From: an uncultured Clostridia bacterium
GTDB taxonomy: Bacteria; Bacillota; Clostridia; Saccharofermentanales; Saccharofermentanaceae
DNA: 48,584 nt
Reading direction: 5' to 3'
NCBI GenBank assembly: GCA_947165785.1
Contig: CAMVBS010000009.1
Span: forward strand, 1 to 48,584
Shown here in pieces: positions 1 to 48,584 of the stretch; position 1 is the first letter of the stretch; every line of letters starts with the position of its first letter. A program made the translations under genes and the position numbers. The notes beneath the pieces were generated by a model. It saw nothing but the letters and a program-made list of their open reading frames with translations. It ran no database searches and was not told the origin of the DNA.

Positions 1-54
1 GGTGCCGAAGATACTTAGCTGGAGACGGCTCGGAAAAATAGGTTGCTGCCGGAT
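1..54 (+). rRNA. rrf: 5S rRNA, 3' end only (cut by window start)
   Basis: The first ~54 bases match the 3' part of a clostridial 5S rRNA: the segment GGCTGGAGACGGC-like at about 18-30, then AAAATAGGTTGCTGCCGG, which is the 3' strand of the terminal helix. The 5' half lies outside the window, so an rRNA operon probably ends here. The exact 3' end is estimated from the closing helix and the terminator that follows. Confidence 0.85.
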
Positions 55-59
55 TATAT

Positions 60-99
60 GGACCGACTTGCGTGAAACGCAGGTTGGTCCTTTTTCTTT
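60..99 (+). terminator. Rho-independent terminator of the rRNA operon
   Basis: A 14-bp stem (GGACCGACTTGCGT paired with ACGCAGGTTGGTCC, two G-U pairs) with a three-base loop is followed by TTTTTCTTT. It directly follows the 5S 3' end and separates the rRNA operon from the response-regulator gene. Confidence 0.92.
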
Positions 100-148
100 G
101 CCTGAAATCCGTGATCACCATTAAAAATATTTTTCGATATGACAGTTC

Positions 149-179
149 TTGCTTAAATTTGTAATATTAGTGTTATACT
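149..179 (+). promoter_or_regulatory. Promoter for the walRK-like operon
   Basis: An extended -10 element, TGTTATACT, sits at 171-179, about 30 bases before the start codon of the response regulator. A weak -35 candidate, TTGCTT, is at 149-154 with a long 19-base spacer, so recognition probably rests on the TG extension. This is inference from consensus only. Confidence 0.5.
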
Positions 180-211
180 AAAGATTAGTTATTATCGGAT
201 AGGAGGTTCAC

Positions 212-934
212 ATGGCCAAGATACTTATTGTTGACGACGAGCAGGCAATCGTTGATTCAATCGTTGATGTACTTAATACTTTTGGCTTTGAGACTATTTC
301 TGCGACTGACGGTCGTGAAGGTTTTAAGATGGCAACTGAGCAGGAGCCTGATCTTATCATCCTTGACTGGATGATGAAGGATTATAACGGACTTCAGTTT
401 ACTGAGGATTTCAGGAATGCCAACTACAATACTCCTATCATCTTCCTTACTGCCAGAGGTAATGCAACGGATTATCAGGTCGAGGCCCTTAGGATCGGCG
501 CTGATGATTATCTTGCCAAGCCTTTCGAGCCGGGTGTTCTTGTTGCAAGGATCAAGGCTGCTTTAAGAAGAGCTTCATATCCTTCCAAGGGCGGATCATC
601 CAAGAGCACAGGCGATGAGAACCGCCATGTATATTCGGGCGGCGAGCTTATCATTGATTTTGATGCTATGCAGGCTTATCGTTACGATGAGTCATGTGAA
701 CTTACGAACAGAGAATTCCAGCTTCTTAAGTATCTTGAGAGCAATGCGGGAAGAGTCTGCAAGAGAAGCGAACTTCTTAACAAGGTTTGGGAGTATGACT
801 ATCTCGGTGATGAGAGAACAGTCGATGTTACTGTCAGAAGAACAAGAGAGAAGATCGAACCTGATCAGTCTAAGTTCAAGTACATTCTTACAAGAAGAGG
901 ATCGGGTTATTCTTTCCCTAAGGATGTAGAGTAA
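212..934 (+). CDS. OmpR/PhoB-family response regulator (WalR-like)
   Basis: This 240-residue protein has a receiver domain (residues 1-120, phospho-acceptor Asp52 in LDWMM, conserved Lys103 in the AKPF motif) and a C-terminal winged-helix DNA-binding domain (about 140-238, with LTNREFQLLKYL and the RTVDVTVRRTREKIE recognition region). It should be phosphorylated by the kinase encoded 6 bases downstream. AGGAGG at 201-206 fixes the start. The neighbours (kinase, MBL nuclease, RlmH) recall the Bacillus walR-walK-walJ-rlmH region, which suggests control of cell-wall metabolism. PhoB is the alternative family assignment, because the DNA-binding domain alone does not separate the two. Confidence 0.9.
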   Translation: MAKILIVDDEQAIVDSIVDVLNTFGFETISATDGREGFKMATEQEPDLIILDWMMKDYNGLQFTEDFRNANYNTPIIFLTARGNATDYQVEALRIGADDYLAKPFEPGVLVARIKAALRRASYPSKGGSSKSTGDENRHVYSGGELIIDFDAMQAYRYDESCELTNREFQLLKYLESNAGRVCKRSELLNKVWEYDYLGDERTVDVTVRRTREKIEPDQSKFKYILTRRGSGYSFPKDVE

Positions 935-940
935 TTTAAA

Positions 941-3088
941 ATGTATCTCCAAGCAACTATCTTAACCCAGTGGTTGAGTACGATACCGGACCCTGTAAGG
1001 CAGAGTCTATGGCTTATCGTTGTTTTGTGCTGCCTTTTTTTGGCAGTCGGTATCCTTATCGGATATATCGTAGGAAACAGGTCCCTTCGTAAAGACTATG
1101 AAGAAGCAATGGATGTTGAAAGGCACATGGGTACCATCCAGAAATCCATTGCCAATAATGTAGGCCTCGGTATCATCGTTTACGGAGAGAAAGGCATCCT
1201 TTATAAAAATGACGTGATCTCCAATTTCACCGGTTTCCTTAATAAGGATGAGATCCCGGGCGATCTTGATGTCTTCCTGAACAGATTCGATACTAAGGAA
1301 AACCACCTGAAGTCGAACTATCTTTTATCTGTTGAGAATAATGCAGAGATAATAAGGTCTACTTATACTTCCGAGAGCAAGATCTATGATATAAAGCTCA
1401 TCCGAAAGACTGTAGATTTTGACCAGTATGTTGAAGGAAATCAGGTAAAGGAAGATTTCACTTTTGTTCTCGTGGAAGACATCACCAAGGTAAAAGATGA
1501 CGAGAGAAGACAAAAAGACCTTGCAGCCAACGTCTCACACGAGCTCAAGACACCACTTACCGTAATAAGGGCATCCGAGGTCTTCGTCAAGAAATTAAGT
1601 TCCGACAACAAACCGTCATATGAAGAAGTCTCCCGCTGGGGTAACAGGATCCTTGCCAATGCCATAAGGATGCAGGATATCGTCGAAGACTTCCTCGTAC
1701 TTGCCATGAGTAATCAGATGAAACAGATGAGGATCTTTGAGATCTATCCTGTCATCGAAAAAGCGATCTCTAACCTGACAGATTACCCGAATGCGGAGAA
1801 CGTCAGGGTAATCAGGCCGAAAAATGATGCTTATCCTCTGGGCTTCGGTAACAGCAGGCTCATCATGAGGATCATCAATAATCTTCTTACCAATGCAGTC
1901 AAATATATCGACTATGAGGGTAAGGAAAAGCAGCATGAGATCGTGATTAACATTGTTACAACTGCCGATAAGATAGGCATTCAGGTCGAAGATAACGGTC
2001 GTGGCATACCTGAGAAAGATATAGAACACCTTTTCGAGAGATTCTATAGAGTAGATAATTCAGGATCTCGAGATGTGGGCGGATCGGGACTCGGACTTGC
2101 GATCGCAAAGGAGATCGCGGAAAGTCATGACGGAAGCATCAACGTAACTTCCAGGATGAATGAGGGATCTACGTTTACTTTGTTCCTGCCGACAGCCAAG
2201 AGCTGCTTCGAGAGGATATATGAGGATGCAAAAGACGGCGTTGTCACCGATATCCCGTTTTATAAAGCAGTAACAGACTTTTTCTATCTCGAGGAAGCCG
2301 AAGCTGCCAAATCAAAAGGTTATTCGGATATCGTAAGCGCAGTCGAAGGTCTTGGCGAGAATATCGAGAAGATAAACGACAGCGAAGAGATAAAGGTCAT
2401 CGCAGCCCTTGGCGACGAGAGGTTCAAGGACTTAAGCGATGAACTTACATATGTCGAGATCTATGACGATTACGACGATGAAGACGATGATGAGGAAGAG
2501 ATCGACGAAGAGGAGGATATCACGGAGATCCCGGATATACCGCTGGCTGATGCGATCGCTTATGCCGAAGGCGAAGAGACTGAAGAGCCGCAGATCGACG
2601 AGGAGGAAGAGGAAAGGAAGGCCGCTGAATATGCTGCCGAAGTCCTCGAGGCCTATGAGAGGAGTATGGCTGAGCTTGAGGCTGAGGAAAATATCGCCAG
2701 GATGGAAAAGGAGAAAGAGGAGCTCGAGAGACAGAAGAAGAAGGAAGCTCAGGAATTTCTCATGCAGCCTGTTGTTCAGCAGAGCGTAAAACAGACAAAA
2801 AATCTTGAGAACGTCACGAAAAATGACGAACAAATTGTAAATAATGCTGATTTTGTTAAGTTGAACGACAAAGACAAGACAGTGATACACCCAAATTCAG
2901 AGAAAAAAATGTATAATAAATCTGGTGTGAAATTATTTGAAGGAAAACATAAGGCTTCTGCAGCGAAGAAGCAGGAAAATATCGAAGAGGCCGAGCCGAT
3001 AAGATCGGCAGTCAGGCAGGTCCTGGATGAGGCCAGTGCGATCGAGGATAAGATCGCCAAGAACAATGAAACAGAAGGTAACAGGTAA
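941..3088 (+). CDS. Sensor histidine kinase with a ~295-residue acidic/coiled-coil tail (WalK/PhoR-like)
   Basis: Residues 21-45 form one membrane helix. A PAS-like region (about 70-165) comes next, then the dimerisation/phospho-acceptor domain with His200 in SHELKTPL, and the ATPase domain with an N box near 308-322, DNGRGIP near 351-357 and GGSGLGLAI near 380-388. The catalytic part ends near residue 418. The remaining ~295 residues are unusual: a run of Asp and Glu at 509-527, then a charged predicted coiled coil at about 550-605, and a basic, Lys-rich end. There is no second membrane helix, so no extracellular sensor domain as in Bacillus WalK. It probably phosphorylates the upstream regulator. 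The tail has no recognisable family and may bind a partner protein. Confidence 0.88.
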   Translation: MYLQATILTQWLSTIPDPVRQSLWLIVVLCCLFLAVGILIGYIVGNRSLRKDYEEAMDVERHMGTIQKSIANNVGLGIIVYGEKGILYKNDVISNFTGFLNKDEIPGDLDVFLNRFDTKENHLKSNYLLSVENNAEIIRSTYTSESKIYDIKLIRKTVDFDQYVEGNQVKEDFTFVLVEDITKVKDDERRQKDLAANVSHELKTPLTVIRASEVFVKKLSSDNKPSYEEVSRWGNRILANAIRMQDIVEDFLVLAMSNQMKQMRIFEIYPVIEKAISNLTDYPNAENVRVIRPKNDAYPLGFGNSRLIMRIINNLLTNAVKYIDYEGKEKQHEIVINIVTTADKIGIQVEDNGRGIPEKDIEHLFERFYRVDNSGSRDVGGSGLGLAIAKEIAESHDGSINVTSRMNEGSTFTLFLPTAKSCFERIYEDAKDGVVTDIPFYKAVTDFFYLEEAEAAKSKGYSDIVSAVEGLGENIEKINDSEEIKVIAALGDERFKDLSDELTYVEIYDDYDDEDDDEEEIDEEEDITEIPDIPLADAIAYAEGEETEEPQIDEEEEERKAAEYAAEVLEAYERSMAELEAEENIARMEKEKEELERQKKKEAQEFLMQPVVQQSVKQTKNLENVTKNDEQIVNNADFVKLNDKDKTVIHPNSEKKMYNKSGVKLFEGKHKASAAKKQENIEEAEPIRSAVRQVLDEASAIEDKIAKNNETEGNR

Positions 3089-3090
3089 AG

Positions 3091-4395
3091 GTGTATTCGT
3101 TTAGGATAAATGGCGGTAAGCCGCTTCACGGAGATATAAACATCAGTGGCAGTAAGAATGCCGTTTTGGGTGTTTTGGCAGCGTCTATGATGCTCGACGG
3201 ACCTTGTGTTCTCGAGAACGTGCCGAACATCTCGGATGTTAAGGTCATGGTGGATCTTTGCAGGTCCATCGGTGCAACGATAGAAGAGATCGCTCCTTTC
3301 ACGTTAAGTATCGATCCGACAACTATCAATACTTTCAAGGCAACAGGTCCTGAAGTCTCAAAGATCAGAGCTTCATATTATCTTTTGGGTGCGCTCCTGG
3401 CGCGCTGCGGCAAGGCATATCTTCGTATGCCGGGCGGTTGTAACTTCGGTCAAAGACCGATCGACTATCACCTCAAGGCATTCAAGGCAATGGGTGCCAA
3501 GGGTACCAATGCAAGAGACATCGAGAACGGTATCATCAAGCTCGAGGCAAACCCTCTTCGCGGAACCAGAGTTTTCTTTGATATCGCGAGCGTAGGTGCA
3601 ACGATCAACGTAATGCTCGCAGCAACAAAGGCTCAGGGACTTACGACTATCATCAATGCAGCCAAGGAACCTCACATCGTTGATGTTGCGAACTTCCTCA
3701 ACTCGATGGGCGCAAGGATCAAGGGTGCAGGTACTGATACCATAAGGATCCAGGGAGTTCCTACACTTCCGGGTAACTTTTCTTATTCGATCATTCCTGA
3801 TCAGATTGAGGCAGGAACATATATGATCGCTGCTGCAGTAACGGGCGGCGATGTTACTATACATAATCTCATCCCTACACATATGGAACCGCTCTCCGCC
3901 AAGATGCGTGAGATGGGTTACTGTGTCGAGGAAGATGACGAATCCATAAGAGTATACAAAGAAGAAGGTGCCGAGATAGAAGGAACCAATTTCAAGACGG
4001 CTCCTTATCCGGGCTTCCCGACCGATCTTCAGCCGCAGGCTGTAGTTCTCCTTTGTCTTGCAAGCGGTATGAGCAAGATGCATGAGAATGTATGGGAGAC
4101 GAGATTCCAGTATGTTGCGGAACTTCAGAAGATGGGCGCGAACATCAACTGTATCGAGAGAGTCGCTCTCGTAAGCGGGATCGATTCATTTAAGCCTGCA
4201 AGCGTAATGGCTACTGACTTAAGAGCCGGTGCGGCACTTGTCTGTGCGGCGCTCGAAGCTCCCGGCGTAAGCTATATCGGATATGCGAGCAGGATAGACA
4301 GAGGATACGAGAATATCATCGAGAAACTTACTGCTCTCGGCGCTGAGATCGAGAGAGTCGATTCACCTGTTTTCGATAATGACGGAGAGGCTTGA
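3091..4395 (+). CDS. murA: UDP-N-acetylglucosamine 1-carboxyvinyltransferase
   Basis: Catalyses the first committed step of peptidoglycan synthesis, transfer of enolpyruvate from PEP to UDP-GlcNAc, in the cytoplasm. The 434-residue protein has the N-terminal GSKNA motif (Lys22 region), the catalytic loop LRMPGGCNFGQRPID with Cys117 (the residue fosfomycin alkylates), and the two-domain EPSP-synthase fold length. The start is GTG, 2 bases after the kinase stop, so it is translationally coupled. A Cys rather than Asp at the active site predicts fosfomycin sensitivity. Having murA inside a walRK-like operon ties regulation to wall synthesis. Bacillota often carry two copies; whether this is murA or murAB (murZ) is not decidable here. 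Confidence 0.95.
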   Translation: MYSFRINGGKPLHGDINISGSKNAVLGVLAASMMLDGPCVLENVPNISDVKVMVDLCRSIGATIEEIAPFTLSIDPTTINTFKATGPEVSKIRASYYLLGALLARCGKAYLRMPGGCNFGQRPIDYHLKAFKAMGAKGTNARDIENGIIKLEANPLRGTRVFFDIASVGATINVMLAATKAQGLTTIINAAKEPHIVDVANFLNSMGARIKGAGTDTIRIQGVPTLPGNFSYSIIPDQIEAGTYMIAAAVTGGDVTIHNLIPTHMEPLSAKMREMGYCVEEDDESIRVYKEEGAEIEGTNFKTAPYPGFPTDLQPQAVVLLCLASGMSKMHENVWETRFQYVAELQKMGANINCIERVALVSGIDSFKPASVMATDLRAGAALVCAALEAPGVSYIGYASRIDRGYENIIEKLTALGAEIERVDSPVFDNDGEA

Positions 4396-4396
4396 T

Positions 4397-5212
4397 ATGG
4401 CTTCTGTTTTTGAGATGATCCCCCTTTGCAGTGGAAGCAGCGGCAATTCCATACTCGTCAGGGTACTCGGAATGAACATACTTTTTGACTGCGGGATCTC
4501 CTGTAAGAGGATAGTTGAGGCGCTCGGCAAGGTCGGCACGGATCCGACGGAGATCGACGCAATGTTCCTTTCGCATTCGCACTCGGATCACATAAGCGGT
4601 GCGGATGTTTTCGTGAGAAAATATTTTACTGATATATATGCGACCAAAGAGACGATGAGGTCTTTCCTGAGTGTCTGCAAGAAAGAGCACTCGAGGGAGC
4701 TCGACCACGAGATCGACGGCGAGGTCGTCTTTAAGACGGTGAAGGGAAACGTCACCGTCATCGCATGCAAGACGCCGCATGATACCGCGGGCTCGGTGTG
4801 TTTTAAGGTGTGCTGCGCCGGCAAGTCGATAATGATCATGACGGACTTAGGTCATGTGACTGATGAAATAAGAGCACTTGCAAAGGGAGTCGACGGTATC
4901 CTTATCGAATCCAACTACGACTACGAGATGCTCATCACGGGACCTTATGACTATGCACTTAAAAGACGTGTCGAAGGGCCGTACGGGCACCTGAGCAATG
5001 AGGACTGTGCGCAGATGATAAAAGAGCTCATCGACAGCGGAACAAAGTCTTTCATCCTCGGGCATCTGAGCGAGAACAATAACGTTCCCGATCTGGCGCT
5101 GAATACGGTGGTTGATTACCTGGCGTCGTTCGGGCTTCACAAGGAAAAAGATTATTGTCTGGAAGTTGCGAGAAGGTATGAACCTTCAGATCCTATGGTG
5201 GTATTTGCATGA
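4397..5212 (+). CDS. MBL-fold nuclease, WalJ/YycJ-like
   Basis: A metallo-beta-lactamase-fold hydrolase of 271 residues. The metal-binding motif HSHSDH follows a typical CSGSSGNS N-terminus, and further ligand positions are seen in the TPHDTAGS segment and near ILGHLSENN at the C-terminus. The family (YycJ/WalJ) is a putative 5'-3' exonuclease linked to cell-cycle or wall regulation. An in-frame ATG at 4379 lies inside murA, but GGAGAGG at 4384-4390 is correctly spaced only for ATG 4397, so I chose that start. It sits between murA and rlmH, as walJ does near rlmH in Bacillus. Confidence 0.88.
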   Translation: MASVFEMIPLCSGSSGNSILVRVLGMNILFDCGISCKRIVEALGKVGTDPTEIDAMFLSHSHSDHISGADVFVRKYFTDIYATKETMRSFLSVCKKEHSRELDHEIDGEVVFKTVKGNVTVIACKTPHDTAGSVCFKVCCAGKSIMIMTDLGHVTDEIRALAKGVDGILIESNYDYEMLITGPYDYALKRRVEGPYGHLSNEDCAQMIKELIDSGTKSFILGHLSENNNVPDLALNTVVDYLASFGLHKEKDYCLEVARRYEPSDPMVVFA

Positions 5213-5673
5213 AGATAAAAGTGGTCTGTGCGGGAAAGATAAAAGAGAAATGGCTTAGCGAGGGGATCGCTGAGTACGTTAAGAGGCTGTCGAAGTACGC
5301 CTCGGTCGATTTTATCGAGGTCCCGGACAGTCCCGATTCCATTCCTGTGGCAAGAGCGCTTGAGCAGGAAGGAAAGCTAATGCTCGCCAAGATAGGCGAC
5401 AATGAGCATGTCTGGGTCATGGACCTTCACGGCAAGCTCCTAACTTCGGAAGAACTCTCACAAAAACTCATAAAAGGTCTCGAAAAAGGCGGAAGCACGC
5501 TCACGATAGTCATCGGGGGCAGTAACGGCCTGTCGCCGGAGATCGTAAAAAGAGCCGACGAGCGTATATGTTTGGGGAATATTACGCTCACGCATCAGAT
5601 GACAAGGCTCATATTGATGGAGCAGATCTACAGAGGTTTCAAGATAGCAGGTAACGAGAAATATCATAAATAG
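5209..5673 (+). CDS. rlmH: 23S rRNA (pseudouridine1915-N3)-methyltransferase
   Basis: A 154-residue SPOUT-class methyltransferase. The SAM-binding knot region VIGGSNGLSPE and the C-terminal LTHQMTRLILMEQIYRGFKI...YHK are diagnostic of RlmH, which methylates pseudouridine 1915 in helix 69 of 23S rRNA on assembled ribosomes. The length matches the family (about 155-160). The start codon overlaps the stop of the nuclease gene (ATGA), showing operon coupling. Confidence 0.95.
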   Translation: MKIKVVCAGKIKEKWLSEGIAEYVKRLSKYASVDFIEVPDSPDSIPVARALEQEGKLMLAKIGDNEHVWVMDLHGKLLTSEELSQKLIKGLEKGGSTLTIVIGGSNGLSPEIVKRADERICLGNITLTHQMTRLILMEQIYRGFKIAGNEKYHK

Positions 5674-5697
5674 TTTTATTGAAGGAGGGGTGTAAAA

Positions 5698-7752
5698 GTG
5701 AGTTTCATCAAAAGAAACGGCATCAGGATCTTAAGTATTGTCCTTACCGCGAGCATGCTTCTCGCATTCGGAGGCTGTGCGAAGAAGGGCATTGACGGCT
5801 TGCCTTTGGACGAGAACGGAGTACCGTATATCTCCGAAGACTTTGAAAGCAGAAAGAACCTTGCGGCTGCAAGAGGTGACACGACCAAGATCGAAGTCGT
5901 TGAGGAATCGGGCAACAAGGTCCTTAAGATCAGCAACAGGACCGATGCATGGAACGGCGCGAACTTTCCCGCAAATGCATTTGTCGGAAACAAGGTAGCC
6001 GTAAGGTGCAGCGTGAAGAGCGAGAACGGAACGTGTTCTTTGTCACTTCAGTATGATCTTGCAGGCACCACTGCCTATACGACCATAACGTCAGGTAATA
6101 CCAGCGCTTATCACTATGCAACGCTCGTGGGTGAGATAGAGATCCCGGAGCATGCAGAGAATGTATTTCTCTATGTGGAAGCAAACGGTGTGGCTGATAT
6201 CTTCATAGATGATTTCTCGGTAACCGTTTCGGGGGACTATGTCGATCCGAAGACCATCGCTCCTTTGGAGTATACGGACATCACGACACTTCCTGAACTT
6301 AAGACGCTCTATAAGGATTACTTCCTGATGGGATGCGCCATCCCTACCACGTTCGTCAGTAACGAGAATAAGACTTATATCGATCTCGTGACCAAGGAGT
6401 TCAATGCCATTACGTTCGAGAACGAACTTAAGCCTGACAGCATCCTCGATTATGAGACATCGGTAAGCGATCTTTCCAAATATAACGAGAGTCCGGCGGT
6501 CAAGTTCGATCACCTGAAGGAGACGTTGGATTATTGCAAGGCCAACGGCATCGTTGTCCGCGGTCATACGCTCGTATGGTATTCCCAGACTCCTGCATGG
6601 ATCTATCACGAAGACTACGACATCAACAAGGGTTATGTAAGCAGGGATCTGATGCTCAAGAGAATGGAAAATTACATAAAGTCCGTTTTCGAGTGGGCTC
6701 AGGAGAATTATCCGGGAACATTCTATGCATGGGATGTAGTCAACGAGGCAGTAAGCGACAGCAACGGTCAGATGCGTGACTGCGAGTGGCGCGAGATCAT
6801 CGGTGACGATTATGTGGAGAAGGCTTTCGAATATGCTCGAAAATATGCTCCGGACGGAGTCAAGCTCTTCTACAACGACTATAACTCTTATCAGAATACA
6901 AAGCGTGATGCGATAATCGAGATGCTCAAGCCTATCGCAGAAGCAGGCAACATCGACGGTGTCGGAATGCAGGGTCACATCTCGACCGCAACGGGCGTTG
7001 ATTATTTCATCGAGGCAATGAAGATGTATGCTGACCTGGGCGTAGTCGTTAACGTAACGGAGCTCGATATCTCCATGCCGCAGACATCGAACGGCGAGTT
7101 CGATCAGGGTGTATATTTCAACAAGCTCTTCAAGGCATTTATCGATGCCAAGAACAGCGGTGTTCCGCTCGAGTGCGTAACCGTATGGGGTATCTGTGAT
7201 AACCTGTCATGGAAGGCAGCTGATAAGCCGCTCCTTTTCTCGGAGACGCTCTCACCTAAGACGGCATTTAACGGAGTCGTTGCCGCGATCACGGGCGAAG
7301 AACTTCAAAAGCCTGCCGACTATGTGGAAGTCAAGCGCGACACGACAACGATCTATGAAGACTATGAAGATCAGAAGTTTGTCGGTCATCCGAGATTCTC
7401 GTCGACCATCGGTGTCGGTGACATAAATCCGTATGACGGAAAGTTCTCTTTGAGCTGTTCCGGAGGAACTGCGGAATATGACGGTTACTCCATCGACATC
7501 TCGGGCTTTGTGGGACAGACCATCCACTATAAGTTCGCGGTAAGGTCGGAGGCACCTGAGACGAAGATGACTTTGGATATCGACGGTCAGTGGCCGACAG
7601 TGACAAGCGTTGCGACAGGCACGGGCGAATGGCAGGTGGCTGAAGGCACATATGAAGTTCCTGACGGATACGATACGCTGACGGTATACTTCGAGACAAC
7701 GACGACAGATTCGTTCAATCTCGACAATGTGCTTATAGAGTTAGCTGAATAA
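5698..7752 (+). CDS. Lipoprotein endo-1,4-beta-xylanase, GH10 with flanking CBM22-like modules
   Basis: A 684-residue secreted enzyme that cleaves xylan backbones. The N-terminal signal ends in a lipobox-like LLAFGGC (Cys27), so it is probably anchored outside the membrane. Modules: a beta-sandwich carbohydrate-binding module (about 45-178, CBM22/CBM4_9-like), a GH10 catalytic barrel (about 195-535) with the acid/base Glu350 in WDVVNEA and the nucleophile Glu455 in VTELDIS, and a second similar binding module (about 552-683). RGHTLVWYSQTPAW is a classic GH10 signature. The start is GTG behind GGAGGGG. It follows rlmH by 24 bases and ends at a strong terminator. The carbohydrate specificity of the modules is inferred. 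Confidence 0.92.
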   Translation: MSFIKRNGIRILSIVLTASMLLAFGGCAKKGIDGLPLDENGVPYISEDFESRKNLAAARGDTTKIEVVEESGNKVLKISNRTDAWNGANFPANAFVGNKVAVRCSVKSENGTCSLSLQYDLAGTTAYTTITSGNTSAYHYATLVGEIEIPEHAENVFLYVEANGVADIFIDDFSVTVSGDYVDPKTIAPLEYTDITTLPELKTLYKDYFLMGCAIPTTFVSNENKTYIDLVTKEFNAITFENELKPDSILDYETSVSDLSKYNESPAVKFDHLKETLDYCKANGIVVRGHTLVWYSQTPAWIYHEDYDINKGYVSRDLMLKRMENYIKSVFEWAQENYPGTFYAWDVVNEAVSDSNGQMRDCEWREIIGDDYVEKAFEYARKYAPDGVKLFYNDYNSYQNTKRDAIIEMLKPIAEAGNIDGVGMQGHISTATGVDYFIEAMKMYADLGVVVNVTELDISMPQTSNGEFDQGVYFNKLFKAFIDAKNSGVPLECVTVWGICDNLSWKAADKPLLFSETLSPKTAFNGVVAAITGEELQKPADYVEVKRDTTTIYEDYEDQKFVGHPRFSSTIGVGDINPYDGKFSLSCSGGTAEYDGYSIDISGFVGQTIHYKFAVRSEAPETKMTLDIDGQWPTVTSVATGTGEWQVAEGTYEVPDGYDTLTVYFETTTTDSFNLDNVLIELAE

Positions 7753-7759
7753 GTTATGA

Positions 7760-7783
7760 GGACCGCTTCGGCGGTCCTTTTAT
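7760..7783 (+). terminator. Rho-independent terminator after the xylanase gene
   Basis: A perfect 7-bp stem GGACCGC/GCGGTCC with a TTCG tetraloop is followed by four T residues, 8 bases after the xylanase stop codon. Confidence 0.9.
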
Positions 7784-7810
7784 ATTGCTTCACTTTTTCG
7801 AGAGGCAAAA

Positions 7811-7822
7811 TGACATTTGTCA
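7811..7822 (+). promoter_or_regulatory. Palindromic operator candidate, TGACATTTGTCA
   Basis: A perfect palindrome (extended to ATGACATTTGTCAT at 7810-7823) in the leader of the exporter operon, ending 86 bases before the ABC gene. The second, homologous cluster has TGACTAAAGTCA ending 85 bases before its ABC gene. The shared core TGAC-W4-GTCA and matching position suggest the binding site of the LuxR-type regulator encoded in each cluster. A weaker half-site, TGACACTAAAAGTC, follows at 7841-7854. Confidence 0.5.
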
Positions 7823-7908
7823 TGTTAAAAGAGTTATTCATGACACTAAAAGTCCTTGCGATCCTGAGAGAAAATAGGACCATAAGAAAACCACGGAGGC
7901 AAAAAGAC

Positions 7909-8847
7909 ATGGAAGTTATCAAAGTAAGAAGTCTCGTAAAGAAATATAAGGAACTCGTAGCTCTCGAACATCTGGACCTGACGGTCTATGAAGGAGAGAT
8001 CCTCGGACTTCTCGGACCTAACGGATCAGGCAAGTCAACATCGATCAACTGCATCCTCTCACTTCTGTCATACGACAAGGGAGAGATCGAGGTCTTCGGT
8101 AAGAAGATGAGCCCGAAGGCATACGATCTCAAGAAGATGATCGGAGTGGTCCCTCAGGAAGTTGCAGTCTATGAGGAACTGACAGTTCAGGAGAATATCG
8201 ACTTCTTCTGCGGACTTTACATAAAGGATAAAGAGACAAGGAAAAAGTACGTCGATGAGGCGATCGAATTCGTAGGCTTAAACGATTTCAGAAAGTTCAG
8301 ACCGAAGAAGCTCTCCGGAGGTCTTAAAAGAAGACTCAACATCGCATGCGGCATCGCTCATAAGCCGAAGCTCATATTCTTCGACGAGCCGACCGTAGCA
8401 GTCGATCCTCAGAGCAGGAACAAGATCCTGGACGGTATCGAACAGCTTAGGGATCAGGGTGCGACGATAGTTTATACATCACACTATATCGAGGAAGTCG
8501 AAAGACTCGCTTCGAGGATCGCGATAATCGACAAGGGTCATGTCATCGCATCGGGAACGGCAGATGAGCTCAAAAAGAGCATCAAGAAGAACGAGACAAT
8601 AAGGATCGAGGTGGCAGGACTTACGGAGAAGAACATCGCTTTCATCGAGTCCATGGGAAGCCTTTATTCGGTAAGTTACGAGAACGGAGTCCTTAGGGCG
8701 GAAGCAGGTACGGGAAAACATGTTGTGACGGATCTTATCACGTATCTTCAGGGTGAGGATCTCAGTATCGGAAACATCTATTCCGAGCAGCCGACGCTCA
8801 ACGATGTATTCCTCGAGATCACAGGTAAAGAATTAAGAGACGAGTAA
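7909..8847 (+). CDS. ABC transporter ATP-binding protein, linearmycin-exporter type (LnrL-like)
   Basis: A 312-residue ATPase of an ABC-2 exporter. Walker A is GPNGSGKST, the Q loop VVPQE, the signature LSGGLKRRL and Walker B LIFFDEPTVAVDPQ. A ~75-residue C-terminal extension follows the H loop, as in LnrL/DrrA-type proteins. It energises the two permeases encoded next. The reading frame stays open back to 7756, but GGAGG at about 7895 points to ATG 7909. The order ATPase, permease, permease, kinase, LuxR regulator and the protein lengths match the lnrLMN/lnrJK linearmycin-resistance locus of Bacillus. The substrate is unknown, probably a membrane-active lipid or polyene. Confidence 0.9.
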   Translation: MEVIKVRSLVKKYKELVALEHLDLTVYEGEILGLLGPNGSGKSTSINCILSLLSYDKGEIEVFGKKMSPKAYDLKKMIGVVPQEVAVYEELTVQENIDFFCGLYIKDKETRKKYVDEAIEFVGLNDFRKFRPKKLSGGLKRRLNIACGIAHKPKLIFFDEPTVAVDPQSRNKILDGIEQLRDQGATIVYTSHYIEEVERLASRIAIIDKGHVIASGTADELKKSIKKNETIRIEVAGLTEKNIAFIESMGSLYSVSYENGVLRAEAGTGKHVVTDLITYLQGEDLSIGNIYSEQPTLNDVFLEITGKELRDE

Positions 8848-8859
8848 GAGGTAAAGGAA

Positions 8860-9999
8860 ATGCTGACTTATTTTTTGAAGATGATAATCCGCAACAAGAC
8901 GGCGCTTTTCTGGGGATTTTTCTTTCCGATCGCTCTGATGCTCCTGTTCAAGATCACGTTCGGAAATATCGTATCGACGGAGAATTCCCTCGATGAGAGA
9001 AATGTCGCAGTCGTTCTTCAGGGCGAGGGACTTTATCAGGACAATTTCAAGGCCATGATGGACGAGATTGCAGAAGGAACAGGCACTGATGAACTGAACA
9101 TTAAAGTAGAGTATACGGATCTTGATACGGCGACAGAGAAACTCGATAGCAAGAAAGTTGATTTCTACTACGTCGTATCCGATGAGGAAGTTGAGGTTCA
9201 CCTGGGCGAGAAATACGGTATCGCAACGGGAATGATCGCACGAGAGATCGCAGATACATATAAGGTCAACATGGATATCATTGATGAGTGCATGACAAGT
9301 GATCCGTCGAAGATGGAGGAAGTGGCTCGAAGCCTTCAGGAAAGGATCAGTTACATCTCCTTGGAAGACAAAGAAGGGATCGACATATACATGTGGTATT
9401 ACATCTCGACCCTGGTCATGGGAATACTCTTTGACTACAGTTCCGGCATCCGCGTTCTCGCTGCGATAAGAGCAGATGTATCGGGCTCGGCGATGAGGGT
9501 CGCGATCTCTTCATCATCCAAGACTAAGATGGTACTCAGCTGTCTTCTTGCTCAACTCATCTTATCCCTCTCGAAAACGGCAGTCCACATCCTGTTCATG
9601 CAGTTCGTAATAGGCATAGACATCCTTTCCAAAGCGGGACTCGTCGCGATCGGTATCGCATCCGCAACAGTATTCTCCATCTGCCTCGGCATCCTTCTCG
9701 GAATGTTCTTCAAGGGCGATGCACAGGCAAGAGAGAACAAGTCTTTGGGTATTGTAATGCTCTCGGTATTCATCTCCGGTGAGATGATCGTAACCCTTCC
9801 GGGCTACATCGAGAAGTTTGCTCCGATCGTCAACAGGATCAATCCGGCAACGCTATTCAACAAGATCTTCTACAGGATCCTTCTTTGCGAAAACACCGGA
9901 GATCTTATGACGAATATCGCCATCATAACTGCAGCATCCGTTCTGATGCTCGTCGTATCCATCATTATCTTAAGGAGAGAAACATATGCATCTTTATAA
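8860..9999 (+). CDS. ABC-2 type permease (LnrM-like)
   Basis: A 379-residue membrane protein. One N-terminal helix (about residues 10-32) is followed by a ~150-residue extracytoplasmic domain and then five membrane helices from about residue 180 on, the standard ABC2_membrane_3 layout. It forms the transmembrane part of the exporter with the next gene product and the upstream ATPase. An AGGTAAAGGA ribosome site precedes ATG 8860, 12 bases after the ATPase stop. Confidence 0.87.
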   Translation: MLTYFLKMIIRNKTALFWGFFFPIALMLLFKITFGNIVSTENSLDERNVAVVLQGEGLYQDNFKAMMDEIAEGTGTDELNIKVEYTDLDTATEKLDSKKVDFYYVVSDEEVEVHLGEKYGIATGMIAREIADTYKVNMDIIDECMTSDPSKMEEVARSLQERISYISLEDKEGIDIYMWYYISTLVMGILFDYSSGIRVLAAIRADVSGSAMRVAISSSSKTKMVLSCLLAQLILSLSKTAVHILFMQFVIGIDILSKAGLVAIGIASATVFSICLGILLGMFFKGDAQARENKSLGIVMLSVFISGEMIVTLPGYIEKFAPIVNRINPATLFNKIFYRILLCENTGDLMTNIAIITAASVLMLVVSIIILRRETYASL

Positions 10000-11155
10000 G
10001 ACTTTTTTCAAGCTCCTGTTAAAATATAAGGCAGTCATCTTCTCATATATCCTGATCTTCGGATTCCTGATGACGATGATAGGTGTTTTCAATTCCGATC
10101 AGGCATCTAACGTTTTCGAGGAAGGCAAATATACGATCTGCTACATCGATGAAGATGATTCGGCACTAAGCCGCGGTATCATAGACTACCTTAAGATAAG
10201 CAATGACGTAACTGACGTAAAAGGCAAGAAGCAGACCGTGATCGAAGACATGATGTTCTTCAGAGTCTATATGCATGAGTTCAAGTTCGAGAAGGGCTTC
10301 GAGGAAAAGGTCATTAGCGGCGAAAAGGAAGGCATCGATTATATCTCGGATCTTCCTTCGGGATCTCAGAGCTTCGTTCTTGCAAATCAGCTCAACAACT
10401 ACCTCAACACATACAGGACTTTCACCAGGATGGGAATGACATCCGAGGAAGCGGCAGCTAAGACAAAAGAGACATTGACGGATCATTCAGAAGTCGTGAT
10501 CGATACCAAGGAAGTTACCAAGACAGGCGAATCCGCAGTGATCTTCAACATCAACCAGAATATCTGGTACATCATGTTCACCATAATGTGCATGTCAGCG
10601 GGTGTCGTTATCTTAAATGCGATGGAAGAGAACATGAGCCGCCGAGTCGAGGCAGGCCCGGTATCGAGAAGAAAGAGAGCCCTCATCAATATGGCAGGTC
10701 TCGTATCATTCGGACTGATACTTTACATCATCATCATGATCGCAAACGTGATCTTCGGATATGGCAGCACAACACTCAGGGATTACTTCCTTGTGATCGC
10801 AGTCAATAATCTCCTGGCAACGATCTCCGCATGTGCCCTTGTTGCTCTTATCGCTTCGCTTAATATCTCCAACAAGAGCATCAACATGGTGGCTCTCCTG
10901 TTAGGACTCGGATTCAGCTTCATAAGCGGAGCGTTCGTTCCACAGTTCCTTCTCGGAGAAAAGATCATGACGATCGCAAAGTTCATTCCTACATACTGGT
11001 TCGTACTCGTAAACAACATGACGCATTCTCAGGGATATGAGGCTTTCAACAGGACAAAGATGTTCCAGAGCTTCGGGATCCAGCTGCTGTTCATACTGGT
11101 CTTCACTGCAGGAACGATCGTTGTGAGCAAAGCAAGGACGGAATACAAGAAATGA
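9986..11155 (+). CDS. ABC-2 type permease (LnrN-like)
   Basis: A 389-residue permease with the same topology as its neighbour: an N-terminal helix (about 15-33), a ~150-residue outside domain, then a bundle of helices (from about 190). Its start lies inside the previous gene (14-base overlap), so the two permeases are co-translated and probably heterodimerise. A terminator directly follows, separating it from the kinase gene. Confidence 0.87.
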   Translation: MHLYKTFFKLLLKYKAVIFSYILIFGFLMTMIGVFNSDQASNVFEEGKYTICYIDEDDSALSRGIIDYLKISNDVTDVKGKKQTVIEDMMFFRVYMHEFKFEKGFEEKVISGEKEGIDYISDLPSGSQSFVLANQLNNYLNTYRTFTRMGMTSEEAAAKTKETLTDHSEVVIDTKEVTKTGESAVIFNINQNIWYIMFTIMCMSAGVVILNAMEENMSRRVEAGPVSRRKRALINMAGLVSFGLILYIIIMIANVIFGYGSTTLRDYFLVIAVNNLLATISACALVALIASLNISNKSINMVALLLGLGFSFISGAFVPQFLLGEKIMTIAKFIPTYWFVLVNNMTHSQGYEAFNRTKMFQSFGIQLLFILVFTAGTIVVSKARTEYKK

Positions 11156-11160
11156 TATTT

Positions 11161-11189
11161 CGGGATGCCTTCATCGGCATCCCGTTTTT
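11161..11189 (+). terminator. Rho-independent terminator between exporter and kinase genes
   Basis: A 9-bp stem CGGGATGCC/GGCATCCCG with loop TTCATC is followed by TTTTT. It lies 5 bases after the second permease and 17 bases before the kinase start, so kinase and regulator levels may depend on read-through of this terminator or on a weak internal promoter. Confidence 0.88.
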
Positions 11190-11205
11190 GTGATAACATA
11201 AAGAA

Positions 11206-12333
11206 ATGACAGAACGCATCATCGACAAGTCCATAATCTTTCTTTTGACGATCGCCATGCTCATGGTCAATATGCCTGATGTAACCGGAGCGGTCGTTGC
11301 GGTGTTGTCCGTCCTTCTTATCGCATTTCTCACGGAGATATTCAGCAAGGACATCGTTCATGTCATAGCGGGAGCGATACTCATTACGCTCCTGATATTA
11401 CTTAAAGAACCGCTGATACTTCTTTGCTATCCGATGCTCGTGTATTCCTATTGTTCCGCCAAGGAATATCTTTTTCGAAAAGAAGGGATCACTTCTTCCA
11501 ATTGGGTATTCCTCATAATAGAATCAGCACAGGTTCTTACGATGATGATACTGAGCCTTCGTGACTTTAAGATGCTGTTCCTTCTTGTGGCGGCGATACC
11601 GATGGGGCTTAAGTGTGCATATCATCTGTGCCACAGTCAGGAACTTACTAGCAAGCTCGATGACGCGAGATTCGATGCGATCGATGCCGTAAGAAAACGC
11701 CGCGAGGAAAGGGAAAAAGAGGACGAGAAGATCTATCTTGCAACACTCGAGGAACGTAACAGGATCGCCCGTGAGATACATGACAATATCGGTCATATGC
11801 TCACAAGGACACTCGTTCAGATGGAGGCCATAAAGGTCATCAACACTGATGAAAATACCGCTCCGATGCTCGATTCGGTAAGCGATACTTTAAACGAAGC
11901 AATGACGGCCGTGCGTAAGAGCGTTCATGAACTTCATAACGAATCGATCGACATATCCATAGGTATCAATGATATCGTGAAGACATTGCCTTCCACCTTC
12001 ACCTGCAAGGTAAATACCATGATCGAATCTTCGATCCCAACCGAAACCAAGAATGCGGTCCTGGCGATACTTAAGGAAGCAATAACGAATATCGTTAAGT
12101 ATTCCAAGGGCGACAAGGTGAAGGTCGAATTTATCGAGAACATGACTTTCTGGAGGCTTCTTGTCGAGGACAACGGAAAGAACAAGGAATTCAGTTACGA
12201 TCCGTACTCGGGCAACGAGGGGATCGGTCTTACAAATATCGTATCAAGATGCGAGGCACTGGGAGGCAGGGCAAATATCTCTTCCGACCATACGGGTTTC
12301 CGCGTCAGGGTAACACTTCCGAAGAAAGGATGA
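11206..12333 (+). CDS. NarL-type sensor histidine kinase (LnrJ/DesK-like)
   Basis: A 375-residue kinase with a membrane part of about four to five helices (residues 10-140), a short coiled linker (150-180), the HisKA_3 phospho-acceptor helix with His192 in REIHDNIGH, and an ATPase domain with LKEAITNIVKYS and VEDNGKN plus GNEGIGL. There is no extracellular sensing domain, as in kinases that sense membrane state or signal through the partner transporter. No strong ribosome site precedes ATG 11206 (AAAGAA only). It should phosphorylate the LuxR-type regulator 9 bases downstream. Confidence 0.87.
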   Translation: MTERIIDKSIIFLLTIAMLMVNMPDVTGAVVAVLSVLLIAFLTEIFSKDIVHVIAGAILITLLILLKEPLILLCYPMLVYSYCSAKEYLFRKEGITSSNWVFLIIESAQVLTMMILSLRDFKMLFLLVAAIPMGLKCAYHLCHSQELTSKLDDARFDAIDAVRKRREEREKEDEKIYLATLEERNRIAREIHDNIGHMLTRTLVQMEAIKVINTDENTAPMLDSVSDTLNEAMTAVRKSVHELHNESIDISIGINDIVKTLPSTFTCKVNTMIESSIPTETKNAVLAILKEAITNIVKYSKGDKVKVEFIENMTFWRLLVEDNGKNKEFSYDPYSGNEGIGLTNIVSRCEALGGRANISSDHTGFRVRVTLPKKG

Positions 12334-12342
12334 CCACTTTTT

Positions 12343-12978
12343 ATGAACGTAATGATAATCGATGATGATCCTTTGGTATCGATGTCGCTTAAGATAATCC
12401 TGGAAACTGATAAGAGCGGAGATCCGATAACCGTTCTTGCTACGGGAACTTCGGGCAGGGAAGCGGTGGAACTTTATGCCGAGCATAAGCCGGACGTCCT
12501 TCTCATGGATATCAGGATGGAGGACATGAACGGACTTGAGGCAGGCGAGAAGATCATTTCCGATCATCCCGGTGCAAAGATCCTTCTTCTTACGACATTC
12601 CTGGATGATGAATATATAAACAAAGCTCTTAAGCTGGGTGTTAAAGGTTACGTTCTGAAGCAGGACTGTAAGGGCCTGCCGTCCACCGTACGTGCGATAT
12701 ATGAAGGGCAGACCGTGTTCGGAGGCAAGGTGGTCGAGAAGCTTCCTGACATCATGAACCGTAAGGAGAAGTTTGATTATGAAGCCCACGGGATCACGGA
12801 TAAGGAAAAGCAGATGATCGAACTTGTCGCAGATGGCCTTTCCAACAAGGAGATCGCATCGAAGATGTTCCTCGGTGAAGGAACCGTAAGGAACATGATG
12901 AGTTCCGTTCTTGATAAGCTCGGACTCCGTGACAGGACGCAGCTTGCCTGCTATTACTATCAGGAGATCAAGCCCTAA
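12343..12978 (+). CDS. LuxR/NarL-family response regulator (LnrK-like)
   Basis: A 211-residue protein with a receiver domain (phospho-acceptor Asp56 in LLMDIRM) and a LuxR-type helix-turn-helix at about 148-205 (DKEKQMIELVADGLSNKEIA followed by EGTVRNMMSSVLDKL). It is the last gene of the first exporter cluster and probably activates the exporter promoter through the palindrome at 7811-7822. Confidence 0.9.
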   Translation: MNVMIIDDDPLVSMSLKIILETDKSGDPITVLATGTSGREAVELYAEHKPDVLLMDIRMEDMNGLEAGEKIISDHPGAKILLLTTFLDDEYINKALKLGVKGYVLKQDCKGLPSTVRAIYEGQTVFGGKVVEKLPDIMNRKEKFDYEAHGITDKEKQMIELVADGLSNKEIASKMFLGEGTVRNMMSSVLDKLGLRDRTQLACYYYQEIKP

Positions 12979-13041
12979 GTAGAAAATAAAAGAGCCTTAT
13001 ATTATAATAAAAGGACTTGTTTTGTTTGTTTGGAGGGTTTG

Positions 13042-15888
13042 ATGAAGGAAGTTACCAGTCTTAAGGTTAAGAGTAAGCCTTCGAAGAAGACGGAGATAGG
13101 AAAGAATATATATCTTCCGATCTTTACGTTTATCTTTACTCTGTTTTTGGTATTTGCGGCGTTTGCACTTAACGATATGGTGCCGTTCGGCCGCTACAGC
13201 ATGCTCGTCAGCGATCTTAAAGGACAATATGCCCCGAATATCATAAGGCTCAAAGCTCATCTGAAAGCAGCTGATCCTTCAGATCTCATATCTTCGCTCA
13301 CATACAGCAATTCATTCGGCGGCGGCAAGAATTTCATATCCACATTCGCATATTATGTCGCAAGTCCGTTCAATCTTTTGATGTTCCTTTTTGACGATGC
13401 GCAGATCGGATCTTTCATTGCGGTAATTTGCTCTTTGCGTCTTGCATTCGGAGCAGCATTCATGTGCATGTTCCTTCAGAACAGAGCTTCCGACAAGAAC
13501 AGTAATTGGCCTTTGGTCTTTGCGATCACTTATTCGTTCTCGTCATATTCCATCATCTTTCTTTTCAACATTCTCTGGTTTGATGCTTTTATGCTCCTTC
13601 CATTGCTTTATTACCTGGTAGATAAGTTTATCGAGTCAGAAAAGAAGATCGGTATAGCTATCGTACTGATATTCCTCTTCATATCCAATTTCTACGCTTC
13701 GTATATGGCAGGCGTAGCAAGTTTCTTCTACCTTTTGGGAAGGCTTGTCTATTTTGGTGTTATCGAAAACAAGATGACACTTAAGAATGCTTTCTCCAAG
13801 GTCTGGAAGTTTGTGCTCCTTGCGATCTGCTGCATCCTTACGATCGGAGCATTCATTGTTCCTGTCGGAATGGATGTCCTTGCTAAAAGAGACGTAACAA
13901 GCGATCTCGAGGAGGAAAACCTTGTTCAGTTCAAGGGCATAGAGATCTTAGATCAGATCTTCTATGGTAACGTTGGTGAGTTCGATACTCTTATAGGAAA
14001 TCTTCCGTTTATCTTTGTCAGCCTTTCAGTTACTTTCCTTATCGCGATCTTCTTCGTATCAAAGATCTTCGAGACGAAGGAAAAGTATTTTTACGGAACG
14101 GTCTTTGTCCTGATCTATGTCTCGTTCAACATCACGGTGATCGATAAGATCTGGCAGGCTTTTGATACTCCTAACTGGTTCCATCACAGGTATTCATTTG
14201 TATTCCTTCCGATCTTCATTGCGTTGGCATATCGTGTTTTCGAGAAGATCAAGGAGATAAAGAACAGCGAGATACTTAAGGCTCTTGCTATCCTTATAGG
14301 GATCCTTCTTGTTACTCAGAGCTTCGGAAAGATCGCTGACAAGGGCTCGTACTTCATAATGAACATCTGCCTTCTTGCAGTTTATACATTCATCTTCATG
14401 GCGCTCAAGAGAGAAAAGTGGCCTGAGCAGCTCAAGAACATGCAGAAACTGTCGGCAGGACTTCTTGCCGTATTCATCATATTTGAGACGGCAGGAATGG
14501 GACCTAAGTCTTCCGATCAGCTTTCGGCTTATACAAACGGAATGCCTGATGCCGGTTTTAAGAGAGACATCATGGAGATACAAAGCCTGGCTCCTTATGC
14601 GAAGGCTTATAATGACGGCTACAGGATCTGTCAGGAGACAGCGGGAAAGAAGCCAAAAGATATCTGGATAAAGGATGCTTCGGAGGTTGAAGCTTATACG
14701 GGACTTAACGGAATAAGCATCTTCGATTCGTGCTCCAACAGAAAATATGCCAGATTCATAAAACAGATCGGCTATCAGTTGAACTTTAACTATGCTGCAT
14801 TCGATTGCACTTATTCATCTCTTCCGACTGACGCTTTCTTCTCGATCGGAAACGTGATCACAAATAGCGAGTATTCGAATGCTACGCTCGTTTCCTCTGA
14901 TGCTAAAGGACATTATTTCAGAAGTTATCAGAATAAGAATGTTCTTCCGGTAGGTTTTGCTGCATGTAAGCATGCACCTAATTTCAATTTCTATATGATG
15001 GAAAGACTTCCTTACGGAAAGGATTATTTTGATTTCCAGAACAGATGGTATAAGTCCATGTTCCCATCCGAATTCCATGATGATTTCTGGGTAGGAAGAC
15101 AACTCGTTACTGATGAGAATATCGTAGCCTACAATTGCACCAAGATACCGTTCGATGAGATCGACAGCCAGATCACAGGTAAGCTCAATCATGGTGATCC
15201 GATAGGAGAGGAACCTGAGACGAAATCGATCGAGTCGAGAAATGCGTATTTCAGGCTGGCTGAAAAGGCTCCGACGGCACTTACCATTACATGTAAAGCG
15301 ATACGTTCCGGTGAGCAATATGTTTGCATTACTGCTTCTTCGCTTATGAGTAATACTCACATCTACCAGGATAATCAGGAGATCTTCTCAGCTGTTCCGA
15401 ATTCCTTCTATTCAACTATCGTAAGACTCGGATATTTCGAGGAAGGCGAAGAGATAAAGATCACTTTGACTTCAACGGATAAGATCTTCTCCTATCAGGA
15501 TATCTACTTTGCAGCTTTGGACAGCGAAGTCTTTAATTCACAGTTTGAGAAACTCGATCTTAACAAGGTCGTTGTTGACAGATATTCTAATGGTGTAGCT
15601 GAATTTACGACCAACCTTGGTGAGGATGACATACTTCTTACTACCATCCCATATGAGAACGGCTGGAAGTGCTACATTGACGGCAAAAAGACAGAGATCA
15701 AGGTATATGAAGACGCACTGATGTATGTCGAGCCGGGTACAGGAACACATAAGGTCGAGTTTAAGTTCACGGCACCGGGACTTTATGCTGGTGCAGCAGT
15801 AAGCGGTGTCGGTTTGATCGCACTTGTTGCATTCATAGCCGTCACAGGAAAAAAGAGTAAGCAAAAAACAGAAAATAAACAAGCTTAA
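13042..15888 (+). CDS. YfhO-family multi-span membrane protein (GT-C-like glycosyltransferase candidate)
   Basis: A 948-residue protein with about 12-14 membrane helices in the first ~480 residues, a large extracytoplasmic beta-rich region (about 490-910) and one last helix near the C-terminus before a basic tail. The N-terminal FGRYSMLVSDLKGQYAP is the signature of the YfhO family, where Asp residues in the first outside loop are thought to be catalytic; Bacillus YfhO glycosylates lipoteichoic acid. The frame opens with TTG at 13030, but TTGGAGGG acts as the ribosome site for ATG 13042. It stands upstream of phosphoglucomutase, consistent with glucose-based envelope decoration. Confidence 0.85.
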   Translation: MKEVTSLKVKSKPSKKTEIGKNIYLPIFTFIFTLFLVFAAFALNDMVPFGRYSMLVSDLKGQYAPNIIRLKAHLKAADPSDLISSLTYSNSFGGGKNFISTFAYYVASPFNLLMFLFDDAQIGSFIAVICSLRLAFGAAFMCMFLQNRASDKNSNWPLVFAITYSFSSYSIIFLFNILWFDAFMLLPLLYYLVDKFIESEKKIGIAIVLIFLFISNFYASYMAGVASFFYLLGRLVYFGVIENKMTLKNAFSKVWKFVLLAICCILTIGAFIVPVGMDVLAKRDVTSDLEEENLVQFKGIEILDQIFYGNVGEFDTLIGNLPFIFVSLSVTFLIAIFFVSKIFETKEKYFYGTVFVLIYVSFNITVIDKIWQAFDTPNWFHHRYSFVFLPIFIALAYRVFEKIKEIKNSEILKALAILIGILLVTQSFGKIADKGSYFIMNICLLAVYTFIFMALKREKWPEQLKNMQKLSAGLLAVFIIFETAGMGPKSSDQLSAYTNGMPDAGFKRDIMEIQSLAPYAKAYNDGYRICQETAGKKPKDIWIKDASEVEAYTGLNGISIFDSCSNRKYARFIKQIGYQLNFNYAAFDCTYSSLPTDAFFSIGNVITNSEYSNATLVSSDAKGHYFRSYQNKNVLPVGFAACKHAPNFNFYMMERLPYGKDYFDFQNRWYKSMFPSEFHDDFWVGRQLVTDENIVAYNCTKIPFDEIDSQITGKLNHGDPIGEEPETKSIESRNAYFRLAEKAPTALTITCKAIRSGEQYVCITASSLMSNTHIYQDNQEIFSAVPNSFYSTIVRLGYFEEGEEIKITLTSTDKIFSYQDIYFAALDSEVFNSQFEKLDLNKVVVDRYSNGVAEFTTNLGEDDILLTTIPYENGWKCYIDGKKTEIKVYEDALMYVEPGTGTHKVEFKFTAPGLYAGAAVSGVGLIALVAFIAVTGKKSKQKTENKQA

Positions 15889-15908
15889 TAAATTTGGAGG
15901 TAATTATT

Positions 15909-17693
15909 ATGGATCATCGTGAATTGTATGAGATCTGGAGCACAGATCCTTTCTTCAACGAGAGTACAAGAGAAGAGCTTCTTGCCATTAAGGGCGATGA
16001 CAAGGAGATCGAGGAGAGATTCTACAGAGATCTTGAATTCGGTACGGGCGGACTTAGAGGAGTTCTCGGTGCAGGCACCAACAGAATGAATATCTATACT
16101 GTTGCAAAAGCATCCGCAGGTCTTGCTCAGTACATCGTTTCCAACGGTGAAGAGGCAATGAAGAGAGGAGTAGCTGTTTCATTTGATTCGAGACATTTCT
16201 CGCCTGAGTTTGCAAAGGTAACAGCTTCCGTTCTTGCAGCTTACGGCATCAAGGTATATCTTTCAGACGAGCTTCGTCCTGTACCTATGCTCTCATACTC
16301 CGTAAGATACTTTAAGGCTTTCGCAGGTGTTATGGTAACAGCTTCCCACAACCCTCCTAAGTACAACGGATATAAGGTATATGGTGAGGACGGCGGTCAG
16401 GTACCACCTGAGGCTGCTTCCGAGATCCTCAAGAATATCGAGAACTATAGTGACGTAAGAAAGGTCAAGATGATCCCTTACGAGGAAGCAATGAAGACAG
16501 GTCTTATCGAGATCTTCGGCGAGCAGGTCGATATCGATTATACAAAGATGCTCACTGAGCTCGTTATCGATAAGGATGCCATCGCTCGTCAGGCTGACAT
16601 GAATATCGTCTATACTCCTTTGCACGGCTCAGGAAATAAGCCTGTAAGACGTATCCTTAAGGAGATCGGATTTAAGAATATCCACATCGTTGAGGAGCAG
16701 GAGAAACCGGACGGTGCTTTCCCTACGGTAAAGACACCAAACCCTGAAGATCCTAACGCACTTGCTATGGGTATCGAGCTTGCAAAGAAGACGGATTCTT
16801 CCATCGTTATCGGAACTGACCCTGACTCTGACCGTGTAGGTATCGCATGCAGAGTCGTTGAGAACGGCGAAGTAAAATATAAGCCGTTTACAGGTAACCA
16901 GGTAGGCATCATGCTCCTTGATTACATCCTTAACTCAAAGAAGGAAGCAGGCACTCTTCCTGCAGATTCTTTTGCAGTTACCACGATCGTTTCCACCAAG
17001 CTTGCAGGTCCTATCTGTAAGTACTATGGTGTTGAGCTTCAGGAAGTACTTACCGGATTCAAGTTCATCGGTGAGCGTATCAAGATATTTGATGAGTTCG
17101 GCGACAAGCACTTCCAGTTCGGATTCGAAGAGAGCTACGGATATCTTTCCGGTCTTAACGTAAGAGATAAGGATGCAGTTGTTGCAGCAATGCTCATCTG
17201 CGGAATGGCAGCTCAGTCTCTTGACAGAGGAGAGACACTCTTTGACAGGATCCAGAGGATCTATGACAAGTTCGGTTACGGCTTCGAGGAAGCAGTAAGC
17301 TTCACGCTCGAAGGTAAGGAAGGTTCCGAGAGGATCTCCGGTGCAATGGCATCCATGAGAGCAGAGCTCGAAGCTTGCAAGGATCTCGAAGATGCAAAGA
17401 AGCTCGTAGGCGGACCTGAGGTAAAGGCAGTTCGTGACTATTCCAAGTCCATCCGCTACATCTTTACTGAAGACGGTGTTAAGACAGAGCCGATAGATCT
17501 TGTTAAGTCTAACGTTCTCCTTTATGAGCTTGGCGGCGACAAGGGTCTTGACTGGGCATGTGCTCGTCCTTCCGGTACTGAGCCGAAGCTCAAGATCTAC
17601 TTCGGTTGCTATCACTCGGATAAGGATGCTGCTTTGAGCCGTCTTTCGGATGTTAAGAGTGAGATGTCCGCTTTCGTTGAAGGAAAGCTCTGA
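15909..17693 (+). CDS. Alpha-phosphoglucomutase / phosphomannomutase
   Basis: A 594-residue phosphohexomutase interconverting glucose-6-phosphate and glucose-1-phosphate. The catalytic serine loop TASHNPPKYNGYK (about 143-155), the metal loop DPDSDRVG, the sugar-binding EESYGYL and the C-terminal phosphate-binding RPSGTEPKLK are all intact. Length and motifs match the PgcA/PGM2 group. GGAGG at 15896-15900 supports ATG 15909 over an upstream TTG. The product feeds nucleotide-sugar and wall-polymer synthesis, linking it to the YfhO-like gene upstream and the nucleotidyltransferase downstream. Confidence 0.94.
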   Translation: MDHRELYEIWSTDPFFNESTREELLAIKGDDKEIEERFYRDLEFGTGGLRGVLGAGTNRMNIYTVAKASAGLAQYIVSNGEEAMKRGVAVSFDSRHFSPEFAKVTASVLAAYGIKVYLSDELRPVPMLSYSVRYFKAFAGVMVTASHNPPKYNGYKVYGEDGGQVPPEAASEILKNIENYSDVRKVKMIPYEEAMKTGLIEIFGEQVDIDYTKMLTELVIDKDAIARQADMNIVYTPLHGSGNKPVRRILKEIGFKNIHIVEEQEKPDGAFPTVKTPNPEDPNALAMGIELAKKTDSSIVIGTDPDSDRVGIACRVVENGEVKYKPFTGNQVGIMLLDYILNSKKEAGTLPADSFAVTTIVSTKLAGPICKYYGVELQEVLTGFKFIGERIKIFDEFGDKHFQFGFEESYGYLSGLNVRDKDAVVAAMLICGMAAQSLDRGETLFDRIQRIYDKFGYGFEEAVSFTLEGKEGSERISGAMASMRAELEACKDLEDAKKLVGGPEVKAVRDYSKSIRYIFTEDGVKTEPIDLVKSNVLLYELGGDKGLDWACARPSGTEPKLKIYFGCYHSDKDAALSRLSDVKSEMSAFVEGKL

Positions 17694-18253
17694 TGTACCG
17701 GATCTCCTTTAACGGCACAGAGGTAACTATCGATACAGAGGTCTCCTTGTTCTCTCCGAACGGAGCCGACAAGGGGACGCTTTGTATGTTGAAGTTCGTC
17801 TCTTTTAAGGAAGGCGATAAGGTATTGGATCTAGGTTGCGGCACGGGGATCGTTTCACTTGCCGCAGCATGTCATAACGTAACGGATATCGTTATGACGG
17901 ATATAGATCCGACTGCCGTTAAGATCGCTTCCAAGAATATGGACGACAACGGGTTTAAAGGATATATCGCTGTCACGGGCGACGGGCTTTCCGCAGTTCC
18001 CGGCAAAGACTTCGACCTGATACTTTCGAACCCGCCGTATCATACCGATTTTAAGGTTGCGAAGAACTTCATAGAGAAGGGCTTTAACAGACTTAAGATC
18101 GGAGGCAGGATGTATATGGTGACCAAGCGCAAGGACTGGTATAAGAATAAGCTCATATCGGTCTTCGGAGGCGTGAGGATACATGAGGAAGAAGGATACT
18201 TCGTTTTCGAGGCGGAGAAGAGATCTGACTCATATGCATCGAAAAAGCGTTGA
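17693..18253 (+). CDS. Class I SAM-dependent methyltransferase (RsmC/small-domain type)
   Basis: A 186-residue Rossmann methyltransferase. Motif I is VLDLGCGTGIVSLA, motif II is TDIDPTAV, and the N6-amino or rRNA-guanine type motif IV is SNPPYHTD. It corresponds to the catalytic half of RsmC (16S rRNA G1207) without the N-terminal duplicate, like Bacillus YbxB. The start codon shares one base with the mutase stop codon. The target (rRNA, tRNA or protein) is not established by sequence. Confidence 0.85.
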   Translation: MYRISFNGTEVTIDTEVSLFSPNGADKGTLCMLKFVSFKEGDKVLDLGCGTGIVSLAAACHNVTDIVMTDIDPTAVKIASKNMDDNGFKGYIAVTGDGLSAVPGKDFDLILSNPPYHTDFKVAKNFIEKGFNRLKIGGRMYMVTKRKDWYKNKLISVFGGVRIHEEEGYFVFEAEKRSDSYASKKR

Positions 18254-18258
18254 TGCTT

Positions 18259-18281
18259 TTATACATCGTGAGGTGTATAAT
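18259..18281 (+). promoter_or_regulatory. Dyad overlapping a -10 element before the nucleotidyltransferase gene
   Basis: TTATACATC and GGTGTATAA form a 9-bp inverted repeat around GTGA, and the right arm contains TATAAT (18276-18281), a perfect -10 box 30 bases before the start codon. A -35 candidate, TTGATG (18250-18255), is 20 bases away, a poor spacing. The dyad has no T-tract, so it looks more like an operator or a leader hairpin than a terminator. Confidence 0.4.
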
Positions 18282-18310
18282 CAAATAAACTTTACAAACG
18301 GAGAGAATGA

Positions 18311-19054
18311 ATGAAAGTACTTCTTCTAAATGCAGGCTACGCCACAAGACTTTATCCTTTGACAGAGAATATGCCTAAGTCGCTGCTTCCGCTCGGCAAG
18401 AGGCTGATCATCGATTATATCCTTGATTCGATCGACGAGCTTCCTGATGTAAGCGAGATCATCCTGATTAGCAATTCCAAGTTTGCAGGTCAGTTCACGG
18501 ATTGGGCAGCATCGCTTAACAGAAGCGGAAAGGCACCGATCACTGTTCTTGATGACGGAACTGATTCTCCTGACAATATGAGGGGTGCGATCGGTGATAT
18601 CAAGTTTGCGATAGAAGAGAAGGGTATCGATGAAGATATCTGCATCATGGCTGGTGACAACATCTTCACTTATGATATCAACGATATGTACAAGTTCTTC
18701 CGTGAGAAGGACGCTGATACACTCGTAGCTATCTACGTTCCTGAGAAGCATCAGCTCCAGAAACTCGCTGTTGCGATCCTGGATGATGACGGTAAGATCC
18801 TCGATATGACCGAGAAGCCGAAGGAGCCGAAGAGCAACTGGGGCATCTATGCGACATATTTCTACAAGAAAGAGACCTTAAAGCTCATCGATACATATCT
18901 TGCAGAGGGTAATTCTCCTGATGCTCCGGGTAACTTCCCGTCATGGCTTTATAAGCGTCAGCCTGTATTCGCATTTAAGGCTGAAGGCGACTGTATCGAT
19001 ATCGGTACTCTCGAGAATTATGAGAAGACAAAGGCTGATTACGAGAATAAATGA
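18311..19054 (+). CDS. Sugar-phosphate nucleotidyltransferase
   Basis: A 247-residue GT-A-fold nucleotidyltransferase. LNAGYATRLYPLTENMPKS (residues 6-24) is the nucleotide-binding signature, slightly altered from the usual AGxGTRL; MAGDNIF is the metal/sugar motif, and TEKPKEPKSNWGIYATYF the sugar-binding region. It most resembles glucose-1-phosphate thymidylyl- or uridylyltransferases. It may use glucose-1-phosphate from the mutase two genes upstream. Activated sugar and base are not predictable with confidence. Confidence 0.85.
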   Translation: MKVLLLNAGYATRLYPLTENMPKSLLPLGKRLIIDYILDSIDELPDVSEIILISNSKFAGQFTDWAASLNRSGKAPITVLDDGTDSPDNMRGAIGDIKFAIEEKGIDEDICIMAGDNIFTYDINDMYKFFREKDADTLVAIYVPEKHQLQKLAVAILDDDGKILDMTEKPKEPKSNWGIYATYFYKKETLKLIDTYLAEGNSPDAPGNFPSWLYKRQPVFAFKAEGDCIDIGTLENYEKTKADYENK

Positions 19055-19896
19055 AGAAGTCATTATTCGGACTAACTTTGATATTAACTTTCGGAGTGCT
19101 CGTCGGATGTTCCGGCGAGCCTTCTGATGTTACGACGGAAATGAGTTCTCAGGTGATAGAGACTTCTGCAGTCGAGACTTCCGAAACGGCGGTTGAAACC
19201 ATAACAGAGACTACATATGTCACGGCAGCTCCGACTCCTGTTCCGGAATATATCGAACCGTTATATGAAGAAGTCTGGTATGACGGTTTTGCGGATCCTT
19301 TCTCGGTAAGGGCTCAGATCATTGATGATCCCGATGATATCCTGGCACTGGTAAACAAGTATTATGCGATACCTGAAGGATATGTTCCGTCAGATCTGGT
19401 GCTTGCCCCTCACTCATATGATCAGCAGGTCCGTTCTGAAGTAAATGAAGCCTGGATCAAGATGTATGATGACTGTCTTGAACAAACGGGACAGGGACTT
19501 CTTCTTATATCAGGATGGCGTGATCTGGGGACGCAGGATTTTCTGTTCAACAGATCCAAGAACAAGAACGGTTACGCTTTTGCCTGCAAGAAGAATGCGA
19601 TCCCCGGAAGATCCGAACATCACCTGGGACTTGCGATAGATATCACTAACGATTACAAGACGAATATCTATGACGATTTCGATAAGAGCGAAGCCGGTAT
19701 CTGGGTAAATGAACACTGCCATGAATACGGCTTTATCATAAGATACAAGGAAGAATATTCTTCGGAGACGGGTTACGGCAAAGAGACATGGCACTACAGA
19801 TATGTCGGTGTCGAGGTTGCTGAATACCTGACGGAAAACGACATGTCGCTCGAAGCATACTTAGGGAAGACTCAGGTCCTTCCCGATGATGAATAA
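19051..19896 (+). CDS. Lipoprotein D-alanyl-D-alanine carboxypeptidase, VanY family
   Basis: A 281-residue exported lipoprotein: signal peptide with lipobox LVGC (Cys20), a Ser/Thr-rich linker (about 22-70) and a VanY/peptidase M15 domain. The zinc motif SEHHLGLAID fits SxHxxGxAxD (about 188-197) and the second motif, ETWHYRYVG, lies near 247-255. It should trim the terminal D-Ala of peptidoglycan stem peptides outside the cell. Its start overlaps the stop of the nucleotidyltransferase (ATGA). Confidence 0.9.
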   Translation: MKKSLFGLTLILTFGVLVGCSGEPSDVTTEMSSQVIETSAVETSETAVETITETTYVTAAPTPVPEYIEPLYEEVWYDGFADPFSVRAQIIDDPDDILALVNKYYAIPEGYVPSDLVLAPHSYDQQVRSEVNEAWIKMYDDCLEQTGQGLLLISGWRDLGTQDFLFNRSKNKNGYAFACKKNAIPGRSEHHLGLAIDITNDYKTNIYDDFDKSEAGIWVNEHCHEYGFIIRYKEEYSSETGYGKETWHYRYVGVEVAEYLTENDMSLEAYLGKTQVLPDDE

Positions 19897-19900
19897 GTAC

Positions 19901-19928
19901 TTGTAAATTCATAAAGGCAGAGTATAAT
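19901..19928 (+). promoter_or_regulatory. Promoter of the riboswitch-ribU transcript
   Basis: TTGTAA (19901-19906) and TATAAT (19923-19928) are 16 bases apart and lie just upstream of the FMN riboswitch. Confidence 0.75.
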
Positions 19929-19937
19929 AACAGCGGT

Positions 19938-20054
19938 ATTGATCCAAGGCGGGGTGTGATTCCCCGACCGGCGGTAACAGCCCGCAACTCGCGTCAAAGA
20001 CGTGACTGATCAGGTGAGACTCCTGAGCCGACGGTATAGTCCGGATGAAAGGAG
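19938..20054 (+). promoter_or_regulatory. FMN riboswitch (RFN element)
   Basis: The conserved core is clear: AGGCGGGGTGTGATTCCCC, then GACCGGCGGTAACAGCCCGC, CTGATCAGGTGAGACTCCTG, and GCCGACGGTATAGTCCGGAT. FMN binding should lower expression of the riboflavin transporter downstream. The 3' strand runs straight into AAAGGAG (20048-20054), the ribosome site of ribU, and there is no terminator stem between them, so control is probably at translation initiation. Confidence 0.96.
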
Positions 20055-20064
20055 TTGTTTTATT

Positions 20065-20724
20065 ATGTCATCTGTTAATGCCAAATCCGTAAGTAAGAAG
20101 AAAGCTATTAGGACCGCTGTGATCACGCGTCTCGTTGTAGGTGCCATCCTCACTGCGATGTCGGTAGTATTGATGTATCTTGAGGTTCCGCTCACTGTAC
20201 TTTTTATTCCGCCGTTCCTGAAGTTTGACTTTTCCGAAGTTCCGGTACTTGTAGGTTCATTTGCACTCGGCCCGTTCTATGCGGTGATCATTGAGCTTTT
20301 GAAGAACCTCATCCATCTTCCGGTATCATCAACGGCAGGCATCGGTGAGCTCAGCAACTTCCTCGTCGACAGTGTATTCGTATTTACTGCTGGTTTCATC
20401 TACAAGAGATCCAAGACGAGAAAGACAGCACTTATCGCAATGCTCATCGGTACTCTCGCACTTACAGTAAGTGCAGTCCCGATCAACTGGTTTATCAACC
20501 TTCCTTTGTATGAGAAGGTCCTTCACTTCTCCACGGAAGCTGTCGTCGGTATGAGCAACGAGGTAAATCCTCTTGTAAAGGATAAGCTCACATTGATCTT
20601 ATGGGTATTCATCCCGTTCAATATCTTTAAGGGTATAGTCGTAAGCTTCATTACATTCTGGATCTATAAGCCGATCTCAAACCTTATTACAAGAACTTCC
20701 GAGAAGGTCTCGAAAAAGGGTTAA
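20065..20724 (+). CDS. ribU: Riboflavin ECF transporter S component
   Basis: A 219-residue membrane protein with about six helices, the size and topology of ECF S components. The upstream FMN riboswitch identifies the substrate as riboflavin or a flavin. The S component binds riboflavin outside and works with the shared energising module (EcfA, A', T) encoded elsewhere. The frame is open back into the riboswitch (20002), but AAAGGAG at 20048-20054 fixes ATG 20065. Confidence 0.93.
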   Translation: MSSVNAKSVSKKKAIRTAVITRLVVGAILTAMSVVLMYLEVPLTVLFIPPFLKFDFSEVPVLVGSFALGPFYAVIIELLKNLIHLPVSSTAGIGELSNFLVDSVFVFTAGFIYKRSKTRKTALIAMLIGTLALTVSAVPINWFINLPLYEKVLHFSTEAVVGMSNEVNPLVKDKLTLILWVFIPFNIFKGIVVSFITFWIYKPISNLITRTSEKVSKKG

Positions 20725-20756
20725 GGACTTAACGCAAAATTCATTGATTAGCGGTT

Positions 20757-20783
20757 TTGAATAATCGCTCAAGATGTTATAAT
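20757..20783 (+). promoter_or_regulatory. Promoter of the glmU operon
   Basis: An extended -10, TGTTATAAT (20775-20783), with a -35 candidate TTGAAT at 20757-20762 (15-base spacer) or TTTTGA at 20755-20760 (17-base spacer). It lies ~90 bases before glmU. Confidence 0.65.
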
Positions 20784-20800
20784 CTATAGTATAGAAAACT

Positions 20801-20835
20801 TATAGAGGTGGGTATTTAAAATATTCGCCTCTATA
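20801..20835 (+). promoter_or_regulatory. Leader hairpin in the glmU 5' untranslated region
   Basis: TATAGAGGTG pairs with CGCCTCTATA (10 bp, one G-U) around an AT-rich 15-base loop. No T-tract follows (GTTGCGTAAAAAG), so it is not an intrinsic terminator. It may protect the 5' end or bind a regulator; it does not resemble the glmS ribozyme. Confidence 0.5.
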
Positions 20836-20872
20836 GTTGCGTAAAAAGAAGATCTCGAGGGAGAGTTGAATC

Positions 20873-22285
20873 ATGGAAGTTTGTGCAGTTGTAATGGCGG
20901 CAGGCGAAGGCAAGAGAATGCATTCCAAGCATTCCAAGGTAGTTCATCAGGTAGCAGGTAAACCGATAGTTCAATGGGTAGCAGATGCTCTTTGTGAAGC
21001 AGGCTGTACCGAACAGGTATATATAGTTGGCGAGAAGCAGGAAGAAGTAAGAAATGTTCTTGGCGAGACAGTAGCTTATGTTTTCCAGGAGCAAAGACTT
21101 GGTACAGGTCACGCAGTAATGCAGGCTACTCCTTTCCTTGAAGGAAGGAGCGGTTATACTGTAGTACTTCCGGGTGATTCCCCGATGGTAAGTGCACAGA
21201 CCATCCACGCTGCTTTGAAGATCGCCGAAGAAGACGAAGATTATGCTGCGGTACTTATCACCGCTGAAGCATCCGATCCGACAGGTTACGGAAGGATCAT
21301 CAGAAACGAAGAAGGCAATGTTGCCAAGATCGTAGAGCACAAGGATGCAACTGAAGAAGAAAGAAAGGTAAAGGAGATCAACTCATCGATGTATGTCTTT
21401 AAGACTACACTTCTTCTATCGGCACTTGGAAGATTAAGCGCCCAGAATGCTCAGCACGAATATTATCTCACGGATACCATCGAGATCCTGATCGGTGACG
21501 GCTATAAGGTCGGCGCATATGTCTGCGACTTCGATGATACACGCGGAATAAATAACAGAGAGCAGCTCATGGAAGCCAACAAGATCATGAACAGAAGGAT
21601 CCTTAAAAGACATATGGATAACGGCGTTCAGATCGTTGATGTTGATTCCACGTGGATCCATTCAGGCGTAGAGATCGGTATGGATACCATAATCCTTCCC
21701 GGCTGTACATTGATCGGAAATACTTCCATCGGTGAGGATTGTATCATCGGTGAGAATACGAGACTTGACTGTGTTCAGGTAGGTGACGGAACAGTGATCG
21801 ACTCTTCGATCGCAACTCAGTGCATCATCGGAAAGGATTGCCGTATCGGACCTTTCTCACACATAAGACCTGATTCCATTCTTAAAGATCACGTTACGAT
21901 CGGTGCTTATGTTGAGGTCAAGAACTCGACGATCGACGACTATACAAGAGCAAGGCACCTTACATACATCGGTGATTCGACAGTAGGAAAGAACGTTAAC
22001 TTCGGTTGCGGTACGGTTACCTGTAACTATGACGGTCAGGATAAGGCCGGATGTGTTATCGAGGATAACGTGTTCATCGGCGGTAATTCCAACATCGTAT
22101 CGACTGTCGTACTCGGTAAGGACAGCTACGTTGCTGCAGGATCAACAGTTACTGAAGATGTTCCTCCGCTCGGACTTGCCATCGGAAGATCCAAGCAGGT
22201 CAATAAGGAAGAATGGGTAGCAAGAAAGAACAGACTTCGCGGTGCTAACTTTATCCAGCTCGACCGCAGACGTTCAGAGGTGTAA
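20873..22285 (+). CDS. glmU: Bifunctional N-acetylglucosamine-1-phosphate uridyltransferase / glucosamine-1-phosphate acetyltransferase
   Basis: A 470-residue enzyme making UDP-GlcNAc. The N-terminal pyrophosphorylase domain has AAGEGKRMHSKHSKV and the QRLGTGHAV and PGDSPM segments. The C-terminal domain (from about 250) is a left-handed beta-helix of hexapeptide repeats with YVEVKNSTI and NCDY-like TCNYDGQDK acetyltransferase motifs. UDP-GlcNAc is the substrate of MurA encoded at 3091. GGGAGAG precedes ATG 20873, and pth follows after 2 bases. Confidence 0.96.
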   Translation: MEVCAVVMAAGEGKRMHSKHSKVVHQVAGKPIVQWVADALCEAGCTEQVYIVGEKQEEVRNVLGETVAYVFQEQRLGTGHAVMQATPFLEGRSGYTVVLPGDSPMVSAQTIHAALKIAEEDEDYAAVLITAEASDPTGYGRIIRNEEGNVAKIVEHKDATEEERKVKEINSSMYVFKTTLLLSALGRLSAQNAQHEYYLTDTIEILIGDGYKVGAYVCDFDDTRGINNREQLMEANKIMNRRILKRHMDNGVQIVDVDSTWIHSGVEIGMDTIILPGCTLIGNTSIGEDCIIGENTRLDCVQVGDGTVIDSSIATQCIIGKDCRIGPFSHIRPDSILKDHVTIGAYVEVKNSTIDDYTRARHLTYIGDSTVGKNVNFGCGTVTCNYDGQDKAGCVIEDNVFIGGNSNIVSTVVLGKDSYVAAGSTVTEDVPPLGLAIGRSKQVNKEEWVARKNRLRGANFIQLDRRRSEV

Positions 22286-22287
22286 AC

Positions 22288-22860
22288 TTGTTTTTCAAGA
22301 AGAAAGAAACGATAAACGGCAAAGATCTGTGGCTTGTAGTAGGTTTGGGAAATCCGGGCAAGCAGTATACGTATACATGGCATAACTGCGGTTTCCTGTC
22401 GACCGAGATACTTGCGCAGCGTAACTCCATTTCCGTTACGAAGGTCAAGTTCAAGGGCTATTACGGCAAGGGCAAGATCTCAGGCAAGGATGCGATTATC
22501 TTAAGGCCTACCACATACATGAATAATTCGGGTGAGTCGGTCATTGAAGCCGTGAAGTTCTTCAAGATCGATCCTTCACACGTGATAATCGTCTACGATG
22601 ATATCGATATCCAGGTCGGCAAGATCAGGGTAAGACCTTCGGGCAGTGCAGGTACTCATAACGGAATGAAGTCCGTTATCTATCATCTGGGCACGCAGGA
22701 TTTCCCGAGAGTTCGTATCGGATGCGGACCTGTTCCGGAGAAGTGGAACCTGGTGGATTTCGTATTGTCGGAGATATTCGAAGATAAAAAAGAGATAATG
22801 TTTGACTCTTTCACGGAAGGCGCGAAAGCAGTCGAGAAATATATAGAAGAACATACATAA
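22288..22860 (+). CDS. pth: Peptidyl-tRNA hydrolase
   Basis: A 190-residue Pth recycling peptidyl-tRNAs released from stalled ribosomes. VVGLGNPGKQYTYTWHNCGF contains the catalytic His (His32), PTTYMNNSG binds the tRNA end, and VYDDIDI and SAGTHNGMKSV are intact. The usual Arg before the catalytic His is Trp here (TWHN). Translation starts at TTG 22288, just after the glmU stop, with CAGAGG 7 bases upstream; there is no usable nearby ATG. The order glmU-pth-mfd is common in Bacillota. Confidence 0.94.
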   Translation: MFFKKKETINGKDLWLVVGLGNPGKQYTYTWHNCGFLSTEILAQRNSISVTKVKFKGYYGKGKISGKDAIILRPTTYMNNSGESVIEAVKFFKIDPSHVIIVYDDIDIQVGKIRVRPSGSAGTHNGMKSVIYHLGTQDFPRVRIGCGPVPEKWNLVDFVLSEIFEDKKEIMFDSFTEGAKAVEKYIEEHT

Positions 22861-22870
22861 GAAGGTCGGA

Positions 22871-25800
22871 ATGAAAGACAGGATATTAAGTCTTCTGAGC
22901 CTTATCTCCAAAGATAAGGACCTCATCGATTCTCTCGATGAATCTCAAAGACTTGATAAACATCTTAATATCACGGGCCTTTGCGAACAGGAAAAAGGCT
23001 ATATCCTCTCCGCGGTCGCAGGCCTTCGTAAGAAGAAGCCGGTGGTAGTTGTCCCCGACGTCGCTCGAGCACGCCTTCTTACGGGTTTTCTTAAGCCTTT
23101 TGTCGACGGAGACGTCATAACGATAACACCTAGAGAGATGTCTCTCGTAAATGCGCTCGCGAGCTCCAAGGATCCTGAGATCGAGAGGCTCTCGGCAGTC
23201 TCCCGTCTTATCGAAAACGACTTCGGAGCGATCCTGATATGCGCCGGATCCCTTCTTAATAAAATGCCTCCAAAGCACGATATAAAGGCACTTTGTAACA
23301 CTGTTAAGGTGGGAAAGACGCTCGATATCAATGAACTTTGCAGGCAGCTTATAGAGGCAGGCTACGAGAGAGTAGGTCTTGTTGAAGCGCCGGGTGAATT
23401 TTCATGGAGAGGAGATGTCATAGACATCTATTCTCCTAATAAACCTCTCCCTGTGAGAGTTAACCTTTTCGATGATGAAGTAGACCAGATCAAGTTCTTC
23501 CAACCGGATGATCAAAGATCGGTCGAGCAGCTTAAGTCTGCTATGATCTTTCCTGCAAGAGAGATAATAATCACTCCGGAAAGAAGGATGGAAGTCTCAA
23601 GAGCAATTAACGGATCTGCCAATGATGACTCCGCACACATGAAGGGCAATGCCAAAGGTCAGGCTGCGATGAACCTTCTTAAGATGGCAGAGAGCGATTC
23701 CGATTCCATAAGGGAAGGTAGGCGACTTGCAGGTATCGAGAAATGGATCAGTGCCGTTCTTCCCAAGTATGAGAATATCCTTGATTATGTCGATCTTAAC
23801 CGCTGCGAATTATTCGTGGATGAGCTTTTCGAGATAAGGTCGAGTGCTGATTCGTATACAGCAGAATACATGTCCAGATGTAAGGCGGGATTCGAGATCG
23901 GAACCTGCTCCAAGATGGCATTTGATTCCATAATACCGATCCCGGAGATGATGAAGTCTATCGATTCTCACGGTGCGATCGTAACTTTGTCCTGCCTTAA
24001 TTCTTCAGGTAACGGACTTCCGGGAGGAAAGACATTGGTCTGCCAGGGAATGGCAGGTGATTCCTATCGCGGTAACGAGATCCATCTTGCCGAGATCTTG
24101 AAGGCCAATGAGAAGCAGAAAGAAAAAGATCGTAAGACCATCGCGCTCATGGTAACAGGTAACCAGAGGACCCAGAACCTTGTTAAGGCTCTGGCGGGCG
24201 AAGGTGCAACGATCGAGGTCATCGAGGAAGATCTTCCTTCGGGTTTTGTGTATCCGAAGATAGGATTGACACTTATCGGTGAGCAGGATGTTTTCGGTGC
24301 GGAAAAGACGATCAAGAAGAAGAAAAAAGGCAGCACGATAAATATCTTCAGCGACCTTGTGCCGGGAGATTTTGTCGTTCATGATGTCCACGGAATCGGT
24401 AAGTACGAAGGCCTTGTCAACATGAAGGTCGGCGACTCCGTTCAGGACTATCTTAAGATAACTTATGCCAAGGGTGAGACGCTCTACATAACCGTCGATA
24501 ACCTTGATGCGATCCAAAAATACGTCGGACCTAACGGCGGCAATCCTAAGCTGTCGAGTCTTCACAGTAACGAGTGGAGCAAGTCGGTCGAGAGGGCAAA
24601 GACTTCGATCAAGAGGGTTGCGTTCGACCTTGTTAAGCTCTATGCGGTACGTCGTGCCAACAGGGGATTTGCATGCGGACCGGATGATATATGGCAGACG
24701 GAATTCGAGGAGAATTTCCCGTATGTGGAGACTGACGATCAGCTCGCTGCGATCAAGGATATCAAGCGTGATATGGAAAGCGATGTTCCTATGGACCGAC
24801 TCCTTTGCGGTGATGTCGGATTCGGAAAGACCGAGGTCGCATTCAGGGCGATCTTCAAGTGCGTGCAAAACGGTCATCAGGCGTTCATGCTGTCGCCTAC
24901 GACACTTCTCGCACAGCAGCACTATGACAACTTTAAAAAGCGACTCGGTACGTTCCCTGTCAATGTTGCTTTGATGTCGAGATATGTTCCTGCTCCTGTC
25001 ATGAAGCAGACGCTCAAGGATATTAAAGACGGCGTCGTGGATGTCGTTATCGGTACACACAGGATCTTGTCCGAAGATGTTAAGCCGAGTAAGCTCGGAC
25101 TTCTCGTTGTTGACGAGGAGCAGCGTTTTGGCGTTAACCATAAAGAGCAGATCAAGGCGATGAGAAATAACGTAGACGTTCTTACTTTGTCGGCTACGCC
25201 GATCCCTCGTACGCTTCATATGTCCATGGCAGGTATCCGTGATATCTCTGTCCTCGATGATGCGCCGATGAACAGGCGACCTGTGCAGACATACGTAATG
25301 AGCTATGACAAGGAAGTAATAGTTCAGGCCTGCATGCGTGAGATAGGAAGACACGGACAGGTATTCTATCTTTATAACAAGACTGCAGACATCGATAAGA
25401 AAGCTGATGAGCTTGCTGCAATGATGCCGGGTACAAAGGTGCTTTATGCTCACGGTAAGATGAGCGAGAGCAGGATGGAGAGCATCATAACGAGCTTCGT
25501 TAACGGTGAAGCCGATATCCTTGTCTGCACGACGATAATCGAATCGGGCGTTGACATGCCTAACGTTAATACCATGATCGTTGAAGACGGTGACAGGTTC
25601 GGATTGTCTCAGCTCTATCAGATAAAGGGTCGAGTCGGAAGATCCGACAAGCAGGCATACGCATATATAACATACAGAGAAGATAAAGAGATAAACAGTG
25701 ATGCCAAGAAACGCCTCATGGCTATCCGTGAATTTACGGAACTCGGATCGGGTATAAAGATCGCGCTCCGTGATCTCGAAGTCCGTGGTGCAGGAAACCT

Positions 25801-26386
25801 TCTCGGTGCCGAACAGCACGGTCAGATGGATGTCATCGGTTATGAACTTTATTGCCGTCTTCTCGATGAGGAGATCAAGCTTCTGAGAGACGGCGGAGAT
25901 GAGGCTCTGGAGATAAGGACAGCTGCGTCCGTTGAACTTGATTTCGATTCGTATATCCCGTCTTCCTATATCGAAGACGAGTCCTCACGTATGATCGCAT
26001 ACAGACGTATCTCTTCTATTTCTTCAGCTAAGGATTACGAAGATTTCATGGACGAGATCCTGGATCGTTACGGCGAGCCTCCGCGTGAGATAATCGTGCT
26101 AATGAACGTATCACTCGTCCGTTCTCTTGCTACGTCTCTCGGATTCGAGAAAGTCGTTATTAAAGAGGATAAAGTATTATTCTATTATTCTTCCGAGAAG
26201 AAGATAGACATGAAAGCGATAAGCGTTCTTCTTTCATCTCCTGAATTTGACGGTAAGATACTTCTTAATGCAGGCGGCAAGCCATATCTTCATTTCATGC
26301 CTATCGGTATCCCTTCCAAGGATCTGCTCCCTAAGTGTAAGGAACTTCTTACGATCCTTTCTGAGGCTTCGGAGAAAAAGGAATAA
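22871..26386 (+). CDS. mfd: Transcription-repair coupling factor
   Basis: A 1171-residue ATPase that displaces RNA polymerase stalled at DNA lesions and recruits UvrA. It has the UvrB-homology region (GEFSWRGDVIDIYSPN near 174-190), the RNA polymerase-interacting Tudor/CarD-like domain (PGDFVVHDVHGIGKYEGL near 496-513), helicase motifs (GDVGFGKTEVA near 647, DEEQRFGV near 747, GRVGRSDKQAYAY near 921) and a C-terminal TRCF domain. Length and order match Bacillota Mfd. A weak AAGGTCGG site precedes ATG 22871, 10 bases after pth. Confidence 0.97.
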   Translation: MKDRILSLLSLISKDKDLIDSLDESQRLDKHLNITGLCEQEKGYILSAVAGLRKKKPVVVVPDVARARLLTGFLKPFVDGDVITITPREMSLVNALASSKDPEIERLSAVSRLIENDFGAILICAGSLLNKMPPKHDIKALCNTVKVGKTLDINELCRQLIEAGYERVGLVEAPGEFSWRGDVIDIYSPNKPLPVRVNLFDDEVDQIKFFQPDDQRSVEQLKSAMIFPAREIIITPERRMEVSRAINGSANDDSAHMKGNAKGQAAMNLLKMAESDSDSIREGRRLAGIEKWISAVLPKYENILDYVDLNRCELFVDELFEIRSSADSYTAEYMSRCKAGFEIGTCSKMAFDSIIPIPEMMKSIDSHGAIVTLSCLNSSGNGLPGGKTLVCQGMAGDSYRGNEIHLAEILKANEKQKEKDRKTIALMVTGNQRTQNLVKALAGEGATIEVIEEDLPSGFVYPKIGLTLIGEQDVFGAEKTIKKKKKGSTINIFSDLVPGDFVVHDVHGIGKYEGLVNMKVGDSVQDYLKITYAKGETLYITVDNLDAIQKYVGPNGGNPKLSSLHSNEWSKSVERAKTSIKRVAFDLVKLYAVRRANRGFACGPDDIWQTEFEENFPYVETDDQLAAIKDIKRDMESDVPMDRLLCGDVGFGKTEVAFRAIFKCVQNGHQAFMLSPTTLLAQQHYDNFKKRLGTFPVNVALMSRYVPAPVMKQTLKDIKDGVVDVVIGTHRILSEDVKPSKLGLLVVDEEQRFGVNHKEQIKAMRNNVDVLTLSATPIPRTLHMSMAGIRDISVLDDAPMNRRPVQTYVMSYDKEVIVQACMREIGRHGQVFYLYNKTADIDKKADELAAMMPGTKVLYAHGKMSESRMESIITSFVNGEADILVCTTIIESGVDMPNVNTMIVEDGDRFGLSQLYQIKGRVGRSDKQAYAYITYREDKEINSDAKKRLMAIREFTELGSGIKIALRDLEVRGAGNLLGAEQHGQMDVIGYELYCRLLDEEIKLLRDGGDEALEIRTAASVELDFDSYIPSSYIEDESSRMIAYRRISSISSAKDYEDFMDEILDRYGEPPREIIVLMNVSLVRSLATSLGFEKVVIKEDKVLFYYSSEKKIDMKAISVLLSSPEFDGKILLNAGGKPYLHFMPIGIPSKDLLPKCKELLTILSEASEKKE

Positions 26387-26420
26387 TATCTTACGATATC
26401 TTTATATTTTCTGAATAATT

Positions 26421-26479
26421 GATTTGCGAAGTATTTATCCTTCCCCGATAAGATGTAATCACAAAACAAAAACAAACAT
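26421..26479 (+). promoter_or_regulatory. Conserved promoter/leader element, copy A
   Basis: GATTTGCGAAGT (26421-26432), a 19-base variable spacer, then GATGTAATCAC and an A/C-only stretch (ACAAAACAAAAACAAACAT) leading to an AGGAGG ribosome site. The same blocks with the same 19-base spacing occur at 48138-48198 before another small membrane-protein gene. TTGCGA is a possible -35, but the conserved TGTAAT is 24 bases away, too far for ordinary sigma-A. It may be an activator site plus -10, or an alternative-sigma promoter. Confidence 0.65.
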
Positions 26480-26496
26480 CTTAGGAGGATAAAGAG

Positions 26497-26733
26497 ATGA
26501 CAAACAACAAGGTTCGTAACATTTTCGATGGAGAGACAGAGAAGAAGACAGATTCCGTTCTCACAGGTACAAAGGTAGTTTCAGCAGTATCGCTCGTCGG
26601 AGCCATCGCAAGCGGTCTGGTATTCGGCTACAGCTTTTATCAGCAGGATTCAACAAAGATGGCCATCTTCGGAGTATTGATGCTCGTTTGCGCAGGCTTC
26701 GGACTCGGAAATGCCATTAAGTCAAGGAAATGA
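26497..26733 (+). CDS. Small two-helix membrane protein, function unknown
   Basis: A 78-residue protein I do not recognise. A polar, charged N-terminus (about 1-24) precedes two hydrophobic helices (about 25-46 and 53-72) and a short basic end (KSRK). AGGAGG is 10 bases before the ATG. It is transcribed alone, between mfd and a bidirectional terminator, under the conserved leader shared with the gene at 48216, whose product is also a small two-helix protein. The shared control suggests a joint role; the two proteins are not clearly homologous. Confidence 0.8.
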   Translation: MTNNKVRNIFDGETEKKTDSVLTGTKVVSAVSLVGAIASGLVFGYSFYQQDSTKMAIFGVLMLVCAGFGLGNAIKSRK

Positions 26734-26758
26734 AATAGAAAAAACTGAACATAAGAAT

Positions 26759-26790
26759 AGGGGTTGCCTTAAGACAACCCCTCACTTGTT
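26759..26790. terminator. Bidirectional terminator between convergent genes
   Basis: AGGGGTTG/CAACCCCT forms an 8-bp stem around CCTTAAGA. It is followed by TGTTTT on the plus strand and preceded by AT-rich bases that give a weak T-rich run on the minus strand. It sits between the small membrane-protein gene and the convergent lipoprotein gene. Confidence 0.7.
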
Positions 26791-27444
26791 TTAGCCTAAG
26801 TCTGCTTCGTCATAAGGAACGAATTCGAAGTCATCAGAAGTAAGGACCTCATCAGTGTCATCCGCATAATTACTGAAGAGGACTTTCTTTTTCTCTGAGT
26901 CGTAAACAACATTATAACCCATGACGCAGAGTTCACCGGATACTGCTTCCTGACCTACTTCAATGGTGTTGCCGTTGTTTCTGAAGACATATACACGCAT
27001 TGCACCGTCACCGCCGAACTGGTTGTTGCAGATGATGTCATCTGATCCGTCACCGTCGAAGTCGTCTACGAAATATTGTGGTCCCGAGCTGTTGTCGAAT
27101 CCGAACTGAACTGCAAACGGCTCGCCCTCTGAAGTATAGAATGTCCAGATATTGAAGACATCTCCCTGGCTTTCTTTTTCCAGATACCAGTCATTGAACC
27201 CGAGCAAGGTTTCACCTGTTCCTTCGACTCGTTCGATATCAGGGGCGTATGAATCGTCTTCCTCTTCAGGTTCTTCGGTTTCTTCTTCTGCCTTTTCTTC
27301 AGCAGTTGTTGCTTCTGTTGTAGTAGCCTGTGTCTCCGGCTTTGTCGTTTCTTCTTCAGTGGAATCGCTTTTACTGCATGCACACATAGAAGCAGCTAAG
27401 CAAAGGCCCAGCATTAAAACTGCCGAATTCTTAAATCTTTTCAT
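26791..27444 (-). CDS. Lipoprotein with an FG-GAP/EF-like calcium motif, function unknown
   Basis: A 217-residue exported lipoprotein with lipobox SMCAC, followed by a ~50-residue Glu/Thr-rich linker and a globular domain. The Asp-rich loop DDFDGDGSDDI resembles FG-GAP/VCBS calcium-binding loops. The frame extends 6 codons further upstream, but the only GGAGG (27456-27460 on the plus strand) lies inside that extension and serves the ATG at 27444, so I chose the shorter form. No enzymatic motif is seen. Confidence 0.8.
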   Translation of the reverse strand: MKRFKNSAVLMLGLCLAASMCACSKSDSTEEETTKPETQATTTEATTAEEKAEEETEEPEEEDDSYAPDIERVEGTGETLLGFNDWYLEKESQGDVFNIWTFYTSEGEPFAVQFGFDNSSGPQYFVDDFDGDGSDDIICNNQFGGDGAMRVYVFRNNGNTIEVGQEAVSGELCVMGYNVVYDSEKKKVLFSNYADDTDEVLTSDDFEFVPYDEADLG

Positions 27445-27615
27445 TTTCTTGTTTTCCTCCATTATTCACAATGATAAGCGAGATCATCTTCCGCTCATCC
27501 TCGTAAAGGACGATTTATGATCCGATGGCGTTTCATCCTGCAAAAAAGTCGTCAAAGGTGACCTTAAAAGATTGCCGTCACAGGTCTGTCAGATCACCTC
27601 GCGGGATCATAATGG

Positions 27616-27644
27616 TTTACAAACGGAATACGTTCGATTATGGT
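27616..27644 (+). promoter_or_regulatory. Promoter candidate for the P-loop protein gene
   Basis: TTTACA (27616-27621) and TATGGT (27639-27644) with a 17-base spacer. The region upstream (27463-27615) holds no gene; an inverted repeat AGGTGA/TCACCT (27556-27561 and 27594-27599) could fold. Confidence 0.5.
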
Positions 27645-27675
27645 ATAGGGAAATAAGACCTTGAAGGAGACAGAG

Positions 27676-27696
27676 ATGGTAGCGTTTATCTGGTAA
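27676..27696 (+). CDS. Very short upstream ORF (6 codons, MVAFIW)
   Basis: GAAGGAGA lies 6 bases before an ATG that opens a six-codon frame ending in TAA. It sits in the leader of the P-loop gene, 48 bases before its ATG. The ribosome site is better than that of the main gene, so it may be a regulatory mini-ORF. There is nothing beyond the signals to prove translation. Confidence 0.3.
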   Translation: MVAFIW

Positions 27697-27743
27697 GAAT
27701 TCCCCTGTAGATCACATATAAAATGAATAGAGAGGATATTTTT

Positions 27744-28373
27744 ATGAATGATATTTACTATATCATCGGTTGTTCCTATGCAGGAAAATCGACCATGGTC
27801 AGAAGTCTCGCGGAAAAGTTCGACGCCATTGAATGCGGTGAGAATTATCAGGACTTTATACTGGAAGGTCTTGATAAGGATGAATTCCCGAATCTTTGTT
27901 ATACAAGAGATCTTCAGGATTGGAAGCAGTTTATAAGAAGAACTCCCGAAGAATATGCAGCCTGGATTGAAGGTGCCAAGAAGGAATGCGAGATCCTGGA
28001 ACTTCGAATATTGGAGGATCTTAAAAAGCAGGGAAGGCGCATATTTGTCGATACCAATATAAGCGTTGAGACGCTAAAGAAGATCTCGGATAAGGATCAT
28101 GTCCTTATTATGCTCACCGATCGTGAAACGTCGATAAACAGATTTTTCGAGAGGCCGGATAAAGAAAAGCAGTTCATCTACAGGCTTCTTATGGAAGAGC
28201 CTGACCCTGAGGCGGCGCTTGCACGTTACAGGAGGACGCTCGAGCTCATTCACTCAAAGGAGAGTTATGACAGGCTCCTTGATTCCGGCTTCAATATCCT
28301 GTACCGGGATGAGAGCAGGACGATCGAGAAGACCAGGGATCTGATAGCGGAAAAGTACTTTAAACTTCAGTAG
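27744..28373 (+). CDS. P-loop NTPase/kinase-like protein, function unknown
   Basis: A 209-residue protein with a Walker A motif GCSYAGKST (residues 9-17) close to the N-terminus and a possible Walker B (RIFVDTN), the layout of small-molecule kinases such as shikimate or nucleoside kinases. A Glu/Arg-rich helical C-terminal half follows. An upstream in-frame ATG at 27723 overlaps the AGAGAGG site that fits ATG 27744. It is a single gene with its own promoter and terminator. The substrate is unknown. Confidence 0.75.
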   Translation: MNDIYYIIGCSYAGKSTMVRSLAEKFDAIECGENYQDFILEGLDKDEFPNLCYTRDLQDWKQFIRRTPEEYAAWIEGAKKECEILELRILEDLKKQGRRIFVDTNISVETLKKISDKDHVLIMLTDRETSINRFFERPDKEKQFIYRLLMEEPDPEAALARYRRTLELIHSKESYDRLLDSGFNILYRDESRTIEKTRDLIAEKYFKLQ

Positions 28374-28381
28374 AAACGGAA

Positions 28382-28408
28382 GGGCAGTCGATAGCGGCTG
28401 TCCTTTTT
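28382..28408 (+). terminator. Rho-independent terminator after the P-loop gene
   Basis: An 8-bp stem GGGCAGTC/GGCTGTCC (two G-U pairs) around GATAGC is followed by TTTTT. Confidence 0.85.
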
Positions 28409-28490
28409 CTCGAAAAAGTGAATAAAACGCTCAGACAGCAGGGAAGACATCCGTCTTTATCTGCTGAATTGTGATAAAATACCTAGGCAT

Positions 28491-28565
28491 GCCTCCATAG
28501 TTTAATGGATAGAACAGCAGTTTCCGGTACTGCTGGTACGGGTTCGATTCCTGTTGGAGGTGCCA
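28491..28565 (+). tRNA. tRNA-Arg(CCG)
   Basis: A full cloverleaf: acceptor GCCTCCA/TGGAGGT, D stem GTTT/GAAC, anticodon stem GCAGT/ACTGC with loop TTCCGGT (anticodon CCG, reading CGG), T arm ACGGG/CCTGT with TTCGATT, and an encoded CCA. A TGATAAAAT extended -10 lies at 28472-28480. Confidence 0.97.
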
Positions 28566-28568
28566 TAG

Positions 28569-28606
28569 ACCCTCTGAGAACATTGGTTTTCGGAGGGTTG
28601 TGTTTT
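28569..28606 (+). terminator. Terminator after tRNA-Arg
   Basis: A 9-bp stem ACCCTCTGA/TCGGAGGGT (one G-U) with a 12-base loop is followed by TGTGTTTT, directly after the tRNA. Confidence 0.75.
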
Positions 28607-28658
28607 GTGATGTATAATCTAAAATGTGTTTAGAGTAAGTTGATCGGAGGATAAGCCC

Positions 28659-29423
28659 ATGGTACTTGCAATCGATGTCGGAAACACCCACATACTTCTG
28701 GGATGTTTTGAAGAACGCGAGATACTTTTCACTGAACTTCTGTCCACGGAAAGATCTTTTACGGATCTTGAGTATGCGTCGCTTATCAAGTCGGCCCTCG
28801 AGTTTAACGGCAAGTGCTTTGATGATATCGACGGTGCCGTCATATCGTCAGTTGTTCCTTCGGTCACCGGAACGATCAGGAAGGTCGTCGAGAGATTTAC
28901 TGCGGTTACCCCCATCATAGTCGGGCCGGGAGTTAAGACCGGTCTTAAGATAAGGATCGATAATCCCGCTCAGCTCGGAAGCGATCTTGTTGCATCCGCA
29001 GTAGCAGCTATCAAGGAATACGGTGTTCCTCAGATAAGTATCTACATGGGAACGGCAACCGCTTTTTCGCTCATAGACAGTGACAAGAATTTCCTCGGAA
29101 CATCGATAGGCGCAGGAATGGGGATCGCATCTGAAGCTCTGAGCAGTAAGACATCACAGCTTCCGACAGTTGCATTTGAGACACCTAAAAAGGTTATCGG
29201 AACCAATACCATCGACAGTATGAAGAGCGGTCTTATCTATCAGACGGCAGCGCTCATTGACGGAATGATAGACAGGATCGAGGAAGAGTACGGACAGAAG
29301 TGTATCCTTACTGCAACGGGAAGATATGCACCTACCGTGATCCCTCTTTGTAAGCATGAGATCATCTGCGACAGCAATCTTATACTTAAAGGTCTTATTG
29401 AAGTTTATTATAAAAACCGCTAA
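28659..29423 (+). CDS. coaX: Type III pantothenate kinase (CoaX), with a changed active-site position
   Basis: A 254-residue ASKHA-fold kinase for the first step of coenzyme A synthesis. AIDVGNTHILLGCF (Asp6) is the phosphate-1 motif; GPGVKTGLKIRIDNPAQLGSDLV and EALSSKTSQLP are family signatures. In the phosphate-2 motif the usual Asp before x-GTA is Tyr129 (IYMGTATAF), and the usual PG of the later GGxIxPG motif is AG. The Asp is normally treated as the catalytic base, so activity may be altered or lost. CGGAGG precedes ATG 28659. It could be a paralogue whose active counterpart lies elsewhere. Confidence 0.85.
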   Translation: MVLAIDVGNTHILLGCFEEREILFTELLSTERSFTDLEYASLIKSALEFNGKCFDDIDGAVISSVVPSVTGTIRKVVERFTAVTPIIVGPGVKTGLKIRIDNPAQLGSDLVASAVAAIKEYGVPQISIYMGTATAFSLIDSDKNFLGTSIGAGMGIASEALSSKTSQLPTVAFETPKKVIGTNTIDSMKSGLIYQTAALIDGMIDRIEEEYGQKCILTATGRYAPTVIPLCKHEIICDSNLILKGLIEVYYKNR

Positions 29424-29460
29424 TATCTGCTGATATATCTCGAGAAGGATGGTGAGAAAA

Positions 29461-29952
29461 ATGTCAGTGGATTGTTGCATGACAAAAGAGAACTATTGGT
29501 TCAGATACAGGACCGGTGCGATCATCGTTAGAGACGGAAAGATGCTCTTTGTTCAGTCAAACTACGGCGGATATTATTACATGATCGGAGGCGCAGTCCA
29601 TCTGTGTGAAGATTCCTCCCGATGTATCGAGAGAGAAGTACTTGAAGAGACGGGTGTTAACTGTACCGTACGAAGATCAGCCATTATCTGTGAAAACTTC
29701 TTCAAAGGTGTTGGCGGCATCATGGACGGCAAAGACTGCCATGTTCTTGAATTTTATTATCTCATGGATGTTCCGGACGGTGCGGATTTCAAAACGGCAA
29801 ACGATGAGGGTGAAAAGCTTGTCTGGCTGCCGGTCAAGAAGATAGGCACAAGCGACATAAGGCCAATGATCTTAAAAGAAAAACTTCCCGAAGTCATAAA
29901 AGGAGCACCTCTCATGCACCTTATAAATGTCGATGATGAGAGCAAACATTAA
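29461..29952 (+). CDS. Nudix hydrolase
   Basis: A 163-residue protein with a complete Nudix box, G-x5-E-x7-REVLEETGV, at residues 44-66. This family hydrolyses nucleoside diphosphates linked to other groups. The start is uncertain: ATG 29449, GTG 29452 and ATG 29461 are in frame, and AGAAGG at 29443-29448 is too close for the first, so I prefer 29461. It follows coaX by 37 bases. The substrate is unknown. Confidence 0.85.
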   Translation: MSVDCCMTKENYWFRYRTGAIIVRDGKMLFVQSNYGGYYYMIGGAVHLCEDSSRCIEREVLEETGVNCTVRRSAIICENFFKGVGGIMDGKDCHVLEFYYLMDVPDGADFKTANDEGEKLVWLPVKKIGTSDIRPMILKEKLPEVIKGAPLMHLINVDDESKH

Positions 29953-29983
29953 TAGCAAAAATCATAAGAGAGCGGATCTTATA

Positions 29984-30613
29984 TCAGGTCCGTTTTCTGC
30001 TCTTGATGAAAATTATCAACAGGGCAATAAGAAATCCTCCCACGGCACCGCCGATATGAGCGGCATAGGCAACCTGAAGATTTGCCTTGCTCGGGAAAAG
30101 CAGTGGAACCAGGAGCAGAGCAGTTCTGTACCAGGGATATCTTTTACGTGTAACGGGATCCATTGATAAGATCACTACAGCACCGAATAATCCGCTTATG
30201 GAGCCTGATGCCCCGGCCACAATGACATTCAGTTGATCTCTTACCAATTCGATGACCAATTCCGTGATGTTGCCCGTGATACCTGACAGCAGATAGATTA
30301 TCGTGAAGTTGATGTGTCCGAAGTAGTCTTCGATGTCCGGACCGATCAAAAGCAGACAGATCATATTACAGATGATGTGTTTCAGGCTGATGTGTAGAAA
30401 CGTTGACGTAAATAATCTGTAGAACTGACCATCGAGACATATGGAATCAAAGTATTGTCCGCCGAATCTGAGCACTGTTTCTACACTGATCTTAGTCGAA
30501 CCGCAGTTCACGGCTTCCAATATAAAAAGAACCACGTTGACGAGCAAAAAGAACAAGGTGCAATAAGCGATCTTTCTTCGGATACGCACATTGCCATTCG
30601 TTTCTTCTGACAT
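29984..30613 (-). CDS. Rhomboid-family intramembrane serine protease
   Basis: A 209-residue membrane protein with about six helices. The catalytic serine is Ser136 in GASGSISGLFGA and the histidine is His186 in AAHIGGAVGGF; RLFTSTFLHISLKHIICNM (residues 66-84) contains the HxxxxHxxxN element typical of rhomboids. It cleaves membrane proteins within the bilayer; its substrates are unknown. A GGTGGGGG ribosome site precedes the ATG. It is divergently transcribed from the zinc-ribbon gene. Confidence 0.93.
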   Translation of the reverse strand: MSEETNGNVRIRRKIAYCTLFFLLVNVVLFILEAVNCGSTKISVETVLRFGGQYFDSICLDGQFYRLFTSTFLHISLKHIICNMICLLLIGPDIEDYFGHINFTIIYLLSGITGNITELVIELVRDQLNVIVAGASGSISGLFGAVVILSMDPVTRKRYPWYRTALLLVPLLFPSKANLQVAYAAHIGGAVGGFLIALLIIFIKSRKRT

Positions 30614-30698
30614 ATATCCCCCACCTATAATGTTTATATCAGCATTTTCTCGTACGCTATTATTACATATTTTGGTATATGTGGCTATATGTGTAGTT

Positions 30699-30707
30699 TG
30701 TTATAAT
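30699..30707 (+). promoter_or_regulatory. Extended -10 promoter of the zinc-ribbon operon
   Basis: TGTTATAAT, a perfect extended -10, 34 bases before ATG 30742. No clear -35 is seen at the normal distance. Confidence 0.6.
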
Positions 30708-30741
30708 ATCCAATGGGAATATTATTATTGGAGGGAAGAGC

Positions 30742-31887
30742 ATGGCCACTTATTGTCCGAATTGTTCAGGAAATCTTCTTTACAGTCCGTCCAGACATGC
30801 AATGTACTGCAGGATGTGCGGCGGAACATTTGCTCCCGAGGAAGTGGGAGAATCAGAAAGATCATCAACAACTTATGAGTGCAATATCTACAGTTGTCCG
30901 AGCTGCGGAGGAACTATCGCAGTTACGGGAACGGAAGTATCGACTTCGTGCGTATATTGCGGTAATACGACCATTATCTTTGACAGGATATCTACTAATC
31001 AGAAACCTGATGGTCTGATCCCTTTTTCGATAACACAGAAAGAGGCTGTTAAGATAGTCGAGAAACATATGGCAGGCGCAGCCTTGCTTCCAAAAGACGT
31101 TGATGATGTTAAGATCGAGAATATGAAAGGGATCTATATTCCTTATTGGGTCGTGAGCGGAAAGTTTTATGATTCGATGACTCTTTATGACGAAGTAGTG
31201 AATAGCGGCAGTGATTCAAGTCATCCGAGATATTATGGAAGAGCCGGTTATTGCGATGTACTGAATGTTTCGGTAGAAGCCGTATCTTCGATCAATGATA
31301 AATTCAGCAACAAGATCGAACCATTTAATATCGATGATGTTGTCGAATTCGACGAAGATTATCTCATGGGTTTCTATTCTGATATTCCCGATGTTACCGC
31401 GGATGATCTTAGTGATGCTGTAGGCAAAAAGGCTGACGAGATGTTCGGGAACCTCATATGTGAGACTCTCTATGGACAGAAAAAACATGTTCTTCAATCC
31501 AAGCATTGGACAAAACTTTATGATGACCATCTGATGCTCTTTTTCCCGGTCTGGTTCTACACATTCGTCTATAAAGACAAACCTTATACTCTGCTGATCA
31601 ACGGGCAGACGGGAAAGATCGCGGGAACTCTGCCTTGGAAGAAAAGATCGCTCAAGAGAGACGGAGTCATACTTGCCTCTTTGATGTCGATCCTGCTGAT
31701 CGCTCCATTTGTTATCTTTGATTGGCTCGTAACACTTGAATCTACGACAACGATCGTAGTAATAGGTTTTTTCATTACACTTGTGTTCTGGTTGATAGGA
31801 TTTATCACAAGCTTGTCAGTCAAAGAAAACGCCGAGATGACACAGGAAGGATCTGTGTTCGATTTTGTTAATGAAAGGAAGGGATGA
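30742..31887 (+). CDS. Membrane protein with two N-terminal zinc ribbons, function unknown
   Basis: A 381-residue protein. Two CxxC...CxxC zinc ribbons are seen (Cys5/8/23/26 and Cys52/55/70/73), then a soluble domain containing GIYIPYWVVSGKFYDSM, and two membrane helices near the C-terminus (about 308-330 and 337-358). Similar proteins are widespread in Bacillota, often named zinc-ribbon or PriA-like in error. TTGGAGGGA precedes the ATG. It is the first gene of a three-gene operon with a small membrane protein and a lipoprotein. Confidence 0.82.
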   Translation: MATYCPNCSGNLLYSPSRHAMYCRMCGGTFAPEEVGESERSSTTYECNIYSCPSCGGTIAVTGTEVSTSCVYCGNTTIIFDRISTNQKPDGLIPFSITQKEAVKIVEKHMAGAALLPKDVDDVKIENMKGIYIPYWVVSGKFYDSMTLYDEVVNSGSDSSHPRYYGRAGYCDVLNVSVEAVSSINDKFSNKIEPFNIDDVVEFDEDYLMGFYSDIPDVTADDLSDAVGKKADEMFGNLICETLYGQKKHVLQSKHWTKLYDDHLMLFFPVWFYTFVYKDKPYTLLINGQTGKIAGTLPWKKRSLKRDGVILASLMSILLIAPFVIFDWLVTLESTTTIVVIGFFITLVFWLIGFITSLSVKENAEMTQEGSVFDFVNERKG

Positions 31888-31889
31888 TC

Positions 31890-32168
31890 ATGGGATTCTC
31901 AGAAGTATTGAGTGTATTTCATTGGGTAATGCTCGCCGTCATAAGCATAGTGATAATCGCATTTTGTTCAGCCTTTTCTTATTGTGTCATGTCATCCCGG
32001 GTTAAAAATAAAAATGATCTCGGAGTGAAAGAGAAAGAGGATATTAACCATCTGAAGAATGTCGATCTGGTAGGTAATGAAGACTTCGGACACGATGCAC
32101 TGAAACAATCGGCTTTCATGAACAAATATGCAGTCGATCCATTTAAGGAAGAAGATGCTGCACAATGA
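31890..32168 (+). CDS. Small single-helix membrane protein, function unknown
   Basis: A 92-residue protein with one strong membrane helix (about 12-34) and a charged cytoplasmic tail. An in-frame ATG at 31884 lies too close to AAGGAAGGG (31875-31883), so ATG 31890 is preferred. It overlaps the next gene by 4 bases (ATGA) and follows the zinc-ribbon gene by 2 bases. Confidence 0.75.
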   Translation: MGFSEVLSVFHWVMLAVISIVIIAFCSAFSYCVMSSRVKNKNDLGVKEKEDINHLKNVDLVGNEDFGHDALKQSAFMNKYAVDPFKEEDAAQ

Positions 32169-33004
32169 GAAGATGGTCTGTCGGGAATCTGATCTGCATG
32201 GTCTTTATTACATCCGTGTGCCTTTGTGCGTGTGACACGGAAAGTGAGCCGACGGTATCTTCTGATGCGGAAAAGATCACTCAGGTCACGGTGACTGAAA
32301 GCGTACCTGAGACTACGACTTCCGATGAGATTATAAAAGACTCGGGTTTTAAAGGCAGGTGGCACAGGACTGATTGTCATTCGGCATTGTGCGGAACGAT
32401 AGATATTACCGATGTTGATGAAGAAGGCTTCAGTTTCAGCGGAACATTCAGCTGGTTCGCGCATACCGGTGAAGCAGAGGGCGAAGCCCTTTTCGAGAAT
32501 GCTAATAAGGCGGTCTATTATCTGGAAGCTGATGAGGATGATCCGGATTCCGGATCCTTATATGTGTATTTTACTTTGGAGGATGATATCCTTCATGTTC
32601 AATCCGAGGGTGACGTCAGCAGGATGCCGATGGGCATGAACGTGGGAGTGGACGGAGACTATACTCTCAATGATCCAACGTATACCAACGCGGATATCCT
32701 AAGTGAGACTTATACGGATGATGAACTTGACGCGATAAAGGCGATGATCGGCGAGGGAGATTATGAGGATCATTTTGTGAATGATACGGAAGCGGGAGCA
32801 GTCATCGTTTCTGAAGTAATGACATCAGATGGTATTCCTTCCAAACGAGTGGAGTGCCTGGTTCCCGGGCTCGATACCTTCATGGGTTATGAGATCCTGA
32901 TCACCGAAGAAGGCAAGATCTATCTGGATCATGAGAACGGAAGTTTTTATACTAATGATCCTGATTATAAAGAAGAGGTGCTTCCGACATTTTCTGCCGA
33001 ATAA
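32165..33004 (+). CDS. Lipoprotein, function unknown
   Basis: A 279-residue protein with a signal peptide and lipobox CLCAC (Cys near 23), a Thr/Glu-rich linker and an acidic globular domain with no motif I recognise. It is co-transcribed with the zinc-ribbon and small membrane proteins, so the three may form an envelope complex. The linker style (Thr/Glu/Pro-rich after the lipid anchor) matches the other lipoproteins in this window. Confidence 0.78.
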   Translation: MRRWSVGNLICMVFITSVCLCACDTESEPTVSSDAEKITQVTVTESVPETTTSDEIIKDSGFKGRWHRTDCHSALCGTIDITDVDEEGFSFSGTFSWFAHTGEAEGEALFENANKAVYYLEADEDDPDSGSLYVYFTLEDDILHVQSEGDVSRMPMGMNVGVDGDYTLNDPTYTNADILSETYTDDELDAIKAMIGEGDYEDHFVNDTEAGAVIVSEVMTSDGIPSKRVECLVPGLDTFMGYEILITEEGKIYLDHENGSFYTNDPDYKEEVLPTFSAE

Positions 33005-33076
33005 TGATATATCGATATCCAGTCTGAAAGTATAATCTTCCTATAAGTAACATTAGGCTTTATAGGAGGTCATCAT

Positions 33077-34054
33077 ATGGATAAGATCAAGTGGGGAATT
33101 ATCGGTACGGCTAACGTAGCAGCGTGGGGAATGATCCCGGGTATGAAAAGAGCAGGAAACTGTGAGCTCTATGCGATCGCCGGAAGAAGTCTTGAGAAGG
33201 CTGAATCCTACAAGGAAAGATTCGGTTTTGAGAAGGCTTACGGAAGCTACGATGAACTCCTGAACGACAGTGAGGTTCAGGCCGTATATATCCCTCTTCC
33301 GAACGACATCCATATCAAGTGGGTAAAGGAGGCGCTCCGTAAGGGAAAGCATGTTCTCTGCGAAAAGCCACTGGCATTAAATGCAAGTGAAGCCGAGGAT
33401 ATGTATAAGACCGCCAAAGAGTGCGGCGTGTATCTTATGGAAGCATACGCTTATCTTCACAGCCCTTATGTCGAGAGCCTTAAGAATGATGTCCAAAGCG
33501 GCATAATAGGCGATGTCGATTATATCGAATCCGCATTCATAACCCAGGGTTACAAAGAAGATTTCAGACTTCACAAGGAACTCGGCGGCGGTGCGATGTA
33601 TGATCTCGGATGTTATTGTACGACCATGATCCTGTCGCTTACCGATTCGGATCCCGTCCTCGTGAAAGCAGCGGCAGAATTCTCGGATCTTGGTGTAGAT
33701 CTTAATACTTCAGGTATCATCAAGTTCCAAAACGGTCTTCGTGCTTCTTTCAATGTCGGAATGATATTCGGAGAGCAGTCCAATTCCAGATTCGACAGAC
33801 TTTACATTCACGGCAGCAAGGGCTGCATCAGATCCGAAGTCGAATATAATCAGGAAGGCGATGTGAGCTACCGTATCTTAAAGGGGGATGAAGTTATCGA
33901 GAGGAAGGTCTTCGTTCCGAATAACTATGCACTGGAGATCGAGCAGATGGGAAGATGCATCCTCGAAGGCGAGACGCCGCATATAACTCCCGAGTTCTCA
34001 CTTAAGAATTCCAAGCTCATAGATCAGGTCCTTTCCGATATCGGTTTCTGGTAA
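33077..34054 (+). CDS. Gfo/Idh/MocA-family oxidoreductase
   Basis: A 325-residue NAD(P)-dependent sugar or inositol dehydrogenase-type protein. WGIIGTANVAAWGMIPGM is the N-terminal Rossmann nucleotide-binding loop, CEKPLALNASEAEDM carries the conserved EKP lysine (near residue 97), and GGGAMYDLGCYCTTM the substrate-site region. ATAGGAGG gives a strong ribosome site. It is monocistronic and convergent with the tRNA operon. The substrate is unknown. Confidence 0.92.
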   Translation: MDKIKWGIIGTANVAAWGMIPGMKRAGNCELYAIAGRSLEKAESYKERFGFEKAYGSYDELLNDSEVQAVYIPLPNDIHIKWVKEALRKGKHVLCEKPLALNASEAEDMYKTAKECGVYLMEAYAYLHSPYVESLKNDVQSGIIGDVDYIESAFITQGYKEDFRLHKELGGGAMYDLGCYCTTMILSLTDSDPVLVKAAAEFSDLGVDLNTSGIIKFQNGLRASFNVGMIFGEQSNSRFDRLYIHGSKGCIRSEVEYNQEGDVSYRILKGDEVIERKVFVPNNYALEIEQMGRCILEGETPHITPEFSLKNSKLIDQVLSDIGFW

Positions 34055-34065
34055 TAGTCAAAATT

Positions 34066-34140
34066 TGGGTGGAAGTACAGGAATCGAACCTGCCTTTGCT
34101 GTGCCACAAACAGCCGTCCTGCCACTAGACGAACAACCAC
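34066..34140 (-). tRNA. tRNA-His(GTG) with two U-U mismatches in the acceptor stem
   Basis: Anticodon stem GCTGT/ACAGC with loop TTGTGGC gives anticodon GUG. The extra G-1 opposite C73, the histidine identity pair, is present, and CCA is encoded. The T arm GCAGG/CCTGT and D arm GTCT/GGAC are sound. The acceptor pairs TGGTTGT with ACTTCCA, leaving U4-U69 and U5-U68 opposed. Such a double mismatch is unusual for a main-set tRNA. It is the last gene of the minus-strand tRNA operon. Confidence 0.9.
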
Positions 34141-34145
34141 ATGTA

Positions 34146-34221
34146 TGGCGATCCCGCGGGGAGTCGAACCCCGATCCTCGGAGAGACAATCCGATATAAT
34201 GTGCCGTTATACGACGGGACC
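34146..34221 (-). tRNA. tRNA-Asp(GTC) with a pyrimidine at position 37
   Basis: Acceptor GGTCCCG/CGGGATC, anticodon stem TCGGA/TCCGA, loop TTGTCTC (anticodon GUC), T arm CGGGG/CCCCG, G73 and encoded CCA. G73 and GUC are the aspartate identity elements. Position 37 is U, whereas tRNAs almost always carry a purine there. The D arm is irregular: GTAT pairs weakly across a long loop. Confidence 0.9.
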
Positions 34222-34225
34222 TTAT

Positions 34226-34301
34226 TGGTAGACATTCGGAGACTTGAACTCCGGACCTGCAGCTTATAAGGCTGCTGCTCTCACCACTGAGCTAAATGTC
34301 T
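34226..34301 (-). tRNA. tRNA-Ile(TAT), a rare AUA-reading tRNA
   Basis: A clean cloverleaf: acceptor AGACATT/AATGTCT, D stem GCTC/GAGC, anticodon stem GCAGC/GCTGC with loop CTTATAA (anticodon UAU), T arm CGGAG/CTCCG, A73 and encoded CCA. Most bacteria read AUA with a CAU tRNA modified to lysidine by TilS, so a UAU tRNA-Ile is uncommon. Confidence 0.93.
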
Positions 34302-34305
34302 TTGT

Positions 34306-34392
34306 TGGTGGGCCCGGCAGGAGTCGAACCTGCGGTGTTTCTTATGTCACAGATTTACAGTCAGTTGAGATCGCCACTACTCGTACGGACCC
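34306..34392 (-). tRNA. tRNA-Tyr(GTA), class II with weak stems
   Basis: 87 bases with acceptor GGGTCCG/CGGGCCC, A73, encoded CCA, T arm GCAGG/CCTGC, and a long variable region as expected for bacterial tRNA-Tyr. Loop CTGTAAA gives anticodon GUA. The anticodon stem ACTGA/TCTGT has a central U-U mismatch, and only three D-stem pairs form (GAG/CTC). First tRNA after the leader. Confidence 0.9.
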
Positions 34393-34407
34393 ATATTGAT
34401 TGAATCT

Positions 34408-34451
34408 AAAAAAGGGCGGGGGAAAGACGAAGTGCCTGTTCGCCTATCCCC
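34408..34451 (-). ncRNA. Downstream leader hairpin 2 with loop CAGGCAC and a following T-tract
   Basis: On the minus strand, GGGGA and AGGCGAA pair with TTCGTCT and TCCCC (12 bp with one U-U mismatch between the two stems) and present the loop CAGGCAC. CGCCC and TTTTTT follow, just before tRNA-Tyr. GGCG could instead pair with CGCC next to the T-tract, giving a terminator-like alternative. The loop with its flanks (ACAGGCACTTC) is an exact 11-base complement of the leader loop at 34811-34821. Confidence 0.6.
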
Positions 34452-34455
34452 TGTC

Positions 34456-34497
34456 GAAAACCTTTTAAGGAGTGCCTGTTTCCTTCAAAAGGTTTTC
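34456..34497 (-). ncRNA. Downstream leader hairpin 1 with loop AACAGGCAC
   Basis: On the minus strand GAAAACCTTTT pairs perfectly with AAAAGGTTTTC (11 bp). AAGGA/TCCTT extends it beyond one bulged G, closing the loop AACAGGCAC. The loop has the same CAGGCAC heptamer as hairpin 2 and is complementary to the leader loop over 9 bases (ACAGGCACT). Confidence 0.6.
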
Positions 34498-34500
34498 AGA

Positions 34501-34535
34501 TGGTGTCTCTTATCGGGATCGAACCGATCCGAGAC
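34501..34535 (-). ncRNA. tRNA-like minihelix (acceptor plus T arm only) ending in ACCA
   Basis: On the minus strand GTCTC-GG-ATCGG, loop TTCGATC, CCGAT-AA-GAGAC, then ACCA. This is exactly an acceptor stem (7 positions, two G-A oppositions) stacked on a 5-bp T arm with a canonical TTCGATC loop and CCA end; D and anticodon arms are absent. It directly follows the terminator T-tract. It may be a tRNA remnant or an RNase P/RNase Z processing signal. Confidence 0.65.
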
Positions 34536-34537
34536 AT

Positions 34538-34572
34538 AAAAAATCGCCCGGAACTTTTCTTTTCCGGACGAT
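34538..34572 (-). terminator. Attenuator: intrinsic terminator between leader peptide and tRNAs
   Basis: On the minus strand ATCGTCCGGAA pairs with TTCCGGGCGAT (11 bp, one G-U), loop of 8 bases, followed by TTTTT. It begins 31 bases after the leader-peptide stop codon and lies upstream of all four tRNA genes, so they are expressed only if it is bypassed. Confidence 0.85.
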
Positions 34573-34622
34573 CAACAGGAATGGCCGTGCTTACTTAGCA
34601 AGACTAATCTTTTGATCGCCCG
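34565..34622 (-). promoter_or_regulatory. Antiterminator pairing between the end of the leader ORF and the terminator 5' arm
   Basis: On the minus strand CGGGCGATCAA (34622-34612, the last base of codon 39 to the first base of codon 43 of the leader peptide) pairs with TTGATCGTCCG (34575-34565) over 11 bp with one G-U. The second strand includes most of the terminator's 5' arm, so the two structures exclude each other. A ribosome finishing the ORF would cover the first strand and favour termination; one stalled earlier would leave it free. Confidence 0.7.
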
Positions 34623-34738
34623 TATATATCATCATGATCATCATAGGATATCGATATGAAAGCGCACTCAAGATAGAGCGGATCATAATGATACGCTGCA
34701 TAAGAATATATATAGCCGTGTACATTAACGTTCTTCAT
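34604..34738 (-). CDS. 44-residue leader peptide rich in Tyr, His, Asp and Ile(AUA) codons
   Basis: AAAGGA lies 8 bases before the ATG at 34738. The 44-codon frame has 8 Tyr (residues 9, 11, 13, 16, 18, 22, 32, 39), 6 Asp (19, 33, 34, 36, 37, 44), 3 His (7, 17, 35) and 4 Ile (10, 28, 30, 38), and all four Ile codons are ATA. These 21 residues correspond to the four tRNAs (Tyr, Asp, His, Ile-UAU) encoded downstream. There is no signal peptide or membrane helix. Promoter upstream, terminator downstream and the overlapping antiterminator fit a sensing leader peptide. The alternative is that the frame is chance within a structured RNA. Confidence 0.75.
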   Translation of the reverse strand: MKNVNVHGYIYSYAAYHYDPLYLECAFISISYDDHDDIYGRSKD

Positions 34739-34754
34739 GGTCGTTATCCTTTCG

Positions 34755-34830
34755 TAAAAAAATAGGAAGCGCACTGATATCTGATCTCACATCCGTAAGT
34801 TCAGATGTCGGACAGGCACTTCCTTCATCT
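34755..34830 (-). promoter_or_regulatory. Structured 5' leader with loop AGTGCCTG and a terminator-like alternative
   Basis: On the minus strand, AGATG-AA-GGA / TCC-GA-CATCT folds into a hairpin (34830-34803) showing the loop AGTGCCTG. Alternatively AGGAAGTGC (34824-34816) pairs with GCGCTTCCT (34772-34764) right before seven T residues, a long-loop terminator shape. The two folds exclude each other. The loop is complementary to the loops of both downstream hairpins. Confidence 0.55.
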
Positions 34831-34839
34831 ATGAGTCGT

Positions 34840-34867
34840 ATTCTACCATCGATTTTTGATTTGTAAA
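34840..34867 (-). promoter_or_regulatory. Promoter of the leader-tRNA operon
   Basis: On the minus strand TTTACA (34867-34862) and TAGAAT (34845-34840) with a 16-base spacer. Transcription would start near 34833, at the first leader hairpin. Confidence 0.8.
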
Positions 34868-34977
34868 CCCCTTTTTTGAAAAAACGCCGAAAAATTATTC
34901 CGCGTGAAACGCCTGGTATAAGGGCGCTTTAGGGTAATTAGCATTTTATTATTATAAAGAGGGTCGTCTTTACGATG

Positions 34978-34989
34978 TGACTAAAGTCA
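34978..34989 (+). promoter_or_regulatory. Palindromic operator candidate, TGACTAAAGTCA
   Basis: A palindrome (TGACT/AGTCA around AA) ending 85 bases before the ABC gene at 35075. It matches the TGAC-W4-GTCA design and position of the site at 7811-7822. A possible promoter, GTGACA (35015-35020) and TATCAT (35037-35042), lies just downstream. From 34868 to 35074 no gene is seen. Confidence 0.5.
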
Positions 34990-35074
34990 TATCGAGATAC
35001 TTTCTTTTTTCACTGTGACAGATCCTGCCGGGTTGATATCATTAAGCTGTAAAACACGGATAGGAGCCAAGAAA

Positions 35075-35827
35075 ATGGATATGATACTTAAGACAAATGA
35101 TCTGACCAAAAAGTACGGCAGCAAGATCGCAGTCGATAACTTGAATCTCGAGATCAGGAAGGGTGAGATCTTCGGACTTCTCGGACCGAACGGAGCGGGA
35201 AAGAGCACGACCATGAACATGATCTGCGACATCTTAAGACCTACTCTCGGTAACGTTGAATTATTCGGAAAAGACCTTCACAAAAACCGCAAGGAAATAC
35301 TTAAGAAACTCGGTTATATCCCGCAGGATCTGGCGATCCACGGTAACCTCAAGGCATGGGAGAATGTGGAACTCTTCACATCGCTTTACGGCATTAAGGG
35401 AGAGGCTCTCAAGACCGCGATAGACGAGTCTTTGGAGTATGTAGGACTTCTCGAGAAAAGGAACGAATATGCCAAGAATTTCTCGGGCGGAATGAAGAGA
35501 AGACTTAACATAGCATGCGCACTCGGACATAAGCCCGAACTTCTGATATTCGATGAGCCGACGGTCGGCATAGATCCGCAGTCAAGGAACTTTATCCTCA
35601 ACAAGATAAAGCAGTCGAATGAAGAAGGAACGACGATCATCTATACCAGCCATTACATGGAGGAGGTGGAGGCGATCTGCACGAGGATCGCGATCATGGA
35701 TGACGGCAAGATAATCGCTTCGGGAACAAGTGAGGAACTTAAGAAATTGGTAGTCGACAATACGGAATCGATCACGCTCGAAGAAGTATTCCTGACACTT
35801 ACCGGAAAGAAACTGAGGGACTACTGA
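35075..35827 (+). CDS. ABC transporter ATP-binding protein, second linearmycin-exporter-type cluster
   Basis: A 250-residue ATPase with Walker A GPNGAGKST, signature FSGGMKRRL and Walker B LLIFDEPTVGIDPQ. It is closely related to the ATPase at 7909 (same AVDP/GIDPQSRN and TIIYTSHYMEEVE segments) but lacks most of the C-terminal extension. TAGGAG 8 bases upstream supports ATG 35075; the frame is open back to 35015. First gene of a five-gene cluster: ATPase, two permeases, kinase, LuxR regulator. Confidence 0.9.
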   Translation: MDMILKTNDLTKKYGSKIAVDNLNLEIRKGEIFGLLGPNGAGKSTTMNMICDILRPTLGNVELFGKDLHKNRKEILKKLGYIPQDLAIHGNLKAWENVELFTSLYGIKGEALKTAIDESLEYVGLLEKRNEYAKNFSGGMKRRLNIACALGHKPELLIFDEPTVGIDPQSRNFILNKIKQSNEEGTTIIYTSHYMEEVEAICTRIAIMDDGKIIASGTSEELKKLVVDNTESITLEEVFLTLTGKKLRDY

Positions 35828-35828
35828 T

Positions 35829-36917
35829 ATGATCAGATACCTTATCAAGAATTACTTGAAGATGATGGGCAGAAGCCCCGTGAACGTGCTTCTTTTCATC
35901 GTGTTTCCCATCGTTCTCATCGCGGTACTGTCGAGCGCTTTTTCTTCACTGATGGAAAGCTACGAGAGAAAAGAATCCTTCAGTGTCGGATACATCATGG
36001 AGGATGACAGCATCTTCGGTGATTACATGGAAGAGATCAAGAAGATCGCCAGGGAAAACGATGTAACATTTAAAGCCTATGACGAAGGCGATCCGGATAA
36101 GCTCATGAAGGATGAAGAACTGGAGTCATTCGTTATCTTCGGCAAGGATGATTATGTTATCTATAAAAGGACAGGAAGTCCGACGGAAGGCATGATAACA
36201 GAGTATATACTGACAGCTTTCATGAGGAATATGGAAACATACAGGGAAGGCATGATGAGGGGTATGGAAGTCCCTCAGGTCGAGCTCGATGTAAGTTATC
36301 CAGATCATATGCCGGAAGTCGATTCCATTGACTATTACGGCAAGATCGAGATCATATATTTCGTGTGGTGCGGACTTATATGTTTTGCAGGTATCATCAT
36401 GGCCGAGAAGAGATATAAGATCTCTCAAAGACTTCTCATGTCGGGATTATCAGTGACAAAGATCTATCTTGCAAAGCTTATCTCGTCCACGATCATCGTA
36501 TCGGCATGCACTCTTATAGCTGCACTTGCTACGATCGCAATGTTCGGAGTAAAGTGGGGAGCCCCGCTTAAATCGGCACTGGTCATCTTCCTCATGATAG
36601 TTGCTGCTCTTTGCATGGAACTTATGATCTATTATATCTGCGACAACATGGTAATCACGATCGTGATATCGTTCGCGGCAGTATGGATCGCCGGATTTTT
36701 CAGCGGATCGTTCGAGACATATCTTTTCTCGAGCCACCCGGAATCCACGAAGGTCCTGTTCCCGATCTATCACGGTAACAGAGCGATCGTTGAACTGGCC
36801 TCCGGCGGCAGGAGCGATTATTTCATGTCTTCGGTCATCTATTCGCTGTCGATGATAGTCGGATGTTCGATACTGGCATTGATCGCAGGAAAGATCAGAA
36901 GGAGGGGAAGAGCATGA
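35829..36917 (+). CDS. ABC-2 type permease
   Basis: A 362-residue membrane protein: helix at about 18-38, an outside domain to about 175, then five helices. The domain plan matches the permeases of the first cluster. It begins 1 base after the ATPase stop and overlaps the next gene by 4 bases. Confidence 0.87.
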   Translation: MIRYLIKNYLKMMGRSPVNVLLFIVFPIVLIAVLSSAFSSLMESYERKESFSVGYIMEDDSIFGDYMEEIKKIARENDVTFKAYDEGDPDKLMKDEELESFVIFGKDDYVIYKRTGSPTEGMITEYILTAFMRNMETYREGMMRGMEVPQVELDVSYPDHMPEVDSIDYYGKIEIIYFVWCGLICFAGIIMAEKRYKISQRLLMSGLSVTKIYLAKLISSTIIVSACTLIAALATIAMFGVKWGAPLKSALVIFLMIVAALCMELMIYYICDNMVITIVISFAAVWIAGFFSGSFETYLFSSHPESTKVLFPIYHGNRAIVELASGGRSDYFMSSVIYSLSMIVGCSILALIAGKIRRRGRA

Positions 36918-38134
36918 CGGTACTTATAAGATCAACGCTTAAACTATTATTCAGGAATGTCGGTTTCTGGGCCTTCCTTCTGTTTGCGCCGCTCTTGTCG
37001 CTCTTGATACTGAACAGCAATACGACCTATTCGGTTAACGATGACCTCGACGGATATGAGATCATTGAACTGGAGACTGACGAGAAGATCGCATACTACG
37101 GACAGGGCTACTTTTCCGTGAAGGTCTATGATGCTTCAGGAAGTCGCATCAGTGATGATCTGCTAAACGATCTGTCATCTGTCGGAATGTATAAGATCTG
37201 CAGACTTAAGTGTCCTGACATGACTTATGAGGAATATCTTACCAAGACCGACAATGATGCCTATAACGACAGGATGGGAGCGTCAATGTATCTTACAAAG
37301 GATCTTGACGGTATCATCTCCCAAGGGGATACAAAAGATGCATTAAAGATAAACATTCTCTCTGACGATGAGAGATCGGACATGTTCTTAAACGACGTTG
37401 AACTCTCGCTTGGAAGGATATTGATCGCGGGCGGCGAAGACTCGTTCGAGGAGATGAAGGGATCCGCCCCTTCAAAGAGATCCGTTACGGTTCCGGAGGA
37501 AGGTGAGATAATCCTTACGCCGAAGCAGGCAGATGATAAGATGAAGATCGGATATGCTTTCTCGTTCCTTACGTTCGGATTCGTATTCTGCGGAGTATTC
37601 GTTGCTCATACCGCGATCACGGAGCAGAAGAACCTGGTTCAGTTAAGGATCATGCTCACAGGAGAAAAGTACGGAACTTACTTTGTCTCAAAGTTCATAG
37701 CAACGTTCATTACGACTGTCCTCATAACGGTCATCATATCTGCGGGACTGATGCTCATGGACCCGGTTAAGCTTGGCATGGGAAGGCCAAAACTCATTCT
37801 CATGATATTCCTTCTGGGCCTTGTCGAGAGCTCACTGAGCCTTCTTCTCGGAATACTGTCCGGAAAAGTCATGACATCGAATTTCGTTGCCTTCTCGCTC
37901 TGGGCCATGTCTTCACTTCTGTCGGGACTTTATTTCCCGTTGGACGACACGACGACAACGATCAAGGTCATATCTTATATCATGCCGCAAAAGTGGTTCA
38001 TGAACGGAGCAGAGATGTTCTTTGCTCAAGACAAGAAGGCTTATCTTGTATTATTATGTATTACAGCAGCATACTTGCTGGTGATCATCAGCGTCGGAAG
38101 TGTAGGACTTAAGATAAAAAAGCAGTATGAATGA
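36914..38134 (+). CDS. ABC-2 type permease
   Basis: A 406-residue permease with the same topology (N-terminal helix, outside domain of ~180 residues, six C-terminal helices). GGAGGGGAAG directly before ATG 36914 fixes the start, which overlaps the previous stop (ATGA); the frame is open further upstream inside the other permease. It presumably pairs with that permease. Confidence 0.87.
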   Translation: MTVLIRSTLKLLFRNVGFWAFLLFAPLLSLLILNSNTTYSVNDDLDGYEIIELETDEKIAYYGQGYFSVKVYDASGSRISDDLLNDLSSVGMYKICRLKCPDMTYEEYLTKTDNDAYNDRMGASMYLTKDLDGIISQGDTKDALKINILSDDERSDMFLNDVELSLGRILIAGGEDSFEEMKGSAPSKRSVTVPEEGEIILTPKQADDKMKIGYAFSFLTFGFVFCGVFVAHTAITEQKNLVQLRIMLTGEKYGTYFVSKFIATFITTVLITVIISAGLMLMDPVKLGMGRPKLILMIFLLGLVESSLSLLLGILSGKVMTSNFVAFSLWAMSSLLSGLYFPLDDTTTTIKVISYIMPQKWFMNGAEMFFAQDKKAYLVLLCITAAYLLVIISVGSVGLKIKKQYE

Positions 38135-39272
38135 CAGGGCAAAGGAAAACTTTTTCACCGCAGTGCGTCTGGTACTTGCGATAGCCATAGCCTTTTATTG
38201 GGCAGCAAAACTGTTCCTTACGGCAGGAGTCTCGGCAACGATACTCCTGCTCGTTGCTGTTTTCATAACTCTCATATCCGTTAAGGAACTTTTTCGAGAA
38301 GAAAAAAGGCTATGGTTCGTACTTCTGGATATCCCAGTATTCATACTTATGATGTACTTCAGTAAAGGCGCTCTCATACTGTGCGGATTTGTTCTGGCAT
38401 ATGAGCTCCTGTCATGCTTCAAGCCTTCGTTTATCTGGTATCTGGCACCGATCCCGTTCGCGATCATCCCGAGCTTGGTGGGCGTCCCTATACAGTTTAT
38501 GGTCGCTTCCTTTCTCGCGGTGATCTATATCCAGAATGACCTTATCAATGTGCCTTATCGAAAACAGATGATCGACAGCACGATCTATGAGCAGAACCTC
38601 AAAAAAGACATCGACCGTAAGGACATCGAGACTAAGGTACAGCTCGAAAAAAATATGCTCGTGGCAGAGAACAGGATCCTCGAAGAGCGCGCGCAGCTGT
38701 CGCAGACTTTGCACGATAAGCTCGGCCATAACATAAACGGTTCGATATATCAGCTCGAGGCAGCCAAGGTCCTGATCGACAATGATCCGTCGCGGTCGAA
38801 GGAGATGATCGGAGGCGTAACGGATCAGCTTCGGTCGGGAATGGATGAGATACGTGCGATCCTTCGTAAGGAAAGACCTGAGAAGAAAAAGCTTGCCATG
38901 TTACGTCTTTACGACCTGTGCGAAGACTGTAATTCCAAGGGCGTCGAGGCGAACCTGACGACTGAGGGTGACACGGGACTTATAACGGATATGCAGTGGG
39001 AGACGATATTGGACAATGCTTTCGAAGCAGTTTCCAATTCCATGAAATATGCGGGGTGCAAGCATATCGACATTAGTATCCTGGTACTTAATAAGATGAT
39101 ACGCTGTACAATAAAAGATGACGGCAAGGGTTGCAAGAAACTTGTCGACGGAATGGGAATAGCGGGAATGCGTCAGAGGATGCGCGACATCAGAGGCATC
39201 CTTAACTTTGATACCGAGTGCGGGTTTACGATAAATATGCTGATACCTATGGAGGGTGAAGTAAATGGATAA
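38127..39272 (+). CDS. NarL-type sensor histidine kinase
   Basis: A 381-residue kinase: about five membrane helices (12-140), a coiled linker (150-190), the HisKA_3 helix with His196 in SQTLHDKLGHN, and an ATPase domain with ILDNAFEAVSNSMKYA and IKDDGKG plus GMGIAGM. The start overlaps the permease by 8 bases; unlike in the first cluster, no terminator separates transporter and kinase genes. Confidence 0.87.
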   Translation: MNDRAKENFFTAVRLVLAIAIAFYWAAKLFLTAGVSATILLLVAVFITLISVKELFREEKRLWFVLLDIPVFILMMYFSKGALILCGFVLAYELLSCFKPSFIWYLAPIPFAIIPSLVGVPIQFMVASFLAVIYIQNDLINVPYRKQMIDSTIYEQNLKKDIDRKDIETKVQLEKNMLVAENRILEERAQLSQTLHDKLGHNINGSIYQLEAAKVLIDNDPSRSKEMIGGVTDQLRSGMDEIRAILRKERPEKKKLAMLRLYDLCEDCNSKGVEANLTTEGDTGLITDMQWETILDNAFEAVSNSMKYAGCKHIDISILVLNKMIRCTIKDDGKGCKKLVDGMGIAGMRQRMRDIRGILNFDTECGFTINMLIPMEGEVNG

Positions 39273-39894
39273 GATCAGGGTCATAATCGCAGATGACAGT
39301 GATTTCGTAAGAGACGGAATGAAGATAATACTCGAGGCTGACGGCGGGTTCGATGTCATAAGCTGCGCGCCTAACGGAAAAGAGGCTGTGGAGATTGGAA
39401 GAAAGACACCGCCTGACGTTTTCCTGATGGATATCCAGATGCCCGTAATGGACGGCATCGAAGCAACGAAGATAATAACCGAGGAGGGTCTCGGGAAGGT
39501 CCTGATACTTACTACTTTCGACGACAACGATCTGGTCCGCAAGGCCATAAGGAACGGCGCCAGGGGTTATCTTATCAAGAACCATACGCCTGACCATCTG
39601 AAGCAGACCATAAGATCCGTCATGAACGGAACGGGCGTAATGGATGAGAATATCTTCGAGACTCTCGCCGAATCCGTCTCGATGCAAAGCGCGGGCTTTG
39701 ATCCGTCAGGTTATTCCGAGCGTGAACTCGATATCATCAAGGCGGTCGCCGACGGCCTCTCAAACAAAGAGATCGCATCAAGACTTTTTATATCCGAAGG
39801 GACGGTCAAGAATTACATAACCAACATCCTGTCGAAGGAGGGTCTATCCCACAGGACCGCCCTTGCCGTATATTACCTGACGGGCAAGAAGTAA
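39265..39894 (+). CDS. LuxR/NarL-family response regulator
   Basis: A 209-residue regulator with a receiver domain (Asp56 in LMDIQMP) and a LuxR helix-turn-helix at about 145-200 (SERELDIIKAVADGLSNKEIA followed by EGTVKNYITNIL). GGAGGGTGA precedes the ATG and overlaps the end of the kinase gene. It likely controls its own cluster through the palindrome at 34978-34989. Confidence 0.9.
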   Translation: MDKIRVIIADDSDFVRDGMKIILEADGGFDVISCAPNGKEAVEIGRKTPPDVFLMDIQMPVMDGIEATKIITEEGLGKVLILTTFDDNDLVRKAIRNGARGYLIKNHTPDHLKQTIRSVMNGTGVMDENIFETLAESVSMQSAGFDPSGYSERELDIIKAVADGLSNKEIASRLFISEGTVKNYITNILSKEGLSHRTALAVYYLTGKK

Positions 39895-39951
39895 GATCCG
39901 CTACAGTTGTGATACAATCTTCTTGTTTGATCTTTTGGAGGGATAGGAAAG

Positions 39952-40638
39952 ATGAATTACGATTGCTTGATAATAGACGACGAGAAGACTTTGTCGGATA
40001 ACACATGTGAATATTTCAATATGTTCGACGTCAAGACCAAGGCTGTTTACAGTAAGGATGAGGCGCTCGGATTTCTGAAGGACAATGATGTCAAGCTCAT
40101 TCTCCTTGATATCAATCTTGGTGACGGTAGCGGCTTCGAGCTTTGCAAGATCTTAAGGGAGGACAGGGATATCCCGATCCTTTTTGTCTCGGCGAGGAAC
40201 ACAGATGACGATAAGATCATCGCGCTCAACATCGGAGGCGATGATTATATCGAGAAACCATATTCTCTCGGCGTGCTCCTTGCCAAGGTAAAGGTCGTCC
40301 TTAAAAGATTCGGAGGCTCGAAAACACAGACAGCTGACATATTTGATGACGGGTATCTCCTGGTGGATAAAGTGAATAAGACATTGAAAGCAGGCGGAGA
40401 GGACAAGAAGCTCACCAGCATGGAATTTACTCTTCTTCAGTACCTCATCGATAACCCGAACAGGCTCGTTACCAAAAAGGAACTCTTCGACAATGTCTGG
40501 AAGGACAAGTTCACTTCCGACGGCACGCTTAACGTCCATATCCGCAAGCTCCGCGAGGCCATCGAGAAAGATCCGAAGGATCCTTCGTATATCACCACAG
40601 TCTGGAAGGAAGGCTACAGGTTCGTGACAGATGCGTAA
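39952..40638 (+). CDS. OmpR-family response regulator
   Basis: A 228-residue regulator with a receiver domain (Asp53 in LLDINLG, Lys near 103 in IEKPYS) and a winged-helix domain (about 128-226, LTSMEFTLLQYLIDN and GTLNVHIRKLREAIE). TTGGAGGG precedes the ATG; an extended -10, TGATACAAT, lies at 39910-39918. It precedes a kinase and an ABC/FtsX transporter, the arrangement of peptide-antibiotic sensing systems, and probably binds the four direct repeats at 41874-41912. Confidence 0.9.
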   Translation: MNYDCLIIDDEKTLSDNTCEYFNMFDVKTKAVYSKDEALGFLKDNDVKLILLDINLGDGSGFELCKILREDRDIPILFVSARNTDDDKIIALNIGGDDYIEKPYSLGVLLAKVKVVLKRFGGSKTQTADIFDDGYLLVDKVNKTLKAGGEDKKLTSMEFTLLQYLIDNPNRLVTKKELFDNVWKDKFTSDGTLNVHIRKLREAIEKDPKDPSYITTVWKEGYRFVTDA

Positions 40639-41878
40639 GAAGACATTCATTCCGGTCCTCATACTGATTTTTATCATCGAAGCCGTACTATGCGGAATAT
40701 TTCTTTTCCGTCTCGAAAACATTGAGCAGGATCCGGCAACGGTCAACGGCTGTCTTAAAAGCGTCGAGACCAATTACGGCAATCCCGATCTTTATGATAC
40801 TTCCCTGGACTATGTAGTCCTTGATGAAAGCGGCACGGTCGTATTCAGGACAAGGGAAGGCCTGTCCGAAAACAGGAGTGACGCGATAAGGAGAAATGAC
40901 ACCATCCTCGAATTGGAACTTGGCGGTGAAAAAGGTCACATCATATTCAGGAATTCCATGTCGGATAAGATCAGGATCATAAAGATAGAACTGTCGGCTG
41001 TCGTACTCGGATGTTCCGTCCTTCAGTTCGCATTGGTGCTCGGTTATTATCTCTATCTGCGCAAAAACGTCATCGAACCTTTTAACAGGCTCGGCGACTT
41101 TGCAGTAAGAGTTGCAGAAGGTAATCTCGACCTGCCTTTGGACATGGACAGGAAACACATCTTCGGAGGCTTTACGGAAGCATTCGATCTCATGCGTAAC
41201 GAACTTAAGAAATCCCGCGCGGCGGAAAGAAAAGCCGTTGAAGATAAAAAGGAAATGGTCGCAAAGCTTTCACACGACATAAAGACTCCGGTAGCTTCCA
41301 TTAAGTCGAGCTCGGAATTCGGTTACGAACTGTCGAAGGAACCTAAGATCAAGGATCTGTTTAACCAGATCGACATCAAGGCAGATCAGCTGACGCTCCT
41401 TACCGATAACCTTTTTAACTCGAGCGTTGCCGACGTTACCGAGATCTCGGTAAGTCCAATCCCATTGGATTCTTCAGAGATACCGTCCATGATAAAAGGA
41501 GCGGATCACTTAAATAAGACGGGTGACTTCAGTGTGCCTGAGTGCAGGGTCTTTGCAGATAAGATGAGGCTCCAGCAGGTTTTCGATAATATAATCATGA
41601 ATTCATATAAGTATGCTGATACAAAGATAAACGTGAAGTCTTATATGAAAGATGAGTATCTTGTAATAAGTATCGCGGATGAAGGTCCCGGTGTAACGGA
41701 CGAGGAACTTCCTCTCATGAAGCAAAAATATAAAAGGGGCAGTAATTCCAAGGATAAAGACGGCGCAGGCCTTGGTCTTTATCTTACCGATACCTTCGTG
41801 AAGGGCATGGACGGTAAGCTGTTCCTGGAAAATTCCGAGCCCGGATTAGCGGTCCTCATGTACCTCAGGCTGATTTAA
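40631..41878 (+). CDS. Sensor histidine kinase with a HAMP domain
   Basis: A 415-residue kinase: helix 1 (about 6-27), an outside domain of ~90 residues, helix 2 (119-143), HAMP (144-197), HisKA with His215 in SHDIKTPV, and an ATPase domain with VFDNIIMNSYKYA, DEGPGV and KDGAGLGLYL. It overlaps the regulator gene by 8 bases. The sizeable outside domain differs from the loopless kinases of Bce systems, so it may sense its ligand directly. Confidence 0.9.
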   Translation: MRKKTFIPVLILIFIIEAVLCGIFLFRLENIEQDPATVNGCLKSVETNYGNPDLYDTSLDYVVLDESGTVVFRTREGLSENRSDAIRRNDTILELELGGEKGHIIFRNSMSDKIRIIKIELSAVVLGCSVLQFALVLGYYLYLRKNVIEPFNRLGDFAVRVAEGNLDLPLDMDRKHIFGGFTEAFDLMRNELKKSRAAERKAVEDKKEMVAKLSHDIKTPVASIKSSSEFGYELSKEPKIKDLFNQIDIKADQLTLLTDNLFNSSVADVTEISVSPIPLDSSEIPSMIKGADHLNKTGDFSVPECRVFADKMRLQQVFDNIIMNSYKYADTKINVKSYMKDEYLVISIADEGPGVTDEELPLMKQKYKRGSNSKDKDGAGLGLYLTDTFVKGMDGKLFLENSEPGLAVLMYLRLI

Positions 41879-41912
41879 GAAATATTTAAGAGTTCCTTAA
41901 AGGCACTTAAGA
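41874..41912 (+). promoter_or_regulatory. Four direct repeats YTTAARR, likely OmpR-type operator
   Basis: TTTAAGA (41874), TTTAAGA (41885), CTTAAAG (41896) and CTTAAGA (41906) are spaced 11, 11 and 10 bases apart, the half-site geometry of OmpR/PhoB regulators. They stop ~10 bases before a -10-like TAGTAT (41923-41928), replacing a -35 box, as in activated promoters. The ABC gene starts 42 bases further on. Confidence 0.65.
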
Positions 41913-41953
41913 GTTGGATCTGTAGTATAGGTGCCATAAGGAGGCGAAAAGCT

Positions 41954-42709
41954 ATGACAAACATAATCAAGACTAACAAACTTTGTAAGACATTTTCAAA
42001 CGGTGGTTCCCAGCAGCACGTTCTTCAGAATATCGATCTCGAGATCAGGGAAGGCGACTTCACGATCATCATGGGTGCCAGCGGTGCAGGTAAGTCAACA
42101 CTTCTTTATGCACTTTCAGGAATGGATAAGCCGACACTCGGAAACATCGATTTCGCAGGCAAGGAAATAACGAAGATGAACTCGGATGAACTGGCACTGT
42201 TCAGAAGAGAAAATTGCGGATTCGTTTTCCAGCAGACTTATCTCGTAGATTCAATGAGCGTTCTCGATAACGTACTTGCAGCAGGATACCTCATCAGTAA
42301 CGACCGTAAGGCAACTGTTGCCAAGGCAAAAGAGATCTTAAAGTCAGTCGATATCGACGAATCATTGTGGGGCAAGTTCCCGACTCAGATCTCCGGCGGT
42401 GAGGCTCAAAGAGTAGGTATCGCGAGAGCCCTCGTTAACTCTCCTAAGCTGGTCTTCGCAGATGAGCCGACAGGTGCTCTTAACTCTAAGACAGGTAAGG
42501 CAGTACTTGATGCACTTACCAAGTTCAACAACAAGGGACAGTCGATCGTAATGGTCACACACGATATCACCAGTGCCAGAAGAGGCAACAGGATCCTCTA
42601 TGTAAGAGACGGTGAGATCGCAGGCGAGCTCGAGCTCGGAAAGTATGTATCCGGTAATAAGGAACGTCATCAGATGCTCCGTGATTTCCTTGGCGAAATG
42701 GGGTGGTAA
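41954..42709 (+). CDS. ABC transporter ATP-binding protein, MacB/BceA type
   Basis: A 251-residue ATPase: Walker A GASGAGKST, Q loop FVFQQTY, signature ISGGEAQRVGIARAL, Walker B LVFADEPTGALNS. The ALNSKTG and QSIVMVTHD segments are typical of the LolD/MacB/BceA group, which powers mechanotransmission by FtsX-type permeases rather than ordinary transport. AGGAGG precedes the ATG. It probably works with the next gene in resistance to a peptide antibiotic. Confidence 0.92.
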   Translation: MTNIIKTNKLCKTFSNGGSQQHVLQNIDLEIREGDFTIIMGASGAGKSTLLYALSGMDKPTLGNIDFAGKEITKMNSDELALFRRENCGFVFQQTYLVDSMSVLDNVLAAGYLISNDRKATVAKAKEILKSVDIDESLWGKFPTQISGGEAQRVGIARALVNSPKLVFADEPTGALNSKTGKAVLDALTKFNNKGQSIVMVTHDITSARRGNRILYVRDGEIAGELELGKYVSGNKERHQMLRDFLGEMGW

Positions 42710-42711
42710 TA

Positions 42712-45060
42712 ATGAATAAACTTCTCCTTCTTACCAGATCGCACCTGAGGAAGAACAAGGGTACGTCGATCGGACTTTTGTTCCTTATGCTCATTGCTTC
42801 GATGCTTATAGGAGTCTCACTCCTTCTCATGCTCGATGCCGTACCTCTCGCCAAGAAAGAAGCGGCAAGACTTGATGCCGGTGACGGTATCATCAGGATT
42901 ACAGGCGGAAAAGAAGCCATTGATGATGACTTTATCGTTGACTGTCTCGGTGATGATGTAGAGAGATATTTTATCAGCAAAGGTCTTCAGTACTCGGATT
43001 GTTCCATTCCTTTTAATGACGGAACGGTATTGCTCGATGCTGTCGTTGTTAACAGCAGCGCTTATGACCGTGAGATGGCAAGAGCGGAGATCATATCCGA
43101 AGATACATCAGTAACTTCCGATTACGTTATCCTTCCGTACATCTTCCATTCTACGGGTAATGTTGAGATCGGTGATGATTTCTCCATTGAACTCAAGGGA
43201 ACAAAGGAGAACCTTAAGGTAAGAGGATTCAGTTCCACTCCTTATTTTGCCGGTACTAACTTAGGTGCCATGGAACTTATCCTGGATGATGATACATATG
43301 CTAAGCTTTACGAGAAAGACTCAGAGACAAACAGCTGCACGATGATCCCTTATGAACTTAAGGAGGGAGTTAAGCAGTCAAGATTCTCTTTGAAAGTGGA
43401 CAGCAAGATCATAGTAAAGGCTCCTGACAGTCAGGTTTCATTGGTTACGATGAGCAATACGGTAACAGGCAGAACATTCATGTCAATGATAATCGCCGTA
43501 TCCAACATCTCGACTACTGCAGTTATCCTTGTAGTCATCCTTCTCATGCTGGTAAGCAGCATCTCAAATTATGTAAGAGAGAATATGAAGACGATCGGCG
43601 CACTTAAAGCTGTCGGATACACGAGTAAGGATCTTAACAGATCCCTGGTCATTCAGTTTATTACCATCTCAACCATCGGTTCCATTATCGGTGCAGGTTG
43701 CTCATACCTTCTCATGCCATTGATCGCGAAGTTCGCTGTTGCTCAGGTAGGTATCCCGTACCATGTATCATTTAATGTCATCTGTACGGTCATCCCTGTA
43801 GTTTCGGTCATTCTCTACACTTTTATCTTAGCAGTCCTTTCACTTCGTAAGACAAGAAAGATCGAGCCTATCGTAGCACTTCGCGAAGGTGTGGCAGATC
43901 ACAATTTCAAGAGAAACCACTTTGCTCTCGATAAGTCAAGATCCGGTCTTAACGTAAACCTCGGACTTAAGACCATGATGGCAAACAAAAAGCAGAATGC
44001 GATCACATTCTTTGTAGTCGGCGGCATCATGTTCCTTTGCATTATGTCACTTCTCATGTTCTGGAACTTTAACCTTAAGCCAAAGTACGAGATCATGGCA
44101 TTCGAGACATGCGGTGCAGCGATAACCGCTGAACCTGAGTACAAAGATGAAGTCAGGAAATTTCTCTCGGATAATGGCGGTTCAAATGTAAGAGAACTCG
44201 ACACCTTCCACCTTACATATAATGACGAAGAGAGATTCTACGTCTATATCACGGAAGATGCTTCCAAGCTCAATAACCAGAACGGTCTTTATAAGGGAAA
44301 ATTCCCTAAGTACGATAATGAAGTCGCACTTAGCGGAAAGTTTGCAAGAGAATACGATTTTGAGATCGGTGACGAGATCAAGCTCGATCTTGGCGATAAG
44401 TCTTATACATACGTTATCACGGGATTTCTTCAGTCAGCCAACAATCTCGGACGTGAAGGCATCGTAACACTTTCAGGTGCAAAGCACGTTTTCGATATGG
44501 ATAAATATCCTTCCACATTCTACGTGGATACAGACGGACGTGAGGCATCCGATGAACTGATCAAAAAGTGCTCAGACGAATTCGGCGATCACCTTCTCTC
44601 AAAGGCAAATTTCTATGAGTCAATGGAAGGTTCTCTGTCTACATTCAAGAATCTTGCCACCATGATGCTCATCATCATCGCCGCTATCTCCGCGATCGTT
44701 ATCATCCTGGTACTTTTCCTTCTCATCAAGGTTCTCATCTATAACAAGCGCAAGGATTACGGAATCTACAAGGCGATCGGTTATACGAGCAGGGATCTTA
44801 TCCTTCAGACGGCATTGAGCTTCATGCCATCGATCGTTATCTCCTCGATTGTATTCTCGTTCGTATCTTACTTTGTTGCGAATCCTTACATGAACATTGT
44901 CATGATGGCGTTCGGTATCTGCAAAGCTGACTTCGATATCCCTGTCCCGGGTGTTGCGATCATCGCAGTCTGCGTAAACGTTCTTTCATTTGCATTCGCC
45001 CTTTTCGAGGCAAGAAAGATCAAGAAGATCGAAGCTTATAACATGCTCATCGCAGAGTAA
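42712..45060 (+). CDS. FtsX/MacB-type ABC permease with two extracytoplasmic domains
   Basis: A 782-residue permease with a duplicated FtsX plan: helix (about 15-38), outside domain 1 (to about 245), three helices (to about 385), helix near 440, outside domain 2 (about 460-640), and three final helices. The frame begins at GTG 42703, but GGGGTGG supports ATG 42712, 2 bases after the ATPase stop. BceB proteins are shorter with one large loop; this one has two, so it is Bce-like in context only. Confidence 0.88.
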   Translation: MNKLLLLTRSHLRKNKGTSIGLLFLMLIASMLIGVSLLLMLDAVPLAKKEAARLDAGDGIIRITGGKEAIDDDFIVDCLGDDVERYFISKGLQYSDCSIPFNDGTVLLDAVVVNSSAYDREMARAEIISEDTSVTSDYVILPYIFHSTGNVEIGDDFSIELKGTKENLKVRGFSSTPYFAGTNLGAMELILDDDTYAKLYEKDSETNSCTMIPYELKEGVKQSRFSLKVDSKIIVKAPDSQVSLVTMSNTVTGRTFMSMIIAVSNISTTAVILVVILLMLVSSISNYVRENMKTIGALKAVGYTSKDLNRSLVIQFITISTIGSIIGAGCSYLLMPLIAKFAVAQVGIPYHVSFNVICTVIPVVSVILYTFILAVLSLRKTRKIEPIVALREGVADHNFKRNHFALDKSRSGLNVNLGLKTMMANKKQNAITFFVVGGIMFLCIMSLLMFWNFNLKPKYEIMAFETCGAAITAEPEYKDEVRKFLSDNGGSNVRELDTFHLTYNDEERFYVYITEDASKLNNQNGLYKGKFPKYDNEVALSGKFAREYDFEIGDEIKLDLGDKSYTYVITGFLQSANNLGREGIVTLSGAKHVFDMDKYPSTFYVDTDGREASDELIKKCSDEFGDHLLSKANFYESMEGSLSTFKNLATMMLIIIAAISAIVIILVLFLLIKVLIYNKRKDYGIYKAIGYTSRDLILQTALSFMPSIVISSIVFSFVSYFVANPYMNIVMMAFGICKADFDIPVPGVAIIAVCVNVLSFAFALFEARKIKKIEAYNMLIAE

Positions 45061-45071
45061 CCCCTTTTTAC

Positions 45072-45108
45072 ATACTGCCGCCTTCTTCGGTTTGAAGAGG
45101 CGGTATTA
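45072..45108 (+). terminator. Imperfect terminator after the permease gene
   Basis: ATACTGCCGCCTTC pairs imperfectly with GAAGAGGCGGTAT around TTCGGTTT and is followed by a weak TATTATTAT run. Confidence 0.6.
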
Positions 45109-45119
45109 TTATGTCTGGT

Positions 45120-45148
45120 TTTAAACTGCGGGCCGATAGTGATAATAT
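45120..45148 (+). promoter_or_regulatory. Promoter candidate of the second OmpR-type system
   Basis: TTTAAA (45120-45125) and TAATAT (45143-45148) with a 17-base spacer, 29 bases before ATG 45177. Confidence 0.45.
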
Positions 45149-45176
45149 GATAAAGAATAATCCGGAGGGAGATCAT

Positions 45177-45863
45177 ATGGCAGACATCCTTATTATTGAA
45201 GATAACGAAGAACTCGGTGCACTCATTCGAGACTTACTGGTCCGCGACGGTTATTCCGTTACATGGAAAACTTCAGGAGAAGCAGGGCTTCTCGCGCTTA
45301 AGGAAGACAATTTCCGCCTTATCCTTCTTGATGTCATGCTCCCCGGATTTGACGGTTTTGAAACACTTCGTATCCTTCGTAAGGACCTCGGTATACCGGT
45401 CCTTATGATGAGTGCAAAAAGTGACGATCAGAGCAAGATCCTAGGACTCGATGTCGGTGCCGATGATTATATCGAGAAGCCGTTCTCCTTTCCGTTCCTT
45501 TCATCAAAGATAAAGGCCATGCTTAGAAGAAGTTACGGTACATCTGAAGAAAACCGTGTGCTTACATACAAAGACATTAAGATCAACCTCGATGACATGA
45601 CTGTACGTAAAGGCGATAAGCCTGTCTCCGTTAACGGTAAGGAACTGGATATCCTCATCTATTTTCTGAAACATCCCGACAAGGTGATCCGCAAGGAAGA
45701 GTTGTTTGATGCCGTATGGGGCTCCGATTGTATCTCCGAGATATCGACTCTCACCGTATATATCAGGTGGCTTAGAGAGAAGATCGAGGATGATCCCAAG
45801 GCGCCCAAATACATCCATACCGTATGGCGTGTGGGCTATAAGTTCGGTGAGGCTTCTGACTGA
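45177..45863 (+). CDS. OmpR-family response regulator
   Basis: A 228-residue regulator: receiver domain with Asp52 in LLDVMLPG and Lys near 101 in IEKPFS, and a winged-helix domain (about 128-226) with VNGKELDILIYFLKH and STLTVYIRWLREKIE. GGAGGGAGA supports ATG 45177; the frame is open upstream to 45111. It overlaps the kinase gene by 1 base. The kinase and a downstream lipoprotein suggest an envelope-stress pathway. Confidence 0.9.
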   Translation: MADILIIEDNEELGALIRDLLVRDGYSVTWKTSGEAGLLALKEDNFRLILLDVMLPGFDGFETLRILRKDLGIPVLMMSAKSDDQSKILGLDVGADDYIEKPFSFPFLSSKIKAMLRRSYGTSEENRVLTYKDIKINLDDMTVRKGDKPVSVNGKELDILIYFLKHPDKVIRKEELFDAVWGSDCISEISTLTVYIRWLREKIEDDPKAPKYIHTVWRVGYKFGEASD

Positions 45864-47173
45864 TGCGTAAATATCTAAGTAAGTACATCCTGCTGTTTTT
45901 GATCTGTGCGGCACTTGGTATTGCCGTATACTTTTTTATCTCGAAAACATCCGAGCATAACGAAGGACAAAGACAGACTTTGATGAACCGTGTTACCAAT
46001 GAACTCGTTACCAAGGGCGTTTCCGATATCGGAAAAAACCTGGGTCAGCTTAAGGCTTCAAATAACTGGGAAGAAGAATACGGTAAGAGAAACGTCCCTG
46101 CGGATATCAGATATATAAATGTTGATCCGGGTGCCGATGCATATGATCATCTCGGAAGCGGTACCTCGGTATGGATCATCAGAGAAGGAGAAGCGACAAA
46201 GGGATTTCTCGTTTATATTTTTGATGACGATGATACGCTGATGACGATCGTGATAAGTGAGGTCACTGTAGCGCTCTGCTTTGTTATCTCATCACTCTTT
46301 TTCATCCATATAGACCGTAAGGTCATAATGCCTTTTAACAGACTTTCCGAATATCCTGAACGAATCGCCAAGAACGAGAATGCGGATGTCCTTCCTGAGA
46401 CAAGGAACAGATATTTCGGCAAATATATCTGGGGAATGAACATGCTCCGCGACAGACTCTCGGGTGATAATAAAAAACTTCGCCAGCTGGAAAAAGAACA
46501 GCTTACTTTGGTATCCACCATCGCTCACGGGATAAAGACACCTGTCGCCAATATCAAGCTATACTCCGAAGCGATCAAGAGCGGATTATACAGGGATAAC
46601 GGTATCCCTGATAAGAAGGATTCAGAGGTCGCGGATAAGATAAACAAGAATGCGGATGACATAACGGATCTTCTGAAGGATCTTCTGGACAGTGCTTCAA
46701 AGGGAGTCGTTGTTTTCGAGCCGAAGAAAAATGCTTTCTACCTGACTGAGATCGAAGATCTTATAAGAAATGAATATGACAACAGACTAAGCGTATTAAG
46801 GATCCCGTACGAGATCGAGATGAGAAGCAAGGTCATGATCAACAGTGACAAGGACGGTATCATGCGCATCCTGACACAGCTCATGGAAAATGCGATCAAG
46901 TACGGCGACGGACGCGGTATAAAGGTGATCGTCGATAAGAATGAAGACGGTTATATCCTTGCCGTCCGAGACAAGGGAAGCAGGATCCCTGAAGGCGAGA
47001 TGCCGTATATCTTTAACAGTTTCTGGAGAGGCTCGAATGCCGGTGACGTTGAAGGAAACGGACTGGGCCTTTACGAAGCTTCTTTTATCGCTCGAAAACT
47101 CGGCGGAGATATAGTCGCCAGATACCTTGATGAGACAGAAGAAACTGAACTTGAAGTATTCCTGCCTCTGTAA
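45863..47173 (+). CDS. Sensor histidine kinase with Gly next to the phospho-acceptor His
   Basis: A 436-residue kinase: helix 1 (8-27), an outside domain (~100 residues), helix 2 (about 128-150), a HAMP-like linker, HisKA with His222 in AHGIKTPVANI and an ATPase domain with LMENAIKYGDG, VRDKGSRIP and VEGNGLGLYEA. The residue after His is Gly223 instead of the usual Asp or Glu that acts in phosphotransfer, and the G1 box has Lys and Ser at normally conserved Gly/Pro positions. It may be a weak kinase or be biased in kinase/phosphatase balance. Confidence 0.88.
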   Translation: MRKYLSKYILLFLICAALGIAVYFFISKTSEHNEGQRQTLMNRVTNELVTKGVSDIGKNLGQLKASNNWEEEYGKRNVPADIRYINVDPGADAYDHLGSGTSVWIIREGEATKGFLVYIFDDDDTLMTIVISEVTVALCFVISSLFFIHIDRKVIMPFNRLSEYPERIAKNENADVLPETRNRYFGKYIWGMNMLRDRLSGDNKKLRQLEKEQLTLVSTIAHGIKTPVANIKLYSEAIKSGLYRDNGIPDKKDSEVADKINKNADDITDLLKDLLDSASKGVVVFEPKKNAFYLTEIEDLIRNEYDNRLSVLRIPYEIEMRSKVMINSDKDGIMRILTQLMENAIKYGDGRGIKVIVDKNEDGYILAVRDKGSRIPEGEMPYIFNSFWRGSNAGDVEGNGLGLYEASFIARKLGGDIVARYLDETEETELEVFLPL

Positions 47174-47198
47174 TTTACAAAAGTTATTCCAAGAGTAT

Positions 47199-47227
47199 TT
47201 GCCGAACAGATCCTTACGTGTTATACA
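47199..47227 (+). promoter_or_regulatory. Promoter of the lipoprotein gene
   Basis: TTGCCG (47199-47204) and TATACA (47222-47227) with a 17-base spacer; TG at 47219-47220 makes it an extended -10. Confidence 0.65.
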
Positions 47228-47262
47228 GTAATCAGAATTATTCTTTCTGACGGGAGGACAAG

Positions 47263-48099
47263 ATGAAAAGATCTTATGTATTGAAATCAGCGGCTTTGTT
47301 TCTGAGTTTAACATTGATGTCAGTCCTTTGTTCGTGCACGACTCCGAACGACGGAGACAAGATATCGGATGATGAGACTGACGAAGAAGAGATCATGGAA
47401 TCCGAGGACAAGCCTTCCTCAGAAGGGTTCAAGGGGGAGCACGTTTTCGAGGACAGAGTATGTACGGATTGCGGTAAGACATGGGAAGAATGTCTTTATG
47501 AATCCATTTGTAAGGAGACCGGGAAAAAGCCTGACGGCAGTTATGCAGTGATAACTGTCGGAGTGTCAAATGAGATCGATACCGGTGCGGTAGTAGAGAT
47601 ATCGGCTAATCCTGATGGGTACCTGATCATTTACGATTCACCGATCAAAGATGATCTGAAGATGAGCTATACTCTTCGCCGTTACGTGGATAAGAATTAT
47701 CCTGAGGACAGTTTCTATGCTTTTGATTTCAGTATAGAGACTCACTTCGGTAAGGTCCCGGGTTATGATGATGTCGGGCAGATCTTAATGGGCACCACCG
47801 GAAAATGTGATCCTGACGATTATATCAGCGAATGCGGATCCGGTGAGATATTTGAAGACGAAGAAGGCTTATTCGCGTACTATTACAGAGAGTTGGGTGA
47901 CAGATCATACTATTCGCCGGATTCCAATAGTAATGACATGACACTCGAAGAGATGTTCGGCGACAGTGAGATGATAACCTGGGAACAATTCCGGGATACC
48001 TACATGGAGAACTACGGAGAATATCTGGATTCTATCGAATCAATCCTGAAATACTACGGCATGTCACTTAACGACCTCGGGATCGAGGACTGGCCTTAA
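47263..48099 (+). CDS. Lipoprotein with a Cys-rich N-terminal segment, function unknown
   Basis: A 278-residue exported lipoprotein with lipobox VLCSC, an acidic linker, then HVFEDRVCTDCGKTWEEC, a short CxxC-type motif resembling half a zinc ribbon, and an acidic domain with many Tyr and Asp residues. GGGAGGA precedes the ATG. It has its own promoter 3' of the kinase gene. The role is unknown; it could be a target or accessory sensor of the adjacent two-component system. Confidence 0.8.
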   Translation: MKRSYVLKSAALFLSLTLMSVLCSCTTPNDGDKISDDETDEEEIMESEDKPSSEGFKGEHVFEDRVCTDCGKTWEECLYESICKETGKKPDGSYAVITVGVSNEIDTGAVVEISANPDGYLIIYDSPIKDDLKMSYTLRRYVDKNYPEDSFYAFDFSIETHFGKVPGYDDVGQILMGTTGKCDPDDYISECGSGEIFEDEEGLFAYYYRELGDRSYYSPDSNSNDMTLEEMFGDSEMITWEQFRDTYMENYGEYLDSIESILKYYGMSLNDLGIEDWP

Positions 48100-48137
48100 C
48101 CAATTCTTTATAATTTCTGTAGATTTTCTTGATATGA

Positions 48138-48198
48138 GATTTGCGAAGTGTTAAATCCCGGTTTGTATGATGTAATCACAAAACAAAAACAACAAACA
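48138..48198 (+). promoter_or_regulatory. Conserved promoter/leader element, copy B
   Basis: GATTTGCGAAGT (48138-48149), a 19-base variable spacer, GATGTAATCAC (48169-48179) and an A/C-only stretch leading to CGGAGGA. It matches copy A at 26421-26479 block for block, with identical spacing, differing mainly inside the spacer. Confidence 0.65.
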
Positions 48199-48215
48199 TT
48201 CGGAGGATTTAAAAA

Positions 48216-48467
48216 ATGAAGAACACAAATGAAAAGAAGATCACGGAACTTAAGGTTCACAAGGTAGTAATCATACTTCACACAATTGCAATTTTGGCAC
48301 TTCTCGGCGTTACGGTATACGATGCCTTTTTAAAGCATGAGACAAGCCTCAACCCTGCGCTTCTTATTTCAAATTTGGCTGTTTATTGCGGCTCAATAGC
48401 TTTGTATGAGGAAACAAAGAAGAAAGAAGAGAAAAAACAAAAGGAAGCAAATGAGATAAAAGCATAA
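48216..48467 (+). CDS. Small two-helix membrane protein, function unknown
   Basis: An 83-residue protein with a basic N-terminus, two helices (about 17-36 and 46-64) and a Lys/Glu-rich tail. CGGAGGA lies 10 bases before the ATG. It shares its promoter/leader with the small membrane protein at 26497. It is followed by a terminator and then the intron. Confidence 0.78.
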   Translation: MKNTNEKKITELKVHKVVIILHTIAILALLGVTVYDAFLKHETSLNPALLISNLAVYCGSIALYEETKKKEEKKQKEANEIKA

Positions 48468-48494
48468 TAATCTATACAACATAACCCCCATATG

Positions 48495-48528
48495 AAAAGA
48501 CGCCTGATCAAGATCGGACGTCTTTTTC
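48495..48528 (+). terminator. Rho-independent terminator, probable insertion target of the intron
   Basis: AAAAGACG pairs with CGTCTTTT, and CTGATC with GATCGG inside it (one mismatch between the two stems), with TTTTT at 48523-48527 forming part of the 3' arm. The intron 5' end follows 2-3 bases later. Confidence 0.75.
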
Positions 48529-48529
48529 A

Positions 48530-48584
48530 GTATGACGGGCATGTCCCGAACCTCGGGTGAAAGTCCCGAGGGGCGTAGTTGCCG
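48530..48584 (+). mobile_element. Group II intron, class C, 5' end only (cut by window end)
   Basis: GTATG (48530) followed by CGGGCATG, then GGGTGAAAGTCCCGAG and GCGTAGTTGCCG, matches the first bases of domain I of class C introns such as the Oceanobacillus iheyensis intron (GTGTG, CCGGCATG, GGGTGAGAGTCCCGA). Class C introns typically insert just after terminator stems, as here. The ribozyme body and reverse transcriptase would lie beyond the window. Confidence 0.75.

Follow-up and report, generated by a model that had tools for sequence, protein, structure and literature searches.

What could a short reading frame, rich in codons read by the tRNAs encoded just downstream of it, be doing at the head of a tRNA operon? 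The question is posed by a minus-strand locus in the window, our name for the whole 48,584-nt stretch analysed (CAMVBS010000009.1, assembly GCA_947165785.1), which comes from an uncultured Clostridia bacterium of the Saccharofermentanaceae, related to Saccharofermentans. The initial annotation had read a promoter-like site, a structured leader, an ORF and a terminator, followed by genes for tRNA-Tyr(GTA), tRNA-Ile(TAT), tRNA-Asp(GTC) and tRNA-His(GTG), and the sequence bears this order out (Table 1). We predict that the array is under leader-peptide attenuation, with read-through likely only when its tRNAs run short, and put the probability of this reading at roughly 0.85. The order of the parts, the match of codons to tRNAs, the strand common to two helices that both covary and the spacing of the stop codon are established from the sequence and its comparison across loci.

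In the proposed mechanism, a ribosome completing the ORF would cover region 2, upon which regions 3 and 4 would pair and the T1 terminator would end transcription. Stalling at a Tyr, His, Asp or AUA codon would instead leave region 2 free; the 2:3 helix could then form before region 4 exists, and the tRNAs would be transcribed. New array tRNAs would relieve the stall, completing a negative feedback.

Table 1 Features of the tRNA locus, in window coordinates
Feature	Position	Strand	Basis or remark
Promoter-like pair	34840..34867	-	-35 TTTACA 34867-34862, 16-nt spacer with TG, -10 TAGAAT 34845-34840
5' mini-hairpin GAUG-AA-GGA[AGUGCCUG]UCC-GA-CAUC	34804..34829	-	nearly invariant in aligned leaders
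T0, long hairpin before the ORF, running into a U-run	34756..34830	-	-28.9 kcal/mol
Ribosome binding site GAAAGG(A)	34747..34752	-	sequence; SD-like match at 33/36 loci
Leader ORF, 44 codons + TAG	34604..34738	-	codon content; frame kept to region 2 at 36/36 loci
Predicted antiterminator: region 2 CGGGCGATC (34622-34614, last ORF codons) + region 3 TGATCGTCCG	34565..34622	-	
Predicted T1 intrinsic terminator GATCGTCCGGAA..TTCCGGGCGATT + U-run	34538..34573	-	-17.9 kcal/mol; 5' arm = region 3
tRNA-like minihelix: acceptor-like stem, T-arm-like loop TTCGATC, 3' CCA	34501..34536	-	fold
Hairpin B, CAGGCAC in loop	34457..34496	-	
Hairpin C, loop CAGGCAC	34419..34451	-	U-run 34413-34408, five bases past stem
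tRNA-Tyr(GTA), divergent second copy	34306..34392	-	44.6 bits
tRNA-Ile(TAT)	34226..34301	-	would read AUA directly
tRNA-Asp(GTC)	34146..34221	-	pyrimidine at position 37
tRNA-His(GTG), divergent second copy	34066..34139	-	43.2 bits

Architecture and distribution of the locus

The ORF of 44 codons that had been claimed together with a ribosome site encodes MKNVNVHGYIYSYAAYHYDPLYLECAFISISYDDHDDIYGRSKD (34738-34604, GAAAGGA upstream) and is distinct from a second 44-aa ORF in another frame (34725-34591). The promoter-like pair matches 10 of 12 consensus positions, and the nearest relatives (L045 and L066) carry the same pair; two such sites occur in the region compared with 2.3 in shuffles, and a simple promoter scan reaches at least 9/12 in only 14 of 36 loci. 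From the leader to tRNA-Tyr, the 443-nt stretch folds with z=-5.8 relative to dinucleotide shuffles, and the predicted T1 end lies at 34543-34538. Three elements go beyond the initial annotation: the terminator-like hairpin before the ORF, the two hairpins with CAGGCAC loops and the tRNA-like CCA minihelix. The minihelix sits approximately where the first tRNA is found in most relatives, and may be a tRNA remnant.

Of 115 family genomes, 36 carry the leader, at 39 places in all, giving 36 analysable loci from 34 genomes. The places dropped were one that runs off its contig (G019), one with its ORF cut by the contig end (L035) and a three-mismatch match without tRNA in genome G057 (L049), which is probably due to chance, as the reversed control also matched once. 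All 36 loci combine a leader ORF with a terminator helix and a tRNA array, the arrays ranging from four tRNA genes in the window to 23 in relatives. Thus, the comparative search that the initial annotation had called for finds the order kept throughout and ORF codons that track the array tRNAs, and a broken frame beside a conserved RNA, which it had named as counter-evidence, occurs at 0/36 loci, among ORFs picked with a C-terminal filter. The leader alignment holds 35 of the 36 loci, with L050 omitted.

The window-type locus has neighbours in common with two genomes (G039 and G090), as judged by clustering of flanking ORFs, for which annotation covers the PF04308 gene only; the largest flanking family consists of ORFs on the strand antisense to tRNAs and the PF04308 gene. 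As regards an origin from a phage or mobile element, exact matches to the leader pattern were absent from 2.9 million viral contigs. As a marker of leader genomes, the tRNA total was rejected, because it does not separate genomes with the leader (37–61 tRNAs, five genomes) from those without (38–45, four genomes).

Leader codons and array tRNAs

The description of the window ORF as loaded with codons of its own tRNAs holds up quantitatively. The four array tRNAs account for 21 of its 43 codons (TAT 7, TAC 1, GAT 6, ATA 4, CAT 2, CAC 1), against 6.2 expected from 36 window genes comprising 14,166 codons (P=8e-8); none of 12,654 43-codon segments of those genes reaches 21, the maximum being 17. 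All four Ile codons are ATA, which makes up 24.5% of Ile codons in window genes (P=0.0036). In 50,000 draws of four random anticodons, no set equalled the real one in its fit to the ORF, and the same test gave values below 5% at eight of nine short-array loci, with L034 at 7.3%.

The match also follows the array from locus to locus. Across 22 cluster representatives, the own-array codon fraction minus expectation was 0.175, compared with 0.049 (sd 0.016) when arrays were swapped (P=5e-5, the floor of the permutation test). Short arrays alone gave P=5e-5 (n=9) or 1.5e-4 (n=8), depending on clustering level, and with added loci z ranged from 5.5 to 7.9 (P=1e-5, again the floor). For these analyses, a Tyr tRNA overlooked by ARAGORN at L066 was added to its array. 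Among 12 sister pairs, eight shift towards their own array, three give zero and one gives -0.0. Three loci with arrays that reach the end of the available sequence (L116, L120 and L041) were excluded from the enlarged permutation and from the pairs; L147, with an array that is also cut, was retained and contributes one of the eight positive pairs. With kinship uncorrected, the presence of the matching tRNA in the array goes with a higher share of the amino acid in the ORF for 17 of 18 amino acids, for Val by 0.002 only. One locus, L110, hints at an unrelated leader ORF with the same property.

Does the identity of these codons matter? If the leader were a general translation sensor, responding to any slowing of ribosomes by antibiotic, cold or starvation in the manner of the attenuators of antibiotic-resistance genes, individual codons would carry little weight. 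Such a sensor would be in keeping with the broad codon mix of ORFs that precede long arrays and with the absence of a codon excess at five of eight added loci (L116, L120, L146, L127 and L147; in L116, L120 and L147 the array runs up to where the available sequence stops). An excess is also absent at L061 (ratio 0.98). The way in which codons follow their own array, both across loci and within sister pairs, argues against this explanation, and we regard it as unlikely. Far less probable is a small functional or arrest peptide whose codon content is incidental. Most ORFs, which had been picked with a related C-terminal pattern, share a C-terminal G-R-[LS], and an omega-like value of 0.57 from 10 pairs points to weak peptide selection; against this, the conserved C-terminus is also the antiterminator RNA strand, and the remainder of the peptide varies widely, from 23 to 61 aa in total length, and follows the tRNAs of the array. 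Least plausible, and already disfavoured, is codon enrichment as a by-product of RNA structure, in which TAT/ATA and CAT/ATG-type triplets pair inside the window ORF: that ORF does fold on itself, but other arrays go with enrichment of other codons.

Helices competing for region 3

The predicted antiterminator (2:3) and terminator (3:4) share region 3 and so exclude one another. In region 2:3, 93.5% of cells are paired with 18 both-sided changes, as high as in 1 of 500 shuffles, and Watson–Crick pairing is better with a locus's own strand than with swapped ones (P=6e-4); region 3:4 is 93.9% paired, with a covariation score matched by 0/500 shuffles. Other measures were less distinctive, as pair types in region 2:3 (495/500) and pairs with both-sided change in region 3:4 (112/500) were no better than in shuffles, and some loci, including L034 and L036, have mismatches in region 2:3. 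L050 is misaligned in the alignment used for pairing and covariation (A2), where it counts against pairing; for the own-versus-swapped comparison and for both kinds of folding described below, region 3 of this locus was positioned manually. At 31 of 36 loci, the stop codon ends 18 nt past the start of region 2. Taken with codon tracking and the co-occurrence of all parts at 36/36 loci, covariation in both helices supports the attenuation reading advanced in the initial annotation.

In simulated co-transcriptional folding, which assumes a 15-nt ribosome leading edge, early stalls give a mean P(2:3) above 0.5 at 35 of 36 loci (L055 reaches only 0.42), and a ribosome at the stop codon gives P(2:3)=0.00 at all 36. 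Equilibrium folding with region 4 present places the antiterminator ahead after early stalls at only five of 36 loci (L044, L045, L046 by 0.01, L058 and L059); the window itself has 0.67 for the terminator and 0.32 for the antiterminator. With the terminator mostly favoured at equilibrium, only a kinetic switch would work.

The long T0 hairpin has no place in a simple attenuation scheme. When the stretch is cut at the first U-run, its long form is the minimum-free-energy fold at 36/36 loci; the RNAalifold consensus contains the mini-hairpin only, and the two structures are mutually exclusive. All seven mini-hairpin pairs are kept in 35/35 aligned leaders, with no both-sided change. The mini-hairpin loop is AGUGCCUG in 33 of 35 (GGUGCCUG in L041 and L051), the complement of CAGGCACU, which is found in downstream loops. 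T0 and the AGUGCCUG/CAGGCACU loops probably form a second RNA layer. As a genome-wide signal, the loop motif was rejected: 23 genomes contain 95 matches to AACAGGCACTY, of which 12 lie in arrays, compared with 74 matches for the reversed control.

Known systems and a proposed reserve tRNA set

Leader-peptide attenuation is textbook control of amino-acid operons such as trp, his and phe. Like those attenuators, the window has a short ORF enriched in codons that match the product of its operon, a 2:3 antiterminator opposing a 3:4 terminator and a stop codon beside region 2; the sequence features expected of the class are present, namely an ORF with an SD-like site, matching control codons, mutually exclusive helices and predicted masking of region 2 at the stop codon. 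Unlike them, its output is tRNA genes, its ORF would sense several tRNAs, and an upstream terminator-like hairpin and a set of complementary loops are added. T-box riboswitches, common in Firmicutes, likewise tie attenuation to tRNA charging, but here the ribosome would be the sensor. Rfam T-box models had no match at gathering score in the window, nor up to E=10 in 34390-34880, and the His_leader model (RF00514) scored 18.6 bits (cut-off 49, E=1.1). The best of the sub-threshold Rfam matches, which include His_leader, is a plastid family on hairpin B (25.1 bits versus 51.5). At gathering score, other known RNA families were rejected for this region and five relatives, where only tRNA matched. 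Among the matches listed from open-licence literature, there was neither the published LOOT motif nor leader-peptide attenuation of tRNA genes, and PMC2965389 has 0 occurrences of 'tRNA gene', 'tRNA operon' or 'upstream of tRNA'.

tRNA array units hold about 20 genes or more, a size that the four-gene window falls short of and that relatives reach with up to 23. In Firmicutes and Mycobacterium, such units are described as dense and redundant with the genome's own set (PMC5966550, Morgado and Vicente 2018, citing Tran et al.). The loci studied here share this dense duplication; unlike the window locus, the units appear in the relevant passages of that paper without a leader ORF or attenuator. 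An escape from tRNA-cleaving defences has been proposed for the tRNA sets of phages (van den Berg et al. 2023, PMC10264068). As far as the passages concerned describe them, those sets resemble our arrays in holding redundant tRNAs with altered anticodon loops; our arrays differ in belonging to bacterial genomes and in following a leader whose codons match them. U33 is missing from 60 of 391 array tRNAs versus 0 of 72 others, the ordinary set excluding one doubtful tRNA (L094), and all four window array tRNAs have U33. The loss of U33 bears only indirectly on whether array tRNAs would resist tRNA-cleaving enzymes.

The initial annotation called the array products spare tRNAs, a label that fits. 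Elsewhere in the same genome, contig C45 has a Tyr(GTA) gene, adjoined by a CAT tRNA that probably serves as the customary AUA reader of the lysidine type, and contig C1 has a His(GTG) gene; no second Asp gene was among the tRNAs retrieved from this 96.65%-complete draft. One complete relative has a full tRNA set outside its array, and 20 of its 23 array tRNAs repeat anticodons present elsewhere, at 52–71% identity. These comparisons suggest that the arrays are a divergent reserve set, from which the predicted switch would make spare tRNAs on demand.

More tentatively, the locus could be an emergency system, in which a silent, divergent tRNA set is released when agents such as tRNA-cleaving toxins or phage defences destroy the ordinary tRNAs, and is shut off once the spares have restored decoding. 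The attenuator ORF would then be a codon-by-codon inventory of the second tRNA set, and array transcripts, acting in cis or in trans, might kiss through AGUGCCUG and CAGGCACU and so govern passage through the first terminator, T0.

With tRNA genes as the predicted output of an attenuator whose leader lists the codons of its own array, decoding capacity would be under direct feedback. Redundant, divergent bacterial tRNA arrays thereby gain a testable role as an inducible reserve, and the leader ORF sequence alone would reveal the tRNA shortages against which each species guards.

Leader codons and downstream tRNA genes in the window

The minus-strand order claimed in the initial annotation, running from a promoter through the leader, a 44-codon ORF and a terminator to tRNA genes for Tyr, Ile, Asp and His, is borne out in the window, as is the claimed richness of the ORF in codons of these tRNAs. 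Together, the four tRNAs read 21 of the 43 post-start codons, compared with 6.2 expected if the ORF used codons as 36 window genes do (P=8e-8). In the same genes, 12,654 stretches of equal length all fall short of 21 such codons. All four Ile codons are ATA. Random four-anticodon sets never match the ORF as closely as the actual set (0/50,000), which was dictated by the downstream genes with no selection for fit. Across nine short-array loci tested, random sets as good made up less than 5% in eight and 7.3% in the ninth, L034. Close to the position of the first tRNA in most relatives, the window carries a tRNA-like minihelix, perhaps the remnant of a tRNA or a site for processing.

Features of the window locus, other elements in the window and YkuK-type genes of relatives
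Feature	Position	Strand	Remarks
Whole locus	34867-34066	minus	promoter, hairpin leader, ribosome site, ORF, terminator, four tRNAs
T0, terminator-like hairpin upstream of leader ORF	34830-34756	minus	also in 35 relatives
Leader ORF	34738-34604	minus	44 codons
Terminator	34573-34538	minus	
tRNA-like minihelix	34536-34501	minus	T-arm-like loop, 3' CCA
Four tRNA genes	after terminator	minus	Tyr(GTA), Ile(TAT), Asp(GTC), His(GTG), in this order
FMN riboswitch	19936-20060	plus	92 bits
Lone tRNA-Arg(CCG) gene	28491-28565	plus	
YkuK-type gene at end of or inside array			L033, L036, L042, L044, L047, L050, L052, L053, L058, L059, L065, L067-L069, L116, L127

Distribution of the leader and codon tracking among relatives

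The 5' leader varies very little. With up to three mismatches allowed, GAAGGAAGTGCCTGTCCGACATC occurs at 39 places in 36 of the 115 Saccharofermentanaceae genomes, and the reversed control pattern matched once. After removal of two places cut by contig ends and one without a tRNA, 36 analysable loci remain in 34 genomes. All combine an ORF with a tRNA array farther downstream, in which ARAGORN counts 3 to 23 genes. Among 188 genomes of the order, an RNA model detects the leader in 35, which belong to two genera. In a class sample of 391 genomes it does so in five, all from the home genus; this sample missed the Lachnospiraceae found by a scan of GTDB species genomes. That scan gave 47 stretches titled Saccharofermentans, Ruminococcaceae, Clostridiales and others, including five labelled Lachnospiraceae and two contigs from one Paludibacteraceae bin. 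Two loci beyond the 36, L107 and L121, both lie in one MAG labelled Paludibacteraceae, reflecting either a binning error or transfer. Another, L110 from a Clostridiales MAG, combines the same 5' hairpin with an unrelated 70-aa leader ORF and 25 downstream tRNAs (ARAGORN). Matches in Parabacteroides and Fulvimarina have no downstream tRNA and look like chance, and no exact match to the leader pattern was found in viral contigs.

The initial annotation had proposed asking whether ORF codons track the tRNAs present in related genomes, and they do. For each locus, we determined what share of the ORF codons its own array can read and subtracted the codon-usage expectation; the last six codons, which form the antiterminator strand, were excluded. 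Among 22 cluster representatives, own pairs averaged 0.175, compared with 0.049 (sd 0.016) when arrays were swapped between loci (P=5e-5, the floor). The codon ratio exceeds 1 in 35 of 36 loci (L061, 0.98). For the subset with eight or fewer array tRNAs, P is 5e-5 at one clustering level (n=9) and 1.5e-4 at another (n=8). In 12 sister pairs differing in both ORF and array, eight shift toward their own array, three are at zero and one is at -0.0, which the script scored as negative. Moreover, ORFs use 17 of 18 amino acids more often when their array carries the corresponding tRNA, a count uncorrected for kinship in which Ala is the exception and the Val difference is just 0.002. With further loci added and three with truncated arrays left out, z-scores range from 5.5 to 7.9 for clustering at 0.45 to 0.6 similarity. 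Taken individually, three of the eight added loci, L107, L110 and L121, have the codon excess; it was not found in the other five, of which L116, L120 and L147 have arrays running to the end of the available sequence and L127 and L146 have arrays ending inside it.

Antiterminator, terminator and upstream hairpins

As an antiterminator, the last ORF codons (region 2) pair with region 3, whose alternative partner, region 4, gives the terminator. In the 2:3 helix, 93.5% of cells are paired, and three of its seven pairs carry 18 both-sided changes between them. For paired cells, both-sided cells or score, a single shuffle in 500 reaches the observed level; other measures are matched more often (36/500 for the number of both-sided pairs, 495/500 for pair types). 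Region 2 also pairs better with its own partner than with swapped ones (P=6e-4). The 3:4 helix is 93.9% paired, with a covariation score reached in 0/500 shuffles and other measures reached in 21/500 (both-sided cells), 112/500 (pair counts) and 111/500 (type counts). Slid versions of both helices pair far more poorly. Before region 4 is made, the mean probability of 2:3 pairing at early stalls is above 0.5 in 35 of 36 loci (L055, 0.42), and it is 0.00 in all 36 when the ribosome has reached the stop codon, assuming a 15-nt leading edge. In equilibrium folds that include region 4, averaging over early stalls leaves the terminator favored in 31 of 36 loci (0.67 versus 0.32 for the antiterminator in the window), so that the modeled folds do not support a purely thermodynamic switch; we assume a kinetic switch like that of trp.

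Region 2 keeps to the ORF frame in 36/36 loci, a count that is partly by construction because ORFs were chosen with a C-terminal pattern; the presence of such an ORF in all 36 is not. The start codon lies 18 to 53 codons away from region 2, with 11 distances represented; in 31 of 36 loci, the end of the stop codon falls 18 nt past the region 2 start. A broken frame beside a conserved RNA, for which the initial annotation suggested looking, occurs in none of these 36 pattern-selected ORFs. The omega-like value of 0.57 from 10 non-overlapping pairs, with changes rising from 46 at the first codon position to 53 at the second and 66 at the third, points to a frame that is kept while the peptide drifts.

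Cut at its first U-run, the pre-ORF leader ends there in a long hairpin, T0, of -25 to -42 kcal/mol in all 36 loci. The alternative open to the nearly invariant 5' strand of T0 is a mini-hairpin, GAUG-AA-GGA[AGUGCCUG]UCC-GA-CAUC, in folds of -10.5 to -21.6 kcal/mol. This mini-hairpin is the sole structure in the RNAalifold consensus, with 7/7 pairs kept in 35/35 leaders and no both-sided changes. Its loop is complementary to CAGGCACU. AGGCAC occurs outside tRNAs and before the second tRNA in 36/36 loci, forming the hairpin loop between regions 2 and 3 in 29. Extra copies follow the first tRNA (before tRNA-Tyr in the window type) and form clear hairpins in just part of the loci by a crude stem measure. 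Genome-wide, AACAGGCACTY is near control level in 23 genomes (95 versus 74), with 12 of the 95 in arrays. A kissing contact would be the natural reading of the complementary loops, two sequences that show almost no variation.

A proposed reserve set of tRNAs

In G008, a complete relative, the array contains 23 tRNAs and 27 fetched regions outside it contain 41 (ARAGORN); 20 of the 23 share an anticodon with an outside tRNA at 52-71% identity. The window's genome has further Tyr and His tRNA genes; no Asp partner was found among the tRNAs fetched from this draft. U33 is absent from 60 of 391 array tRNAs in the 36 loci, compared with 0 of 72 others in genomes G000 and G008 (Fisher 3e-5, array genes not being independent), mostly in Lys(TTT) (17), Asn (15) and Pro (10), with Ser and others as well. 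In relatives such as L033-L069, C33 or another base replaces this near-universal nucleotide; the window's four array tRNAs retain U33, and its tRNA-Asp has a pyrimidine at position 37. Phage tRNAs whose anticodon loops are altered have been suggested to withstand tRNA-cleaving defences (PMC10264068). Of 44 arrays examined, 16 have a gene with a YkuK-type RNase H-like motif at their end or inside them, the window's array not being among these, and four of the 16 genes are confirmed as PF04308.

The locus is real and conserved. It would work like a leader-peptide attenuator and has the sequence-level features of one, but its output is tRNA genes and more than one tRNA would be sensed by its leader. 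The locus falls outside Rfam His_leader, and the search for a T-box gave no match. Among the matches listed from the open-licence literature, with subscription journals mostly outside the search, there is no description of tRNA genes attenuated by a leader ORF, and as far as could be searched this output is new. We infer attenuation from the anatomy and covariation of the leader. The second RNA layer is a candidate, and the array itself is predicted to be an inducible set of spare tRNAs.
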